Assembly: GCF_000026185.1 (NCBI RefSeq)
Contig: NC_010694.1
Span: 930,001 to 994,000, forward strand
Source: Erwinia tasmaniensis Et1/99
GTDB taxonomy: Bacteria; Pseudomonadota; Gammaproteobacteria; Enterobacterales; Enterobacteriaceae
Direction: 5' to 3'
DNA length: 64,000 nucleotides
Made by a program: the position numbers and the translations under genes
In this document: piece by piece, positions 1 through 64,000 of the stretch
How positions within the stretch are numbered: the stretch's first letter is position 1
Layout: every line of letters begins with the position of its first letter
Notes under the pieces: generated by a model
The model's database searches: none
Told to the model about the DNA's origin: nothing
Seen by the model: only the letters and a program-made list of their open reading frames with translations

Positions 1-42
1 GCTATCATTGCCGCCTACCGGGCTTTCTTACTGGGGCGCTAA
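1..42 (+). CDS. possible 3' end of an upstream gene (partial)
   Basis: Frame 1 is open from the window edge to a TAA at 40-42 and would encode the last 13 residues (AIIAAYRAFLLGR) of a protein that begins outside the window. This is too short to identify. A GC-rich perfect hairpin (GCGGCC, loop TTGC, GGCCGC) lies at 103-118 between it and the end of speD and could separate the two convergent transcripts, although no T-run follows it. Nothing else is seen in 43-146. Confidence 0.25.
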   Translation, partial: AIIAAYRAFLLGR

Positions 43-146
43 CGAAGGCGAACAGCTTGAGCGATTGTCTGCCGGCGCTGCCGGAACGGGCTGATATCAA
101 AAGCGGCCTTGCGGCCGCCTGGTCGTAGCAATATGCTGCGGCGAGA

Positions 147-950
147 CTATCCGATGGCCGGTATATTCCGACCGTAATAAATCTCGCGCATCTCTTTCCA
201 TAACAGATCGGTAATGCGTTTATGTTCCTGTGCGCTGAGATCTTCCGGTTTGGTATTAAACAGGTAATGTTTAAGATCAAACTCTTTCAGCAGCATTTTG
301 GTGTGGAACATATTCTCCTGGTACACGTTCACATCCATCATGTCATACATTGACTTCATATCTTCCGACATAAAGTTCTGAATCGAATTGATTTCATGAT
401 CGATAAAATGCTTAACGCCGTTCACATCACGGGTAAAGCCGCGCACGCGATAGTCGATCGTAACAATGTCAGATTCGAGCTGGTGTATTAAGTAGTTCAA
501 CGCCTTTAACGGCGAAATCACACCACAGGTGGACACTTCGATATCAGCACGGAACGTACAAAGACCGCCCTCGGGGTGGCTCTCCGGGTAGGTATGCACG
601 CAGATATGGCTTTTATCCAAGTGGGCAACAACCGAGTTCGGCAGCGGGCCTGGATGCTCTGAAGTATCGATATCACGGGGGTCAATGGGTTCTTCACTGA
701 CCAAAATGGTGACGCTGGCACCCTGTGGTTCATAATCCTGACGCGCAATATTCAGCACGTTGGCACCGATAATTGAGCAGGTTTCACTCAGGATTTCGGT
801 CAGGCGGTTCGCATTGTACTGCTCATCAATATAGGCAATATATCCGTCGCGCTCAGCTTCTGTGTTCGCGTAGCAGATATCGTAGATACAAAAGCTCAGG
901 CTTTTGGTCAGGTTGTTGAAGCCATGTAATTTCAGCTTTTGCAATTTCAT
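147..950 (-). CDS. speD: S-adenosylmethionine decarboxylase proenzyme
   Basis: Makes decarboxylated S-adenosylmethionine, the aminopropyl donor for spermidine synthesis, in the cytoplasm. The 267-aa protein is collinear with E. coli SpeD (264 aa). The proenzyme is known to cut itself at a serine that becomes the pyruvoyl cofactor. Here that is Ser114, in the segment [20 protein letters not shown]. The start [11 protein letters not shown] is the conserved one and has a GGGGG-rich ribosome-binding site about 6 nt upstream. It lies 21 nt downstream of speE on the same strand, so the two are almost certainly one operon supplying the two halves of the spermidine reaction. Nothing unusual was seen. 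Confidence 0.97.
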
Positions 951-971
951 TCACCCCCTTAAAATGCCCGG

Positions 972-1838
972 CTAGTCTGCCAGCGCATTTAACAAATATT
1001 GCGGCAGGGCAAAGCTGCCGGTATGGATTGCCGGATTGTAATAACGGCAGTTCAGGCCTGCTTCAGAGAAGCGCGCGGTCAGTGTGGCCATATCCAGCTG
1101 GCGCAGCGCCGGGTTATCGCTTGCCCAGGCGAAGGTCATGATACCGCCGTAGTAGGTCGGGATCGCGGCCTGATAGAAACTGACATCACCAAAGTAGTGG
1201 CTCAGTTTACGATGGCTGTTGACCGCCTCATCCTGCTGTAGGAAACACACGCCGTTTTGTGCCACAAAAATGCCGTCCTGATTCAGACAGCGGCGGCATC
1301 CCTGATAAAACTCCGAAGTAAAGAGACTTTCTCCTGGCCCGATCGGATCGGTACAGTCAGAAATGATCACATCAAATTTATCACTGGTTTGATTAACGAA
1401 GTTTACACCATCGTCAATAACCAGCTTGAAACGCGCATCGTCATACGCTCCGGCGTTATGATTCGGCAGGTACTGACGGCAAAAGGTCACCACACCGGCA
1501 TCGATTTCAACCATCGTTATCTGTTCGATGTTTTTATGGCGACACACTTCACGCAGCATTGCGCCATCGCCGCCACCGATAATCAGCACGCGCTTTGGTG
1601 CACCGTGTGCCAGCAGGGGAACGTGGGTCATCATCTCATGATAGATAAATTCATCGCGTTCGGTGGTTTGCACCACGCCGTCCAGCGCCATAACGCGGCC
1701 CAGGGCTGCATTTTCAAAAATAACCAGATCCTGATGATCGGTCTTTTCGCGGTAAATGATTTTGTCGACAGAAAAATACTGCCCGAATCCGGTATGAAGC
1801 GTTTCATACCACATTTCATTAGTCGCCATGGTGGGCAT
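972..1838 (-). CDS. speE: polyamine aminopropyltransferase (spermidine synthase)
   Basis: Transfers the aminopropyl group from decarboxylated SAM, the product of the adjacent speD, to putrescine to give spermidine. The 288-aa protein shows the Rossmann-fold SAM-binding loop [15 protein letters not shown], the acidic VEIDAGVV strand, the catalytic-region motif [15 protein letters not shown], and a PTYYGGIM loop, all as in E. coli SpeE. Length matches the family. The N-terminus ([15 protein letters not shown]) is a little longer than in E. coli, and the internal Met (MATNEMWY) is a possible alternative start. Together with speD it forms a minus-strand operon, with yacC upstream on the same strand. 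Confidence 0.96.
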
Positions 1839-1925
1839 TCCTTTTCACGAAAATGGGCGCAGTATGATAGCTATTTATCGCCTTAGTTGCACGGCCTACC
1901 GCCCGGCGGGGGGATGAGGGGGAAC

Positions 1926-2273
1926 TTACTTCACCCAGGCCAGCAAATTCAAAGAGTCGCGCGCCAACGATTTACATTTAGTATCGTTCGGAATGGCAAT
2001 ACCGCTGAGATCGCGATAGCTGTCCTCGCCCAGTGCTTTCATATTAAAACTGGTGTAATTGCTTAAGTCCCAGCGATTTTGCTCGGCAAAAAAGAGCAGG
2101 GCGCGGCGAATCTGGCTATCGGGAATGTTCTGATAGCCACAATCATTCTTTAAATAGACAAATACTGCGGTTAAATCTGCGAGGTCCTCTGCTTCCGGTT
2201 CGCCGATCGCAAAGCTGGAGCCGGAGCAGCCTAACAGCCCTAACAGTAAAAGAGCCTTGATGCTTTTCTTCAT
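1926..2273 (-). CDS. yacC: YacC family pilotin-like periplasmic protein
   Basis: A 115-aa exported protein of the YacC/pilotin family; its role in this organism is not known. The N-terminus MKKSIKALLLLGLLGCSGSS is a signal peptide. It contains LLGC, which resembles a lipobox, and is followed by SFAIG, so either signal peptidase II or I could act. The mature part (NDCGYQNIPDSQIRRALLFF, then SLNLLAWVK at the end) matches enterobacterial YacC. I took the start at 2273 because it opens directly into the signal peptide; the upstream in-frame extension is not signal-like. It is in its usual place beside speE, and transcribed away from cueO. Confidence 0.88.
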   Translation of the reverse strand: MKKSIKALLLLGLLGCSGSSFAIGEPEAEDLADLTAVFVYLKNDCGYQNIPDSQIRRALLFFAEQNRWDLSNYTSFNMKALGEDSYRDLSGIAIPNDTKCKSLARDSLNLLAWVK

Positions 2274-2374
2274 GATTAATCTCTTACGTCTGCCATGATC
2301 AGACGTTAGCACAGTTCACGTCCGGCACCAGCCCCTTTTACCGGAATCCTGCCATCACGGGATGTATTGCGCGC

Positions 2375-2405
2375 TTGACCTTCCCACAGGGGCAGGGTTT
2401 ATGCT
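2375..2405 (+). promoter_or_regulatory. CueR-type copper-responsive promoter of cueO
   Basis: A -35 TTGACC (2375-2380) and a -10 TATGCT (2400-2405) are separated by 19 bp, the over-long spacer typical of MerR-family promoters. The spacer holds an imperfect dyad (ACCTTCCC ... GGGCAGGGT) like the CueR box before E. coli cueO and copA. It is followed at 2401-2426 by an inverted repeat (ATGCTGA ... TCAGCAT) that would form a hairpin at the 5' end of the mRNA. Confidence 0.82.
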
Positions 2406-2443
2406 GATATTCATTAACGTCAGCATAAAAAAAGGAATGGATA

Positions 2444-4072
2444 ATGCAACGTCGTGATTTTATTAAACTCACCGCCGCGCTGGGTGCCGCCAGCGCATTG
2501 CCAGGCTGGAGCCGCGCCTTGACCGCCGCAGAGCAGCGCCCGCTATTGCCGATCCCCACCTTACTGACCCCCGATGCGCGCAGTGAAATTAGTCTGACAG
2601 CCCAGGCAGGCAGCAGCAGCTGGCGCGGCAGTCGGGTCTCCACCTGGGGCTATAACGGTCCTCTGCTGGGTCCCGCTATCCAGCTGGAACGCGGCAAAGA
2701 GGTCAATATCACCGTCTATAACCGCCTGCCAGAAGCCACTACGGTACACTGGCACGGCCTTGAGCTGCCGGGAAATGTCGACGGCGGTCCGCAGGCGCGC
2801 ATTGAGCCAAATCGCAGCCGCCGCGTCACTTTTACTCCCGACCAGCCCGCGGCAACCTGCTGGTTCCATCCACACCAGCATGGCCGCACCGGTTATCAGG
2901 TGGCGCAGGGGCTGGTCGGGCTGGTCTTGGTTAATGACCCGGAGAGCGGCAAGCTGCTGTTGCCAAAACGGTGGGGCATCGACGATATCCCAGTGATCCT
3001 CCAGGATAAGCGCCTGAGCGCCGACGGCAGCCGCATCGATTATCAGCTGGATATGATGAGCGCGGCGGTGGGCTGGTTTGGCGATACCATGTTGACGAAC
3101 GGGGCGATTTATCCGCAGCACGGCGTACCGCGCGGCTGGCTGCGTTTGCGCCTGCTGAATGGCTGCAATGCGCGTGCGCTAAACCTGGCGACCAGCGACA
3201 AACGCCCGATGTATGTGATTGCCAGCGATGGCGGCCTGCTGGGCGAGCCGGTGCAGGTCAGCGAGCTGCCGATGATGCCGGGTGAACGTTATGAAGTGCT
3301 GATCGATACTGCTGACGGTAAAGCGTTTGACCTGCAAACCCTGCCGGTACGCCAAATGGGCATGACGCTGGAACCGTTTAACCAGCCGCTGCCGGTACTG
3401 TCGCTCGTGCCCCTGCTGGTACAGGCCAGCGGCACGCTGCCGGATAAACTGGTCGACCTGCCCGCCGTTCCATCATCACAGGGGCTGAACACCCGCTGGC
3501 TACAGCTGATGATGGACCCGGAGCTGGATCGACGCGGTATGCAGGCGTTAATGGATAAATACGGCCATGCTTCGATGGCAGGCATGAGTATGGAGGCGCA
3601 CGGCGGCGATAAAAAAGCCGGCGCGCATCACGACGAAATGCCGGAGATGGATCACGGAGGGATGGCAGGGATGGCAGGGATGGCAGGGATGGATCATGGC
3701 CATTCTGCGGCGAAGAAAGCGTATGACTTCCATAATGGCAATCAGATCAACGGCGTGGCGTTTAACATGGATAAACCATCGTTTGAGGTCAGGCAGGGTG
3801 TTTATGAGAAATGGACGATTTCGGGCGAAGGCGACGAGATGCTGCATCCCTTCCATATTCACGGCACCCAGTTCCGCATTCTGACGGAGAACGGTAAGCC
3901 TGTGGCCGCACACCGCAGCGGCTGGAAAGATACGGTACGCGTCGAGGGCGGGCGCAGTGAAGTTTTGGTGCGTTTTGATCACCAGGCCGACAAAGCCAGT
4001 GCCTATATGGCGCACTGCCATCTGCTGGAACATGAAGATACCGGGATGATGCTGGGCTTTACCGTGGCGTGA
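2444..4072 (+). CDS. cueO: multicopper oxidase CueO
   Basis: Periplasmic cuprous oxidase that protects against copper. The 542-aa protein begins with a twin-arginine signal ([18 protein letters not shown]), so it is exported folded. Copper-ligand motifs are present in order: HWHG near residue 104, HPHQHGRTG near 143, HPFHIHG near 468, and [13 protein letters not shown] near the C-terminus. Before the last cupredoxin domain, at about residues 370-425, is the Met/His-rich insert that distinguishes CueO. It includes a tandem GMA repeat encoded by four copies of GGGATGGCA-type units at 3659-3695. It is preceded by a CueR-type promoter. In E. coli gcd follows cueO; here the CRISPR island does. Confidence 0.96.
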
Positions 4073-4258
4073 TAAAAGTGGATGACTGCCCGCATGCGAA
4101 CTGCCGTGGCAGGGTTAACGCCCTGCGCACCCTTTTTTTTCGTCCGTATTTAACATATTGATTTATATAGTGAGATTGTCAGGGCGAAAAAAAAGGGTTT
4201 AACACGATAAAATGGGAAAAAGTGAATGCGGTAAGCTAGTTAGCGCTGTAGAGTAACG
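4073..4258 (+). promoter_or_regulatory. CRISPR1 leader
   Basis: The AT-rich non-coding stretch between the cueO stop and the first CRISPR1 repeat lies on the side opposite the degenerate terminal repeat, so it is the leader where transcription starts and new spacers enter. It shares features with the CRISPR2 leader: a CCCTTTTTTTTC run, a TTGATTT element and an AAAAAAGGGTTTA motif, in the same order. The first hairpin-like run at 4127-4141 could also terminate cueO. No promoter hexamers were assigned with confidence. Confidence 0.7.
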
Positions 4259-5308
4259 GTTCACTGCCGCACAGGCAGCTTAGAAAATCAGAACCCCGTT
4301 CACAATTGCGTGTTTCAGGTTCACTGCCGCACAGGCAGCTTAGAAAACTGGTTCGCTGCACGGGTCAAACTCAATTTCGTTCACTGCCGCACAGGCAGCT
4401 TAGAAAATCAGAACCCCGTTCACAATTGCGTGTTTCAGGTTCACTGCCGCACAGGCAGCTTAGAAATCAAGAAAATCAAATGGCCGGACAAGGTAAAGGT
4501 TCACTGCCGCACAGGCAGCTTAGAAACAGATGACCAGCTAATAAGCCTCTCATCATCAGTTCACTGCCGCACAGGCAGCTTAGAAAAGTTTTTGGTTTGG
4601 TCGCCATATAGAATTATTGTTCACTGCCGCACAGGCAGCTTAGAAATTAACCCCGGCACCAATACCGATAGAGTCATAGTTCACTGCCGCACAGGCAGCT
4701 TAGAAAAAAACGTGTTCATGAATCTCGGAACGGCTAGTGTTCACTGCCGCACAGGCAGCTTAGAAATGTTTAGCGGTATCTCCGCATAGCGCATGGAAGT
4801 TCACTGCCGCACAGGCAGCTTAGAAATTGCCGGGTAAGGCAAGGCAATGGCTAAAAGAGTTCACTGCCGCACAGGCAGCTTAGAAACATCGTGGACGCCG
4901 CCCAGAGCATCACCAGCTGTTCACTGCCGCACAGGCAGCTTAGAAACATCAACCTGATGGACTCCATGCTGCCCAAAACGTTCACTGCCGCACAGGCAGC
5001 TTAGAAAAGTAGGGCGGGATAGTGCCGCATTTAATAGCCGTTCACTGCCGCACAGGCAGCTTAGAAATTACCCGATGCTTCAATGAATCCAGACGTACCG
5101 TTCACTGCCGCACAGGCAGCTTAGAAAAGTTTGCGATTAGCCAAATCATGTCAGCAATAAGTTCACTGCCGCACAGGCAGCTTAGAAAAGACGCTGAACG
5201 AGCTTATTAACGTCTTAGAGGTTCACTGCCGCACAGGCAGCTTAGAAAAAAGACGGCACGTTTTTCACCAAAGACGATTTGTTCACTGCCGTACAGGCAG
5301 CCCAGAAA
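4259..5308 (+). CRISPR. CRISPR1 array, type I-F, 18 repeats / 17 spacers
   Basis: Repeats of 28 bp start at 4259 and recur every 60-61 bp up to 5281. They read GTTCACTGCCGCACAGGCAG followed by CTTAGAAA, the type I-F consensus except for C instead of T at position 12. Spacers are 32 bp, two of them 33 bp. The last repeat (5281-5308) is degenerate: T at position 12 and CCC in place of CTT. This marks the leader-distal end, so the array is read left to right from the leader at 4073-4258. Spacer 1 (4287-4318) and spacer 3 (4407-4438) are identical. Open reading frames running through the array are artefacts of the 60-bp period. Confidence 0.99.
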
Positions 5309-5432
5309 TTTCGACATGGTCACCGGGGATCCGCTCTACACACTAATGAATTGCTCTACCAACAGATTAGATTATCTGTTGATTTCTGGTTATCATAACC
5401 CTCTCTGTACATGGAGTTTAGGACTACATAAC

Positions 5433-5963
5433 ATGGCCTTACATGGCTCGTTCGTTCTTAATGGGGCTGATTACTCTCCGCTTAGCTTTCCGGGAGTCGG
5501 AACGTTTATGGCGTTTTCCGGGAGTGGTGACAACAGGAACCGTGCCGGTTGTGCTCATATACCGACTGTAGGGCCTCTCCCGACAGGTAAATACTGGATT
5601 GTCGACCGATCCCAGGGTGGATTGCTCTCACAGAGCCTGTCTGCATCAAAAGATCTATTTAATAAGGTATTCCGCGATGCGCAGTTTGGCCATTCTGACT
5701 GGTTTGCTCTATGGCGAGATGATATGAGCATTGATGACTGGACGTGGATAAACAGCGTCAGGCGTGGGAATTTTCGTCTACATCCAGGAACAATATCGGA
5801 AGGCTGCGTAACGCTTTATCGAAATTCTGATTTTGCTCTGCTCCGAAACATGCTGCTCCGGACGCCGTTGGTCGATGTTCCCTGCATGAGAAATCTGAAA
5901 GCCCGTGGTTCTATTGAGGTATCAAGTCATGCGTATGGCGACACCTGCCCGACGACTCGCTAA
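5433..5963 (+). CDS. Tlde1-like T6SS effector (DUF2778, L,D-transpeptidase fold)
   Basis: A 176-aa protein of the DUF2778 family, which includes the T6SS effector Tlde1 that attacks peptidoglycan precursors in the periplasm of rival bacteria. Visible family features are the start MALHGSFVLNGADYSPL, the block GPLPTGKYWIVDR, and the catalytic motif with His117 and Cys125 in RLHPGTISEGCVTL. The ORF is open further upstream, but 5433 has AGGA about 10 nt before it and is where family similarity begins. There is no signal peptide. The next gene overlaps its 3' end by 35 nt and looks like its immunity protein. Its position, directly after CRISPR1 and ahead of cas1, is unusual. It is far from the Rhs locus and no T6SS structural genes are in the window. 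Confidence 0.82.
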   Translation: MALHGSFVLNGADYSPLSFPGVGTFMAFSGSGDNRNRAGCAHIPTVGPLPTGKYWIVDRSQGGLLSQSLSASKDLFNKVFRDAQFGHSDWFALWRDDMSIDDWTWINSVRRGNFRLHPGTISEGCVTLYRNSDFALLRNMLLRTPLVDVPCMRNLKARGSIEVSSHAYGDTCPTTR

Positions 5964-6204
5964 GACAGTTATGTTCATTGCACTATTTTGTCTGTTTGCC
6001 AGGCTAATAGATTCATCACAATTTATCGGCCTTGCCACGGCCAACGCTTTTGCCGCATGGTTGCACGGCAGTGCCAGTCAGGAAAACTACGATGACCTGT
6101 GGTTCTTTGTTGATGTGACCCTTTCTGTGCTGTCTGCTGTTGTGGCATATCACATGGTGATGTTGTTGGGACGTAAATTGCGCGCGTCGTCGGGGCATAA
6201 ATAA
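5929..6204 (+). CDS. small membrane protein, probable Tlde1 immunity protein
   Basis: A 91-aa protein overlapping the 3' end of the DUF2778 effector gene by 35 nt, with GAGG about 9 nt before its ATG. Two hydrophobic segments are evident: VMFIALFCLFARLI near residues 12-25 and a second, LSVLSAVVAYHMVMLLG, near residues 66-82. The N-terminus is basic and the C-terminus is Arg/Lys-rich. Immunity proteins for peptidoglycan-targeting effectors must act in the periplasm and are often membrane-anchored, and the tight overlap is typical of effector-immunity pairs. I did not recognise the family from the sequence itself; the assignment rests on context. Confidence 0.65.
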   Translation: MRMATPARRLAKTVMFIALFCLFARLIDSSQFIGLATANAFAAWLHGSASQENYDDLWFFVDVTLSVLSAVVAYHMVMLLGRKLRASSGHK

Positions 6205-6464
6205 ATTAACGGTGATGGTGATAATGACAGGCAGCACGACAGACCATCACTCCTGCGATGCTTGTTTTGTCTGTGTATCATCAAGGAGCACTTGCTACGC
6301 TCGCCCTTGACGATACCCGATGAGGGATCAGCAGAGCGGCGTTTCTGTTGTGGCAAAGCCGCGGGATTTTACCGGAATGACGTCTGGCTCCTGGCTCAAC
6401 TACCGCCAGAGCGCCCGTAGATTCAAACCCGCTGCTCCAATTGTTAGAAGATGGATTATTTAGC

Positions 6465-6498
6465 CCATAGCCATTTAAATTATTTAAAATAATAAAAA
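6465..6498 (+). promoter_or_regulatory. predicted target site of the cas1-side crRNA-like guide
   Basis: CC at 6465-6466 (the type I-F protospacer-adjacent motif) is followed at 6467 by ATAGCCATTTAAATTATT. The pseudo-spacer of the mini-array at 6581 begins ATAGCGATATATATTATT. Positions 1-5, 7, 8, 10, 11 and 13-18 agree (15 of 18); positions 6, 9 and 12 differ. Positions 6 and 12 are bases that the type I-F complex flips out and does not read. The site overlaps the AT-rich, promoter-like DNA upstream of cas1. That it is bound and represses is inference. Confidence 0.7.
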
Positions 6499-6552
6499 AA
6501 TATCCACTGGCTCTAAGAACAGAACCGGTGTAGCCTTTTGCCCGTAAGGAAA

Positions 6553-6640
6553 TTTCACTGCTGAACAAGCAGCTTAGAAAATAGCGATATATATTATTGG
6601 TAGTTACTGGGTTTCTACTGCCGTACAGGCAGCTATAAAT
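6553..6640 (+). ncRNA. degenerate mini-CRISPR encoding a CreR-like Cas-regulating guide RNA (cas1 side)
   Basis: A solitary repeat-spacer-repeat unit with exact type I-F geometry of 28+32+28 bp. The first repeat (6553-6580) differs from consensus at four positions, but the Cas6f stem is kept by paired changes (CTGCT-GAACA-AGCAG), and the 8-nt handle CTTAGAAA (6573-6580) is perfect. The second repeat (6613-6640) keeps the stem-loop CTGCC-GTACA-GGCAG but has lost the flanks. Cas6f processing would give a normal 60-nt crRNA-like guide (6573-6632). Its pseudo-spacer (6581-6612) matches a CC-flanked site 114 bp upstream (6467-6484). This is the arrangement described for CreR RNAs that guide the interference complex to cas promoters. 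An alternative is a decayed array remnant, but that would not explain the target match. Confidence 0.78.
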
Positions 6641-6763
6641 AGGCTCGCAAATATTCCTACCGCCAGCGGTCGCTTTAAAACCGTGTCTGGCGATAAGCTA
6701 AAACGTATTTAATTCTCCAGAAAATACCAGCAAGAAACTAGCCACTCCACAAGGGATCTCCAT

Positions 6764-7741
6764 ATGGAAATGATTAAGCCCTCCGATTTAAAAACTATTC
6801 TCCATTCAAAACGTAGCAATATTTATTATTTGCAATACTGCCGGGTGCTGGTGAACGGCGGCCGGGTGGAATATGTCACTGACGAAGGTAAGCAGTCTCT
6901 GTACTGGAATATTCCCATCGCAAATACCACGGTAGTGATGCTGGGTACCGGTACATCGATAACCCAGGCGGCGATGCGCGAGTTTGCCCGCGCCGGGGTC
7001 CTGGTCGGGTTTTGCGGCGGCGGTGGAACTCCGCTGTACGCGGCCAATGAAGTTGAGGTCGATGTCTCCTGGCTCAATTCACAAAGCGAATACCGTCCTA
7101 CTGAATATCTTCAGCACTGGGTCAGCTTCTGGTTTGATGAGCAGAAGCGGCTTAGCGCCGCCATCGCCTTTCAGCGTGTGCGCATCAGTCAGATCCGCCA
7201 GGCATGGCTGGGTAGTAAAATGATGCGTGAACATAAATTTGCCATCAGCGAGCCTCATTTGACCGGGATCCTCGACCGATTCGAGCAAGGTCTGGCGCGC
7301 TGTGATAACAATACCGATCTTCTGGCACTTGAAGCGGTAATGACTAAAGCGCTGTATAAACTGGCGGCACAGGCGGTGAGCTACGGCGATTTTGTCCGTG
7401 CCAAACGCGGTGGCGGCATTGATGCGGCCAACCGTTTTCTCGATCATGGCAATTATCTTGCCTATGGCCTGGCGGCGGTGGCCTGCTGGGTGATTGGATT
7501 ACCACACGGGCTGGCGGTGCTGCATGGTAAAACCCGCCGCGGTGGGCTGGTGTTTGACGTGGCCGATCTGATTAAGGACGCGTTGATTTTGCCACAGGCT
7601 TTTCTTGCCGCGATGGCCGGAGAAGGGGAGCAGGAGTTCCGTCAGCGTTGCCTGTCCAGCCTGCAAAATGCTGAAGCGTTAGATACCATGATCGCCGCGC
7701 TGGAAGCCACCGCCCGAGAACATAGCCAGGTGGGAAAATGA
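6764..7741 (+). CDS. cas1: type I-F CRISPR-associated endonuclease Cas1
   Basis: Integrase of the adaptation complex that inserts new spacers at the leader end of the arrays. The 325-aa protein has the subtype I-F metal-binding residues at the expected places: Glu190 (LLALEAVMTKAL), His254 (GLAVLHGKTRRGG), and Asp265 and Asp268 (FDVADLIKDAL). Length is normal for Cas1f. AAGGGA precedes the start at a suitable distance. Its stop overlaps the start of cas2/3 (ATGA), so the two are translationally coupled. The leader of this operon carries the CreR-like mini-array, so Cas6f could cut the operon's own mRNA leader. Confidence 0.97.
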   Translation: MEMIKPSDLKTILHSKRSNIYYLQYCRVLVNGGRVEYVTDEGKQSLYWNIPIANTTVVMLGTGTSITQAAMREFARAGVLVGFCGGGGTPLYAANEVEVDVSWLNSQSEYRPTEYLQHWVSFWFDEQKRLSAAIAFQRVRISQIRQAWLGSKMMREHKFAISEPHLTGILDRFEQGLARCDNNTDLLALEAVMTKALYKLAAQAVSYGDFVRAKRGGGIDAANRFLDHGNYLAYGLAAVACWVIGLPHGLAVLHGKTRRGGLVFDVADLIKDALILPQAFLAAMAGEGEQEFRQRCLSSLQNAEALDTMIAALEATAREHSQVGK

Positions 7742-10700
7742 ATGTTTTATTGATTGCCCAGTGTAATAAACGTGCTCTGGAAGAGAGCCGCCGTATCCTC
7801 GATCAGTTTGCCGAACGTAAAGGCGACCGCAGTTGGCAGACGGCAATCACGCAACAGGGGTTGCTAACCTTGCGTAAGCTGCTGCGCAAAACCGCGCGGC
7901 GCAATACCGCCGTGGCCTGCCACCAGATAAAAAGCAACGGACAGAGTGAACTGCTGTGGATTGTTGGTAATCTGCGCCGTTTTAACGCGCAAGGCGCGGT
8001 GCCAACGCATACCACCTCGCGCGATGTGCTGAAAAGCGCCGATGAAAACAGCTGGCACAGCGTGGAGGCCGTCAGCCTGCTGGCCGCTATTGCCGGGCTG
8101 TTTCATGATTTCGGCAAGGCCAACAGCCTGTTTCAGCAGATGCTTGTCGGGAAAAAAGGGGTCAAACGTTCTCAGCCTTACCGCCATGAGTGGGTTTCGC
8201 TGCGGCTTTTCTGCGCCTGGGTTGCGGGGCGTGACGATCGGGTATGGATCGCCGCCCTTAGTCAGATAGAGCCACAGGATGAGCAGGCGATGCTGGCCGG
8301 GCTTGAGAAAGAGGGTCTGATGGACACCACAAATCCTTTTGCCCCCTTACCGCCGGTGGCACGCGTGGTGGCGTGGCTGATCCTCTCCCATCACCGTATG
8401 CCGGTTTACCCGAAAAAGAATGGTTCATCAGAGTCAGCGTCATATTTACCGCCTGACCTGGAACACTGCGATGGCTGGCTAACGGAGCAGTTGGATGCGC
8501 TATGGAACGCCGAAAATCATCATGATCAAGGCTGGACGCCAGCCGACTTCAAGGCCCAGTGGCAGTTCCCGCAGGGTACGCCGATGCGCAGCGGCCTCTG
8601 GTGCGGCAAAGCGCGTAAGATGGCCCAGCGCCTGCTGGCCCAGCCGGCATGGCTGGCACAAATCGATATCAATCAGCGTTTCAGTTGCCATATGGCGCGG
8701 CTGGCATTAATGCTGGCCGATCACGTCTACTCTGCCCAACCGGCCACGCCGGGCTGGCAGGACGCGGACTGTCTGCTGTATGCCAATACCGACCGCGACA
8801 GCGGCAGCCTGAAGCAGCGTCTGGATGAGCATAATATCGGCGTGGCGCAAAATGCCCTGCTGCTGGCGCGTAGCCTGCCGCATTTACGCAAAACCCTGCC
8901 AGCGATTACCCGCCATAAAGGATTTAAAAAACGCAGCACAGATGAGAGGTTCCGCTGGCAGGACAATGCCTGGCAGAAGACCTGCGAACTGCGCGATCGT
9001 GCATTTCAACAGGGTTTTTTCGGCATCAATATGGCGTCGACCGGCTGCGGTAAAACCTTTGCCAATGCGCGCATTATGTATGCGCTGTCCGATGAACAAA
9101 AAGGCTGTCGTTTTTCGGTGGCACTGGGGCTACGCACTCTAACGCTGCAAACCGGCGATGCGCTGCGGGAAAAACTGAATCTGGAACAGGACGATCTGGC
9201 GGTACTGGTAGGTTCACAGGCGGTGACCCAGCTACATCAGTTGGCTAAAGATAACCCGGTTTCGCACGACACGGGCAGTGAATCAGCAGAGGCATTGCCG
9301 GAGGAAAACCAGTACATCAGCTATGAAGGCAGCCTTGATGACGGGCGCTTAAGCCGCTGGTTACAGAAGAGCCCCCGGATAAATAAGCTGCTGAGCGCCC
9401 CGGTACTGGTCACCACCATCGATCATTTAATCGGCGCGACCGAAGGGCTGCGCGGCGGCAGGCAGATAGCGCCGATGCTGAGACTGTTAACCTCGGATCT
9501 GGTCCTCGACGAGCCGGACGATTTTGATATCGACGATCTGCCCGCGCTGTGTCGGCTGGTGAACTGGGCGGGTATGCTGGGTTCGCGCGTGCTGTTCTCC
9601 TCGGCAACCCTGCCGCCCGCGCTGGTGCTGGCGCTATTCAACGCTTACCGCAGCGGGCGCGAGATTTTCCAGCACGCCTGTGGCCTGCCCGTTGACGGCA
9701 ATATTTGCTGCGCCTGGTTTGATGAAAATGCGGTGCTGACAGAGGAGCTGCGCCTGCCTCAGGCGTTTATGCAGCAGCATAAAGAGTTTGTTGCGAATCG
9801 GGTCAGCTGGCTGGCTAAACAGCCGGTACTGAGGCGTGGCTGGATAGCGCCGGTGGCTCCTCCCGCGCGGGATGAGGCGACGATTTACTCCCATATGGCG
9901 CAGGTCATTTTACAGTCGATGATGACGCTGCATCATGCTCACCATCAGCGCCATAAGGAGTTGCCCAAAACGATATCGGTAGGCGTGGTGCGCTTCGCCA
10001 ATATCAATCCGCTGGTGGCCGTTGCTCAGCAGCTGCTGGCGACTGAGGCGGCGGAAGATACCCATATTCATTACTGCGTTTATCACAGCCGGCACCCGCT
10101 GGCGATGCGTTCGCATTTTGAACAGCGGCTGGATGCCACCTTAACTCGCCATCAGTCCGATGCGATCTGGCAGGTAGCGGAGATCGCCGCAGCGCTGGAG
10201 CAGCATCCGCAACAGCATCATCTGTTTGTGGTGTTGGCGACCTCGGTAGCGGAAGTGGGCCGCGATCACGACTACGACTGGGCGATTGCCGAACCCAGCT
10301 CAATGCGGTCGCTGATCCAGCTGGCGGGCAGGGTACAGCGCCATCGTCAGGAGGAAGCACAGAGCGAAAATATCCATATCTTGCAGCAGAATATTTGCTC
10401 ATTAAAGGAGCGGGATAGCCAGAAACCGACCTACTGCAAGCCAGGGTTTGAGCAAAAAGGCTATATGCTGGCGAGTCGCGATTTACAGAAGATCCTCGAC
10501 AAAGAGCAGTATCAGACCATCAGCGCGATTCCACGAATTCAGTCCCGGCAAAAAGTGGGTAAAGGTCCATTGTTTGCTAACCTGGCCGATCTGGAACACC
10601 GGCGACTGATGGTGGAGTTGCAGGGAAAGCAGAAAGAGCCGAATGAGTACTGTGCAGCCTTATGGTGGCGCGAACAGGCCAGCTGGTGTGGCGAAATGCA

Positions 10701-11031
10701 GCGGCGTAAGCCGTTTCGTCAGTCACCGCCTGAGGATATGCACTTTATGCTGATAGCCGAGGAGGGCGATCGGCCAGAAATCTGGCAGCCTGACGATGGC
10801 CCGTCCGGGCGCAAAAAGAGCATGGTGGCATATCCCGATCTGACGTTCGCCGCCGGCGTCAGCGCCTGGATTACCCCGGACTATCAGCAGGTCTGGCAGC
10901 AGCTGGCCGAGAGACTGACGATGGAGCTGGAGGAGGTCAGTCTGCGCTTTGGTGAAATCGTGCTGCGCACTAAGCCTGAGAGCAAAGAATGGCATTTTCA
11001 TCCGCTATTAGGCGCGTTTCAGGCAGAGTAA
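7738..11031 (+). CDS. cas3: type I-F Cas2-Cas3 fusion nuclease-helicase
   Basis: A 1097-aa fusion diagnostic of subtype I-F. An N-terminal Cas2-like domain (about residues 1-95) takes part in adaptation. It is followed by the HD nuclease (GLFHDFGKANS, His123-Asp124) and a superfamily 2 helicase with Walker A ASTGCGKT (Lys439) and the DEAD-box-like DEPD (residues 591-594). A later SSAT motif and QLAGRVQRH (motif VI) complete the helicase. The Csy complex recruits it to degrade target DNA. Length is typical for I-F. It overlaps cas1 by 4 nt and is followed, 77 bp later, by a BrnT/BrnA module. Confidence 0.97.
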   Translation: MNVLLIAQCNKRALEESRRILDQFAERKGDRSWQTAITQQGLLTLRKLLRKTARRNTAVACHQIKSNGQSELLWIVGNLRRFNAQGAVPTHTTSRDVLKSADENSWHSVEAVSLLAAIAGLFHDFGKANSLFQQMLVGKKGVKRSQPYRHEWVSLRLFCAWVAGRDDRVWIAALSQIEPQDEQAMLAGLEKEGLMDTTNPFAPLPPVARVVAWLILSHHRMPVYPKKNGSSESASYLPPDLEHCDGWLTEQLDALWNAENHHDQGWTPADFKAQWQFPQGTPMRSGLWCGKARKMAQRLLAQPAWLAQIDINQRFSCHMARLALMLADHVYSAQPATPGWQDADCLLYANTDRDSGSLKQRLDEHNIGVAQNALLLARSLPHLRKTLPAITRHKGFKKRSTDERFRWQDNAWQKTCELRDRAFQQGFFGINMASTGCGKTFANARIMYALSDEQKGCRFSVALGLRTLTLQTGDALREKLNLEQDDLAVLVGSQAVTQLHQLAKDNPVSHDTGSESAEALPEENQYISYEGSLDDGRLSRWLQKSPRINKLLSAPVLVTTIDHLIGATEGLRGGRQIAPMLRLLTSDLVLDEPDDFDIDDLPALCRLVNWAGMLGSRVLFSSATLPPALVLALFNAYRSGREIFQHACGLPVDGNICCAWFDENAVLTEELRLPQAFMQQHKEFVANRVSWLAKQPVLRRGWIAPVAPPARDEATIYSHMAQVILQSMMTLHHAHHQRHKELPKTISVGVVRFANINPLVAVAQQLLATEAAEDTHIHYCVYHSRHPLAMRSHFEQRLDATLTRHQSDAIWQVAEIAAALEQHPQQHHLFVVLATSVAEVGRDHDYDWAIAEPSSMRSLIQLAGRVQRHRQEEAQSENIHILQQNICSLKERDSQKPTYCKPGFEQKGYMLASRDLQKILDKEQYQTISAIPRIQSRQKVGKGPLFANLADLEHRRLMVELQGKQKEPNEYCAALWWREQASWCGEMQRRKPFRQSPPEDMHFMLIAEEGDRPEIWQPDDGPSGRKKSMVAYPDLTFAAGVSAWITPDYQQVWQQLAERLTMELEEVSLRFGEIVLRTKPESKEWHFHPLLGAFQAE

Positions 11032-11091
11032 ATTGCCAGCCAGCGTGGCGGTACGCGCTGCCGGTCAAAGGGATTTTGATTTTATATTTTT

Positions 11092-11101
11092 TGTAGGTAC
11101 A
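11092..11101. promoter_or_regulatory. possible BrnA operator
   Basis: A perfect 10-bp dyad TGTA-GG-TACA lies just before brnT in an AT-rich stretch that includes TTGATT (11076-11081) and TACATT (11098-11103) with 16-bp spacing. BrnT/BrnA modules are known to repress their own promoter, so this is a reasonable operator candidate. If this is the promoter, the transcript would start very close to the brnT ATG, which weakens the assignment. Confidence 0.3.
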
Positions 11102-11108
11102 TTAATCT

Positions 11109-11387
11109 ATGGATATCTGCTACGATCCTGACAAGGATGTGAAAAACAGACGTAAGCACGGCTACTCACTCGCTGACAGCGCCCTGCTGGACTGGGATGA
11201 AATGGTCGTATATGAAGATAACCGGCAGCCTTTTGATGAAATCCGGTTGATTGGCTTAACCTATGGCCTTGCCAGGCTGGGTAACAGGATTTTTTCCGTC
11301 TGTTTTACCGAGCATGAAGAGGTTTACCGGATAATCAGTTTGCGCCTTGCCACCAGGAAGGAGATCCAGCGTTATGCCGAAACTTAA
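11109..11387 (+). CDS. brnT: BrnT family toxin
   Basis: A 92-aa ribonuclease toxin of type II toxin-antitoxin systems with a RelE-like fold. The typical BrnT pattern is visible: an N-terminal YDPDKDVKNRRKHGYSLADS, then DWDEMVVYEDNRQ, a RLIGLTYGLA strand, and a C-terminal IISLRLATRKEIQRYAE helix. Length matches the family. Its 3' end overlaps the start of the antitoxin gene by 14 nt. The pair sits between cas2/3 and csy1 and is closed by a terminator at 11680. It is therefore either cotranscribed with the cas1 operon or independent, but not joined to csy1. Confidence 0.9.
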   Translation: MDICYDPDKDVKNRRKHGYSLADSALLDWDEMVVYEDNRQPFDEIRLIGLTYGLARLGNRIFSVCFTEHEEVYRIISLRLATRKEIQRYAET

Positions 11388-11670
11388 GCCGGGAACCGTC
11401 TTCCCCACTACAGAAGAAGACGCAAAAATTTACGCCGCCGTGGCGGATGATGAAGACAGCATGCTGTTGGAAGACCCGCAGCTGAAACTGACGCCGTTGA
11501 AAAAGCGCGGTCGTCCGCAAAAAGCACAGCCGAAGATTGCGGTAAGCGTGCGCTATACGCCGGAGGTGATCAGTGCGTTTAAAGCATCAGGCGCGGGCTG
11601 GCAAACGCGGATGGATGTGGCGCTACAGGACTGGTTAAAGACCCATCAGCCAACAGAAATAAAGCTCTGA
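11374..11670 (+). CDS. brnA: BrnA family antitoxin
   Basis: A 98-aa antitoxin that neutralises BrnT and represses the operon. The C-terminal half has the ribbon-helix-helix core: the strand IAVSVRYTPEVISAFKAS followed by GWQTRMDVALQDWLKTH. The N-terminal half (PGTVFPTTEEDAKIYAAVAD) is the toxin-binding region. I chose the ATG at 11374 (MPKLKPGTVFP), which has GGAG about 13 nt upstream and overlaps brnT; the ORF extends further upstream but only through brnT sequence. Antitoxin lability would kill or arrest cells that lose this part of the cas locus. Confidence 0.88.
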   Translation: MPKLKPGTVFPTTEEDAKIYAAVADDEDSMLLEDPQLKLTPLKKRGRPQKAQPKIAVSVRYTPEVISAFKASGAGWQTRMDVALQDWLKTHQPTEIKL

Positions 11671-11679
11671 AGAAAAGAG

Positions 11680-11708
11680 AACGGCATCCGTAAGGGTGCC
11701 GTTTTTTT
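11680..11708 (+). terminator. Rho-independent terminator after brnA
   Basis: AACGGCA pairs with TGCCGTT around a CCGTAAGGG loop and is followed by a run of seven Ts. It ends the brnTA (and possibly cas1-cas2/3) transcript before the csy1 control region, so the csy operon needs its own promoter. Confidence 0.85.
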
Positions 11709-11720
11709 ATTAAAAAATCA

Positions 11721-11795
11721 ATGGCATGCTGCCTGTTCGGCAGTAAATAAAAAATACTTTAAAATTATTTCTAAGCTGCTTGTTCAGCAGTGCTG
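11721..11795 (-). ncRNA. degenerate mini-CRISPR encoding a CreR/CreA-like guide RNA (csy1 side)
   Basis: On the minus strand a repeat (11795-11768), a short 19-nt pseudo-spacer (11767-11749) and a second, more decayed repeat (11748-11721) follow each other. The first repeat is identical over 25 nt to the diverged repeat before cas1, with stem CTGCT-GAACA-AGCAG and the perfect handle CTTAGAAA. The second keeps CTGCC-GAACA-GGCAG. Cas6f would release a 47-nt guide (11775-11729). The pseudo-spacer TAATTTTAAAG matches 10 of 11 bases of a CC-flanked site at 11941-11931 on the same strand, over the presumed promoter of the csy1 side. A guide this short would build a reduced Csy complex, which fits binding without cleavage (inference). 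Confidence 0.8.
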
Positions 11796-11800
11796 GCAAG

Positions 11801-11828
11801 AGTACAGCATAACTTTTCCTGCTATCAA
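11801..11828 (-). promoter_or_regulatory. candidate promoter of the csy1-side guide RNA
   Basis: On the minus strand, TTGATA (11828-11823) and TGTACT (11806-11801) are spaced 16 bp apart. Transcription would start near 11795, at the first base of the degenerate repeat. The -35 matches consensus at five of six positions, the -10 at four of six. The position supports an independently transcribed small RNA running away from csy1. Confidence 0.5.
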
Positions 11829-11927
11829 GATTTTTAACAATGCTGAGCTGGTATTTTCAGCCTGACTCCCTGAGCGTAAAAAATTCAGCGAACATTCTGG
11901 CAGTTGACCTCACGTTGGTGTATCTTT

Positions 11928-11943
11928 CCCCTTTACAATTAGG
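11928..11943 (-). promoter_or_regulatory. predicted target site of the csy1-side guide, over a -10 element
   Basis: On the minus strand CC (11943-11942) is followed by TAATTGTAAAG (11941-11931). The guide reads TAATTTTAAAG, so the only difference in the first 11 bases is position 6, a flipped-out position in type I-F complexes. Position 12 and beyond do not match. On the plus strand the same bases contain TACAAT (11934-11939), a good -10 hexamer. TTGACC at 11904-11909 is 24 bp away, too far for a standard -35, so the promoter is not fully defined. Complex binding here would block initiation towards the 37-codon ORF and csy1. Confidence 0.72.
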
Positions 11944-11961
11944 TGTTGGTTTGGGGGCGGG

Positions 11962-12075
11962 GTGATTAGAAATATACTTTGGGTCGTTATAGGTTTGGCT
12001 ATCATCATACTGGCGTGTAATTCGCGAGTTGATTCTCTAAGTGTTAACGTTAACCTAAATATCATAAAGTTATAG
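11962..12075 (+). CDS. 37-codon hydrophobic ORF in the csy1 leader (CreT-like toxin or leader peptide?)
   Basis: Starts at GTG (11962) with a G-rich stretch (GGGGGCGG) just before it and ends at TAG. The peptide starts M/V-IRNILWVVIGLAIIILAC and continues with a polar tail, giving one strong membrane segment like small type I toxins. Rare codons are frequent: AGA at codon 3, AUA at 5, 10, 16 and 35, CGA at 22. It begins 18 nt downstream of the predicted guide target and ends 38 nt before csy1. In CreTA modules a small toxic ORF is repressed by a crRNA-like guide, so this ORF is in the right place to be one. No homologue is recognised. It may instead be chance coding in the csy1 5' UTR. Confidence 0.4.
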   Translation: MIRNILWVVIGLAIIILACNSRVDSLSVNVNLNIIKL

Positions 12076-12113
12076 CGATTTTGGAGTTTAATTCGCACAT
12101 AAAAGGAGACCCT

Positions 12114-13457
12114 ATGCTGCGAGAGACCTTAGCGTCTTTTATCACCAGCTATATTGCCGCCCGGAAAACGGCAAAGCTGGAGGCGTTTGATAAAGAGAGC
12201 GCGAAAAAACTGGCCGTGTTAGCGTCAGAGGATGAAATCAGCGTACTGCGCCAGCAGCTTCAGCAGCAGCGCGCGGAGCTGGAGCAAAAATACCAGCCGC
12301 AGGCCTGGCTGAGCGATGCAGCCAGCCGCGCCGGGCAGATCAAGCTGGTGACACACGCCGCAAAATTTACCCACAGCGATGTCCGCGGCAGCAGCATATT
12401 TAGCAGCGGCAGCGGTCAGCATGAAACGTATCTCTCCACCGCAACCCTGCAAAAACCGGCGCTGGATGCCGTTGGCAACGCTGCTGCCCTCGATATTGCC
12501 CGGCTGCTGCAAAGCGAGGTGGAAGGGGATTCATTAATTGCCAGCCTGCAACGCGGCGATTACTCCGCGCTGGAGTCGCTGACCGATAACCCGGAACTGT
12601 GCGCCAGCTGGATAAGCGGATTTAAGCAGGTGCTGGTTGACCGCCAGCCGGCCAGCCATAAGCTGGCTAAACAGATCTATTTTCCTATCGCCGATGGGCA
12701 GTATCATCTGCTCAGCCCGCTGTTTTCCTCATCCCTGGCGCATGCCCTGAACCAACGTATTACAGAGGCCAAATTTAGCGAGCAGGCCAAAACGGCGCGT
12801 GCCGCGCTGAAAGCGAAAAGCTGGCATGACGCGCCGGTAGTGGCTTATCCTGATACCGCCATCACCCAGTTTGGCGGCACCAAGCCGCAGAATATCTCCT
12901 ATTTAAACAGCGTGCGCGGCGGAAAAGTCTGGCTATTACCCTGTGCGCCGCCGGTATGGCAAACCCTGAGCAAACCCCCTGCTAAGCATAAATCTATCTT
13001 TAACTCCTCCAACGACTTTTCCCGTCAGTCCTGGCCAGTTATTCAGCGAATGAGCCGCTTTTTACGGCGCGTAGAGCGGCTGGACAGCACGCTTGATATT
13101 CGCCAGCAGCGTCTGGCGATGACCGATGAGATTATCGATATCCTGTTTAACTATGTTGCCGGGATACAAAACCAGACGGAATCGATCGGATGGAGCGCAC
13201 ATCCGGACTGCGTACTGAAACGTTCGCAGCAGCTGTGGCTTGACCCCTGGCGCGGCGATAAGGAATTTCAGTTCGAGCGTGAGGGCGGTGACTGGAAAAG
13301 CGAAGTCGCACGCGATTTCGGCCACTGGCTGAGTCGTCATTTACACAGTGATAAGCTGAATATGGGCGAGACGGAACGCCGCCACTTCTCCACCGCTCCG
13401 CTGTTTAAGCAACGGCTGCGCGAGCTGGAAAAAGACCTTGCGGAGGATCTGCCATGA
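12114..13457 (+). CDS. csy1: type I-F Csy1 (Cas8f), large subunit of the interference complex
   Basis: A 447-aa protein of the Csy1 family. It forms the tail of the Csy complex with Csy2, binds the crRNA 5' handle and reads the CC motif. It is recognised by its place as first gene of a csy1-csy2-csy3-cas6f operon, by its length, and by conserved segments such as [22 protein letters not shown] near residues 262-283 (shown in part) and SRFLRRV near 320. I took ATG 12114, preceded by AAAGGAG, instead of an upstream TTG. The start of csy2 overlaps its stop (ATGA). Its promoter region carries the guide target described above. Confidence 0.95.
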
Positions 13458-14395
13458 GCGCGCTGATTGTCCTACGCCATCTGCGGGTAGAAAACGCCAA
13501 TGCCATTGCCGGTATAACCTGGGGCTTTCCGGCTATCACTCATTTCCTCGGTTTTACCCATGCCTTATCGCGCAAACTGCAACAGAGCCACAATATGACT
13601 CTGTCCGGCTGCGGCGTGATTTGCCATCAGCAGCAGGTCCACGCCTATACCTCAGGCCGCGACTACCAGTTTGCACTGACGCGTAATCCGTTGACCAAAG
13701 AAGCGAAAACCGCCGCCTTTAATGAAGAAGGGCGCATGCATATGACGGTTTCACTGTTGATGGAGTGTCATGGCAGCATTGCCGGTGGCGAACAGGGGGC
13801 AGCCGAGCTAAAGCAAACGCTGGCTAATCTGTGTCAGCGCTTACGCCTTGCTGGTGGTACGGTCATCTCGATCGGCCAGGTGCAGATAAGCGGCTGGCCG
13901 CAGGATGACGGCGAGACGCGCAAAATAATGCGCCGCCTGCTGCCCGGTTTCGCCCTACTGGATCGCTCCGCGCTGCTGGCGCAGCACCACGACCAGCAGC
14001 CGCAGCCGGAGATGCTGGATGCCTGGCTCGATTTTGCCGCCTTAAAGATGCAGGCGGATGACGGGGCAACGCCAGCGGACGGCAATGTGCAGTGGCAATA
14101 CCAGCCGAAACCTGGTGCAGGCTATCTGGTGCCGCTGATGACCGGCTACCGCGCTATCTCGCCGCTCTATCCGCCGGGAGAGGTGGCCAACAGCCGCGAT
14201 ACGGAAACGCCGTTTTGTTTTACCGAGGCCGTGTACGGCGTGGGCGAATGGCGCGGGCTGCACCGCATAGATGATCTACGCCATCTGTTCTGGCGTTATC
14301 ACCATCAGGACGACTATTACCTGTGCCGTGGTGAAGAAACAGCGTGCGATCAGGATTATCCTGACGATGCAGATGATGACATCAACTACAACTAA
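13454..14395 (+). CDS. csy2: type I-F Csy2 (Cas5f)
   Basis: A 313-aa Cas5-type subunit that caps the 5' handle of the crRNA together with Csy1. The N-terminus ([19 protein letters not shown]) and [18 protein letters not shown] near residues 22-39 are characteristic of Csy2. It overlaps csy1 by 4 nt and precedes csy3 by 23 nt. The C-terminus is strongly acidic ([15 protein letters not shown]). Confidence 0.95.
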
Positions 14396-14418
14396 TTTGA
14401 CCTTATAAGGAAATAATC

Positions 14419-15423
14419 ATGGCTAAATCAGCTATTAAAACCGCCTCCGTGCTGGCCTTCGAGCGCAAGTTATCTAACTCTGATGCCATTATGCTGGCCG
14501 GAAAATGGCAGGATAAGCAAAACTGGACGCCGATAAAAATTCAGGAGAAAGCGGTGCGCGGCACCATCTCCAACCGCCTGAAAAATGCCATCGCCAGCGA
14601 TCCGCAAAAACTGGATGCTGAGATCCAAAAACCGAATTTGCAGCGTGTTGATGTGGCCGCGCTGCCTTATAACTGCGACAGCTTAAAAGTCTGCTTTACT
14701 CTACGGGTGCTGGGCGGTCTTGCCACACCGGCGGTATGTAACGACAGGGCATACCAGGCGGCGCTGGCGGCGGTGATTGACGGCTATATTGCCCGCCATG
14801 GCTTCAGCACGCTGGCCGCGCGCTATGCCGAAAACATCGCTAACGGGCGCTTCCTGTGGCGTAACCGTCTGGGTGCCGGGCGTGTTGCGGTGCAGGTGAC
14901 CAGCGGCGAAAAACGCTGGCAGTTTGACGGCCATAACTACAGTCTGCGGGCATTCAGCCAGCCGCAGGGCGATTTACTGGAGCTGGCGCAGGCGATTGAA
15001 CAGGGGCTGAGCGGTGACAGTTTTGCGCTGTTTAACGTTGAGGCCCAGGTCTATCTCGGTAACGGCCAGGAGGTCTTTCCTTCACAGGAGCTGGTGCTGG
15101 ATAGCAACAGTAAAAAAAGCAAGCTGCTCTACCAGATTGACGACACGGCGGCCATTCATTCGCAGAAAATTGGCAATGCGCTGCGCACCATTGATAGCTG
15201 GTATCCGGACGCGGATGAACTGGATGTAGGGCCGATCTCCGTTGAACCTTACGGTTCGGTGACCAGCCGGGGGATCGCCTATCGTCAGCCCATCAAGAAA
15301 ATGGATTTTTATACCCTGCTGGATAACTGGGTGACCAAAGATAAACAACCGGATCTGGAGCAGCAGCACTACGTGATGGCGATATTGATCCGTGGTGGTG
15401 TATTCGGTGAGAAAAGCGAGTAG
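14419..15423 (+). CDS. csy3: type I-F Csy3 (Cas7f), backbone subunit
   Basis: A 334-aa Cas7-type protein, six copies of which normally line a 32-nt spacer and kink out every sixth base. Segments typical of Csy3 include [16 protein letters not shown] near residue 10, [19 protein letters not shown] near 135 and [10 protein letters not shown] near 283. AAGGAAATA precedes the start. The six-base kinking is known for this family and underlies the interpretation of mismatches at positions 6 and 12 in the predicted regulatory guides. Confidence 0.95.
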
Positions 15424-15431
15424 GGGGCTTT

Positions 15432-15986
15432 ATGGATCGCTATCAGGATATTCGCGTGCGGGTGGATGCGGAGATGACTGCACCGGTGCTGCTGGCACAG
15501 GTGTTTATGCGTCTGCATCAGGTGCTGATGCGGGCGGCGAATGGCCGTATCGGTATCAGCTTCCCCGATGTCAAGCTGACCTTGGGCGACCGTATCCGGC
15601 TGCACGGCACGCTGGATGACTTAAGCTCACTACAGCAAAGCGGCTGGGATAAGGGCCTGACGGATTATATCGCCTGTTCCGCCATTGACCCTGTTCCGCC
15701 GGGGGCGGCGTGGCGCACCGTCAGGCGCGTCCAGGTGAAAAGTAGCGCTGAACGCCTGCGCCGACGTTCGGTGAATAAGGGCTGGCTAAATGAAGCAGAG
15801 GCCGCAGAGCGTATTAACGTACTGAGCGAGCAGCGCAGTGATTTGCCGTATTTGCAGATAAAGAGTGGTTCTAATGGCCATGCCTGGCGGCTATTTATTG
15901 AACATGGCCCGCTTGTCTCTGTGCCCGTCAACGGCGGCTTTAGTTCCTATGGGTTAAGTGCCACTGCCACCGTGCCCTGGTTTTAA
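15432..15986 (+). CDS. cas6f: type I-F crRNA endoribonuclease Cas6f (Csy4)
   Basis: A 184-aa enzyme that binds the repeat hairpin and cuts just after its stem, leaving the 8-nt handle CUUAGAAA. The catalytic histidine is at residue 29 (VFMRLHQVL), the position known from Pseudomonas Csy4, and the C-terminal [17 protein letters not shown] is characteristic. It starts 8 nt after csy3 and ends the csy operon. CRISPR2 follows after 128 bp. It should also process the two degenerate mini-arrays, since their stems are preserved. Confidence 0.96.
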
Positions 15987-16114
15987 CCCTTTTTTTTCCG
16001 CTAACGCTAACCTGTTGATTTTAGGTGGCGTTAGCGGGGCGTCTTAAAAAAGGGTTTTATGGCAAATTTGAGGTTTTTACTTGTTTTATAGCGGGTTAGT
16101 CTGTTTTATTAACA
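15987..16114 (+). promoter_or_regulatory. CRISPR2 leader
   Basis: The AT-rich 128-bp stretch between cas6f and the first repeat of CRISPR2, on the side away from the degenerate terminal repeat. It contains a T-run after ACCC (15987-15998), an inverted repeat CCGCTAACGCTAACC / GGTGGCGTTAGCGG (about 15999-16037) that may end the csy transcript, and AAAAAAGGGTTTTA (about 16047-16060) shared with the CRISPR1 leader. Confidence 0.7.
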
Positions 16115-17582
16115 GTTCACTGCCGTACAGGCAGCTTAGAAGTTCAACAAGAAGCGCGATGAAGAAATTGCTGCGTTCACTGCCGTACAGGCAGCTTAGA
16201 AGGTATTGACTGAATCGGCAAATTCCCATCAGGTGTTCACTGCCGTACAGGCAGCTTAGAAGTTTGAAACTGGCGAGAGAGTCGGCGTGAAACAGTTCAC
16301 TGCCGTACAGGCAGCTTAGAAGAACTCGTCTAGCCAACGCCGCCCGCCGCGCTCGTTCACTGCCGTACAGGCAGCTTAGAAGAACTATGAGGCACTCATT
16401 AATGTCTTTGTGCGGGTTCACTGCCGTACAGGCAGCTTAGAAGTGGCATCGCTGAAGCTGGGCCTGAATCATGACGTTCACTGCCGTACAGGCAGCTTAG
16501 AAGGGAGAAATGGAAAGCATTCATGACCATGAAACGTTCACTGCCGTACAGGCAGCTTAGAAGCTTCTGGGCCTGTCCAGTCAGTTTACGACCTAGTTCA
16601 CTGCCGTACAGGCAGCTTAGAAGTGTTCGGTGCTGCGAATTCCAGTGTGGCTTATGTTCACTGCCGTACAGGCAGCTTAGAAGTCAGAACCCCGAATTGC
16701 TTCGTCGATATAGTCGTTCACTGCCGTACAGGCAGCTTAGAAGTGTTAAATGAACACCCAAGATTTTGCCTACGTGTTCACTGCCGTACAGGCAGCTTAG
16801 AAGACACCAACTTGGCCCGTTTCCCACACCAACTTGTTCACTGCCGTACAGGCAGCTTAGAAGTGGCATGGTGTACCGCCTACCAGTACATCGGGGTTCA
16901 CTGCCGTACAGGCAGCTTAGAAGATGAATATAAATTCCGTTTCCGGGTCTTTCTCGTTCACTGCCGTACAGGCAGCTTAGAAGACCCAGGTGCTTACCCC
17001 AGAGAACTAACAAGTGTTCACTGCCGTACAGGCAGCTTAGAAGCACAGGCAGTCTGATTTGCACTGACATTCTGAGTTCACTGCCGTACAGGCAGCTTAG
17101 AAGCGGCAAACTTTAATAGCTGCATGCGGATTCCTGTTCACTGCCGTACAGGCAGCTTAGAAGGCGTTCCGAACATTGAAAATCTCCGCATCATCGTTCA
17201 CTGCCGTACAGGCAGCTTAGAAGTTCCAGCTCACGCTCCGTCCAGTCACGCATGGGTTCACTGCCGTACAGGCAGCTTAGAAGTTCGGGAACGGCTCGGA
17301 ATAACTGTTGTGGCTGTTCACTGCCGTACAGGCAGCTTAGAAGAACGTCTGATTGGTATCGCATTCCACGCTGCGTTCACTGCCGTACAGGTAGCTTAGA
17401 AGTGTGATACCCGGAAGCGCTTTTAATTCTGCGGGTTCACTGCCGTACAGGCAGCTTAGAAGGGTAACGATGGGTATGAGATTAACTGCGGAGAGTTCAC
17501 TGCCGTACAGGCAGCTTAGAAGATGAAAATCGGCGAAAAAATTAAACAGATCCGGTTCACTGGCGTACAGACCGCCTTAAAT
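16115..17582 (+). CRISPR. CRISPR2 array, type I-F, 25 repeats / 24 spacers
   Basis: Repeats of 28 bp start at 16115 and recur every 60 bp, with one 61-bp and one 59-bp interval. They read GTTCACTGCCGTACAGGCAG followed by CTTAGAAG. They differ from CRISPR1 at position 12 (T, the family consensus) and at position 28 (G instead of A), in every copy. The repeat at 17375 has GGTAG in the second stem arm, keeping a G-U pair. The last repeat (17555-17582) is badly decayed and marks the leader-distal end. Some spacers read as phage-like coding sequence, but no source could be identified here. Confidence 0.99.
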
Positions 17583-18050
17583 GTACCCGTCAAAGCAAGC
17601 TATAGCAGCGCAGTGACTGCTGCACTGCTATAGAAATTAACGACAGTGGGGCGATAGATAACAAATAAACAATTGTTTCTGCTCACGGCTGAAATAACGT
17701 CTGACTGAGAAAAATTACGGCCAAAGATGAAGTTAATTTTTTTTATAGAATTAAGTTCCTGGTGTGACTATTGAACATCTGTCTTCTCTAAGGTGATGGA
17801 GAGCTTATTACGAAAAAAAGCGTATCGTTACCTTTAAAAAGCACCCTTGATAAAATTTCAGCTTAATGATAAGTGCAATTGTATTTTTTGCCCATTTATC
17901 GACCCGTTTGTCGGCATTTCAATAAGTTAAATTGATGATAGTGATGGGGGCAAGGTGTTAAAAAGAACTGCTTGAGATCCGTTAAATCAAAGCGTAACCT
18001 CCTTTGTAGGTGAAAAAATCACCGCATGCGAGAGTGAAAAGGAGGACGTT
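17583..18050 (+). other. non-coding region between CRISPR2 and the first LuxR-type gene
   Basis: AT-rich with no gene seen. A strong hairpin with 9-bp stem (CTATAGCAG at 17600-17608, CTGCTATAG at 17625-17633) lies just after the array and may terminate its transcript, though no T-run follows. The remainder probably holds the promoter and long leader of the gene at 18051, whose ribosome-binding site AAGGAGG lies at about 18040-18046. Confidence 0.5.
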
Positions 18051-18779
18051 ATGGATAAGGAGAGTAACTATATGGAATTTTCGCTTAATAAAGATATGGA
18101 TATCCGCTCAAGAAGTTTTGATGCTCTGATTTCATATATGGAGCACAGTAATGAGTTCTGGTATATAAAAGATCATAATTCCAGGTTTATTTATATGAAT
18201 GATTACGGACTTCACTACAGCGGGTTACCCAAAGGATTTAATCCCGAAGGGAAACTTGACAGCGAGTGCCCGGTTTATTGGTCAGAGATTGCTGATATCA
18301 TTCAGGCTAATGACAGAAATGTTATGGAAAGTCAGAAGGTTATTCCAACGCTAATGACATTTATGTATGGCGGCAAGGAGAAGCTGATCCAGCCATTTCT
18401 GGCAGACGTAACCCCACTGGTCAAAGAGGGTAAATCCATTGGCGTAGTGGGACGGGCCAAAAAGCTAGAAATTTACTCGATGTATCATCTCGAGAATAAC
18501 AAATGTCCAGAGTCCATATCCTTTGGTAAACCCACCGACCTGTTTACCGACCGGGAGTTTGACGTGGTGTTTTTCGCCCTGCAGTCATTAAGTGCGAAAG
18601 AAATCGCTAAGAAATTGAGCATTTCGCACAATACGGTGGAAAATTATCTGCATTCCATTTACGACAAGATTGGCGTTAGTGCCTTAAATCAGCTAATAGA
18701 ATATTGCAGGAAAAATGGCTACGATAAGTATGCTCCTAATCGGTTTATTAATCCCAACCCCTATATGCCGTTAATTTGA
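18051..18779 (+). CDS. PAS-like / LuxR-type helix-turn-helix transcriptional regulator
   Basis: A 242-aa DNA-binding protein. The N-terminal half (about 20-145) looks like a PAS sensor domain (SNEFWYIKDHNSRFIYMNDY at its start). The C-terminal part (about 163-225) is a LuxR-type helix-turn-helix: FTDREFDVVFFALQSLSAKE followed by IAKKLSISHNTVENYLHSIY. It has no receiver domain or acyl-homoserine-lactone domain. The start follows a perfect AAGGAGG. The ligand and targets are unknown. It is AT-rich relative to the core genes and, with the second regulator at 19747, suggests an acquired regulatory stretch beside CRISPR2. Confidence 0.82.
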   Translation: MDKESNYMEFSLNKDMDIRSRSFDALISYMEHSNEFWYIKDHNSRFIYMNDYGLHYSGLPKGFNPEGKLDSECPVYWSEIADIIQANDRNVMESQKVIPTLMTFMYGGKEKLIQPFLADVTPLVKEGKSIGVVGRAKKLEIYSMYHLENNKCPESISFGKPTDLFTDREFDVVFFALQSLSAKEIAKKLSISHNTVENYLHSIYDKIGVSALNQLIEYCRKNGYDKYAPNRFINPNPYMPLI

Positions 18780-19371
18780 CCTCCCCCTGTCTCTGATGAT
18801 TTGAGAAACTGCGACACATTGTCAGAGACATCTCCCTTGTTATGTCACTCGTTAACTTCGGAAACGCCCGCATCATAGCTTGATGTACCAGCAGAACGTT
18901 AATTTTTAGCAACCTGATAATGAAAAGGGGCCAGCGAGGCTTCCTTTAAAGCCTGTCAGTGCCTTTTATTTATAACGGAGGCACAGATCTTGTGAACGCA
19001 GTTTTACATCATTAGGGGCCGTGATGGATGATGCCACCATGAATGTGGCAAGTGAAGATCTGACGGAGACAGGCAGGGGGGAGAATCTCACTTTTTACGA
19101 GCGCAATACTGATAAGCAAAATCATTATCACCCATGTTGCTATTTCAGAATAAGCCGCTGGCCTGGCTCTTGCGAACATAACACAATTCAATGCGGGTAC
19201 TATATAGCTGATTGCTGTATCACGATAAAATAGAGTGAATGTAAATAAGAAAAAACCCCGGTTAAAGTTCTTAATTTTAAAGTTTTTAATCCGGGGGGAT
19301 TGGCTTCTATTTAAGTTTGGTGGGAATAGTCTTATTATAGTTTTATATTAATTACTACGGCTATTCCGATT
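18780..19371 (+). other. intergenic region with a terminator-like hairpin
   Basis: No convincing gene. A 70-codon ORF at 19021-19233 lacks a ribosome-binding site and a protein-like composition. A hairpin at 19256-19296 (CCCCGGTTAAA pairing with TTTTTAATCCGGGG with one bulge) may serve as a bidirectional terminator between the regulator at 18051 and the small minus-strand ORF at 19372. Confidence 0.4.
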
Positions 19372-19569
19372 TTATTGGTCTTTATTGGCTGGTCTCCTTT
19401 GTTTTTTCCAAAAAATTCGGTGTTTGTCAGACACTTTCCTTTTTGTGTTTTTTCTCCGATGCTGCTCTCTTGGGCAGTATAGTTGACGTTTTTTAGTTTG
19501 AATAAAATGTATGATTAGACTTGCAGCAATGGTTAACAGCAGGATAATTACGATTATAATTCCTAACAT
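19372..19569 (-). CDS. small single-span membrane protein (hypothetical)
   Basis: A 65-aa ORF with an N-terminal membrane segment (LGIIIVIILLLTIAASLIIHF) followed by a strongly basic tail rich in Lys, Arg and Gln. It is divergent from the LuxR-type gene at 19747. AAGGATAT lies about 6 nt before the ATG. No family is recognised. A long hydrophobic run with a basic cytoplasmic tail is compatible with a real small membrane protein, but the AT-rich context makes chance possible. Confidence 0.45.
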   Translation of the reverse strand: MLGIIIVIILLLTIAASLIIHFIQTKKRQLYCPREQHRRKNTKRKVSDKHRIFWKKQRRPANKDQ

Positions 19570-19746
19570 TTACAGATATCCTTTCCAGTAAATTAAGGGG
19601 TAGTGTTAACATAAGCTAAAATAAGAATAGATCAATCAACTTTTAAAAACACACTGCGTTTGATTTAAAGCATTGAAAATGATCTGTTTTTGGGTTTTGA
19701 TAGTGGCTGAAATGGAATGGCGGAAGTTGTTATCGAAGAGGGAATT

Positions 19747-20397
19747 ATGGATATCTACGCTCAAAGATCAGGTTCGCTTAAAAAAATAGTGTTAGTGACT
19801 GATGATGGCTATTTTTATCTAGGGTTGAAGTATTCCTGTTTAAGTAATTTGACCATGACAACCTTAGGATTTGACAGGTTTATGAAAGAAAGCGTGTGCG
19901 CTGACGCTATGCTCATAATAGATATGCTCTCCTGGTCTTTTTTTAAATCAAGCAATGAGACCTCTTTTTATGAAAAAATGATAAAAAACAGAAGGCCTGA
20001 AGACATTGTAATGCTGACATCAAATATTTTTCAGGAGATCATTACCGATATGCTTTATCCCGGCCTGTGCAAAGTTGATCGTAAATTAAGTTTTTCATTC
20101 TTTTCAGAGTTAGCTTCAAATCAGGAGAAAATTAATTTAGCCAAATGGTGTCCTAAGTTTGAAAGGAAAAGAGGCCTGACAAACAGAGAGATGAATATTA
20201 TTCTTGAGATTTTTAGGGGGGGGAAGGAAACTGAAATCAGTTTGCAGCTAAACATTTGCCCTAAAACCGTCAGTGCGCATAAGCTATCCGCCCTTTCCAA
20301 GGTAGGGTGCAAAAATATTTCTCATTTCTTTCTTCTTGGCAGACCTTTTTACCGGGATCTGAAGCTTTTATTAAACACGAAAAGCAGGTCTCTTTAG
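19747..20397 (+). CDS. LuxR-type helix-turn-helix transcriptional regulator
   Basis: A 216-aa protein with a C-terminal LuxR-type domain (about 145-205): RGLTNREMNIILEIFRGGKE, then ISLQLNICPKTVSAHKLSAL. The N-terminal 140 residues resemble a receiver-like fold as in RcsA-type regulators but lack the acidic pocket and phospho-acceptor pattern, so it is probably not phosphorylated. I took the ATG at 19747, which has GAGGG 5 nt upstream, instead of the in-frame ATG at 19717. Targets are unknown; capsule or fimbrial control would be typical of similar proteins, but this cannot be read from the sequence. Confidence 0.78.
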   Translation: MDIYAQRSGSLKKIVLVTDDGYFYLGLKYSCLSNLTMTTLGFDRFMKESVCADAMLIIDMLSWSFFKSSNETSFYEKMIKNRRPEDIVMLTSNIFQEIITDMLYPGLCKVDRKLSFSFFSELASNQEKINLAKWCPKFERKRGLTNREMNIILEIFRGGKETEISLQLNICPKTVSAHKLSALSKVGCKNISHFFLLGRPFYRDLKLLLNTKSRSL

Positions 20398-20751
20398 AAA
20401 AGGGCATGCCGCTCTCTCCACAAGGTAAAAGTATATTAATAATCTTAAGTGAGAAATTGCAACGATTTAATCGGTCTGAAAGTTTCTCCTTTTTCCAATC
20501 CAGGTTGGTGTAAAAACGCACCTGTTCCTATTAGTCTGAATATAAAAACTTTTGCTACAACCAGGCGCGATAGATTATGCAATAAATACCGCCTCTCCGG
20601 GCGACCCGCCTCGCTTGGCCTGGCCTACGCGCGGCCCTGTGGGTATACCACCCACAGAGCCGCAGGAAATGTTGCCTCTGGTCGAGAATAAGCTGGCGTC
20701 CGTTAAAATCGGCTGCATCCTGTCTTGTTGTAACAGCGCTAGCGTTGAACT
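20398..20751. other. intergenic region with a strong hairpin
   Basis: No gene is seen between the LuxR-type gene and the PLP enzyme, which converge. A strong inverted repeat at 20631-20663 (GCGGCCCTGTGGGT, loop ATACC, ACCCACAGAGCCGC) is the one notable structure and probably terminates the minus-strand gene, although there is no clear U-run on either strand. Confidence 0.4.
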
Positions 20752-22032
20752 TTATCCCTCCAGCGCCAGCCGCAGATCCTCAAGCAAATCATCCTTATTC
20801 TCGATACCAATGGATAAACGGACGGTGGTCGATTTAATGCCAATACGTTCCCGCACATCCAGCGCTACCCCGGAATGGGTGGTGCTGGCCGGATGGCTGG
20901 CAAGAGACTCCGTACCTCCCAGGCTGACCGCCAGTTTGAACAGCTGCAGGTTATTGAGAAAGCGGAATGCCGCATCCTGACCGCCACGGATATCGAAAGA
21001 GAAGGTCGATCCGGCTCCGCTACACTGGGCGCTGAAAATTTTCCCCGCCGCGGAATCCGGGCTGAGGAACGGCAGATAGTGGATCTGTTCAACCTTGGGG
21101 TGGCTGCGCAGGAAGCCCGCCACCGCGGCAGCATTGTCGTTGGCGCGCTCCATACGCAGCGCAAGCGTCTCCAGCGAGCGTCCAATCATCCAGCTGGAGT
21201 GCGGATCGAGCTGCGTGCCGATGGCGCTGCGCAATGCTTTGACCTGACGGATCAGCGCCCGGTTGCCTATTGCTGCACCGGCGATAAGATCGGAATGCCC
21301 ACCCACATACTTGGTGAGCGAGTAGAGCGAGATATCCGCGCCGTGTTCGGTCGGGCGGGAGAATACCGGGCCGAGCAGGGTATTGTCGCAGGCGACGACC
21401 GGACGGTGCTGCTGCTGTCGTTCAATACGATCGGCCACGCGCTTCATTAAGGCAATGTCCACCAGGCTATTTGTCGGGTTGGCCGGAGACTCAATCAGGA
21501 TCGCCGATACGCGCCCCTGTGCCATCGCCTTATCTGCCGCAGCCTGAACAGAGGCTTCATCGATCCCGTCGGCAAAGCCGACTGCCGCCACGCCAAGATT
21601 GCTAAAGGTTTTACCCAGCAGCGTTTCGCTACCACCGTACAGCGGCTGCGAATGGAGAATGGTGTCACCGGGCCTGACAAAGGTGAGCAACGTGGTAGCG
21701 ATAGCCGACATGCCGGATGAGAACAGCGCCGCGCTTTCGGTGCGTTCATAAATGGCCAGCCTGTCTTCCACAATTTCGCTGTTGGGATGGTTGAAACGCG
21801 AATAAACCAGCCCGTTGCCTTCTCCGGTAGGCGGCTCGCGTCGTCCGGAAACATAGTCAAAGAAATCGCGCCCTTCTTCGGCACTGTTAAAAACAAAGGT
21901 TGATGTCAGAAACACCGGCGGTTTGACCGCGCCTTCTGATAACGCAGGATCATAGCCGTAATTCAGCATCTGGGTTTCAGGCTGTAGCTCGCGCTGGCCG
22001 ATATGGGTTTTTTTAGAGTGAGAGGAAGCCAT
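20752..22032 (-). CDS. cystathionine gamma-synthase family PLP-dependent enzyme
   Basis: A 426-aa member of the Cys/Met metabolism PLP enzyme family, cytoplasmic. Characteristic blocks are [20 protein letters not shown] near the N-terminus, [36 protein letters not shown] and the PLP lysine in [18 protein letters not shown], ending with [20 protein letters not shown]. The longer N-terminus ([20 protein letters not shown]) distinguishes this subgroup from MetB and MetC, and the substrate is not clear (gamma-synthase, gamma-lyase or methionine gamma-lyase). The start at 22032 has GGAGATC 4-8 nt before it. It is not part of the E. coli order at this place. Confidence 0.88.
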
Positions 22033-22285
22033 AAGATCTCCTGCCGAAGCGGCACGTTTTATCATTATGGTGGGTAAGCTAACACGAGGCCAGATAGGGC
22101 GATAAATGAATAATTGCTCTAAGGTTACATCATTATGCCATATGAAATAGGGCTGTCTTCACGTATAGCAGTCCATATGTCTGCAAGGCCCGGTGCCACC
22201 ACTCTGTTGCGCAACGATGAGCGTAAAGCCGGTGAAGTGTGGTAAACTTTGCCGCTTTCCCAAAGCAATCGACGAACCGCTAATG

Positions 22286-22822
22286 ATGAAACACACCGTA
22301 GAAGTTATGATCTCTGAGGCTGAAATCGCCTCCCGTATTACCGAATTAGGTCTGCAAATCAGTGAACACTACCGCAACAGCGGCAGCGATATGGTGCTGG
22401 TAGGCCTGCTGCGCGGCTCGTTTATGTTTATGGCCGATCTTTGCCGCGCCATCGACGTTTCTCACGAAGTCGATTTTATGACCGCTTCCAGCTACGGCAA
22501 TAGCACGACCAGTTCCAGAGACGTGAAAATCCTCAAGGATTTGGACGAAGATATTCGCGGTAAAGATGTGCTGATCGTTGAGGATATTATCGATTCAGGT
22601 AATACGTTAAGCAAAGTGCGTGAAATCCTTAGCCTGCGTGGACCAAAATCAATGGCGATATGTACTCTGTTGGATAAGCCTTCAAGGCGTGAGGTGGACG
22701 TTCCGGTTGAGTACGTTGGTTTTGCCATTCCCGATGAGTTTGTGGTGGGTTACGGCATTGATTACGCCCAGCGCTATCGCCATTTGCCGTATGTGGGCAA
22801 AGTGGTACTGCTCGACGAATAG
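22286..22822 (+). CDS. hpt: hypoxanthine phosphoribosyltransferase
   Basis: Purine salvage enzyme converting hypoxanthine (and guanine) with PRPP to IMP or GMP. The 178-aa protein is collinear with E. coli Hpt. It has the PRPP loop [17 protein letters not shown], the flexible-loop segment [10 protein letters not shown], and the C-terminal [21 protein letters not shown] took the second ATG of the ATGATG pair (MKHTVEVMI), the conserved N-terminus; longer in-frame starts upstream add sequence that is not conserved. It is convergent with can, with a terminator between them. Confidence 0.96.
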
Positions 22823-22856
22823 GCCCGCCTGGCGCGCAACAGCACGATAGACTAAG

Positions 22857-22894
22857 GCCGCAAATGCCGGCCTGCTATAACATATGCGGCTTTT
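22857..22894 (+). terminator. terminator between hpt and can
   Basis: GCCGCA pairs with TGCGGC around a long loop that itself contains GCCGGCC, followed by TTTT. It lies between two convergent genes and probably ends the hpt transcript. Confidence 0.6.
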
Positions 22895-22934
22895 GTGAAG
22901 GCGGACCCGCCCGGTGCCTGCAACCGTATGCCGA

Positions 22935-23597
22935 TTATGGATTAAGGTCCGGGTCGTTGAGCAAATTCGCAATGCCGTGGCGGTAGCGCTGCTCCAGCGT
23001 TTCACGGTTGGTGGCCGAAACCTCCAGGTCGCGCAGGTAGCCGTCCTGAATGCCGTACACCCAGCCATGAAGATTAACCTGCTGACCCCGCTTCCACGCG
23101 GACTGCATGATGGTGGAGTGGCCCAGGTTGTAGACCTGTTCGATAACATTGATCTCACAGAGCTTGTCCACGCGCTTCTCCGGCGGCAGTTCGCCCAATA
23201 ACGCGCTATGCTTGTACCATAAATCGCGGATATGCAGCAGCCAGTTGTCAATCAGCCCCAGTTCCGGATTTTCCAGCGCAGCCTGAACACCGCCGCAGCC
23301 GTAGTGACCACAGATGATAATGTGTTCAACTTCCAGCACTTCGACCGCGTACTGCACCACCGAAAGGCAGTTTAAATCAGTGTGGACGACAAGGTTGGCG
23401 ACGTTGCGGTGAACAAACAGTTCGCCCGGCTCCAGCCCGGTCAGGCGCTCGGCGGGTACGCGGCTGTCTGAACAGCCAATCCAGAGAAAACGGGGCTTTT
23501 GCGCCAAAGACAGGCGTTCAAAAAAGCCGGGATCTTCTTCTTTGAGCAGTCTGGACCACTGGCGATTGTTGCTGATAAGGGTGCTGATATCTTTCAT
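22935..23597 (-). CDS. can: beta-class carbonic anhydrase
   Basis: Zinc enzyme interconverting carbon dioxide and bicarbonate; needed for growth in air because it supplies bicarbonate for biosynthesis. The 220-aa protein has the zinc ligands Cys42, Asp44 ([10 protein letters not shown]), His98 and Cys101 (CGHYGCGG), and is nearly identical to E. coli Can over its length. I took ATG 23597 ([11 protein letters not shown]), the conserved start, not the ORF's upstream extension. It is divergent from yadG. Confidence 0.97.
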
Positions 23598-23789
23598 GAG
23601 TGTGCTAACCAATAGCTCAAAATGCGTGGCAATAATATAGGCCAGCGCAGCATAATTGAAAACGACTAACGAAAAATCACTAACCGAAAAATCGAGTAGC
23701 ATAACGGTGATCGAGACAGACCTCTCCCGCACGCTGAGCCGCTGCGCTAAATATCGCGGATATAACTAAAACAGGGCACTTATTAACTT

Positions 23790-24716
23790 ATGACTTATGC
23801 ACTGGAACTTGAAAAGCTAACCAAAACCTACCAGGGCGGGGTTCAGGCGCTCAGAGGCATTGATCTTGCCGTCGAAGCCGGCGACTTCTATGCCCTGCTC
23901 GGGCCTAACGGCGCGGGTAAATCGACCACTATTGGCATCATCAGCTCGCTGGTGAATAAAACCGCCGGAAAGGTGCGTGTGTTCGGCTATGACCTGCAAA
24001 AAGATATGGTCAACGCGAAACGGCAGCTGGGGCTGGTGCCGCAGGAGTTCAATTTTAACCAGTTCGAAACCGTCATGCAGATAGTGGTGAGCCAGGCCGG
24101 ATTATACGGCGTGGAAAAGGCGGTCGCGTTGCAACGGGCTGAAAAATATCTGACGCAGTTGGATTTGTGGGACAAACGTCATGAGCGCGCGCGTATGCTG
24201 TCCGGCGGCATGAAACGCCGTCTGATGATTGCCCGCGCCCTGATGCACGAACCGAAACTGCTGATCCTCGATGAACCGACCGCCGGGGTTGATATTGAGC
24301 TACGCCGCTCCATGTGGAGCTTCCTCCAGCAGCTGAATGCGCAGGGAACCACTATTATTCTCACCACGCATTATCTTGAAGAAGCGGAGATGCTGTGCCG
24401 TAACATTGGCATTATCCAGCACGGTGAGCTGGTGGAAAATACCTCGATGAAGGGGCTGCTGGCTAAACTGAAATCGGAAACGTTCATCCTCGATCTGGCT
24501 GCAAAAAGCCCGCTGCCAAGGCTAGAAGGCTTTCAGTACCGGCTAACCGATACCACAACCCTGGAGGTTGAAGTGCTGCGCGAGCAGGGGATGAACAGCG
24601 TATTTAGCCAGCTTAGCCACCAGGGCGTGCAGGTTTTAAGTATGCGCAACAAGGCAAACCGTCTTGAGGAGCTGTTTGTGGACCTGGTAAACGGCCGCAA
24701 AGGAGACAAAGCATGA
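23790..24716 (+). CDS. yadG: ABC transporter ATP-binding protein YadG
   Basis: The ATPase of a two-component ABC exporter of unknown substrate. The 308-aa protein has Walker A GPNGAGKST near residue 39, the signature LSGGMKRRL near 141, Walker B LLILDEPTAGVD, and the H-loop TTHYLEEAE. The C-terminal 80 residues are the accessory domain typical of DrrA/CcmA-like proteins. Its stop overlaps the start of yadH (ATGA), so the ATPase and permease are coupled. Confidence 0.95.
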   Translation: MTYALELEKLTKTYQGGVQALRGIDLAVEAGDFYALLGPNGAGKSTTIGIISSLVNKTAGKVRVFGYDLQKDMVNAKRQLGLVPQEFNFNQFETVMQIVVSQAGLYGVEKAVALQRAEKYLTQLDLWDKRHERARMLSGGMKRRLMIARALMHEPKLLILDEPTAGVDIELRRSMWSFLQQLNAQGTTIILTTHYLEEAEMLCRNIGIIQHGELVENTSMKGLLAKLKSETFILDLAAKSPLPRLEGFQYRLTDTTTLEVEVLREQGMNSVFSQLSHQGVQVLSMRNKANRLEELFVDLVNGRKGDKA

Positions 24717-25483
24717 CACATTTGTATTGGGTGGCCCTGAAGAGTATCTGGGGCAAGGAAGTTAACCGTTTTGCGCGCATCTGGATCCAGACATTGGTGC
24801 CGCCGGTTATCACCATGACGCTCTACTTTATTATTTTTGGCAATTTGATCGGTTCACGCATTGGTGAAATGCACGGCTTTAGCTATATGCAGTTTATCGT
24901 GCCGGGGCTGATTATGATGGCGGTGATCACAAATGCTTACGCCAACGTGGCCTCCTCTTTCTTCAGCGCCAAATTTCAGCGCAACATCGAAGAGCTGCTG
25001 GTGGCTCCGGTGCCAACCCATGTGATTATTGCTGGCTACGTTGGCGGCGGCGTGGCGCGCGGGGTCTGCGTCGGCGTGCTGGTGACGGCGATCTCGCTGT
25101 TCTTCGTTCCGTTCCACGTACACTCATGGCTGATGGTGGCGGTGACCCTGCTGCTGACGGCGATACTGTTCTCGCTGGCGGGCCTGCTGAACGCGGTGTT
25201 TGCCCGCACCTTTGATGATATCAGCCTGATCCCGACCTTTGTGTTAACGCCGTTAACCTATCTTGGCGGCGTGTTTTATTCGCTGTCGCTGCTGCCGCCG
25301 GTGTGGCAGATGGTGTCGAAGCTGAATCCGATCGTCTATATGATAAGCGGCTTCCGCTACGGTTTTCTTGGCATAAACGACGTGCCGCTGGGGTTCACCC
25401 TCGGTGTGCTGGTGGCGTTTATTCTGGTGTTTTATGCGCTGGTGTGGGGATTGATCCAGCGTGGACGCGGGCTGCGTACCTGA
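24713..25483 (+). CDS. yadH: ABC transporter permease YadH
   Basis: A 256-aa ABC-2 type membrane permease with six predicted hydrophobic segments, for example VPPVITMTLYFIIFGNLIGS, LMVAVTLLLTAILFSLAGLL and LGVLVAFILVFYALVWGLIQ. The conserved block IPTFVLTPLTYLGGVFYSL typical of this family is present. It overlaps yadG by 4 nt and is followed by a strong terminator. Confidence 0.95.
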   Translation: MTHLYWVALKSIWGKEVNRFARIWIQTLVPPVITMTLYFIIFGNLIGSRIGEMHGFSYMQFIVPGLIMMAVITNAYANVASSFFSAKFQRNIEELLVAPVPTHVIIAGYVGGGVARGVCVGVLVTAISLFFVPFHVHSWLMVAVTLLLTAILFSLAGLLNAVFARTFDDISLIPTFVLTPLTYLGGVFYSLSLLPPVWQMVSKLNPIVYMISGFRYGFLGINDVPLGFTLGVLVAFILVFYALVWGLIQRGRGLRT

Positions 25484-25489
25484 TGATAT

Positions 25490-25526
25490 GACAAGGGCCG
25501 AACGGCATAACCGTTCGGCCCTTGTC
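25490..25526. terminator. bidirectional terminator between yadH and panD
   Basis: A perfect 16-bp stem (GACAAGGGCCGAACGG / CCGTTCGGCCCTTGTC) around the loop CATAA lies between two convergent genes and probably serves both. There are no long T-runs, so the stem itself carries most of the signal. Confidence 0.8.
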
Positions 25527-25558
25527 TGAAGGTGGCCCCTGTTAAGGAGCTGTGCGGA

Positions 25559-25939
25559 TTATGCGACCTGAACCGGAACCGCCTTCGCTACGCGTTTCAT
25601 CTGATTATCACCTTCGAAATAGGCCACCTTAGGCTGCCATTCGCGCGCCTGCTCATCCGACATCTGCACGTAAGAACAGATAATCAGCAGGTCACCTTCA
25701 CAGGCACAGCGTGCTGCTGCGCCGTTAACCGAGATGATTTTAGAACCGCGTTCGGCGGCGATAGCGTAGGTGGAGAAACGCTGGCCGTTATTCACGTTAT
25801 AAATATCGACAGCCTCGTATTGCAGAATGCCGGAGGCGTCGAGAAAATCCTGGTCGATGGCGCAGGAACCTTCGTAATTCAGGTCTGCCTGAGTGACCTT
25901 CACCCGGTGGAGTTTGCCCTGCAACATAGTACGATTCAT
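25559..25939 (-). CDS. panD: aspartate 1-decarboxylase proenzyme
   Basis: Makes beta-alanine for pantothenate synthesis. The 126-aa proenzyme is cut between Gly24 and Ser25 (NYEGSCAID), Ser25 becoming the pyruvoyl group. Two ATG codons are adjacent; starting at the second places the serine at the canonical position 25. It shares its orientation with panC and panB, which are upstream, and beta-alanine is the direct substrate of PanC. Confidence 0.96.
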
Positions 25940-26002
25940 CATTCATTACTCTGCGATCAATTCAAAAACGGACGCCAGTATTATTTGAACCGGCGCTGCT
26001 GT

Positions 26003-26857
26003 CTACTGTGTGAGGTCGACCTGCTGATTATCAATCAGGCGTGCCTTGCCGAGCCATGCTGCCATTAAAATCACCGCCCGCTGGCTGTCAACGTTCAGCG
26101 GCAGCAGCGTATCGGCATCGACTATCGCCAGGCCATCGGCCCGCAGACCGTTTTCAGCCAGCGTGTTTTCAGCGCTGATCATCATCTCCTCAACGTGGCG
26201 TTCTCCCTGACCGAGCCGTTCAGCGATTTGCTGCATCACTTTACTTAGCAGGGGGGCGATTTTGCGCTCTTCTGCCGTCAGGTAACCATTGCGCGAGCTG
26301 AGCGCCAGACCATCTTTGGCGCGCACGGTGGGTACGCCGATAATATCAATATCGTAGCCCATATCCGCCACCATTTTGCGGATCAGCGCCAGCTGCTGAT
26401 AATCTTTTTCACCGAAGCAGGCGAGATCCGGCTGCACCAGGTTAAACAGCTTGCTGACGATGGTGGACACGCCGCGAAAATGGCCGGGACGGCTTGCGCC
26501 TTCTAACAGGGTGGACAGGCTGGGGACATCAACAAAGGTCTGTCCATCCACCCCATGAGGGTAGATATCTGCGGGAGCCGGGGAGAACACCAGGTCAACG
26601 CCACGGCGATTCAGCTTTTCGCAATCCTCCTGGAGGGTACGCGGATAGCGCGCCAGATCGTCAGCGCGTTCAAACTGCATCGGGTTGACAAAAATCGAGA
26701 CGATGACGATATCCGCACGTTCGCGCGCTTCATCGACCAGCGTCATATGTCCGTCATGCAGGTTGCCCATGGTGGGAACCAGCGCAACACGTTTGCCATC
26801 CTGACGCCAGCGCCGCACTTCACGGCGCAGCATCGGCAGGGTTTCAATAATCAGCAC
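26003..26857 (-). CDS. panC: pantothenate synthetase
   Basis: Joins pantoate (from the PanB pathway) and beta-alanine (from PanD) with ATP to form pantothenate. The 284-aa protein has the HIGH-like motif [18 protein letters not shown] near residue 29, FGEKDYQQL near 147 and the KMSKS-like LSSRNGYL near 186, as in E. coli. It is 15 nt downstream of panB on the same strand. Confidence 0.97.
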
Positions 26858-26872
26858 GCTGTGACTCCTCGT

Positions 26873-27667
26873 TTACTGAAAGCTGTGTTGTTCGGCCGGG
26901 TAGCTGCCGGCTTTGACTTCTTCCACATACTGGCGCACGGCGGCGCGAATATCTCCGGTTTCGGCGAGGAAGTTCTTGGCAAATTTAGGAATATGGCCGC
27001 CGGTGATCCCAAAGGCATCGTGCATCACCAGGATCTGGCCATCGGTGGCGTTACCGGCACCGATGCCGATAACCGGAATACTCAGCGCTTCGGTCACACG
27101 TTTCGCCAGCGCGACCGGAACGCACTCCAGAACCAGCAGCTGCATACCGGCGGCTTCAAGCGCCAGGGCATCTTCCAGCAGCAGGTCGGCCGCTTCAGCG
27201 TCACGGCCCTGCACCTTATAACCACCGAAAATATTCACCGACTGCGGCGTCAGGCCGAGATGGCCGCAGACCGGCACGGCACGCTCGGTAAGCTGTTTAA
27301 CCGTTTCCGCCAGCCATTTTCCGCCTTCCAGTTTAACCATATTCGCCCCGGCGCGCATCAGCCGTGCCGCGCTGTCAAAGGTTTGCTCCGGCGTGGCGTA
27401 GCTCATAAACGGCAGATCGGCGAGCAGCAGCGCGGCGGGCGCTCCACGGCGCACCACCTCGGTATGATAGACAATATCGGCCAGGGTCACCGGCAGCGTC
27501 GAATCGTGGCCCTGTACCACCATGCCCAGCGAGTCGCCGACCAGCATCACCTGGATGCCTTCATCGGCAAACAGACGGGCAAAGCTGAAATCATAAGCGG
27601 TAATAGAGGCGAACTTCTCCCCCTGCTGTTTCCACTGGCGTAACGTCGAGACGGTAGTTGGTTTCAT
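26873..27667 (-). CDS. panB: 3-methyl-2-oxobutanoate hydroxymethyltransferase
   Basis: First step of pantoate synthesis: transfers a hydroxymethyl group from methylene-tetrahydrofolate to ketoisovalerate. The 264-aa protein begins [20 protein letters not shown], the conserved N-terminus at 27667, and has [17 protein letters not shown] and [20 protein letters not shown] (magnesium and substrate sites). The ORF is open upstream, but that part is not conserved. It heads the panB-panC-panD group. Confidence 0.96.
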
Positions 27668-27745
27668 CGTATCCTCATCAGGAATCTTCTGTTTGGCGTA
27701 TTTTAAAGCAATGAAAGAGGCCCGCATAGCCGATACACAGGCTGC

Positions 27746-28225
27746 TCACCAGGGGCGAATGGCACTGCTGTCGAGGGTAGCGAATATATCAGCCAGCCGT
27801 CTGCCGTCCGGCAGGCAGAGCGATGGGGCGATCTCCAGCAGCGGCATCAGCATAAAGGCACGGTTGTGCATATCGTAATGCGGCACCGTCAGGCGGGGGG
27901 TGTTTAGCGTCTGTTCACCGAACAGCATGATATCAAGGTCTAGCGTGCGTGGGCCCCAGCGGTGCGCTTTGCGTACGCGGCCCTGTTCCAGCTCAATACG
28001 TTGGGTGTGGTCCAGCAGCGCTTCAGCGTTAAGCCCGGTATCGAGCGCCACCGCCGCGTTAAGAAAATCGGGCTGATCCGGCGGGCCATAGGGTGGCGTG
28101 CGGTACAGGGAAGAGATGGCCACCAGCTGACAATCAGGCATTGCCGCCAGCGCATCAAGCGCGCATTGCACCTGATGCAGCGGGTCGGCCAAATTACTGC
28201 CCAGCGCCAGATAAACGCGGATCAT
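27746..28225 (-). CDS. folK: 2-amino-4-hydroxy-6-hydroxymethyldihydropteridine pyrophosphokinase
   Basis: Folate-pathway kinase that pyrophosphorylates the pterin precursor. The 159-aa protein has the family motifs [10 protein letters not shown] near the N-terminus and [20 protein letters not shown], with the paired aspartates for magnesium. Its start overlaps the pcnB stop by 4 nt, so the two are translationally coupled as in E. coli. Confidence 0.96.
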
Positions 28226-29652
28226 TGCTGGCTGTTGCTGTTGCCGCCGTCACGGCGTGCGTTGCCGAGTACACGCTTGCGTGGGCGGCGGGTGCGGCGG
28301 CGCGGGGCCGGATCGTCACCGAGGGTGTTCATCATCGTCTTCTGCTGCGGCGGTGCGGAGACCTGGAATTCGCTCCACCAGGTCGTAAGCCGCTGCAGCT
28401 CGTGGTTATTTTCCACTTCGGCACGCAGCGCCAGCAGATCGTAGGCGGCGCGGAATTTAGGGTGCTCCATCAGCTTCCACGCACGTTTACCGTGGCGGCG
28501 TGACAGGCGCAGCTGCAGCTGCCAGATATCGCGCACCAGTGTGGTAATGCGTTTAGGGATCGCCAGAGAGCGACAGGCTTCATCCAGCACTTCATTCATC
28601 GCCAGTGCGAAGGCATCGTAATAGACGAGGCCACTCTCCTGGGCAATTTTCTGCGCCATTTCCAGCTGGGGATACCAGAACATCGCGGCAAACAGGAAGG
28701 CCGGATTAACGCGCATCTGGTTATGGATGCGCGTATCGGTATTTTTCAGCACCAGCAGGATCATCCGCTCCATATTACTGTCACCCTGTTCCGTGACGTA
28801 GCGCGTAATCGTCGGGAACAGCGGCTGGAACAGCTGGTATTCAAGCAGCTTGAGGTAGGTGCTGTGACCATAACCGGCCTGTAGCAACTTCAGCGTCTCT
28901 TCAAACAGACGCGCAGGGGGAATATCGTGCAGCAGGGTGGCCAGACGCGGGATGGGTTCCCCGGTCTCGGCGGCGATGCTCATGTCCAGCTTGGCGGCAA
29001 AGCGCACCACGCGCAGCATGCGTACCGGGTCTTCACGGTAGCGGGTTTCCGGGTCGCCGATCATGCGGATGATGCCCTGCTGCAGATCGCTCAGGCCACC
29101 AACATAATCACGCACCGTGAAATCGGCAACGCTGTAATAGAGGCTGTTGATCGTCAGATCGCGGCGCTGGGCGTCATCTTCAATCGTGCCGAAAATATTA
29201 TCCCGCAGCAGCATGCCGTTCTGGTCGCGCTGTGAGCTGTTACGATCGTCAACAGCCTGCTGTTCGGCTTCGTGGTGGCCACGGAAGGTGGCGACCTCGA
29301 TAATTTCCGGGCCGAACATGACGTGGGCGAGGCGGAAGCGGCGGCCCACCAGACGGCAGTTGCGGAACAGCTTGCGCATCTGATCCGGCGTGGCGTTGGT
29401 GGTCACATCAAAGTCTTTCGGCTTTTTACCCAGCAGCAGATCGCGCACGCCGCCGCCAACCAGATAGGCTTCGTATCCCGCTTTATTCAGGCGATACAGC
29501 ACCTTGAGGGCATTTTCACTGATGTCCTTGCGCGAGATGTTATGACTGTCACGTGGAACGATCGCCACCTGACGCACTTCCGCGATCTCGGCGGGGGCCG
29601 CTTCTTCGCGACTAAGGACTTTACGGCAAAAATTAGCAACTCGGGTAAAAAT
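28222..29652 (-). CDS. pcnB: poly(A) polymerase I (AUU start)
   Basis: Adds poly(A) tails that mark RNA for decay. The 476-aa protein has the nucleotidyltransferase signature [20 protein letters not shown] and an Arg-rich C-terminus ([13 protein letters not shown]). There is no ATG where the conserved N-terminus ([17 protein letters not shown]) begins. Instead an ATT at 29652 follows GAGGTGTCCC, matching the non-canonical AUU start known for E. coli pcnB, which limits its expression through IF3. A TTG 21 nt further upstream is an alternative. It overlaps folK and is near gluQ and dksA in the usual order. Confidence 0.93.
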
Positions 29653-29710
29653 GGGACACCTCGATAGTGACAAAAAAATCTGGTCGATAAAAACAGCGGC
29701 TAATCATAGC

Positions 29711-30619
29711 TCAGAGTGAGCCATTTGAGAATGCCGAAGTCGCCGTATCAGTCAGCATAGCGTTGTTTCTGGGGATTTTAGCCTGCTGCCAGTCGATAAT
29801 TGCCTGCCGTAACAGCGCGGCGGGCGTTAAATCGCGCCAGTCATCGCCTGCAGTCTGGCCGAGAAAACGCAGGGCCTGCACCAGCGACGGGCGCGGATCG
29901 CCAGCCGGTAACGGTGGCGCATGATTTTGCTTCGACAGTTTATTACCGTCGTGATTGATTGCCAGCGGCAGATGTAAATGGTGCGGCGCGAGCCAGCCAA
30001 GCTGCTGATAAAGCGTGATTTGCCGCACCGTTGGCTCAATTAAATCCGCACCGCGTACCACTTCCGTGATGCCCTGAAAATGGTCATCCACCACGACCGC
30101 CAGGTTATAAGCAAACAGTCCATCCCGGCGATGAATGATAAAATCTTCCTGCGCCAGCTGCGGGTCAGTCTGGACGCGTCCGCGCAGCCTGTCGTGAAAA
30201 GTGAATACCGGGTTGTCCACTTTAAGACGCATGGCGGCCTGCTCAGGGCCATGGAGCAGCTCCCGGCAGTGGCCGTCATACAGCCCGCCGCGCTGCTGAA
30301 TGCGGCGACGAGGGCAGGTGCAGTAATAGCTCTTTCCCTGTTGCTGAAGCTGGTCAAGGGCTGCGCGATAGGCCTCGTGGCGTTGCGATTGCCATAGCAC
30401 CTCGCCGTCCCACTCAAGACCGTAGTCTTCCAGCTGCTGCAAAATACGCGCTGCCGCGCCGGGCACCTCACGCGGTGGGTCGAGATCTTCGATGCGAACC
30501 AGCCAGACGCCGCGCTGCGCGCGCGCCTGAAGGTAACTGCCTAAGGCAGCAATCAGGGAGCCAAAATGCAGGTCGCCGGAGGGGGATGGGGCGAAACGCC
30601 CGATATAGGATGCTGACAT
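29711..30619 (-). CDS. gluQ: glutamyl-Q tRNA(Asp) synthetase
   Basis: Attaches glutamate to the queuosine base of tRNA-Asp. The 302-aa protein is a truncated glutamyl-tRNA synthetase: it has the HIGH-like [15 protein letters not shown] and the KMSKS-like NKLSKQNHA, plus a zinc-binding segment ([12 protein letters not shown] ... YDGHC), but no anticodon-binding domain. It starts 70 nt after dksA on the same strand, as in E. coli. Confidence 0.94.
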
Positions 30620-30689
30620 ATTGAGAAAAGATGGGCAGTGAAGCGCGATCGGAAGCGATCTTTTGCTTCACTGCACAATCTACAGGCCG

Positions 30690-31145
30690 TTAGCCAGCCA
30701 TCTGCTTTTCGCGGATTTCCGCCAGCGTTTTACAGTCGATGCACAGATCGGCGGTAGGACGCGCTTCAAGACGACGGATACCGATTTCAACGCCACAGGA
30801 TTCACAGTAGCCAAAATCGTCGTCTTCAACCTTTTTCAGGGTCTTCTCAATCTTTTTAATCAACTTGCGCTCGCGGTCGCGGTTACGCAGTTCAAGACTG
30901 AACTCTTCTTCCTGAGCGGCACGGTCGACCGGATCCGGGAAGTTTGCAGCTTCGTCCTGCATATGTGTGACCGTACGATCGACTTCGTCCCGAAGCTGAT
31001 TACGCCACGCTTCAAGAATTTTCTTGAAGTGCTCCAGCTGGGCTTCATTCATATACTCTTCGCCAGGCTTCTCTTGATACGGCTCCACCCCAGCGATGGC
31101 GAGAATACTCAGTGACGAAGTTTTACGGCTTTGCCCTTCTTGCAT
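30690..31145 (-). CDS. dksA: RNA polymerase-binding transcription factor DksA
   Basis: Works with ppGpp on RNA polymerase in the stringent response. The 151-aa protein is nearly identical to E. coli DksA: coiled coil with the acidic tip ([20 protein letters not shown]) and a four-cysteine zinc finger ([10 protein letters not shown] ... CIDCKT). The start at 31145 ([15 protein letters not shown]) is conserved. Upstream is a 305-bp control region. Confidence 0.98.
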
Positions 31146-31450
31146 GTTGTGTCTCCTGGATAACACGCACTACACACCCTTCAATATTCAGGGGGCAGGG
31201 GCGTAAGCCCTTTCCTGCACGCCAAAATACTTGGGTATCGATCCCACAAGGGGAAAAAACAGGCCGCTATAAATAACAGAAGCGGTCAAGGTTAGCAATT
31301 TTTCCTGAACACGCCTTGACAGGCATGTGAAGAAAAGCGTATTTGGCAACCTGCTGTCCTTCCGCAAACCGCCGCCACACCGCTTTTTGGTGAGCATCCG
31401 GTAAACGGGAGAGACAATTAGCGCCGTATAAAAGCAAATTGCACGATATT
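31146..31450 (-). other. dksA upstream region
   Basis: This stretch between dksA and sfsA holds no convincing gene; a 69-codon ORF at 31188-31397 is out of keeping with protein composition and has no ribosome-binding site. It must contain the dksA promoter and leader. A weak hairpin with a G/C-rich stem is seen near 31245-31330 but was not assigned. Confidence 0.4.
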
Positions 31451-32155
31451 TTACAACTCCCCTTTCAGCGCACCCTGTAGCACGATCCCGTGCGGGGATA
31501 ATTGCGCCTTATAGCATAGAACTTCGACACCATTTTGACGCGCCTGTTCCAGCAATTCGGCATAACGCGCATCAATATGTTTCGCGGGCAAAACGTGATC
31601 AATACCCGAATGCAGCACGGCGTAAAGCAGCACCGCACGCTGGCCGGATTGAGCGATATGACTCAGTTCGCGCAGATGCTTCTGCCCGCGTGTAGTCACC
31701 GCATCCGGGAAGTATCCTTTACCCTGCTGCAACAGGGTTACCGATTTGACTTCAATATAGCAGTTGCGGCGATTATCTGCCTGTAACAGGAAATCAATGC
31801 GACTTTTTTCACTGCCGTACTTCACTTCAGACAGCAGCGTTGGGTAACCCGTCAGCTCGGCAATCTGTCCGGCGATCAGCGCTTCACGCACGGATCCGTT
31901 GGCGCGTAGCGTATTAACGCAAATCCAGTGCCCCTGTTGTGTCTCCGTTAGCTCCCAGCTGTGCGGGTATTTTCGCGTCGGGCTGGCCGATGTGGAATAC
32001 CAGACGGTATCGCCCGGCGTGGCGCAGCCGGTCATCGCCCCGGTATTGGCACAGTGAAGGGTCAGCGCTTCTCCCTCCGGAGTTATCACGTCAGCCAGAA
32101 AGCGTTTGTAGCGTTTCACCAGCCGCGCGGGGCGCAAAGCGGGACTAAATTCCAT
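31451..32155 (-). CDS. sfsA: DNA-binding sugar fermentation stimulation protein SfsA
   Basis: A 234-aa protein of the SfsA family; it binds DNA and affects maltose metabolism in E. coli when overexpressed, but its true role is unclear. Family blocks are seen: [34 protein letters not shown], and the nuclease-like EVKSVTLL with [16 protein letters not shown]. The start at 32155 ([13 protein letters not shown]) matches E. coli; two extra residues are possible (ATG at 32161). It is divergent from hrpB. Confidence 0.95.
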
Positions 32156-32403
32156 AGCCATTCCTTATGATAGTGACCCTGCGGCGATTTCCGTAGAGGC
32201 AGCGCATCGGCCAGCACCGACCGCCCGGCTTCCGCCGGGAAGGTCTCTGCACGTCAGCAGAATGATGTTCTGCTGACATGCCTGCGGCAGTGTCAGACCC
32301 AAAAACAATCGTTTTACTTCACCCACCCGCACCTCCGGTAAATCAAACGCGCCAATGCTACAATGCGCAGCAGATTTAGACCATGTTGTTATGGAGTCAA
32401 AAC

Positions 32404-34842
32404 GTGAGCTCATTACCGGTCAGCGCCGTATTACCCGAGCTGTTAACCGCGCTGCAATCTTCACCCCAAATTCTGCTGGCCGCCCCGACCGGGGCGGGTA
32501 AATCGACCTGGCTGCCATTACAGATCCTGCAACTGGCCGGGCTTACCGGGCGTATTCTGCTGCTGGAACCGCGCCGGCTGGCAGCGCGCAATGTTGCCCA
32601 GCGGCTGGCGGAACAGCTGGGCGAAGAACCGGGGGCGACCGTTGGCTACCGCATGCGCGGCGAAAGCCGTAGCGGAGCCAACACCCGGCTGGAGGTGGTG
32701 ACGGAAGGGATACTGACGCGCATGCTGCAACAGGACCCGATGCTGGAAGGGGTGTCACTGGTTATCCTCGACGAGTTCCACGAGCGCAGCCTGCAGGGCG
32801 ATCTGGCCCTGAGCCTGCTGCTCGACGTGCAGACCGCGCTGCGTGACGATCTGCGCGTGCTGATTATGTCGGCCACGCTGGACAATGCACGCTTAAGCGC
32901 ATGGCTGCCGGATGCCCCGCTGATCGCCTCGGACGGACGCAGCTGGCCGGTGGAGCGGCGCTATCAGTCGTTAAATAGCAGCCTGAGGTTTGAGGAGGCG
33001 GTTGCCCGTCAGACCAGCCAGCTGCTGCGCGAAGAGCCGGGATCGCTGCTGCTGTTTCTGCCCGGCGTGGCGGAAATTCAGCGCGTGCAGACCCAGCTGG
33101 CTGGGCTTATCGCCAGCGATGTCGATCTCTGCCCGCTGTACGGCGCGCTCTCGCTGGCCGAGCAGCGGCGGGCGATCCTACCTTCCCCGGTGGGGCGGCG
33201 TAAAGTGGTGCTGGCGACCAACATCGCTGAAACCAGCCTGACCATTGAGGGTATTCGCCTGGTGGTGGACAGCACGCTGGAGCGCGGCGCGCTGTTTGAC
33301 GTGCGCAGCGGACTCACCCGCCTGCAAACCCAGCGCATCAGCCAGGCCTCAATGACCCAGCGCGCCGGGCGCGCCGGGCGACTGGAGCCGGGTATTTGCC
33401 TGCATCTGCTGGCACAGGAACAGGCGGAGCGCGCGGCGGCGCAGGGTGAACCTGAAATCCTGAACAGCGACCTCTCCGCCCTGTGGCTGGATCTGTTGCA
33501 GTGGGGCTGCCGCGACGTCAGTCAGCTCAACTGGCTGGATGCACCGCCGCCCGCCGCTATTGCCGCCGCCCAACGGCTGCTGTTGCAGCTGGGGGCAACC
33601 GACGGTGAAGGCAGGCTCACCGGCAGCGGGCGCAAAATGGCGGCGCTCGGCAGCGAACCGCGCTATGCGGCCCTGCTGATTGCCGCCGGAGAGAATGCGG
33701 ATGCGGTCGCCACGGCGGCCCAGCTGGTGGCAATGCTGGAGGAGCCGATGCGGGGATCGGTCGATCTGCGTGACGGTTTCCAGCGCCGATTGCCGCAGTG
33801 GCAGCGGCGCGCGCGCCAGCTCCAGCAGCGCCTGAAGATCAGCGGCGGCACAACGGATGAGGGAAGGCTGGCCGAGCTGTTGGCCGCTGCCTTTCCTGAC
33901 CGCATCGCCCGGCGGCGCGGGGCAGAGGGTCGCTACCAGTTGGCTAACGGCAGCGGTGCTGCGCTCGATCGCGAAGATGGCCTGACACGCCATGAATGGC
34001 TGATTGCCCCCGCCCTGTTACAGGGTAATGCCCAGCCGGATGCGCGCATTCTGCAAGCGCTGCCGCTGGATATTGACCTGCTGATCCGTCAGTGCCCTGC
34101 GCTGGTACAGCAGCAGACTGAGGTGGAGTGGGACGAGGAAAAAGGCACGCTGCGCGCCTGGCGGCGTGAGCAGATTGGTCAGCTGGTACTGAGGTCGCAG
34201 CCGCTGGCAAAACCTGACGAAGACGAACTGCACGCGGCGATGCTGCGCTGGATCAGGCAGAAGGGATTATCGGTGCTCAACTGGACGCCGCAGGCGGAAC
34301 AGCTGCGGCTGCGATTGCTGTGCGCCGCGCAGTGGCTGCCGGAAGGCGACTGGCCGGCTGCCGACGAGCGCGCGCTGCTGGCTTCGCTGGAACAGTGGCT
34401 GCTGCCGACAATGGGGGGCGTGCGTGATGCAAAAGGGCTGCGCCAGCTGGATATGGCCAACGCATTATTACAATTTCTCACATGGACCCAGCGTCAGCAG
34501 CTGGATAGTGCGCTGCCAACTCATTACACTGTGCCGACCGGAAGCCGGCTGCCGATCCGCTATTATCAGGATAAGCCTCCGGCGCTGGCGGTGCGCCTGC
34601 AGGAGATGTACGGCGAGGCGCAAAACCCCTGCATTGCACAGGGGCGCGTCGCGCTGGTGCTGGAGCTGTTATCTCCGGCGCAGCGGCCGCTGCAAATCAC
34701 CCGCGATCTGGCCGGATTCTGGGCCGGTGCCTGGCGTGAAGTACAGAAAGAGATGAAAGGGCGCTATCCTAAACATCTGTGGCCTGATGATCCGGCCAAT
34801 GCCTTACCGACACGGCGGGTGAAAAAGTTTTCCACGCCGTAA
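32404..34842 (+). CDS. hrpB: ATP-dependent helicase HrpB (GTG start)
   Basis: DEAH-box helicase of unknown specific role. The 812-aa protein has Walker A APTGAGKSTW near residue 29, DEFH at about 120-123, SAT (MSATLD), TNIAETSLTIEG and QRAGRAGRL, followed by the HA2 and HrpB C-terminal domains ending KGRYPKHLWPDDPAN. The conserved N-terminus SSLPVSAVLPELLTAL begins at a GTG (32404) with GGAG 8 nt upstream, as in E. coli; an upstream start would not be conserved. Confidence 0.95.
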   Translation: MSSLPVSAVLPELLTALQSSPQILLAAPTGAGKSTWLPLQILQLAGLTGRILLLEPRRLAARNVAQRLAEQLGEEPGATVGYRMRGESRSGANTRLEVVTEGILTRMLQQDPMLEGVSLVILDEFHERSLQGDLALSLLLDVQTALRDDLRVLIMSATLDNARLSAWLPDAPLIASDGRSWPVERRYQSLNSSLRFEEAVARQTSQLLREEPGSLLLFLPGVAEIQRVQTQLAGLIASDVDLCPLYGALSLAEQRRAILPSPVGRRKVVLATNIAETSLTIEGIRLVVDSTLERGALFDVRSGLTRLQTQRISQASMTQRAGRAGRLEPGICLHLLAQEQAERAAAQGEPEILNSDLSALWLDLLQWGCRDVSQLNWLDAPPPAAIAAAQRLLLQLGATDGEGRLTGSGRKMAALGSEPRYAALLIAAGENADAVATAAQLVAMLEEPMRGSVDLRDGFQRRLPQWQRRARQLQQRLKISGGTTDEGRLAELLAAAFPDRIARRRGAEGRYQLANGSGAALDREDGLTRHEWLIAPALLQGNAQPDARILQALPLDIDLLIRQCPALVQQQTEVEWDEEKGTLRAWRREQIGQLVLRSQPLAKPDEDELHAAMLRWIRQKGLSVLNWTPQAEQLRLRLLCAAQWLPEGDWPAADERALLASLEQWLLPTMGGVRDAKGLRQLDMANALLQFLTWTQRQQLDSALPTHYTVPTGSRLPIRYYQDKPPALAVRLQEMYGEAQNPCIAQGRVALVLELLSPAQRPLQITRDLAGFWAGAWREVQKEMKGRYPKHLWPDDPANALPTRRVKKFSTP

Positions 34843-34968
34843 TTTTTGTGCCCGGCTGACGGATTTCGCGCAGCGACCGGATGATTCAGAAGGTTCTGGT
34901 TCCGCAAAGGCCGTTGTGAGAAGAGAGTAGTCGGCCCGGCCGATGCCTGCCCTGGAGAAATGAAACAC

Positions 34969-37482
34969 ATGTCTGACGATCGCGAACCTATCGGGCGCAA
35001 AGGAAAGCAGCCGCAGCCACCGCGTAACAAAGCGGGGCGAGGTCGCCGCAGGGAACCGCAGTATGATGATTATGACGATCAGGACCATGACCTGGATGAC
35101 GAGGAGATAACCCCGGTGCCACGTAAAGCCAAAGCACGCCCGGCGCGTAAAAAAAGAGGCTGGTTAGGCCTGTTCATTAAGCTTTTCCTGGTTTTCGTTG
35201 TGGCGATGGCCGCCTATGGCTTCTGGCTGGACAGCCAGATCCGCAGCCGTATCGACGGTAAGGTCTGGCAGCTTCCGGCCACGGTATATGGGCGCATGGT
35301 CAGTCTTGAGCCGGGCATGTCATATAACAAAAAAGAGATGATCGCGCTGCTGGAGGGCACGCAGTATCGTCAGGTGACGCGCATGACGCGCCCCGGAGAG
35401 TTTACCGTACAGGCCAACAGCATTGAGATGATCCGCCGTCCGTTCGATTTCCCCGACAGCAAAGAGGGGCAAATACGCGCACGTATGAGTTTCAGCAACG
35501 ATCGCCTGAGCGAGATCAAAAACCTCGAAAGCGGTCGTGATTTTGGCTTCTTCCGCCTCGATCCGCGTCTGATCACCATGCTGCAATCGCCGAACGGCGA
35601 GCAGCGCCTGTTTGTGCCGCGCGCCGGGTTCCCGGACCTGCTGGTGGACACGCTGGTGGCAACCGAAGACCGCCACTTCTATCAGCATGACGGTATCAGC
35701 TTCTATTCGATTGGCCGCGCCTTCCTCGCCAATATCACCGCCGGACGCGCCGTGCAGGGGGGAAGCACCCTGACCCAGCAGCTGGTGAAAAACCTGTTCC
35801 TGACCAACGAACGCTCGCTGTGGCGTAAGGCCAATGAAGCCTATATGGCGCTGATCATGGATGCGCGCTACGGCAAAGATCGCATACTCGAACTGTATCT
35901 GAACGAGGTGTATCTCGGCCAGGCGGGCAGCGATCAGATCCGTGGCTTCCCGCTGGCCAGCCTGTACTACTTTGGCCGTCCGGTAGATGAACTAAGCCTT
36001 GACCAGCAGGCGCTGCTGGTGGGCATGGTGAAAGGGGCATCGCTTTACAATCCGTGGCGTAACCCAAAACTGGCGCTGGAACGCCGCAACCTGGTGCTGC
36101 GCCTGCTGCAACAGCAGAAGGTGATCGACGAGGAGCTGTACGCAATGCTGAGCGCGCGTCCGCTGGGCGTGCAGCCGAAAGGCGGCGTGATCACCCCGCA
36201 GCCCGCCTTTATGCAGATGGTGCGTAACGAACTACAGGCCAGCCTCGGCGATAAAGTGAAGGATCTCTCCGGGGTGAAAATCTTCACCACCCTCGATCCG
36301 GTATCGCAGGATGCCGCCGAAAAATCGGTGGAAGAGGGCATTCCGGCGCTGCGTAAACAGCGTGGCCTGAACGATCTGGAAACCGCGATGGTGGTGGTCG
36401 ATCGCTTCAGCGGCGAAGTGCGCGCGATGGTTGGCGGTGCCGATCCGCAGTTTGCGGGCTATAACCGTGCGCTACAGGCGCGCCGTTCAATCGGTTCACT
36501 GGCAAAACCGGCTACCTACCTCACCGCCCTGAGCCAGCCGGACGTTTATCGTCTCAACAGCTGGATCGCCGATAATCCGCTGGCGCTGAAACAGCCGAAT
36601 GGCCAGATTTGGCGACCGCAGAATGATGACCGCCGCTTCAGCGGCCAGGTGATGCTGGTGGATGCGCTGACCAACTCGATGAACGTGCCGACGGTCAACC
36701 TCGGGATGACGCTGGGGCTGCCGCAGGTGGTGGATACCTGGACCCGGCTCGGCGCGCCGAAAGATCAGCTACAGCCGGTTCCGGCGATGCTGTTGGGGGC
36801 GCTGAACCTGACCCCGATTGAGGTGGCCCAGGCCTTCCAGACCATTGCCAGCGGCGGCAGCCGTGCGCCGCTGTCGGCACTGCGATCGGTGATTGCCGAA
36901 GATGGCAGCGTACTGTATCAAAGCTTCCCGCAGGCCGAACGCGCGGTGCCGGCCCAGGCGGCGTATCTGACGCTGTACAGCATGCAGCAGGTGGTTGACC
37001 ACGGTACGGCGCGGTCGCTAGGGGCGAAATACCCTAAAGCCACGCTGGCGGGGAAAACCGGTACCACCAACAACCTGGTGGACAGCTGGTTTGCCGGTAT
37101 TGACGGCAAAGAAGTGGCGATCACCTGGATTGGCCGCGACAACAACCAGCCGACCAAACTGTACGGCGGCACCGGGGCGATGCAGATTTATCGTCGTTAC
37201 CTGGAAAACCAGGCTCCGCTGCCGTTGATGCTGAATCCACCGGAAGATATCGCGCCGATGAACGTCGACTCTGCCGGTAATTTCGTCTGCGACAGCGCCA
37301 GCAGCAGCTGGCGTCGTCTGCCGGTGTGGACCACGGACGCCAGTGCGCTCTGTCAGCAACAGCAGCAGCAGGTTCAGCAACAGCAACATATGTTGCAGCA
37401 GGATCAGCCATCGCAGCAGCAGGATCAGCAAAAAGACGCTAACGGGGTTGCTGGCTGGATAAAGGATATGTTTGGCCAGTAA
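34969..37482 (+). CDS. mrcB: bifunctional penicillin-binding protein 1B
   Basis: Builds peptidoglycan: an inner-membrane protein with glycosyltransferase and transpeptidase domains. The 837-aa protein has a disordered charged N-terminus, one transmembrane segment ([20 protein letters not shown]), the UB2H region, the glycosyltransferase motif [12 protein letters not shown] and [16 protein letters not shown], and the transpeptidase motifs SLAK, SMN and KTGT. The C-terminus is unusually Gln-rich before the conserved [11 protein letters not shown]. The ATG at 34969 ([12 protein letters not shown]) has GGAG 11 nt upstream; an ATG at 34960 is possible. Confidence 0.96.
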
Positions 37483-37501
37483 CGGCAGGCGTAGCGCAGA
37501 T

Positions 37502-37525
37502 AAAAAGCCGGGTAACCGGCTTTTT
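37502..37525 (+). terminator. terminator after mrcB
   Basis: AAAAAGCCGG and CCGGCTTTTT form a stem around TAA, with further Ts. It ends the mrcB transcript, and the Rhs locus starts just beyond it. Confidence 0.88.
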
Positions 37526-37644
37526 ATCTGTTTTTTCAGGGGTTCCTCTTTGTACAAGCTGCTGTTCACATAAGCGGTGAAAGGATTTAATTTCCCTTTT
37601 CCTTATGCGATGCTTAAGCCCCGTTTATCAAAAGGACTCAGGTC

Positions 37645-38094
37645 ATGCCCGACGACTCCCGCTGTACCTTTACGGAAGGCAGCGTCACGCTGCCGGAAGG
37701 CTACAGCGACCGTACCGTTAACGTGCTGCTGGCCGGTGACGATGCGTCTCCCTCTCTGAATATCTCGCGCGATACGCTCCGGCCCGACGAAACGCCGGCG
37801 GACTACATTACCCGCCAGCTCGAAACGCTGTCCGGCAGCCTGAAGGGCTGGGTGCTGAAGGGGCGCGAGGCGGCGCAACTCGGTGAAGAACGGCTGCCCG
37901 GCGAGTGCGTGTCTGCCAGCTATCTGCGCGACGGCCGGCGTATCTGGCAGCGCCAGGCGGTGTTTACGCCGGGCGAAGGGCGCGTGCTGGTGTTTACCCT
38001 GGCGCAGCCGCATAAGCTTTCATCACGGGATGACGCCCTGCTGCAACGGGTGCTGGCAAGCTATCGCGCACCCATGGAAACCGGTCAGGAATAA
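37645..38094 (+). CDS. EagR-type (DUF1795) T6SS effector chaperone
   Basis: A 149-aa protein of the DcrB/DUF1795 family. Such proteins (EagR) bind the N-terminal transmembrane segments of PAAR-Rhs effectors and load them onto the T6SS spike. The core FTEGSVTLPEGYSDRTVNVL and a strand-rich C-terminal part are visible; there is no signal peptide, consistent with a cytoplasmic chaperone. It is 12 nt before the rhs gene, whose product has the predicted membrane region, supporting the pairing. Confidence 0.88.
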   Translation: MPDDSRCTFTEGSVTLPEGYSDRTVNVLLAGDDASPSLNISRDTLRPDETPADYITRQLETLSGSLKGWVLKGREAAQLGEERLPGECVSASYLRDGRRIWQRQAVFTPGEGRVLVFTLAQPHKLSSRDDALLQRVLASYRAPMETGQE

Positions 38095-38106
38095 AAGGAA
38101 CTTATT

Positions 38107-41100
38107 ATGAGTGAAGCCGCACGCGTCGGCGACGCCATCGGCCATTCCGCCGCGCTGGCCGGGATTATTAGCGGTACGCTGGTCGGCGGGCTGATTGCCG
38201 CCGCGGGGTCCGTGGCCGCCGGCGCGCTGTTCGTCGCCGGGCTGGCCTCGTCCTGTCTTGGTATCGGCGTGCTGCTGATTGGCGCGAGCCTGGCGCTGGG
38301 GTATCTCGCCGGGGAGGCGGGCACGGCGGCGCGCGACGGCATTGCCGCGGCCGGGGCGGGCAGCGTGTCGGCCTCGGGGCAGATACTGACCGGCTCGCCG
38401 GACGTGTTTATCAACGGCAAGCCGGCGGCCATCGCCACGGTCAGCCAGGCGGGCTGCGATAAGGACGGGCCGTCGATGCAGATGGCCCAGGGCTCCGACC
38501 GGGTGTTTATCAACGGCCGGCCCGCCGCGCGCGTCGGCGATAAAACCAACTGTGACGCCACGGTGATGGCCGGCTCGCCCAGCGTGCGCATCGGCGGCGG
38601 CACCGTCACCACGCTGGCGATAAAGCCCGAGGTGCCGGAGTGGGCCTACAAGGCCTCCGACCTGACGCTGCTGCTGACCGGGCTGCTCGGCGGCGCGGGC
38701 GGCGCGCTCAGCAAGGTGGGTAAGGTGGGCAAACTGCTGGGCAGGCTGCCCGGCATCAACAGGCTGGGGCAGATTGCCTGCCGCTTTGGCACGCTGATGA
38801 CCGCCGGCGCGGCGGCGGGCATTATCGCCCGCCCGGTGGATATCATCAGCGGGCAGAAGTTTCTCTCCGGCGACGACGAGCTGGACTTCGTGCTGCCGTC
38901 GCGCCTGCCGGTCGAATGGCAGCGCTACTGGCGCAGCGGCAACCCGGCAGAGGGCGTGCTGGGGCGCGGCTGGAGCCTGTTCTGGGAAAGCAGCCTGCAG
39001 CGTCACGGCGACGGGCTGGCGTGGCGCGCGCCGTCCGGCGACCTCGTCTCATTCCCGATGGTGCCGTGCGGCCATAAAACCTACTGCGAGGCGGAAAAGT
39101 GCTGGCTGATGCACAACGCCGACGGCAGCTGGCGGCTGTACGACGTCGGCGAACAGTCCTGGCACTATCCGCCGCTGGACGGGGAGCATCCCGCCCGGCT
39201 GAACATGCTGACGGACGCCGCCGGCAACGCCACCTCGCTGTTTTATGACGAGCAGGGACGGCTGGGCGAACTGGTGGACGGCGCGGGCCAGCGCCTGGGC
39301 TGCCGCTATCTGACCACCGCGGCCGGGCGGTCACGCCTGAGCGCGGTGCTGCTGCACACCCCGGACGGGGAGCGCACGCTGGTCAGCTACGCGTATGACG
39401 ACGAAGGGCAGCTTGTCACCGTGCGCAACCGCGCGGGCGAGGTCACGCGCCGCTTCACCTGGCGCGACGGGCTGATGGCCAGCCACCAGGACGCCAACGG
39501 GCTGCTGAACGAATATCAGTGGCGGGAAATTGACGGCCTGCCGCGCGTCACCGCCTGGCGACACAGCGCCGGGGAAGAGCTGGCGCTGCACTACGACTTT
39601 AACGGCGGCACGCGCCGGGCGGTGCGCGACGACGGCATGCAGGCCAGCTGGCAGCTGGACGACGACGACAGCGTGGCGCAGTTCACCGACTTCGACGGCA
39701 GCCGGCTGGCGTTCGTCTACGCGCGCGGCGAGCTGTGCGGCGTGCTGCTGCCGGGCGGCGGCCAGCGCCGGAGCGAGTGGGACCGCTACGGGCGGCTGCT
39801 GAGCGAGACCGACCCGACCGGGCGCAAAACCCTTTACCAGTACGACCGTAACGGCGACCGCCTGGTCTGCGTCACCCACCCGGACGGCGGCCGCGAGTAT
39901 CAGCAGTGGGATGACCGGGGCCGCCTGGTTAAACAGACCGACGCGGCGGAAAACAGCACGCTTTATCACTATCCGGATGAAGAAGAGAGCCTGCCGACGC
40001 GCATCACCGACGCCCTCGGCGGCGTGGCCCGGCCTGAGTGGAACGGCCGGGGGCTGCTGACGCGCTATACCGACTGCTCCGGCAGCGTCACCGCGTACGG
40101 CTATGACGTTTTTGGCCAGCTCACCGACCGCACCGATGCGGAAGGCAACGTGACCCGGTATCTCTGGGACGCCGCCGGGCGTCTGCAAACCCTGCGCCAC
40201 GCGGACGGCAGCGAGGAGCACTTCGCCTGGAACGAACGCGGGCAGCTGGCGCGCCATCAGGACCCGCTCGGCGGCGAGACGCGCTGGCGCTACAACCTGC
40301 TGGGCCAGCCGCTCAGCGTCACCGACCGCATCGACCGCACGCGCAGCTGGCACTACAGCCCGCGCGGCTGGCTGACGCGGCTGGAGAACGGCAACGGCGG
40401 CGAGTACCGGTTCAGCTACGACGCCGCCGGGCGCCTGACCGGCGAACGCCGCCCGGACAACACCGACCGCCTGTACCGCTACGGCCCGGACGGCCAGCTT
40501 GCCGAACGCCGGGAAACCAGCCCGCAGGACGGCCTTACGCCGCCGCCTCACCGCCTGCACCGCTTCCGCTATGACGAGGCGGGGCGGCTGGAATGGCGCG
40601 GCAACGACAGCGCCGAATGGCGGTATCACTACGACGCGGCGGGCAGGCTGAACGCGCTGGCGCGTACGCCGACCGCCGCCGGGGCGGCGCTGGGGATTGA
40701 GGCGGACCGCGTTGAGCTGAAGTACGACGGGGCGGGCAACCTGCCGTGCGAGCGCGGCGTGAACGGCGAGCTGGGCTACCGGTGGGACGCGCTGGCCAAC
40801 CTGCAGGCATTGACGCTGCCGCAGGGCGACGGCCTGCAGTGGCTGCACTACGGCTCCGGCCACGTCAGCGCGGTGAAATTTAACCGGCAGCTGGTCAGCG
40901 AATTTACCCGCGACCGCCTGCACCGCGAAACCGGGCGCAGCCAGGGCGCGCTGCACCAGCAGCGCCGCTACGACGCGCTGGGCAGGCGCAGCTGGCAGAG
41001 CAGCGCCTTCAGTGACGGCAGGATAACCCGGCCGGAAGAGGGCATCCTGTGGCGGGCGTTCCGCTATACCGGGCGTGGCGAGCTGGCGGGCGTCAGCGAC

Positions 41101-42414
41101 GCGCTGCGCGGCGAGGTGCACTACGGCTACGACGCCGAAGGCCGCCTGTTGCAGCACCGCGAGCTGAAGTCCGGCAGGGTGGGGGGCAGGCTGCTGTATG
41201 ACGCCGCCGACAACCTGCTGGGCGAGCAGGCCCCGCACGACGACCCGGAACAGCACCCGCCGCCGCGGCCGCTGGGCGACAACCGCCTGGCGCACTGGCG
41301 GCGGCTGTTCTACCGCTACGACGCCTGGGGCAACCTGGTCAGCCGCCGCCACGGCGTCAGCGAGCAACATTACACCTATGACGCCGACAACCGCCTGATA
41401 CGGGCCCGCGGCGTCGGCCCGCAGGGGGAGTTCAGCGCGCGGTATCACTACGACGCGCTGGGCAGGCGCACCCGCAAGGAGGTGACGTACGCAGGAAAAT
41501 CCGCGCAGACCACGCGCTTCCTGTGGCAGGGCTACCGCTTATTGCAGGAGCAGCGCGCCAACGGCACGCGCCGCACCTGGAGCTACGACCCGGAAAGCCC
41601 GTGGACGCCGCTGGCGGCCATCGAGCAGGCGGGAGAGGGGCCGGAGGCGGACATTTACTGGCTGAACAGCGACCTGAACGGCGCACCGCTGGAGGTCACT
41701 GACGCCGAGGGTAATCTGCGCTGGTCGGGACAGTACGACACCTTCGGCAGGCTGCTGGGCCAGACGGTGGCGGGTTCAGCACAACGCACGGGGCCGGTGT
41801 ACGACCAGCCGCTGCGTTATGCGGGGCAGTACCAGGACAACGAGAGCGGACTGCACTATAATCTGTTCCGCTACTACGAGCCTGAGGTGGGCAGGTTTAC
41901 CACCCAGGACCCTGTGGGGCTGGCGGGGGGGCTGAACCTGTATGCTTATGCGCCGAATCCGTATGGTTGGGTTGATCCGCTTGGTTTAACGAAATGTGGT
42001 GTTCATTATGGAGAGTTAGATCATCTTGGGCGGCCAACTGGAGTTAGAGCTCGATTAAATGCAAGTAACATAAATACGGGTTCACATGCTAATCCTGCTA
42101 TTCAACCGCCTGGATTTATTACCGGTGCTGGTTCAAACCGTGCTCGTGGGCATCTTTTAGGACGGCAGTTAGGCGGATCAGGTGATGATGTGCGAAACCT
42201 CGTTACTATTCAGCATCGCCCAGTAAATACACCTGATATGAGTAGTGTTGAGGGGCGTGTAAGGAAGGCATTGGAACGAGGTGAAACTGTTGATATGTCG
42301 GTAACACCAATATATAAAGGGCCTTCTCGAATTCCGGCTGGTATAACGATACACGCCGAAGGTAATCGTGGGTTTTTTGAAAGCCTAACTCTTCTCAATC
42401 CTCCAGGAATGTGA
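38107..42414 (+). CDS. rhs: PAAR-Rhs T6SS effector with C-terminal nuclease toxin
   Basis: A 1435-aa polymorphic toxin. The N-terminal 60 residues carry a hydrophobic pair of segments (LVGGLIAAAGSVAAGALFVA) bound by EagR, followed by the PAAR domain (about 85-175, GSDRVFINGRPAARVGDKTN). Tandem YD/Rhs repeats form the cocoon (about 250-1250). The core ends GGLNLYAYAPNPYGWVDPLG near residue 1290, the self-cleavage site. The variable tip (about 1293-1435) has RGHLLGRQLGGSG and a later VRNLVTIQ, like DNA/RNA non-specific endonucleases. The tip DNA is clearly more AT-rich than the core. Its immunity gene follows after 3 nt. Confidence 0.95.
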   Translation: MSEAARVGDAIGHSAALAGIISGTLVGGLIAAAGSVAAGALFVAGLASSCLGIGVLLIGASLALGYLAGEAGTAARDGIAAAGAGSVSASGQILTGSPDVFINGKPAAIATVSQAGCDKDGPSMQMAQGSDRVFINGRPAARVGDKTNCDATVMAGSPSVRIGGGTVTTLAIKPEVPEWAYKASDLTLLLTGLLGGAGGALSKVGKVGKLLGRLPGINRLGQIACRFGTLMTAGAAAGIIARPVDIISGQKFLSGDDELDFVLPSRLPVEWQRYWRSGNPAEGVLGRGWSLFWESSLQRHGDGLAWRAPSGDLVSFPMVPCGHKTYCEAEKCWLMHNADGSWRLYDVGEQSWHYPPLDGEHPARLNMLTDAAGNATSLFYDEQGRLGELVDGAGQRLGCRYLTTAAGRSRLSAVLLHTPDGERTLVSYAYDDEGQLVTVRNRAGEVTRRFTWRDGLMASHQDANGLLNEYQWREIDGLPRVTAWRHSAGEELALHYDFNGGTRRAVRDDGMQASWQLDDDDSVAQFTDFDGSRLAFVYARGELCGVLLPGGGQRRSEWDRYGRLLSETDPTGRKTLYQYDRNGDRLVCVTHPDGGREYQQWDDRGRLVKQTDAAENSTLYHYPDEEESLPTRITDALGGVARPEWNGRGLLTRYTDCSGSVTAYGYDVFGQLTDRTDAEGNVTRYLWDAAGRLQTLRHADGSEEHFAWNERGQLARHQDPLGGETRWRYNLLGQPLSVTDRIDRTRSWHYSPRGWLTRLENGNGGEYRFSYDAAGRLTGERRPDNTDRLYRYGPDGQLAERRETSPQDGLTPPPHRLHRFRYDEAGRLEWRGNDSAEWRYHYDAAGRLNALARTPTAAGAALGIEADRVELKYDGAGNLPCERGVNGELGYRWDALANLQALTLPQGDGLQWLHYGSGHVSAVKFNRQLVSEFTRDRLHRETGRSQGALHQQRRYDALGRRSWQSSAFSDGRITRPEEGILWRAFRYTGRGELAGVSDALRGEVHYGYDAEGRLLQHRELKSGRVGGRLLYDAADNLLGEQAPHDDPEQHPPPRPLGDNRLAHWRRLFYRYDAWGNLVSRRHGVSEQHYTYDADNRLIRARGVGPQGEFSARYHYDALGRRTRKEVTYAGKSAQTTRFLWQGYRLLQEQRANGTRRTWSYDPESPWTPLAAIEQAGEGPEADIYWLNSDLNGAPLEVTDAEGNLRWSGQYDTFGRLLGQTVAGSAQRTGPVYDQPLRYAGQYQDNESGLHYNLFRYYEPEVGRFTTQDPVGLAGGLNLYAYAPNPYGWVDPLGLTKCGVHYGELDHLGRPTGVRARLNASNINTGSHANPAIQPPGFITGAGSNRARGHLLGRQLGGSGDDVRNLVTIQHRPVNTPDMSSVEGRVRKALERGETVDMSVTPIYKGPSRIPAGITIHAEGNRGFFESLTLLNPPGM

Positions 42415-42417
42415 ACT

Positions 42418-42948
42418 ATGTCTATAGAAAGTTTGAGAAATATTTTAATTCCTCCTAACTCTCCTAACGAAACGGGAGCTGGGGAGAGCTGGCCATTTGT
42501 CGATGAAAATGTTACGTTTCCAATGGATTACGTTGAATTTATTAATATTTATGGTACAGGAAGGATTGCTGATTTTATTGCTCTTTTAAATCCTTTCACG
42601 AAAAACTTTGATCTCAATTTCTTCGAGCAGAAAAAACTAATAATTGAGGATTTTAATTATTTGATTGATGAAGACCCTAGTTATTACAAGTACAACTTAT
42701 ATCCTAAGCTTAATGGTCTTTTACCTGTGGGCATAACGGATAATGGTGATTATATATTCTGGGTGGTAACTGATTTAAAAGATAGTAACTTATGGAAAAC
42801 TGCAATCATCGCTTCCAGATCACCAGATGTAGAGTATTTTGATGAAAGTATCACTTCTTTATTGTCTGGAATACTTTTAAAAAAAATAAAGCCAGATTCT
42901 TTGCCTGATAATTTCCCCCCTAATCAAATTATATTTGATGGAATTTAA
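42418..42948 (+). CDS. SUKH/SMI1-KNR4-like immunity protein
   Basis: A 176-aa cytoplasmic protein starting 3 nt after the rhs stop. The N-terminal pattern (VTFPMDYVEFINIYGTGRIA) and the following LLPVGITDNGDYIFWVV are typical of the SMI1/KNR4 (SUKH) superfamily, a large source of immunity proteins for nuclease toxins. Position and AT-rich composition match the nuclease tip it should neutralise. It is followed by a terminator. Confidence 0.8.
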   Translation: MSIESLRNILIPPNSPNETGAGESWPFVDENVTFPMDYVEFINIYGTGRIADFIALLNPFTKNFDLNFFEQKKLIIEDFNYLIDEDPSYYKYNLYPKLNGLLPVGITDNGDYIFWVVTDLKDSNLWKTAIIASRSPDVEYFDESITSLLSGILLKKIKPDSLPDNFPPNQIIFDGI

Positions 42949-42960
42949 TTTATTAATGAT

Positions 42961-42998
42961 AAAGCCGGAAGTGATCCCACAGATCCTTCCGGCTTTTT
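42961..42998 (+). terminator. terminator of the main rhs cassette
   Basis: AAAGCCGGAAG pairs with CTTCCGGCTTTTT. The same element recurs after the other two immunity genes (44645 and, decayed, 46374), so it is part of the repeated cassette. Confidence 0.88.
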
Positions 42999-43013
42999 AC
43001 CTTCAGCCGCCCT

Positions 43014-43283
43014 TCACGCCAGCATCTCTATCATCCGCTTTTTAGCCTGCTCCAGCTCCTGCTGCTGCGCCTTCAGCTGCTGCTCCATTGCCCGCAGTCG
43101 CCTCTCTTCGCGGCTGTCGGGGATCAGCAGCAGACAGCCGTCCAGCACCGCCAGGCTTACGCCGGTTCCCACGGAAAAACCCGCCTCCGCCAGCCACTTG
43201 CCCGCAATACTGACCTGTGGCGTGTCGCGTTCGCCGCCTTTCGGGCGGTAGCCGACGGTAACGCGCCGCTGCATTTTGGACAT
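43014..43283 (-). CDS. symE: SymE family protein, copy 1
   Basis: An 89-aa protein of the SymE family (AbrB-like fold); E. coli SymE is an SOS-induced toxin made against an antisense RNA. The conserved part is RVTVGYRPKGGERDTPQVSI followed by GKWLAEAGFSVGTGVSLAVL, with a C-terminal coiled-coil-like tail rich in Gln and Glu. It lies opposite and downstream of the rhs immunity gene. Two further copies occur at 44698 and 46427, each after a toxin cassette, so it travels with the rhs repeat. Whether it is active is unknown. Confidence 0.85.
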   Translation of the reverse strand: MSKMQRRVTVGYRPKGGERDTPQVSIAGKWLAEAGFSVGTGVSLAVLDGCLLLIPDSREERRLRAMEQQLKAQQQELEQAKKRMIEMLA

Positions 43284-43424
43284 TCCCCCCCGTTCTCACA
43301 GGGTTAATCACTCTGATGAGTATTTATGACGAGGGGGGGCTGAACCCGCCGCTGCCGTAAAGAGGTCACTTACGCGGATAAAGCGCCGCAGACCACGCGC
43401 TTCCTGTGGCAGGGCTACCGCTTA

Positions 43425-44231
43425 TTGCAAGAGCAGCGCGCGAACGGCACGCGGCGGACCTGGAGCTACGACCCGGAAAGCCCGTGGACGCCGCTGGCGG
43501 CCATCGAACAGGCGGGAGAGGGGCCGGAGGCGGACATTTACTGGCTGAACAGCGACCTGAACGGCGCGCCGCTGGAGGTGACCGACGCGGAGGGTAATCT
43601 GCGCTGGTCGGGACAGTACGATACTTTTGGCAAGCTGCTGGGCCAGACGGTGGCGGGCTCGGCACAGCGCACGGGGCCGGTGTACGACCAGCCGCTGCGC
43701 TACGCCGGGCAGTACCAGGACAACGAGAGCGGACTGCACTATAATCTGTTCCGCTACTACGAGCCGGAGGTGGGCAGGTTTACCACCCAGGACCCGGTTG
43801 GGCTGGCGGGTGGGATGAACCTGTATGCGTATGCGCCGAATCCGCTTAGCTGGATCGATCCGTTGGGGCTGGCGAAGTGTTCGGCTGATGCGAGTAATGG
43901 AAAATATTCATCTAGAAATACAGCGCTTCGGGCTGCAAAAAGAGATGCTGGCATACCAATGACTCAGGCACCTACAAAAGTTGAAATGGTTAACTTAACC
44001 GATAGAAATGGCAAGCATATTCTTGGTGAAGATCATCTTCCATTAAAAACAAGAGAATATACTTTCACTAGGCCAAATAAAGAAAGTGTTGTAATCCAAG
44101 ATCATTGGCCTGGCCATATTTATGGCCCGCAAGGGACTCCGGGTAATCAGGGGCCACATATCAACATAAGACCAATAAGTGATACCCGCAACGGTAAGGT
44201 TGTTGGAACGTTGGAACACTACCCATTTTAG
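43425..44231 (+). CDS. displaced Rhs tip 2 (5'-truncated rhs with HNH/EndoVII-like toxin)
   Basis: An rhs 3' fragment that starts in the Rhs core and has no promoter, no ATG and an in-frame TGA at 43341 just before the homology (from about 43356). The first 150 codons repeat the main rhs core up to the DPLGL cleavage motif; the last 120 residues are a different toxin, beginning SSRNTALRAAKRDAGIPMTQ and containing DHWPGHIYG and GPHINIRP, resembling HNH/endonuclease-VII-type nuclease toxins. Such displaced tips can replace the current tip by recombination in the shared core. Coordinates follow the first possible TTG; it may not be translated. Confidence 0.7.
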   Translation: MQEQRANGTRRTWSYDPESPWTPLAAIEQAGEGPEADIYWLNSDLNGAPLEVTDAEGNLRWSGQYDTFGKLLGQTVAGSAQRTGPVYDQPLRYAGQYQDNESGLHYNLFRYYEPEVGRFTTQDPVGLAGGMNLYAYAPNPLSWIDPLGLAKCSADASNGKYSSRNTALRAAKRDAGIPMTQAPTKVEMVNLTDRNGKHILGEDHLPLKTREYTFTRPNKESVVIQDHWPGHIYGPQGTPGNQGPHINIRPISDTRNGKVVGTLEHYPF

Positions 44232-44240
44232 GATTAAATT

Positions 44241-44636
44241 ATGTCTCACTGGTTTGAACTGCTGGTTAATTCTCAAGCTATAAAATCCATCTATGGGGAT
44301 GAGACTCCTTCCTTGAAAGGTGTTGATGTACATAGTTTACTTCTTCACCGTGATGGGCCTAAGCTGTCAATTAAATTGAATCTGAATGAGTATCCATCGC
44401 TACCGCCTAAAAAATGGAACGTTCAGAAATTTAATACAGTACAGATTGTCCTTTCTTTTTTGGATTTGAAATCTGTAAAAATATCAGGGTGGGTTGATAC
44501 AATATATTCTGTCGATATAAATATCAATATTGAAAATGGTCTGGTTATTTTAAATATTGATGATAAAGATTTGAAATTAACAGCTGAAGCAAGTTTTTTA
44601 GATTTAGAAGCTATTACTGCTTATTCTAAGATTTAA
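44241..44636 (+). CDS. Imm50-like immunity protein
   Basis: A 131-aa protein starting 9 nt after displaced tip 2, with pattern of the Imm50 immunity family (MSHWFELLVNSQAIKSIYGD at the start, later VQIVLSFLDLKSVKISGW). It should protect against toxin tip 2. Unlike the tip it has a start codon and may be expressed independently, which would protect a cell from kin carrying tip 2. Confidence 0.7.
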   Translation: MSHWFELLVNSQAIKSIYGDETPSLKGVDVHSLLLHRDGPKLSIKLNLNEYPSLPPKKWNVQKFNTVQIVLSFLDLKSVKISGWVDTIYSVDININIENGLVILNIDDKDLKLTAEASFLDLEAITAYSKI

Positions 44637-44644
44637 ATAAATTT

Positions 44645-44682
44645 AAGCCGGAAGCGATCCCACAGATCCTTCCGGCTTTTTT
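44645..44682 (+). terminator. terminator of displaced cassette 2
   Basis: AAGCCGGAAG and CTTCCGGCTT flank a GCGATCCCACAGATC-type loop and are followed by six Ts; a copy of the element at 42961. Confidence 0.85.
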
Positions 44683-44697
44683 ACCTTCAGCCGCCCT

Positions 44698-44967
44698 TCA
44701 TGCCAGCATGGCGATCATCCGCTGCTTAGTCTGCTCCAGCTCCTGCTGCTGTGCCTTCAGCTGCTGCTCCATTGCCCGGAGCCGCATCTCTTCGCGGCTG
44801 TCGGGGATCGGCAGCAGACAGCCGTCCAGCACCGCCAGGCTTACGCCGGTTCCAACCGCAAAACCCGCCTCCGCCAGCCACTTGCCCGTGATGCTCACCT
44901 GTGGCGTGTCGCGTTCGCCGCCTTTCGGGCGGTAGCCGACGGTAACGCGCCGCTGCATTTTGGACAT
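44698..44967 (-). CDS. symE: SymE family protein, copy 2
   Basis: An 89-aa near-duplicate of the copy at 43014, differing at a handful of positions (for example SITGKWLAEAGFAVG and LLPIPDSREEMRL). I took the start at 44967 (MSKMQRRV), equivalent to copy 1, although an upstream ATG would add five residues. It lies opposite the immunity gene of cassette 2. Conservation of the reading frame in two copies suggests the protein is or was functional. Confidence 0.83.
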   Translation of the reverse strand: MSKMQRRVTVGYRPKGGERDTPQVSITGKWLAEAGFAVGTGVSLAVLDGCLLPIPDSREEMRLRAMEQQLKAQQQELEQTKQRMIAMLA

Positions 44968-45044
44968 TCCCCGTTCTGGCATGACTAATCACTTTTATGA
45001 GTATTTAGGGTAGGTGGTGCTGAACCCACCGCAGCCGTAAAGAG

Positions 45045-45857
45045 GTGACGTACGCGGATAAAGCGCCGCAGACCACGCGCTTCCTGTGGCAGGGCTACCG
45101 GCTGCTGCAGGAGCAGCGCGCCAACGGCACGCGGCGGACCTGGAGCTATGACCCGGAAAGCCCGTGGACGCCGCTGGCGGCCATTGAACAGGCGGGAGAG
45201 GGGCCGGAGGCGGACATTTACTGGCTGAACAGCGACCTGAACGGCGCGCCGCTGGAGGTGACCGACGCGGAGGGTAATCTGCGCTGGTCGGGACAGTACG
45301 ACACCTTCGGCAGGCTGCTGGGCCAGACGGTGGCGGGTTCAGCACAGCGCACGGGGCCGGTGTACGAGCAGCCGCTGCGCTACGCGGGGCAGTACCAGGA
45401 CAACGAGAACGGACTGCACTATAATCTGTTCCGTTACTACGAGCCGGAGGTTGGCAGGTTTACCACCCAGGATCCGGTGGGGCTGGCGGGTGGGCTGAAT
45501 CTGTATGCGTATGCGCCGAATCCGTATGGTTGGATCGATCCGTTAGGCTTAACAACCCAAAATGCTGAATTCAGGGCTGCGAAACAAGGTGCTGGAATCC
45601 CTAAATCCACTCAGTTTAATACTCATGCGTATGTTTATGATAATAAGTTTGAAAATAGAACAGTGTATGAATTTAATGTTGATGGTAAGAAGAAGTATAT
45701 AATAAAACATGAGGATGATAAATTCGGAAGAGGTCCTCATTTTCATGGTGCTGATGACTTAAAAGAAAACCCAATGAAGCCTGGCAAATACAATCAGTAT
45801 CCTGGTCATTACCCGGAAGATGAAAAAGGGTTTTCTAAGAAAAGGAAGAAGTGCTAA
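45045..45857 (+). CDS. displaced Rhs tip 3 (5'-truncated rhs with nuclease-like toxin)
   Basis: A third rhs 3' fragment. Homology with the core resumes just after an in-frame TGA (45021), and no ATG start is available (GTG at 45045). About 165 codons repeat the Rhs core up to the DPLGL motif. The last 100 residues are the tip, beginning NAEFRAAKQGAGIPKSTQFN and containing GRGPHFHGADD, related in pattern to tip 2 and probably a nuclease of the HNH/EndoVII type. The stop overlaps the next gene's start (TAATG). It may be a silent reservoir copy. Confidence 0.68.
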   Translation: MTYADKAPQTTRFLWQGYRLLQEQRANGTRRTWSYDPESPWTPLAAIEQAGEGPEADIYWLNSDLNGAPLEVTDAEGNLRWSGQYDTFGRLLGQTVAGSAQRTGPVYEQPLRYAGQYQDNENGLHYNLFRYYEPEVGRFTTQDPVGLAGGLNLYAYAPNPYGWIDPLGLTTQNAEFRAAKQGAGIPKSTQFNTHAYVYDNKFENRTVYEFNVDGKKKYIIKHEDDKFGRGPHFHGADDLKENPMKPGKYNQYPGHYPEDEKGFSKKRKKC

Positions 45858-46342
45858 TGAAAGAGCGTGCTGATAAAATAAATGAGCTTAAATATAAATT
45901 GCAACAAAAGAAAATACTGGAAGTTTTTTTTGAGGGTGATTCTACTAAGGATGTTGTTTTTCTTAATGAATCTGAATGCAAAGAAATAGTTAAAAAAGCA
46001 TTTAAATTGGCTTATGATCATGTAATTAAAGAAGAGATGGTAACTGACTGTCAACATGAGGCTGTATTTGATAATTATATTTCAAAGGAATATAAAAAGC
46101 TCTTCAATATGCATTTTGACGAAATAAAAAAAGACACGGTAAATGTTTTTTTCTGGACAAGTAATATTTATTGTGCGGAAGTAAATGGAGAGGTATTGCT
46201 TAAAAATCTTGATAAAATAATATCAGAGACTGGTTGTAGTGATTTGGTAATTATTAATGCAGGTTTGACCTTTGGTCTATGTTTGCTGTTTGATGAACAT
46301 AGCCTAAGTATAGCTTATTGGAATAATGTAAATATACGTTAA
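45857..46342 (+). CDS. putative immunity protein for displaced tip 3
   Basis: A 161-aa AT-rich gene whose ATG overlaps the stop of tip 3 (TAATG). No family is recognised. It has a Lys/Glu-rich N-terminus (KERADKINELKYKLQQKKIL) and a hydrophobic C-terminal segment (LVIINAGLTFGLCLLF). Its place is exactly that of the immunity genes in the other two cassettes, which is the only reason for the call. Confidence 0.6.
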   Translation: MKERADKINELKYKLQQKKILEVFFEGDSTKDVVFLNESECKEIVKKAFKLAYDHVIKEEMVTDCQHEAVFDNYISKEYKKLFNMHFDEIKKDTVNVFFWTSNIYCAEVNGEVLLKNLDKIISETGCSDLVIINAGLTFGLCLLFDEHSLSIAYWNNVNIR

Positions 46343-46373
46343 TCGCTATTTTAGATAGAAAAAAGCCTAAATT

Positions 46374-46411
46374 AAAGCTGGAAGCGATCCCCAAGATCCT
46401 TCCGGCCTTTT
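46374..46411 (+). terminator. decayed terminator of displaced cassette 3
   Basis: A third copy of the cassette terminator with changes in the stem (AAGCTGGAAG against CTTCCGGCCTT) and a short T-run, so it is probably weaker. Confidence 0.55.
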
Positions 46412-46426
46412 ACCTTCAGCCGCCCT

Positions 46427-46690
46427 TCACGCCAGCATGGCGATCATCCGCTGCTTAGCCTGCTCCAGCTCCTGCTGCTGCGCCTTCAGCTGCTGCTCCA
46501 TTGCCCGCAGCCGCCTCTCTTCGCGGCTGTCGGGGATCGGCAGCAGACAGCCGTCCAGCACCGCCAGGCTTACGCCGGTTCCCACGGAAAATCCCGCCTC
46601 CGCCAGCCACTTGCCCGTGATGCTTATCCGTGGCGTGTCGCGTTCGCCGCCCTTCGGGCGGTAGCCGACGGTAACGCGCCGCTGCTTTTC
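46427..46690 (-). pseudogene. SymE family, copy 3, 5'-truncated
   Basis: Encodes the SymE sequence from QRRVTVGYRPKGGERDTPRI to the usual end QRMIAMLA, but the N-terminal MSKM is missing and replaced by unrelated sequence with an in-frame TAA at 46691-46693, two codons before the homology. No start codon is available at the right place, so it is probably a pseudogene. Its end marks the right boundary of the repeated rhs-symE region next to the fhuA promoter. Confidence 0.75.
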
Positions 46691-46820
46691 TTACCGTTGC
46701 CTGCAATGGCCCAAAATGGGGCAGAATCGCGCTTAATTTTGTTAGCACCGATCTGTCAGAGAGGCTCGACGGCCAGGGCTTTTTTCTTGCAGAGCGCGCT
46801 TCGTTTCGCATATTATCCTG

Positions 46821-46843
46821 CGTTATAAGAATAATTATCGTTT
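46821..46843 (+). promoter_or_regulatory. candidate Fur box before fhuA
   Basis: The AT-rich element TATAAGAATAATTATCGTT (46824-46842) matches 12 of 19 positions of the Fur consensus and is followed by the fhuA ribosome-binding site region (AGAGAAAG before the ATG). Iron repression of the fhu operon is well known; the match is moderate. Confidence 0.55.
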
Positions 46844-46881
46844 CGTTTCCCATTCAACAATTCTTTTACCAGAGAAAGATC

Positions 46882-49098
46882 ATGTCCATTATGCGCACAA
46901 TATCTCCCGGAAACTCATCGATTCACCCCGTCAGAGGCAGGTTATCGTTTCTGATTGCTCTCTCCCTGGGCTGTGGATCTGCTGCCGCCGCCGAGCAAAC
47001 TATGACCGTTAATGCTACCGCCAGCAGCGAGTCTGCGGAAAGTGCATGGGGCCCTTCAGCCACCATCGCGGCTAAACGCAGCGCTACCGGCACCAAAACC
47101 GATACGCCGATTGAAAAAAATCCGCAGTCGGTTTCGGTGGTGACGCGTCAGGAGATGGATATTCATCAGCCCGCCTCGGTTAAAGAGGCGCTGGGCTATA
47201 CGCCAGGGGTGATGGTGGGTAACCGCGGGGCATCTAACGTCATTGACGCACTGTCGATCCGTGGCTTCAGCGAAACTAATACCAACCAGTATCTGAATGG
47301 CCTGAAATTGCAGGCTGATAACTATTCTGAGTTCGCCATCGACCCTTATTTCCTCGAGCGTGCAGAGCTGCTGCGCGGCCCGGTATCGGTGCTGTATGGA
47401 AAGAGTAATCCGGGCGGCGTGCTGGCAATGGTCAGCAAGCGGCCAACGGCTGAAACTCTGCGTGAAGTGCAGTTTAAAATGGGAACTGACAATCTGTTTT
47501 CCACCGGGTTTGATTTCGGCGGTGCGCTGGATGATAGCGGCGAGTTCTCTTACCGTCTGACGGGGCTGGCACGCAGCGCGGATGCCCAGCAGCAGATGAA
47601 TAAAGAGAAGCGCTACACCATCGCCCCTTCCTTTAGCTGGCAGCCGAATGAAAAAACCAACTTCACTTTCCTGAGCTATTTCCAGAATGAGCCAGAGACC
47701 GGCTACTACGGCTGGCTACCGCGTGAGGGAACCGTGGTGCCAATCATCGATGCTAACGGTAATCAGCACAAGCTACCGACTGATTTTGATGAAGGTGAAG
47801 CCAGCAATAAAATCTCGCGGAACACCAAAATGGTGGGTTACAGCGTTGATCACGCCTTTAACGATAGCTGGACGGTGCGCCAGAATCTGCGTTACTCCGA
47901 GATGCGGACAAACTATCTCAGTATTTATGGCAACGGGCTTAACACCGCAGATAACACCATTAATCGTGGCTATGCGCATTCTCAGGAGCAGCTGAATCAG
48001 TTTGCCGTCGATACCCAGGCCCAGGCTAAATTTGCTACCGGTGAGTTAGATCACACCTTACTGGCGGGAGTGGATTATCAGCGTTCGCGTAACGATATTG
48101 ACGCAATTTTCGGTACAGCGACCGCGCTAAGTGCACTGGATCCACAATACGGCAACGATCGGCCTACTGCGTTATACAGTCCTTACCAGTACCTGAATAA
48201 GCAGCAGCAGACGGGCCTGTATGCTCAGGATCAGATGGAATGGGACCGCTGGGTACTGACGCTGGGTGGCCGTTATGACTATCTTATGATGTCAGCGTTT
48301 GACCGTAACGGCAGTGAGAAAAAGACCCATGATCAGGCTTTCACCTGGCGCGGTGGCCTGAACTATGTGTTTGATAACGGCATCGCCCCGTACTTCAGCT
48401 ACAGCGAATCCTTTATCCCTAATACCGGAACCACCCTTACCGGTGATACCTTCCAGCCATCGCGCGCGAAGCAGTACGAAGCGGGCGTGAAATTTGTGCC
48501 GAAAGATCGACCGATTGTTATCACCGGGGCGGTTTATCAGCTGACCAAAAACAATAACCTGATGGGCGATCCGACCGCGCCGTTGTTCAGCGTGCAGGGC
48601 GGCGAAATTCGCTCCCGTGGCTTTGAATTCGAAGCTAAAGCCGCAGTCAATGCTAACGTCAATTTAACCGCGTCTTACAGCTATACCGCTGCGAAATATA
48701 CCGAGGATAACTATCTGCGCGGTAAAACGCCGGTGCAGGTGCCGAAGCATATGGCATCGCTGTGGGGGGATTACACCTTTAATCAGACGGCGCTGTCTGG
48801 CCTGACGCTGGGTACCGGGTTACGCTATGTCGGCGCAAGTAAAGGGCTGTACCGTCCAAATTCTGGTGACATTAATAATGGTGATAATCAGAATCAAAAC
48901 TTTGACGTTGCCGGATATACCCTGGTCGATGCGGCGGTGAAATACGATCTGGCCCGTTTTGGCTTGCCGGGTTCTTCCATCGGCGTTAACGTGAATAATC
49001 TGTTTGATCGTGAATATGTCGCCAGCTGCTATCGTGAACACGCCTGCTACTGGGGTGCCGAGCGCCAAATCGTCGGTACGGCGACCTTCCGTTTCTAA
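46882..49098 (+). CDS. fhuA: TonB-dependent ferrichrome outer-membrane receptor
   Basis: Imports ferrichrome across the outer membrane using TonB energy. The 738-aa protein has a signal peptide ending near SAAAAEQ, a TonB box-like EQTMTVNA, a plug domain (WGPSATIAAKRSATGTKTDT and LLRGPVSVLYGKSNPGGVLA) and a 22-strand barrel ending in RQIVGTATFRF with the typical terminal Phe. It matches E. coli FhuA closely, although several extracellular loops are shorter. It begins the fhuACDB operon. Confidence 0.95.
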   Translation: MSIMRTISPGNSSIHPVRGRLSFLIALSLGCGSAAAAEQTMTVNATASSESAESAWGPSATIAAKRSATGTKTDTPIEKNPQSVSVVTRQEMDIHQPASVKEALGYTPGVMVGNRGASNVIDALSIRGFSETNTNQYLNGLKLQADNYSEFAIDPYFLERAELLRGPVSVLYGKSNPGGVLAMVSKRPTAETLREVQFKMGTDNLFSTGFDFGGALDDSGEFSYRLTGLARSADAQQQMNKEKRYTIAPSFSWQPNEKTNFTFLSYFQNEPETGYYGWLPREGTVVPIIDANGNQHKLPTDFDEGEASNKISRNTKMVGYSVDHAFNDSWTVRQNLRYSEMRTNYLSIYGNGLNTADNTINRGYAHSQEQLNQFAVDTQAQAKFATGELDHTLLAGVDYQRSRNDIDAIFGTATALSALDPQYGNDRPTALYSPYQYLNKQQQTGLYAQDQMEWDRWVLTLGGRYDYLMMSAFDRNGSEKKTHDQAFTWRGGLNYVFDNGIAPYFSYSESFIPNTGTTLTGDTFQPSRAKQYEAGVKFVPKDRPIVITGAVYQLTKNNNLMGDPTAPLFSVQGGEIRSRGFEFEAKAAVNANVNLTASYSYTAAKYTEDNYLRGKTPVQVPKHMASLWGDYTFNQTALSGLTLGTGLRYVGASKGLYRPNSGDINNGDNQNQNFDVAGYTLVDAAVKYDLARFGLPGSSIGVNVNNLFDREYVASCYREHACYWGAERQIVGTATFRF

Positions 49099-49146
49099 CT
49101 CTCAAACCGGGCGCGGTTCGCCGTGCCCGCCTGGCAGAAGAAAACC

Positions 49147-49941
49147 ATGTATCAACCGCACGCAACCGAAACCTCCTTTATTCTGGATAACGTCAGTTTT
49201 AGCGTTCCGGGCAGAACCCTGCTACAGCCGCTGTCGCTGGCCTTTCCCGCCGGAAAAGTCTGTGGCCTGATCGGCCATAACGGCTCCGGTAAATCGACCC
49301 TGCTGAAAATGCTTGGCCGCCACCATGCCGCCACGGCGGGGCAGGTGTTGCTTAACCAGCAGCCGCTGGCCGGCTGGCACAGCAAGGCGTTTGCCCGTGA
49401 AGTGGCCTATCTGCCGCAGCAGCTGCCCGCCGCCGAGGGGATGACGGTGCGCGAGCTGGTGGCGATTGGCCGCTATCCCTGGCACGGTGCGCTTGGCCGC
49501 TATGGCGCTGAAGATCGTCAGCGGGTTGATGAGGCTATCGCGCTGGTCGGCTTGAAACCTTTCGCGCAGCGGCTGGTGGACAGCCTGTCCGGCGGTGAGC
49601 GTCAGCGCGCCTGGATCGCCATGCTGGTGGCGCAAAACAGCCGCTGCCTGCTGCTGGATGAACCAACCTCGGCACTGGATATTGCTCACCAGGTTGAGGT
49701 GCTGGCGCTGATCCAGCGTCTGAGTCACGAACGCGGCCTGACGGTGATTGCCGTGCTGCACGATATTAATATGGCCGCACGCTATTGCGATCGCCTTGTC
49801 GCGCTGCGCGCCGGGGAAGTGATTGCCCAAGGCGATGCCGCAGAAATTATGCAGGCAACGGTGCTGGAACAGATTTATGGCATCCCGATGGGGATTTTAC
49901 CGCACCCGCAGGGCGGTGCTCCGGTCAGTTTTGTTTACTAA
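49147..49941 (+). CDS. fhuC: ferric hydroxamate ABC transporter ATP-binding protein
   Basis: ATPase that powers ferrichrome transport through FhuB. The 264-aa protein has Walker A GHNGSGKST, signature LSGGERQRAW, Walker B CLLLDEPTSALD and the H-loop LHDINMA. I took ATG 49147 (MYQPHATETSF), which gives the length of E. coli FhuC; an upstream in-frame ATG is not conserved. It is 48 nt after fhuA and 14 nt before fhuD. Confidence 0.96.
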   Translation: MYQPHATETSFILDNVSFSVPGRTLLQPLSLAFPAGKVCGLIGHNGSGKSTLLKMLGRHHAATAGQVLLNQQPLAGWHSKAFAREVAYLPQQLPAAEGMTVRELVAIGRYPWHGALGRYGAEDRQRVDEAIALVGLKPFAQRLVDSLSGGERQRAWIAMLVAQNSRCLLLDEPTSALDIAHQVEVLALIQRLSHERGLTVIAVLHDINMAARYCDRLVALRAGEVIAQGDAAEIMQATVLEQIYGIPMGILPHPQGGAPVSFVY

Positions 49942-49955
49942 AGGTTGATATCGTC

Positions 49956-50834
49956 ATGCCGGATTTGATGCGCCGCCGTCTGTTAACCGCCCTGGCTTGT
50001 TCTCCGCTGCTGGCAAGGCTTCCCGGCGTTGCGCATGCTGCCAGCGCACCGCGTATTATCGCGCTGGAATGGCTGCCGCTCGAACTGCTGATGGCGCTGG
50101 GCGTCATGCCGCTGGGGGCAGCAGAACTGCATAACTACCGCCTGTGGGTGGGTAAACCCGAACTGCCGCCATCGGTGGTGGATGTCGGGCTGCGTACCGA
50201 ACCCAATCTTGAACTGATCACCCAAATGCAGCCGTCGCTGATCCTTTATTCACAGGGATACGGCCCCGATCCCGCGCGTTTACAGCGTATTGCGCCGCAC
50301 ATGGGCTTTACCTTTAACGACGGCAGTGATAAGCCGCTGACCAGCGCGCGCCATGCGCTGATGGCGCTGGCAGAGCGTATCGACCGCGTGCCGCAGGCAC
50401 AGGCTCACCTGGCACAGCTGGATGCGCTGATGCAGCAGGTCAAAACGCGGCTGGCCGGCCGTTCACCTCGTCCTTTACTGCTGATGTCGATTTTGGATGC
50501 ACGTCACGCCATCGTGTTTACCGCCAACGGCCTGTTCCAGGAAGTGATGGATCATCTTGGGCTGGAAAATGCCTGGCAGGGTGAAAAAACCTTTTGGGGC
50601 AGCGCGGTGATCGGCATCGAACGGCTGGCAATTCTGCATAACGTGGAGGCTATCTGCTTTGAACACGGTAACGAAAGCCTGATGCAGCAGGTCACCGCCA
50701 GTCCGCTATGGCAGTCGATGCCGTTTGTTCGTGAGCGGCGTTTCCGCCAGGTGCCGCGCGTCTGGTTTTATGGTGCCACGCTGTCGGCGATGCAGTTTCT
50801 CCACTGCCTTGACCGTGAACTGGGGGAGAAATAA
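49956..50834 (+). CDS. fhuD: ferric hydroxamate periplasmic binding protein
   Basis: Carries ferric hydroxamates from FhuA to FhuB. The 292-aa protein begins MPDLMRRRLLTALACSPLLA, an arginine-pair export signal, and the mature part starts near ASAPRIIALEWLPLELLMAL as in FhuD. The start at 49956 has AAAGG upstream. Its stop overlaps the fhuB start (TAATG). Confidence 0.95.
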   Translation: MPDLMRRRLLTALACSPLLARLPGVAHAASAPRIIALEWLPLELLMALGVMPLGAAELHNYRLWVGKPELPPSVVDVGLRTEPNLELITQMQPSLILYSQGYGPDPARLQRIAPHMGFTFNDGSDKPLTSARHALMALAERIDRVPQAQAHLAQLDALMQQVKTRLAGRSPRPLLLMSILDARHAIVFTANGLFQEVMDHLGLENAWQGEKTFWGSAVIGIERLAILHNVEAICFEHGNESLMQQVTASPLWQSMPFVRERRFRQVPRVWFYGATLSAMQFLHCLDRELGEK

Positions 50835-52801
50835 TGCGCCAGTCTCGTTTATTGCTGCCGCTACTGTTTTTTGTGGCGCTGGCGTTAACCCTGTTTAATC
50901 TGCAACACAATCTGCCCGTCAATCAGTGGTTCAGTGCGCTGGGCGCGCCCGATCTCAACAATATTGAACAGATGGTGTTTCACTATAGCCTGCTGCCACG
51001 CCTCACGCTGTCGCTATTAGTCGGGGCGGGTCTTGGTCTGACAGGGCTGCTGTTTCAGCAGGTATTGCGCAATCCGCTGGCCGAACCGGCCACGCTTGGC
51101 GTTGCCAGCGGCGCCCAGCTGGGGCTGACGGTGGTGACCCTGTGGGGAGCCGCTGCAAACGTCGTGCCGCCGCCGCTGGCGGCGCTGATTGGCGCCATGC
51201 TGGTCGGGGGGGTTGTGTTCGGCGTTGCCTGGGGCAAACGCCTGTCGCCGGTGGCGCTGATCCTCGCCGGACTGGTGGTGTCACTCTACTGCGGTGCGGT
51301 CAATCAAATCGTCGCCATTTTTAATCACGACCAGCTGCAGAATATGTTTCTCTGGAGCACCGGCTCGCTGAATCAGATGGACTGGAGCAACGTTGAGTTT
51401 CTCTGGCCGTTTCTGCTGTGTGGGCTGCTGATGACGCTGCTGCTGCTGCGCCCGATGACCCTGATGGGGCTGGATGATGGCGTGGCCAAAAATCTTGGGC
51501 TGGCGATCTCGCTGGCACGTATTGCCACGCTGGCGCTGGCAATCGTAATCAGCGCTGCGCTGGTCAATGCCGCCGGAATTATCGGCTTTATCGGGCTTTT
51601 TGCACCGCTGCTGGCAAAAATGCTCGGCTTCCGCCGCCTGATTGCCCGTCTGGCGATCGCACCGCTGATGGGGGCGCTGCTGCTGTGGCTGGCTGATCAG
51701 TCGGTGCTGGCGCTGACCGGAAAAATTGGGGAGATCTCCACCGGTACGGTGACGGCGGTGATCGGCGCGCCTCTGCTACTGTGGCTGTTGCCGCGTCTGC
51801 GCAGCGCGGCACAGCCTCCGGCGCTGGATCTGGGCGACAGAACCCCGACCGAGCGTCAGCGCGTGCTGTGGTGGGCGCTGCTGGGCGGTGGAGCTCTGCT
51901 GATGCTGCTGGCGGTAGGGCTGAGTCTCGGACGCAGCGCCAACGGCTGGATTTGGGCCAGCGGCGAGCTGTGGCACCAGCTGTTGCCGTGGCGTGCTCCA
52001 CGCCTGGTGGCGGCGCTGGCCACCGGTATGATGCTGGGCGTGGCGGGCTGCGTGGTGCAGCGTCTGACCGGTAACCCGATGGCAAGCCCGGAAGTGCTGG
52101 GCATCAGTTCCGGTGCGGCATTTGGCGTCGTCATCATGCTGTTTATTGTGCCGGGCGATGCGTTTGGCTGGCTGCTGCCGGCCGGTAGCCTGGGGGCGGG
52201 ATTAACGTTACTTATCATCTCTATTGTCGCCGGACGCGGTGGCTTCTCGCCCGAACGCATGCTGCTGGCCGGAATGGCGCTCAGTACCGCATTCAGTACT
52301 CTGATGATGCTGCTGCTGGCCAGCGGCGATCCGCGTATGAGGGGCATCATGACGTGGATATCCGGCTCAACCTACCAAATTGATGCTGTGCAGGCGCAGC
52401 GCACGCTGGTGATTGCGCTGGTGCTAATGGCGCTGGTGCCGCTGTGTCGTCGCTGGCTGACTATTCTGCCGCTGGGGGGCGTTACCGCACGCGCGGTGGG
52501 GATGGCGTTAACGCCGTCACGTCTGGTTTTACTGCTGCTGGCCGCGGTATTGACGGCGGCAGCGACCCTGACTATCGGGCCGTTAAGTTTTGTCGGGCTG
52601 ATGGCTCCCCATATGGCGCGGATGCTGGGTTTCCGGCGCGCCTTGCCGCAGCTGGTGATGGCGGCGTTATTGGGCGGAGGGCTGATGGTGATGGCGGACT
52701 GGTGCGGGCGTATGCTGTCGTTCCCGGATCAGATCCCGGCAGGGCTGCATGCCACCTTTATTGGCGCGCCGTACTTTATCTATTTGCTGCGCAAGGTATG
52801 A
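50834..52801 (+). CDS. fhuB: ferric hydroxamate ABC transporter permease FhuB
   Basis: A 655-aa inner-membrane permease made of two fused FecCD-type halves. Each half contains about ten membrane segments and a GFIGLFAPLLAKMLGFRRL- or SFVGLMAPHMARMLGFRRA-type loop that contacts FhuC. It overlaps fhuD by 1 nt and closes the operon; hemL is convergent. Confidence 0.96.
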   Translation: MRQSRLLLPLLFFVALALTLFNLQHNLPVNQWFSALGAPDLNNIEQMVFHYSLLPRLTLSLLVGAGLGLTGLLFQQVLRNPLAEPATLGVASGAQLGLTVVTLWGAAANVVPPPLAALIGAMLVGGVVFGVAWGKRLSPVALILAGLVVSLYCGAVNQIVAIFNHDQLQNMFLWSTGSLNQMDWSNVEFLWPFLLCGLLMTLLLLRPMTLMGLDDGVAKNLGLAISLARIATLALAIVISAALVNAAGIIGFIGLFAPLLAKMLGFRRLIARLAIAPLMGALLLWLADQSVLALTGKIGEISTGTVTAVIGAPLLLWLLPRLRSAAQPPALDLGDRTPTERQRVLWWALLGGGALLMLLAVGLSLGRSANGWIWASGELWHQLLPWRAPRLVAALATGMMLGVAGCVVQRLTGNPMASPEVLGISSGAAFGVVIMLFIVPGDAFGWLLPAGSLGAGLTLLIISIVAGRGGFSPERMLLAGMALSTAFSTLMMLLLASGDPRMRGIMTWISGSTYQIDAVQAQRTLVIALVLMALVPLCRRWLTILPLGGVTARAVGMALTPSRLVLLLLAAVLTAAATLTIGPLSFVGLMAPHMARMLGFRRALPQLVMAALLGGGLMVMADWCGRMLSFPDQIPAGLHATFIGAPYFIYLLRKV

Positions 52802-52844
52802 GGCTGCGGGGCGAAACGGTTTGCTACCGTTGCGCCCCGAGAAA

Positions 52845-54125
52845 TTACAGTTTGGCGAAGCTGCGGCGGGCAGCATCAATCGTGTGCTGAATCTCCGCCT
52901 GACCGTGCGCCAGCGACATAAACCCAGCCTCAAACGCTGAAGGTGCGAGGTAAACGCCTTCTGCCAGCATCAGATGGAAGAAACGTTTAAAGCGCTCGAC
53001 GTCACAGCGGATTACGTCAGCATAGCGGGTCACGCTGGCGGCATCGGTGAAGAACAGCCCGAACATACCGCCAACGTGGTTGACCACCAGCGGGATGTTT
53101 TCTGCTTTCGCTGCCGCCAGCAGGCCATCAGCCAGCTGGTTGGTGAGTTCGGTCAGGGTAGCGTGGGTACCGGGCTGGGCGACTTCGGTCAGGCAGGCAA
53201 AGCCCGCGGCCATGGCAATCGGGTTCCCCGACAGCGTGCCGGCCTGATACACCGGGCCGCCTGGGGCCAGGGCTTCCATCACTTCGCGGCGACCGCCAAA
53301 CGCCCCCACCGGCATCCCGCCGCCGATGATTTTGCCGAGGCAGGTCAGATCCGGCTCGACGCCGTAATGGGCCTGAGCGCCGGCCAGCGCCACGCGGAAG
53401 CCGGTCATCACTTCATCGATAATCAGCAGCGCATCAAATTCATCGCACAGCGCGCGCAGCCCTGGCAGGAAGTCCGGCAGCGGCGGCACGCAGTTCATAT
53501 TCCCGGCCACCGGCTCAACGATAATGCAGGCGATCTCCTGCGGATATTGCTCAAAAGCGGCACGCACCGACGCGAGATCGTTATAGGTGCAGGTCAGCGT
53601 ATGTTTGGCGAAATCCGCCGGTACGCCGGGGGAGTTCGGCTGGCCGAGGGTTAACGCGCCGGAACCGGCTTTGACCAGCAGGCAGTCGGCATGGCCGTGG
53701 TAGCAGCCTTCAAATTTGATAATTTTGTCGCGATGCGTGAAGCCACGCGCCAGACGGATGGCGCTCATGGTGGCTTCGGTGCCGGAGTTCACCATGCGTA
53801 CCATATCCATCGTCGGCACCAGCTCGGTGACCAGCGCGGCCATTTTGACTTCCATCTCGGTCGGTGCGCCAAAGCTCAGGCCGCGTTCGGCCGCGTCGAT
53901 CACCGCATTGCGGATGGCCGGATGGTTATGACCCAGTACCATTGGCCCCCATGAGCCGACGTAGTCAATATAGGCTTTACCGTCTGCGTCATACAGATAA
54001 GCCCCGTTGGCGCGCTCGATAAACAGCGGCACGCCGCCCACGCCATTAAAGGCTCGCACCGGCGAGTTGACCCCACCGGGGATTAACTGCTGCGCCTGAG
54101 CGTACAGGTTTTCAGACTTACTCAT
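52845..54125 (-). CDS. hemL: glutamate-1-semialdehyde 2,1-aminomutase
   Basis: Makes 5-aminolevulinate for heme. The 426-aa protein has the PLP lysine in [17 protein letters not shown] (Lys265), the aspartate in [13 protein letters not shown] and an N-terminal [18 protein letters not shown]. The start at 54125 ([11 protein letters not shown]) matches E. coli. It stands alone on the minus strand between fhuB and erpA; clcA, usually next, is missing. Confidence 0.97.
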
Positions 54126-54391
54126 GGAACCACTCCTGAAATTCATGATAAAAACGCATCCATTCTAAGGGAACATCGCCATCCGGCGAAAGGCCACCGG
54201 TGCCTCAGGCAAGATTTGGTCGCAATTATTTTGCGACGAAGGATGTACCATGCTGTGCTATCGTCTTATCTGGCAGGCGCGCTCTGGGTGGCAAAACTTG
54301 ATTGCTATACCTGGCTATAAGATAATGACCGCAATGATGGTCGAATAGTGACCTGTCAGGCACCCGGCCTGCACGAATACTGGAGTTTGCA

Positions 54392-54736
54392 ATGACTGAC
54401 GATGTAGCACTGCCCCTGCAATTTACTGATGCTGCGGCCAGTAAAGTCAAAAACCTGATTTCCGACGAGAACAACCCCGACCTGAAGCTGCGCGTCTATA
54501 TTACCGGCGGCGGCTGTAGCGGTTTTCAATACGGTTTTACCTTCGACGATAAAGTCAATGAAGGTGATATGACCATTGAGAAATCGGGCGTGGCGCTGGT
54601 GGTAGACCCAATGAGCCTGCAGTATCTGGTGGGCGGTTCGGTGGATTATACGGAAGGGCTGGAGGGATCACGTTTTATCGTGACCAATCCGAATGCTAAA
54701 ACCACCTGCGGTTGCGGTTCTTCGTTCAGTATCTGA
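54392..54736 (+). CDS. erpA: iron-sulfur cluster insertion protein ErpA
   Basis: A-type carrier that delivers Fe-S clusters, for example to isoprenoid enzymes. The 114-aa protein has the three conserved cysteines in [12 protein letters not shown] and TTCGCGSSF. Length and sequence match E. coli ErpA. It has its own promoter region and a terminator after it. Confidence 0.98.
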
Positions 54737-54796
54737 GTGCGTCAGGATCCAGCTTTCTTCCCCTGGCAGGCTGACCGCAGCGTGACGTTAATCGAG

Positions 54797-54837
54797 AAAA
54801 GGCTTCCTGGTCGTGATAAACTAGGAAGCCTTTTTTT
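54797..54837. terminator. terminator after erpA
   Basis: AAAAGGCTTCCT pairs with AGGAAGCCTTTTTTT. It serves erpA and could serve the convergent small gene that ends at 54836. Confidence 0.92.
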
Positions 54838-55090
54838 ACCATTCTACGGTAACTAAGTTCGTATTTCGCCCGGTTTTTGCATCGTGCATTAGCGGGCTTT
54901 GTGTGATTTTAGGCTGTACCTGAGATCCCCCAGCACAGGGGATAGTGGTCGCGCCATGGGCAGGGATATTATGCCCGTTGATGTTGCACTGCGAGTAGAT
55001 GACAACTTTCACGCCTATGCTGCCGGTCATTGAACCAGCAAAGGCATGACCCGTCATCATCAGCCCAAGGGCCAGATAAACCGTTTTCAT
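54836..55090 (-). CDS. small secreted protein (hypothetical)
   Basis: An 84-aa protein with a clear signal peptide (MKTVYLALGLMMTGHAFAGS). The mature part has two cysteines (QCNINGHNIPAHGATTIPCA) that could form a disulfide in the periplasm and ends NTNLVTVEW. I do not recognise the family; the pattern is loosely like small fimbria-associated or DUF2574-type proteins. It occupies the place where E. coli has yadS and btuF. The start at 55090 was chosen because it opens the signal peptide, with GGGG about 6 nt upstream. Confidence 0.65.
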   Translation of the reverse strand: MKTVYLALGLMMTGHAFAGSMTGSIGVKVVIYSQCNINGHNIPAHGATTIPCAGGSQVQPKITQSPLMHDAKTGRNTNLVTVEW

Positions 55091-55199
55091 GCGGGGGAAG
55101 AGTTCCTGGTGTTTATAGTAAAACAAAGGGTGAGCTTCGTTTTGAAATACGCGTGATAGCGCGCGTGGTTAAGTTAACGACTCTTTATGTAGAACCTTT

Positions 55200-55223
55200 A
55201 ATCACCTTAACGGTGATTTTTTT
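55200..55223 (+). terminator. terminator-like hairpin between the secreted gene and mtn
   Basis: AATCACC and CGGTGATT pair around TTAA, followed by a T-run. The gene it would serve on the plus strand is not apparent; no other feature was found in 55091-55417. Confidence 0.55.
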
Positions 55224-55417
55224 GCGCTTCAGGCGGTCCGGGATACAGCATCGGCCGCACATTTTTTGCACAGTTGGCATGATACTTGTTCCGAAGATGT
55301 TCGGCTAGTCCAGTTTGATAAAATTGTCTAAAATTTGCGCGATTTTTTTCGGCGGGGGCAGGGCGCTTTCAGCCGTGGCGGCAAAAGCCAGCCACGGTAG
55401 TCACGAGAGTAGGGGGC

Positions 55418-56116
55418 TTAGCCCTGTGCCAGGTGGGCCAGCAGCTTTTCTACTAACAGGGAAGACTGTTTCGCCGCCACCGCCAGGAACTCATCAAAGC
55501 TGAGATGTGACTGCTGGTCCGCCACGTCGGAGATAGCGCGTACCACAACAAAAGGCGTACCAAACTGGTGGCAGACGTGACCGATGGCGGTCGCTTCCAT
55601 CTCAACCGCAATCGCCTGCGGGAAGGTGTTGCGAATGTGTGCCAGCGGGGCTGCACCGTTGATAAAGGCATCACCACTGACCACCAGCCCGCGCACCGCG
55701 TGCAGATCCAGCTGATGAATACACTGCTCAACTGCGGTAATCAGCTTTTCGTCGGCCTTGAACGCCGCCGGGCAGCCTGCCATCTGGCCCGCTTCGTAAC
55801 CAAACGCGGTAACGTCGGCGTCGTGATAGCGCACTTCGTCTGACACGACGATGTCGCCAACCTTCAGCGTTGCCGCCAGCCCGCCCGCTGAACCGGTGTT
55901 GATCACCACGTCCGGCTTGCAAAGCTCCAGCAGCAGAGTGGTGCCCAGTGCGGCAGAGACTTTACCGATACCCGATTTTAGCAGGGCAACGTCCACGCCG
56001 TTCAAGGTGCCGGTATAAATTTCGCAGCCTGCCAGCGTCAAGGTTTGACGGTTTTCAATCTTGTCACGCAGCAGCGTCACTTCCTGTTCCATTGCGCCAA
56101 TAATGCCTGCTTTCAT
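55418..56116 (-). CDS. mtn: 5'-methylthioadenosine/S-adenosylhomocysteine nucleosidase
   Basis: Splits methylthioadenosine, S-adenosylhomocysteine and 5'-deoxyadenosine; it recycles the methylthioadenosine released by SpeE and feeds the LuxS pathway. The 232-aa protein has [20 protein letters not shown] at the start, [19 protein letters not shown] and the catalytic-region [15 protein letters not shown], as in E. coli. The start at 56116 gives the exact E. coli length. It is divergent from dgt. Confidence 0.97.
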
Positions 56117-56235
56117 AGGGATACTCTCTGAATTAGTGGAATTTGCCATTCATTTCGGCGCATAGTCTATCATGGCAACCCGACAGAGATCTGCTCTGCG
56201 GCCAGCGTCGCGCCTCAAATGAAAGGGAGTAAGGT

Positions 56236-57741
56236 ATGACCGCGATTGACTTTCGCAACAAAATTAACTGGCAGCGTTGTTATCGACCTGACCAGGGGCC
56301 GAAAGATGAACATGAAATTTTGCGCATCTTTGAGAGCGATCGTGGCCGCATCATCAACTCCGCGGCCATCCGCCGCCTGCAGCAGAAAACCCAGGTTTTC
56401 CCGCTGGAGCGCAACGCGGCGGTGCGTACACGACTGACCCATTCGCTGGAGGTTCAGCAGGTCGGGCGCTATATCGCCAAAGAGGTGCTGACGCGCCTCC
56501 AGGAGGCGGATCGACTGGAAGCCCTCGGGCTGGCGCAGCTGACCGGCCCGTTTGAAAGTATCGTCGAAATGGCCTGTCTGATGCATGATATTGGCAATCC
56601 CCCGTTTGGTCATTTTGGTGAGTCGGCGATCAATGACTGGTTTTGCCAGCAGCTGGACGCGGGCTGGTCGTTGGAAAGCGGACGCGAAGATCGCTGCGCC
56701 ACGGGGTTGCTGCATCGTCAGGATGACGGACTAGACCCACTGCGCACGAAGGTTCGCCAGGATTTAGCGCACTTCGAAGGTAATGCCCAGGCGATCCGCA
56801 TGGTGCACACGCTGATGAAAATGAACCTGACCTGGGCGCAGGTCGGCTGCATTTTGAAATATACCCGCCCCGCCTGGCTGACCGATCCCATCCCCGCTGG
56901 CCACGACTATTTAATGAAAAAGCCAGGATTCTACCTTGCGGAAGAAGAATATATTGAAAGACTGCGAAACCATTTAGATATTCAGCCGCACTGCCGCTTT
57001 CCGCTGACCTATATTATGGAGGCCGCCGACGATATCTCGTATTGTGTGGCGGATCTGGAAGATGCGGTGGAGAAAAATATCTTCGACGTTGAACAGCTCT
57101 ATCACCATCTCTTTAAGATTTGGCCCGAGCACCAGCCGGGAGACCTTTTTGCCACCGTGGTCACCAGCGCGCTGGATAAGTCACGCAGCCAGCAGACGCA
57201 TTGCTACAGTGAAGATCAGTTCTTTATGTATTTACGTGTCAATACCGTGGCGCAGCTGGTGCCATATGCCGCCAGTCGTTTTATTGACAATTTGCCCGCC
57301 GTTTATCGCGGAGACTTTAACGCAGCGCTGTTAGAGGACGGCAGCCCCCACAGCCAGCTGCTGGATATTTTCAAAAAAGTTGCCGTTCGTCATGTGTTTA
57401 ATCACCCTGACGTTGAACAGCTGGAGCTACAGGGCTATCGGGTGATCCGAGGTTTGTTAGATATTTACCGTCCGTTATTACAACTGACGCGCAAAGAGTT
57501 CGGCGAACTGGCGGCAAATGATTATTTAAAAGGCTATCCAATTGAAACGCGGTTGTTTCATAAACTCTCCAGCCGTTTTCGTCTGGCTTACAGCGAAGCC
57601 GTGGAACAGTTGGATAAAAGTCCACAGGAAGAGGCGATTTGGGAATATTATTATCGCGCACGCCTGTTGCAGGATTACATTAGCGGTATGACAGATTTGT
57701 ATGCCTGGGATGAGTACCGGCGCCTGATGGCCGTCGAGTGA
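56236..57741 (+). CDS. dgt: deoxyguanosinetriphosphate triphosphohydrolase
   Basis: Cleaves dGTP to deoxyguanosine and triphosphate, limiting the dGTP pool and affecting phage replication. The 501-aa HD-domain enzyme has [16 protein letters not shown] and the HD motif [15 protein letters not shown], with a later [16 protein letters not shown] carrying the third metal ligand. Length is normal. AAGG precedes the start, and degP follows with its own promoter. Confidence 0.96.
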
Positions 57742-57807
57742 GAGATGAAGCGCTAACTTTTGTAAAGATGAACAATATTTTTTTACTTATAATTCATCCT
57801 GAGACAT

Positions 57808-57834
57808 GAACTTAGCGCGTATATATCAATCTCA
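57808..57834 (+). promoter_or_regulatory. sigma-E promoter of degP
   Basis: GAACTT (57808-57813) and TCTCA (57830-57834) are spaced 16 bp, close to the sigma-E promoter of E. coli degP (GAACTT, TCTGA). A partial CpxR-like GTAAA motif lies at about 57765. The transcript would begin near 57840. Confidence 0.75.
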
Positions 57835-57888
57835 TTATGCATAACCGACCTGATGGTTACTTTATTTAATCACTTGAGAATCCGCCTA

Positions 57889-59349
57889 ATGAAAAAGAAT
57901 ACGTTAGTATTGAGTGCGCTGGCTTTAAGCATGGGTCTGGCATTAAGCCCCGTAACGTCCATCGCGGCCGAAACTGCCTCCTCCTCCTCTTCTTCTGCTC
58001 CGACGACGCAACAGTTGCCAAGCCTGGCCCCGATGCTGGAAACGGTGATGCCTTCAGTCGTCAGCATTAACGTTGAGGGCACCACGCCACGCAAGGCGCA
58101 GCAGTCACAACAGTTCCAGCAGTTCCAACAGTTCTTTGGTGGCAATTCACCGTTCTGTCAGGAGGGCTCACCTTTCCTCGGCTCTCCACTGTGTCAGGGG
58201 GGCGTACCTGGCGATAACGATGGGGCAGACAGCCCGCAGCAGAAATTCCGTGCGCTGGGTTCCGGCGTGGTGATTGATGCGGCGAAAGGCTACGTGGTGA
58301 CGAATAACCACGTTGTTGATAATGCGACGAAAATCCAGGTTCAGCTCAGCGATGGCCGGAAATATGATGCGAAGATGATCGGCAAAGATCCCCGTTCCGA
58401 TATCGCGTTGATCCAGCTGGTGGATGCCAAGGATCTGACCGCAATCAAGATTGCCGACTCTGACAATCTGCGGGTTGGGGATTACACCGTCGCTATCGGT
58501 AACCCTTATGGTCTGGGCGAAACCGTCACGTCAGGTATCGTTTCTGCCCTGGGGCGTAGCGGCCTGAATGTGGAAAACTATGAAAACTTTATTCAGACTG
58601 ACGCCGCGATCAACCGCGGTAACTCCGGCGGCGCGCTGGTCAACCTGAACGGTGAGCTGATCGGTATTAATACCGCCATCCTGGCACCGGACGGCGGAAA
58701 CATCGGTATCGGCTTCGCCATTCCGTCGAACATGGTGAAAAACCTGAGCGCTCAGATGGTTGAGTATGGCCAGGTGAAACGCGGCGAGCTGGGTATCATC
58801 GGTACTGAACTGAACTCCGAGCTGGCAAAAGCGATGAAAGTTGACGCGCAGCGCGGCGCGTTTGTCAGCCAGGTGTTGCCGAAGTCTTCAGCGGCCCAGG
58901 CCGGAATTCAGGCGGGTGACGTGATTGTCTCAATCAACAACAAGCCGATCTCCAGCTTTGCCGCCCTGCGTGCTCAGGTCGGTTCGCTGCCGGTAGGCAC
59001 CAAAATGGATCTGGGTTTGATCCGCGACGGTAAGCCGATGACGGTGAATCTGGCGCTGCAGCAGAGCAGCGCGGCGAAAGTCGATTCCGCCACCATCTAT
59101 ACCGGTATTGAAGGGGCTGACCTTAGCAATTACGATGTCAAAGGCGTGAAGGGCATTAAAGTGGATGACCTAAAACCGGGCTCTGCCGCAGCGCGTATCG
59201 GTCTGAAGAAAGACGATATTATTCTCGGGGTTAACCAGCAGCCGGTCATTAATCTGGGTGAACTGCGAAAAATTCTCGACAGTAAGCCTTCGGTACTGGC
59301 GCTCAGTATTAAACGCGGGGACAGCTCGATTTATCTGCTGACGCAGTAA
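57889..59349 (+). CDS. degP: periplasmic serine endoprotease/chaperone DegP
   Basis: Degrades or refolds damaged envelope proteins. The 486-aa precursor has a signal peptide (MKKNTLVLSALALSMGLALS), a Gln/Ser-rich LA loop with two cysteines (FCQEGSPFLGSPLCQGG), the catalytic triad (NNHVVDNATKIQ, DPRSDIALIQL, RGNSGGALVNL) and two PDZ domains. The start at 57889 matches the conserved signal peptide. It is slightly longer than E. coli DegP because of a Ser/Thr-rich stretch and a longer LA loop. A sigma-E promoter precedes it. Confidence 0.97.
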   Translation: MKKNTLVLSALALSMGLALSPVTSIAAETASSSSSSAPTTQQLPSLAPMLETVMPSVVSINVEGTTPRKAQQSQQFQQFQQFFGGNSPFCQEGSPFLGSPLCQGGVPGDNDGADSPQQKFRALGSGVVIDAAKGYVVTNNHVVDNATKIQVQLSDGRKYDAKMIGKDPRSDIALIQLVDAKDLTAIKIADSDNLRVGDYTVAIGNPYGLGETVTSGIVSALGRSGLNVENYENFIQTDAAINRGNSGGALVNLNGELIGINTAILAPDGGNIGIGFAIPSNMVKNLSAQMVEYGQVKRGELGIIGTELNSELAKAMKVDAQRGAFVSQVLPKSSAAQAGIQAGDVIVSINNKPISSFAALRAQVGSLPVGTKMDLGLIRDGKPMTVNLALQQSSAAKVDSATIYTGIEGADLSNYDVKGVKGIKVDDLKPGSAAARIGLKKDDIILGVNQQPVINLGELRKILDSKPSVLALSIKRGDSSIYLLTQ

Positions 59350-59400
59350 TTTTTGCGGTTAAACAGCGCTCTATAGCGCTGATGGAAAATAGCAGATAAT

Positions 59401-59429
59401 AAAACGGTGCCATGCGGCACCGTTTTTTT
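59401..59429. terminator. terminator between degP and yaeH
   Basis: AAAACGGTGCC and GGCACCGTTTTTTT form a stem around ATGC. It lies between two convergent genes. Confidence 0.92.
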
Positions 59430-59436
59430 GTCTGTA

Positions 59437-59829
59437 CTAGCGCCCGTTGCGGGTCAGTTTTTCCAGATCGGATTCAATTTCTGTGATCTTGTTGGATACC
59501 ACGCTTTCCAGATGGCGAAGATCGTCCAATATTTTACGCTTCAGGTCGACTTCAATGCGATCCTGCTGGCAAATCTGGTCAAGTTCATCAATGACATAGC
59601 GTAGATTCGGGCTGATCTCCTGCACTTCTTTATAGCCCTGGCTGGCGTTATCGGCCACTACGGTCTTGCGCTGGCGTGGGTATTTAAACTTCACGCTTTT
59701 GGCAAAAAATTCGCCTTTGTCCTTGCGGAAATAGATTTTGAGGATGTCATTATTGGCTTCCTGACGCAGGCTGTAGCGGTCAATATCTTCAGGTGAAGCA
59801 ATACCCAACCCTTTCAAATTGTCATACAT
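59437..59829 (-). CDS. yaeH: UPF0325 family protein YaeH
   Basis: A 130-aa conserved enterobacterial protein of unknown function, almost identical in pattern to E. coli YaeH ([20 protein letters not shown], then [17 protein letters not shown], and a helical, charged C-terminus). The start at 59829 is the conserved one. It lies between degP and dapD; cdaR and yaeI, present nearby in E. coli, are missing. Confidence 0.93.
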
Positions 59830-60174
59830 GGTGTTGATCCTTATGCGGGAGATGGTGGTTTCGGCTGCGCGTCGCAAATACGGGGCTGTGCAGCACGCGC
59901 TGTGCATACGTCCTTATCTGTCCGTAGCGGTGGAAGTGCGCTGTACGCCCTCGCTTTACTCAGTTCACCCATCCCGAACTCCGGTGATGATAGGTACAAA
60001 ATGAAGAAGACGGATCGGGGGAGGAGCGTCATTGCGCTGAACGGCGCGGATTATGGCTCAAAATGTGCTCAATAGCATCATCTGCTGCGCGACGGGGGAA
60101 AGGTTGCTATCTGTTGTTTTGTAAAGTTAACGTTACATTAAAGTGCGGGCAGCTGCCGCCGCCCGCAGACGAGA
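59830..60174 (-). other. intergenic region before yaeH
   Basis: No gene is seen between yaeH and dapD, both on the minus strand. The stretch should contain the yaeH promoter and the end of the dapD transcript; no clear terminator was found. The sequence TTAACGTTAC near 60127 is part of a weak dyad only. Confidence 0.35.
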
Positions 60175-60999
60175 TTAGTCGATAGTACGCAGCAGTTCAT
60201 TGATGCCGGTTTTGCTAAGGGTTTTAGCGTCCACTTTTTTCACGATCACCGCGCAGTACAGGCTGTAGCTGCCGTCTTTAGATGGCAGGTTGCCGGACAC
60301 CACGACCGATCCAGCCGGAACGCGACCATAATGTACTTCGCCGGTTTCGCGGTCGTAAATTTTGGTGCTCTGACCAATATATACACCCATTGAGATCACC
60401 GAGCCTTCTTCCACGATCACGCCTTCAACGATTTCGGAGCGCGCACCGATAAAGCAGTTATCTTCAATGATGGTGGGGTTCGCCTGTAATGGCTCCAGCA
60501 CGCCGCCGATGCCAACGCCGCCCGACAGGTGAACGTTCTTACCAATCTGTGCACAGGAACCAACGGTAGCCCAGGTATCAACCATCGAGCCTTCATCGAC
60601 GTAAGCGCCAATGTTGACATAAGAGGGCATCAGTACGGTATTACGGGCAATGAACGATCCCTGACGTACCGCCGCGGGTGGCACCACGCGGAAGCCTTCT
60701 TTTTTGAAGCGCGCTTCGTCGTAGTCAGCAAACTTCATCGGCACCTTGTCGTAAAAACGGCTCTCTGCACCCTCAATTACCTGATTGTCATTAATGCGGA
60801 AAGAGAGCAGAACCGCTTTTTTCAGCCACTGATGGGTGACCCACTGGCCGTCGATCTTCTCGGCAACGCGCAGAGCGCCGCTGTCCAGCAGGGCGATAAC
60901 CTGACTGACCGCTTCGCGGATGGCGGTATCGGCATTGACCGGGGTAATGTCAGCCCGGCGCTCGAAGGCTGCTTCAATAACATTCTGTAACTGTTGCAT
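60175..60999 (-). CDS. dapD: 2,3,4,5-tetrahydropyridine-2,6-dicarboxylate N-succinyltransferase
   Basis: Lysine and diaminopimelate synthesis. The 274-aa protein has the left-handed beta-helix hexapeptide repeats ([20 protein letters not shown], then [17 protein letters not shown]) and an N-terminal helical domain, and matches E. coli DapD in length. It is downstream of glnD on the same strand. Confidence 0.97.
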
Positions 61000-61094
61000 C
61001 GTTAGTCTCTTCCTGGTTTTTGCCAGCCGCCGTTGAAAAAATTCGGTCCCACCAGAGCGGGCGCGGCGGTGGCGCTGTTAAAAATTGAATCGGG

Positions 61095-63752
61095 TCACAC
61101 TTTATCGTTTGGATTCAGGGCCTCTGTCAACCGTTGTTGCAGTACTTCGCGCAATTCTGTGTCTAACGCCCGCCGTTCGCTGTCGGCGAGAATAAACAGA
61201 TCCTCGACACGCTCGCCGATGGTACTGATGCGTGCACCGTGCAGCGACACGCCTAAATCGGCGAAGACCTCGCCAACGCAGGCCAGCAGGCCGGGCCTGT
61301 CGAGCGCCACCAGCTCCAGATAGGTTCGCCTGTCGGTGTGGGTGGGGAGAAAGTTCACCGAGGTTTCCACGTTAAAATGTTTGAGGCGTGCAGACTGGCG
61401 GCGGGTGCGTGGCGGCTGCCAGTCGGTCTGACAGATGGCCTGTTCCAAAGCGTGACGCGTTGCCTCATGGCGGTCGGTCGCCAGCGGGCTACCGTCCGGC
61501 TCCAGCACGATAAAGGTGTCCATCGCCATGCCGTCGCGGCTGGTAAAAATCTGCGCGTCATGGACGCTAAGATTACGCTTATCTAACTCCCCGGCAACGG
61601 CTGCAAACAGATACGGCCTGTCCGGGCTCCAGATAAAAATCTCGGTGCCGCCGCGCGTTGCCAGTGGGCTGACAAGGATAAGCGGTTGGCTCAAATCGTG
61701 ATTCATCAGGTGGCGTGCATGCCAGGCCAGCTGGTTTGGCGTGTGGCGCAGGAAGTAGTCGGCGCGGCAGCGCCTCCAGATACGGTGTAGCGCCTCTTCG
61801 TCGATATTATCCATGCGCAGTAGCGCCAGCGCCTGAAGCCGATGATGACGCACGCGCTCGCGCAGATCCGGGCTGTTCTCCATGCCCCGGCGCAGCTGTT
61901 TCTCGGTGGCGAAGAACAGCTCGCGTAACAGGCTCTGTTTCCAGCTGTTCCACAACGTTTCATTGGTCGCGCAGATATCGGCTACCGTCAGGCAGACCAG
62001 ATAACGCAGGCGGTTCTCATTTTGCATCACTTCCGCAAACTGTTGGATCTCGGTCGGGTCCTGAATATCGCGGCGCTGCGCGGTCACCGACATCAGCAGA
62101 TGGTGGCGTACCAGCCAGGCGACCAGCTGCGTTTCACGCGAATTCAGCCCGTGCATTTCGGCGAATTCTTGTGCGTCCTGCGCGCCGAGGATGGAGTGAT
62201 CGCCACCGCGTCCTTTGGCGATATCATGGAACAGCGCAGCCATTAGCAGCAGCTCCGGCTGGGGCAGGCGTGGCCACAGCTCTACGCAGAGGGGATGACG
62301 TGGCCTGACGTTTTCATCGGCGAAGCTTTCCAGCTTCTGCAACACGCGGATAGTGTGTTCATCCACGGTATAGGCATGGAACAGGTCAAACTGCATCTGA
62401 CCGACGATACTGCTCCACTGCGGCATATAGGCCCAGAGCACGCTGTGACGGTGCATGGGCACCAGCGCACGGCTGACGGCTCCAGGATGGCGCAAAATGG
62501 CCATAAACAGCTCGCGAGCTTCAGCAATATTGCACAGCGGCTGCTTCAGGTGGCGGCGTGCGTGGCGCAGATGGCGCAGGGTATTGGAGTAGATGCCGGT
62601 AATTTTCGGCGTGCGCACCATGGTATAAAACATCCGCACGATCGCTTCCGGCTGGCGGACAAATAGCGTTTCGTCCTGGAGGTCGATCAGCGTGCCGCGT
62701 AGCTGGAATTCTTCGTCAATCGCGCGCGGTTTCTCGTCTGCACCAAGCGCCAGAATCGCCTCGTCAAACAGCTGTAGCAGCATCTGGTTCAGCTCCCCAA
62801 CGCGGCGCGTCACGCGAAAGAAATCCTTCATCATGCGCTCGACCGGTTCGTTGCCTTCACCCTGGTAGTTCAGGCGCTGGGCTACGCTGAGCTGGCGGTC
62901 AAACAGCAGGCGGTTATCGTAGCGGATTAGCGAGAGATGCAGAGCAAAGCGAATGCGCCAGAGAAAGCTCTGGCATTCGTTCAGCTCGTTGCGCTCCGCT
63001 TCGGTAAGAAAACCAAAACCCACCATTTCGGCCATGGAGGTTGCACCGAAGTGACGCCGTGCTACCCATAGTAGCGTGTGAATATCGCGCAGACCGCCGG
63101 GGCTGCTCTTAATATCCGGCTCCAGGTTATAACTGGTGCCGTGGTAGCGTTGATGACGCTCCTGCTGCTCGGCAATTTTGGCGGCAAAAAAGCGGTCAGA
63201 TGGCCAGAACCCGTCGCTGAACACGTTTTTCTGCATTTCAAGAAAGAGTGCGAGATCGCCGGTTAGCATGCGGGATTCGATCAGGTTAGTGGCGACGGTG
63301 AGGTCTGAAAGCCCCTCAAGAAGGCACTCTTCCAGCGTGCGTACGCTGTGACCCACCTCCAGCTTTAAATCCCACATCAGCGTCAACAGTTCGCCGGCAC
63401 GCTGGGCGTCGCTGTCTGAAAGGGGCTGGCGGCTGAGAATAAGAATGTCAATATCAGACAGCGGATGCAGCTCACCGCGGCCATAGCCGCCCACCGCCAC
63501 CAGGGCTATCCCCTCTTTTTCCGGGAAGCCAAAAAAACGCCACAGGCGGCGCAGCAGACGGTCAATAAACAGGGTGCGGGCAGCGATCAGGCTTTCCGCA
63601 TCCTGCCCGGCATCAAAGGCGGTCGCGAGATGCAGCTGGAACGTATCAAGGTGATGCCGCAACGTATCGCGGTTCAGCTCTTCATCATCCCAGCGTCGCG
63701 GGGCGCGAGTGAGTTTCTTCAGGATGTTGACGTCCGTCACTTCTTTATTCAT
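61095..63752 (-). CDS. glnD: bifunctional uridylyltransferase/uridylyl-removing enzyme
   Basis: Senses glutamine and modifies PII proteins. The 885-aa protein has a nucleotidyltransferase motif [19 protein letters not shown] near residue 88, the HD hydrolase motif [13 protein letters not shown] near 514, and two C-terminal ACT domains (starting [20 protein letters not shown] and [20 protein letters not shown]). It lies between dapD and map as in E. coli, on the minus strand. Confidence 0.97.
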
Positions 63753-63770
63753 TTCACCGCTCCGAAGAGA

Positions 63771-63795
63771 TAAAAAAAGCCGGCGGCGGCCGGCT
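63771..63795 (-). terminator. terminator after map
   Basis: Read on the minus strand, AAGCCGGCCGCCGCCGGCTT forms a stem of eight pairs followed by seven Ts. It ends the map transcript just before glnD. Confidence 0.88.
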
Positions 63796-63844
63796 TAGAT
63801 TGCTGAACATATCACGCGGCTCCCGTCTGGCCCGCGGCGGGATG

Positions 63845-64000
63845 TTAGCTTTCGTGCGTCAGAACCGCCGGAATGGTGTCATCTTTACGCAGCGTCATGA
63901 TTTCACAGCCGTTTTCAGTCACCACAATCGTGTGTTCGTACTGTGCAGACAGGCTACGATCTTTCGTTTTTACCGTCCAGCCATCTTTCATGCTGCGGAT
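63845..64000 (-). CDS. map: methionine aminopeptidase (C-terminal part)
   Basis: The last 51 residues of a methionine aminopeptidase, which removes the N-terminal Met of new proteins. Read from the window edge, the sequence ends with [20 protein letters not shown] and [20 protein letters not shown], matching the C-terminus of E. coli Map, including the metal-binding Glu in AQYEHT. The rest lies beyond the window. The place next to glnD is the usual one. Confidence 0.93.

Follow-up and report, generated by a model that had tools for sequence, protein, structure and literature searches.

The window, a stretch of 64,000 nucleotides from Erwinia tasmaniensis Et1/99, includes a type I-F CRISPR-Cas locus. 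Two arrays (4259-5308 and 16115-17582) carry the repeat variants GCACAGG...GAAA and GTACAGG...GAAG, and one spacer of the first array is present in two copies, at 4287-4318 and 4407-4438. Between this first array and cas1 sits an ORF (5316-5963) whose product we take, by eye, to resemble a secreted antibacterial enzyme of the DUF2778 type (Tlde1-like). The effector genes are csy1 (cas8f; 12114-13457, + strand; NCBIfam TIGR02564), followed by csy2, csy3 and cas6f (csy4) at 13454-15986 (+; TIGR02565, TIGR02566 and TIGR02563), with cas6f itself at 15432-15986. Between cas3 and csy1 lie the brnT-brnA toxin-antitoxin pair (11109-11670, +; PF04365 and PF14384), a strong terminator-like hairpin after brnA (11677-11706, +; folding energy -20.6 kcal/mol, z -6.9, with a run of T behind it) which was missed by a simple terminator scan, a mini-array on the minus strand, and a small ORF of 37 codons (11962-12075, +) that ends 38 bp before csy1. 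The hairpin should separate cas1-cas3-brnTA from the csy side and, given its strength, the small peptide and csy1-csy2-csy3-cas6f very probably share the promoter that the mini-array would guard.

The mini-array, located between brnA and csy1, is composed of a degenerate repeat R1 (11795-11768, -; 22 of 28 positions shared with GTTCACTGCCGTACAGGCAGCTTAGAAA), a pseudo-spacer of 19 nt which reads TAATTTTAAAG... (11767-11749, -), and a second degenerate repeat R2 (11748-11721, -; 20 of 28 positions shared with GTTCACTGCCGTACAGGCAGCTTAGAAA). The stem CTGCC/GGCAG is intact in R2, while that of R1 reads CTGCT/AGCAG, a double change in which two bases differ from the array repeat and pairing is retained. 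A short spacer between two degenerate repeats is the arrangement of CreA-type guides. R1 carries the 8-nt handle CTTAGAAA, and with both hairpins and handle present the repeats are compatible with predicted processing by Cas6; I-F processing with Cas6f cleavage would yield a mature guide RNA of 47 nt (8 + 19 + 20; 11775-11729, -). An Acinetobacter CreA RNA was measured at 8 + 20 + 20 nt, according to extracts from PMC10097628. A promoter, TTGATA-16-TGTACT, can be read directly at 11801-11828 on the minus strand, 5 nt before R1, and both hexamers are invariant across three Erwinia loci. The sequence-only reading that preceded this analysis had described this mini-array and its upstream promoter, and all of its letters and coordinates agreed on checking.

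The target of the guide is situated at 11931-11943 (-), where a CC PAM is followed by TAATTGTAAAG and ten non-flipped bases match. In guide positions 1-11 the sole mismatch is at position 6, just as the earlier reading had it; pairing ends after position 11, and none of positions 13-17 match. Pairing of a PAM-flanked site by seed positions 1-5 and 7-11 is the CreA-type pattern, which has already been published for a haloarchaeal CreA (PMC8501985). The string CC+TAATTNTAAAG occurs exactly once in the window, whereas 100 shuffles give no occurrence, and once in the whole 4.07 Mb genome, namely at the site upstream of csy1. The runner-up among the CC sites of the window matches 5 non-flipped bases in a row vs 10 at the target, and only 14 of 20,000 shuffled guides attained 10 in a row within the cas3-csy1 region. 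An aim at brnT was considered and rejected, since the genome matches the guide exactly only once, ahead of csy1. From the target to csy1 the distance is 171 bp, and no terminator is reported between them.

The distribution of such units was assessed in a sample of 121 distinct csy1 loci (numbered here with the prefix L), nearly all of which were collected with a csy1 protein search and three with a peptide search; the csy1 starts of the distant loci L119, L120 and L128 were extrapolated. The nearest named record to the csy1 of the window is L002 from Erwinia piriflorinigrans (88% identical). The detector required a hairpin with its stem and a handle, then a guide with a CC target. A like unit with a matching CC target is present in 36 of the 121 loci; run on the opposite strand the detector gave 0 of 121, and among 605 shuffles it gave 1. 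Occurrence follows the size of the gap between cas3 and csy1: 32 of the 42 loci whose gap reaches 200 bp have a unit, as do 1 of 11 at 70-200 bp, none of 61 below 70 bp, and 3 of 7 with the gap unknown. Ten loci have a gap of at least 200 bp yet no unit (L007, L015, L017, L019, L031, L047, L064, L066, L075 and L129). Under relaxed rules L015, L031 and L129 pass, and a target on the other strand is found for L017 and also for L071, whose gap is unknown; the relaxed hits of L064 and L066 resemble chance. The L017 guide has its CC site on the opposite strand with 8 matches in a row and 13 of 15 non-flipped bases. In 20 of 34 unit loci that were scanned, the -10 with the highest score likewise stops 0-5 nt short of R1. 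The R1 stem covariation, for 24 of the repeats, amounts to 18 double changes vs 4.6 in shuffles and is partly built in because the detector required a stem.

The cas3-csy1 interval is also a docking place for toxin-antitoxin genes. BrnTA is found in the window, L043 and L044, an AbiEii-like gene with a DUF6088/AbiEi-like partner in L045, CcdAB on the minus strand in L007, and a Phd/YefM antitoxin in L064, with a near-identical ORF in L066 (a likeness by ORF rather than by domain scan).

Among the 36 unit loci 33 guide sequences are distinct, and each guide covaries with its target. Own guides scored at least 20 in 33 of 36 loci, compared with 5 of 1256 foreign guides, in a test that ran on a slightly different set of 36 loci from the final detector count. 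Foreign guides equalled the own guide in L017 (35 of 35), in L071 (8 of 35), and in a single instance apiece in L091, L098 and L135. Between the window and L043/L044, positions 4 and 11 changed in guide and target alike. Scored positions 1-5 include one mismatch in total over the 36 loci, where the agreement is partly selected, all positions except 6, 12 and 18 having been scored; the unscored positions 6, 12 and 18 mismatch in 22, 25 and 26 of the 36. On comparison of guides with sites, this free mismatch at 6, 12 and 18 is what base flipping leads one to expect of a Cascade-type guide. The unit of the window has the lowest total pairing of all 36 (10 of 15 non-flipped bases). The rule proposed from the window alone, i.e., CC, a seed match and a mismatch at the flipped base, is thus repeated in 36 of the 121 loci with covarying guides, and a chance match, which had been thought hard to sustain, is rejected by the unique genomic match, the shuffles and the foreign-guide controls across loci.

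The promoter opposite the guide is less distinct. The plus strand at 11934-11939 does read TACAAT, as had been pointed out, but its proposed role as a -10 element is not supported: neither a consensus scan nor the best results of two matrix scans gave a promoter that uses it. The matrix was home-made; the narrower scan ended at +30 and a later scan was wider. Three candidates for the csy promoter of the window score 6.7-7.7 and none stands out. That with 7.7 has a -10 which ends 35 nt past the target, within the ORF, and that with 7.2 lies 61 nt before the target. The weak candidate CTGGCA-18-TATCTT (11897-11926, +; score 6.7, second in the narrower scan) would set the start of the peptide-csy transcript near 11933, within the target, and was picked solely because its like ranks first in L043 and, within the narrower scan, in L044. 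The target site lies upstream of the ORF and may lie at a promoter, as the targets of CreA-type and CreR guides do. The commonest layout of best candidates across loci has the -35 directly after the PAM (10 of 33 loci in the scan to +30; 14 of 33, at +25 to +32, in the wider scan), with L014, L121 and L113 as examples, and a Csy footprint would therefore reach the -35; in most of the 14 the predicted start would come before the peptide start codon. In other loci the target is at or just past the predicted start. The window, L043, L044, L046 and L049 are unlike the layout with the -35 after the PAM because the ORF begins 6-18 nt after the target.

The small ORF between target and csy1 starts with GTG and encodes a single hydrophobic helix, which, together with a coding test and its relatives, makes it a candidate CRISPR-guarded toxin. 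Its maximal 15-residue hydropathy is 3.14, a value equalled by 0 of 200 shuffles. A short hydrophobic peptide with one helix is what typifies type I small-peptide toxins; in place of their antisense RNA antitoxin, the guide here is divergent and has a PAM-flanked site upstream of the ORF. Within the window's family, 23 of 24 unit loci have a hydrophobic small ORF, a count that leaves out L014 (a Neisseriaceae record); the figure is 21 of 22 once L134 and L135, which entered the sample via the peptide search, are set aside. The shuffle p is at most 0.03 in 22 of the 23 hydrophobic ORFs and 0.115 in L074. In the exception, L045, the AbiEii-like toxin gene and its DUF6088/AbiEi-like partner occupy the slot. 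Outside the family there are 12 unit loci, of which L014 has a hydrophobic ORF, two were left out since the site falls inside an extrapolated csy1 start, and one of the nine others (L117) has such an ORF; the guide can therefore occur without the peptide. In relatives the ORF measures 20-78 codons and lies anywhere between 20 and 393 bp from csy1. Several of the peptides have 'KP' behind the helix and resemble FSIFSI at the C terminus, with low overall identity.

The substitution pattern of these ORFs is that of protein-coding genes. In five groups pN/pS is 0.25-0.40, and the pooled value is 0.33 (p 2e-9), as against 0.85 and 1.65 in the other two frames. Judged by this pattern, the small ORFs are translated genes which evolve as protein, and a random frame is rejected by both the hydropathy shuffles and pN/pS. 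A Pfam search with the 37-codon peptide returned no match, while a peptide profile search returned 11 proteins, the named ones being 'hypothetical protein' from Pectobacterium and Photorhabdus. Peptide relatives adjoin csy1 wherever they are found, i.e., in 3 of 37 genomes from Erwinia, 3 of 25 from the genus of G400, and 4 of 12 in the genus of G393, where one of the four is a remnant. Two further hits in the search of the Erwinia genomes (E value about 0.5) lie inside long unrelated frames. L043/L044 do not share the start codon of the window ORF, which is GTG, and translation may therefore be weak.

Loci without a guide were inspected for the fate of the peptide. Three of them, L051, L063 and L136, hold no intact peptide, which by eye is reduced to a C-terminal remnant. 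In L136 most of cas3 is missing along with the guide and the ORF start, and the cas3 frame continues into the C-terminal remnant. This pattern of loss fits the prediction for a guide-held toxin in what are three cases only. Two doubtful loci point in the opposite direction: L075 has a hydrophobic ORF (2.77) and a 9-base guide-like match without a proper repeat, and L066 has a hydrophobic ORF (2.49) and no convincing unit.

A further guide lies before cas1. This unit 1 is a mini-array with a 32-nt spacer (6553-6640, +), the target of which (6465-6484, +) mismatches only at positions 6, 9 and 12 in the first 18. The site at 6465 (+) is the best CC site for this guide, and with 6, 9 and 12 allowed to vary the pattern matches nowhere else in the genome; the site is found 70-90 bp upstream of unit 1 itself. 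A like unit upstream of cas1 occurs in 2 of 39 loci examined, and unit 1 would therefore be a younger or rarer addition. The sequence-only reading had presented the two guides of the locus as equal cases of one rule. The guide before cas1 stands; its equivalence to the one before csy1 does not, given the full-length 32-nt spacer, a target in its own upstream region and the presence in 2 of 39 loci.

Mini-arrays near cas8 in I-F1 systems, aimed at cas8 promoters, and toxin-antitoxin cargo were reportedly described by Shmakov et al. in 2023; the class of mini-array itself is therefore not new. We know of no conserved membrane peptide between target and cas8 in that description. A literature search for peptide toxins under a CreA-type guide, mini-arrays before csy1/cas8, and Erwinia I-F systems, which covered titles and the starts of abstracts, found no translated peptide. 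The guide is thus of a known CreA/CreR kind, and what appears new, as far as the literature searched goes, is that a conserved and translated membrane peptide lies under it.

Among described systems the closest is CreTA. As far as extracts from the Acinetobacter study go (PMC10097628), an I-F CreTA has been published in the cas3-csy1 interval, 19 more modules were found by eye, and the characterised CreT toxins act as RNA rather than as peptide. The module of Acinetobacter sp. WCHA45 shares with the window the cas3-csy1 interval, two degenerate repeats, a divergent guide, the CC PAM and a target that precedes a small ORF; it also has three mismatches, position 6 among them, and a relative without the module has a continuous cas operon (PMC10097628, in extract). 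Compared by description, it differs in that its CreT has a 33-bp mini-ORF and is an RNA toxin, whereas the window has a 37-codon ORF with a hydrophobic helix under protein-level selection. CreR, as outlined in extracts from PMC12737573, likewise employs a crRNA-like RNA that partly matches a cas promoter and achieves autorepression through the effector, but it is generally uncoupled from a toxin gene, whereas the transcript in the window would begin with a membrane peptide that is a candidate toxin. In CrePA, according to the same extracts (PMC12737573), a protein toxin is repressed by the effector with a crRNA-like antitoxin; CreP is typically a KilA-N protein that blocks cell division, in contrast to the short hydrophobic peptide found here.

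The csy unit had been thought to have a dedicated guide, with csy1 as the target gene. The crRNA-like guide with CC and seed upstream of csy1 is retained, while the first gene past the target is the ORF at 11962-12075 rather than csy1. As a conserved membrane-peptide ORF comes first after the target, guarding of a toxin in the manner of CreTA is at least as likely as simple autoregulation of cas genes. We consider it fairly probable from the evidence assembled here that the locus encodes a circuit of CreTA/CreR type, in which a crRNA-like RNA would direct the Csy complex to repress peptide-csy1-csy2-csy3-cas6f, the peptide probably being a guarded toxin. In this circuit, Cas6f would cut the minus-strand transcript at the two worn repeats to release the crRNA-like RNA, and the Csy complex would bring the 19-nt guide to the only genomic site that its seed matches exactly, where the peptide-csy transcript would begin. 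With pairing confined to the seed, the complex would bind and block transcription without a full R-loop and without cutting by Cas3. The effector would in this manner repress its own operon and with it the hydrophobic peptide, combining the logic of CreR with that of CreTA. Should functional Csy complex drop through mutation, an anti-CRISPR or competition from new crRNAs, both Csy and the peptide would rise, and the peptide would most likely damage the membrane. The outcome would be a cell addicted to its effector, or the death of cells in which the effector is blocked.

The alternative that survives best is a guide of the CreR kind which autorepresses the csy operon only; the ORF would then serve as a leader peptide or for translational coupling, or be carried along harmlessly. 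Autorepression of cas genes by CreR has been described for types I and V-A (PMC12737573, in extract), csy1 follows the ORF by 38 bp with no terminator reported between, so that any block also reaches csy1, and eight of the nine examined unit loci outside the family are without a hydrophobic ORF. Purifying selection on the protein together with hydrophobicity in 23 of 24 same-family loci exceeds, however, what a leader needs; a spacing to csy1 that ranges from 20 to 393 bp, the lack of an intact peptide in guide-less L051, L063 and L136, and the AbiEii-type pair that fills the slot in L045 also count against it, and on balance we regard it as unlikely. Improbable to a greater degree is a CreTA with an RNA toxin, in which the region of the ORF would act as RNA, like the CreT toxins of Acinetobacter and haloarchaea, for example via rare codons near the start. 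Known CreT genes with conserved mini-ORFs nevertheless act as RNA, and codons 3 and 5 of the window ORF are AGA and ATA, close to its start. Against this, synonymous change is three times faster than non-synonymous change, contrary to expectation for codons that are important as such, the ATA at codon 5 is TTA in L044, and the ORFs have 20-78 codons rather than 6-11. That the unit is a dead relic, i.e., a decayed CRISPR end or a functionless chance match, accords with its degenerate repeats (22 and 20 of 28) and with pairing in the window restricted to the seed, but is strongly contradicted by the covariation, the single genomic match, the controls and the conserved promoter, and we hold it to be very improbable indeed.

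Beyond the circuit of CreTA/CreR type that we favour, we see an evenly balanced case for a new class of CRISPR-guarded toxin, namely a translated and fast-evolving membrane peptide, encoded as the first gene of the Csy operon and repressed by Csy via a private guide. With sensor, immune effector and toxin on one transcript, loss or blockage of Csy would raise effector and toxin together, and the locus would be both an addiction module and an anti-CRISPR alarm.

The 33 guides in 36 loci, each with its own site in the same interval, constitute a natural record of the base pairs needed for repression by Csy, including the freedom at guide positions 6, 12 and 18. If the peptide is toxic, many Enterobacterales would possess small, easily tested protein toxins under CRISPR control. 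Toxicity would also account for the retention of the unit and the interval, and would provide a test of whether type I-F loci punish the loss or blockage of their effector.
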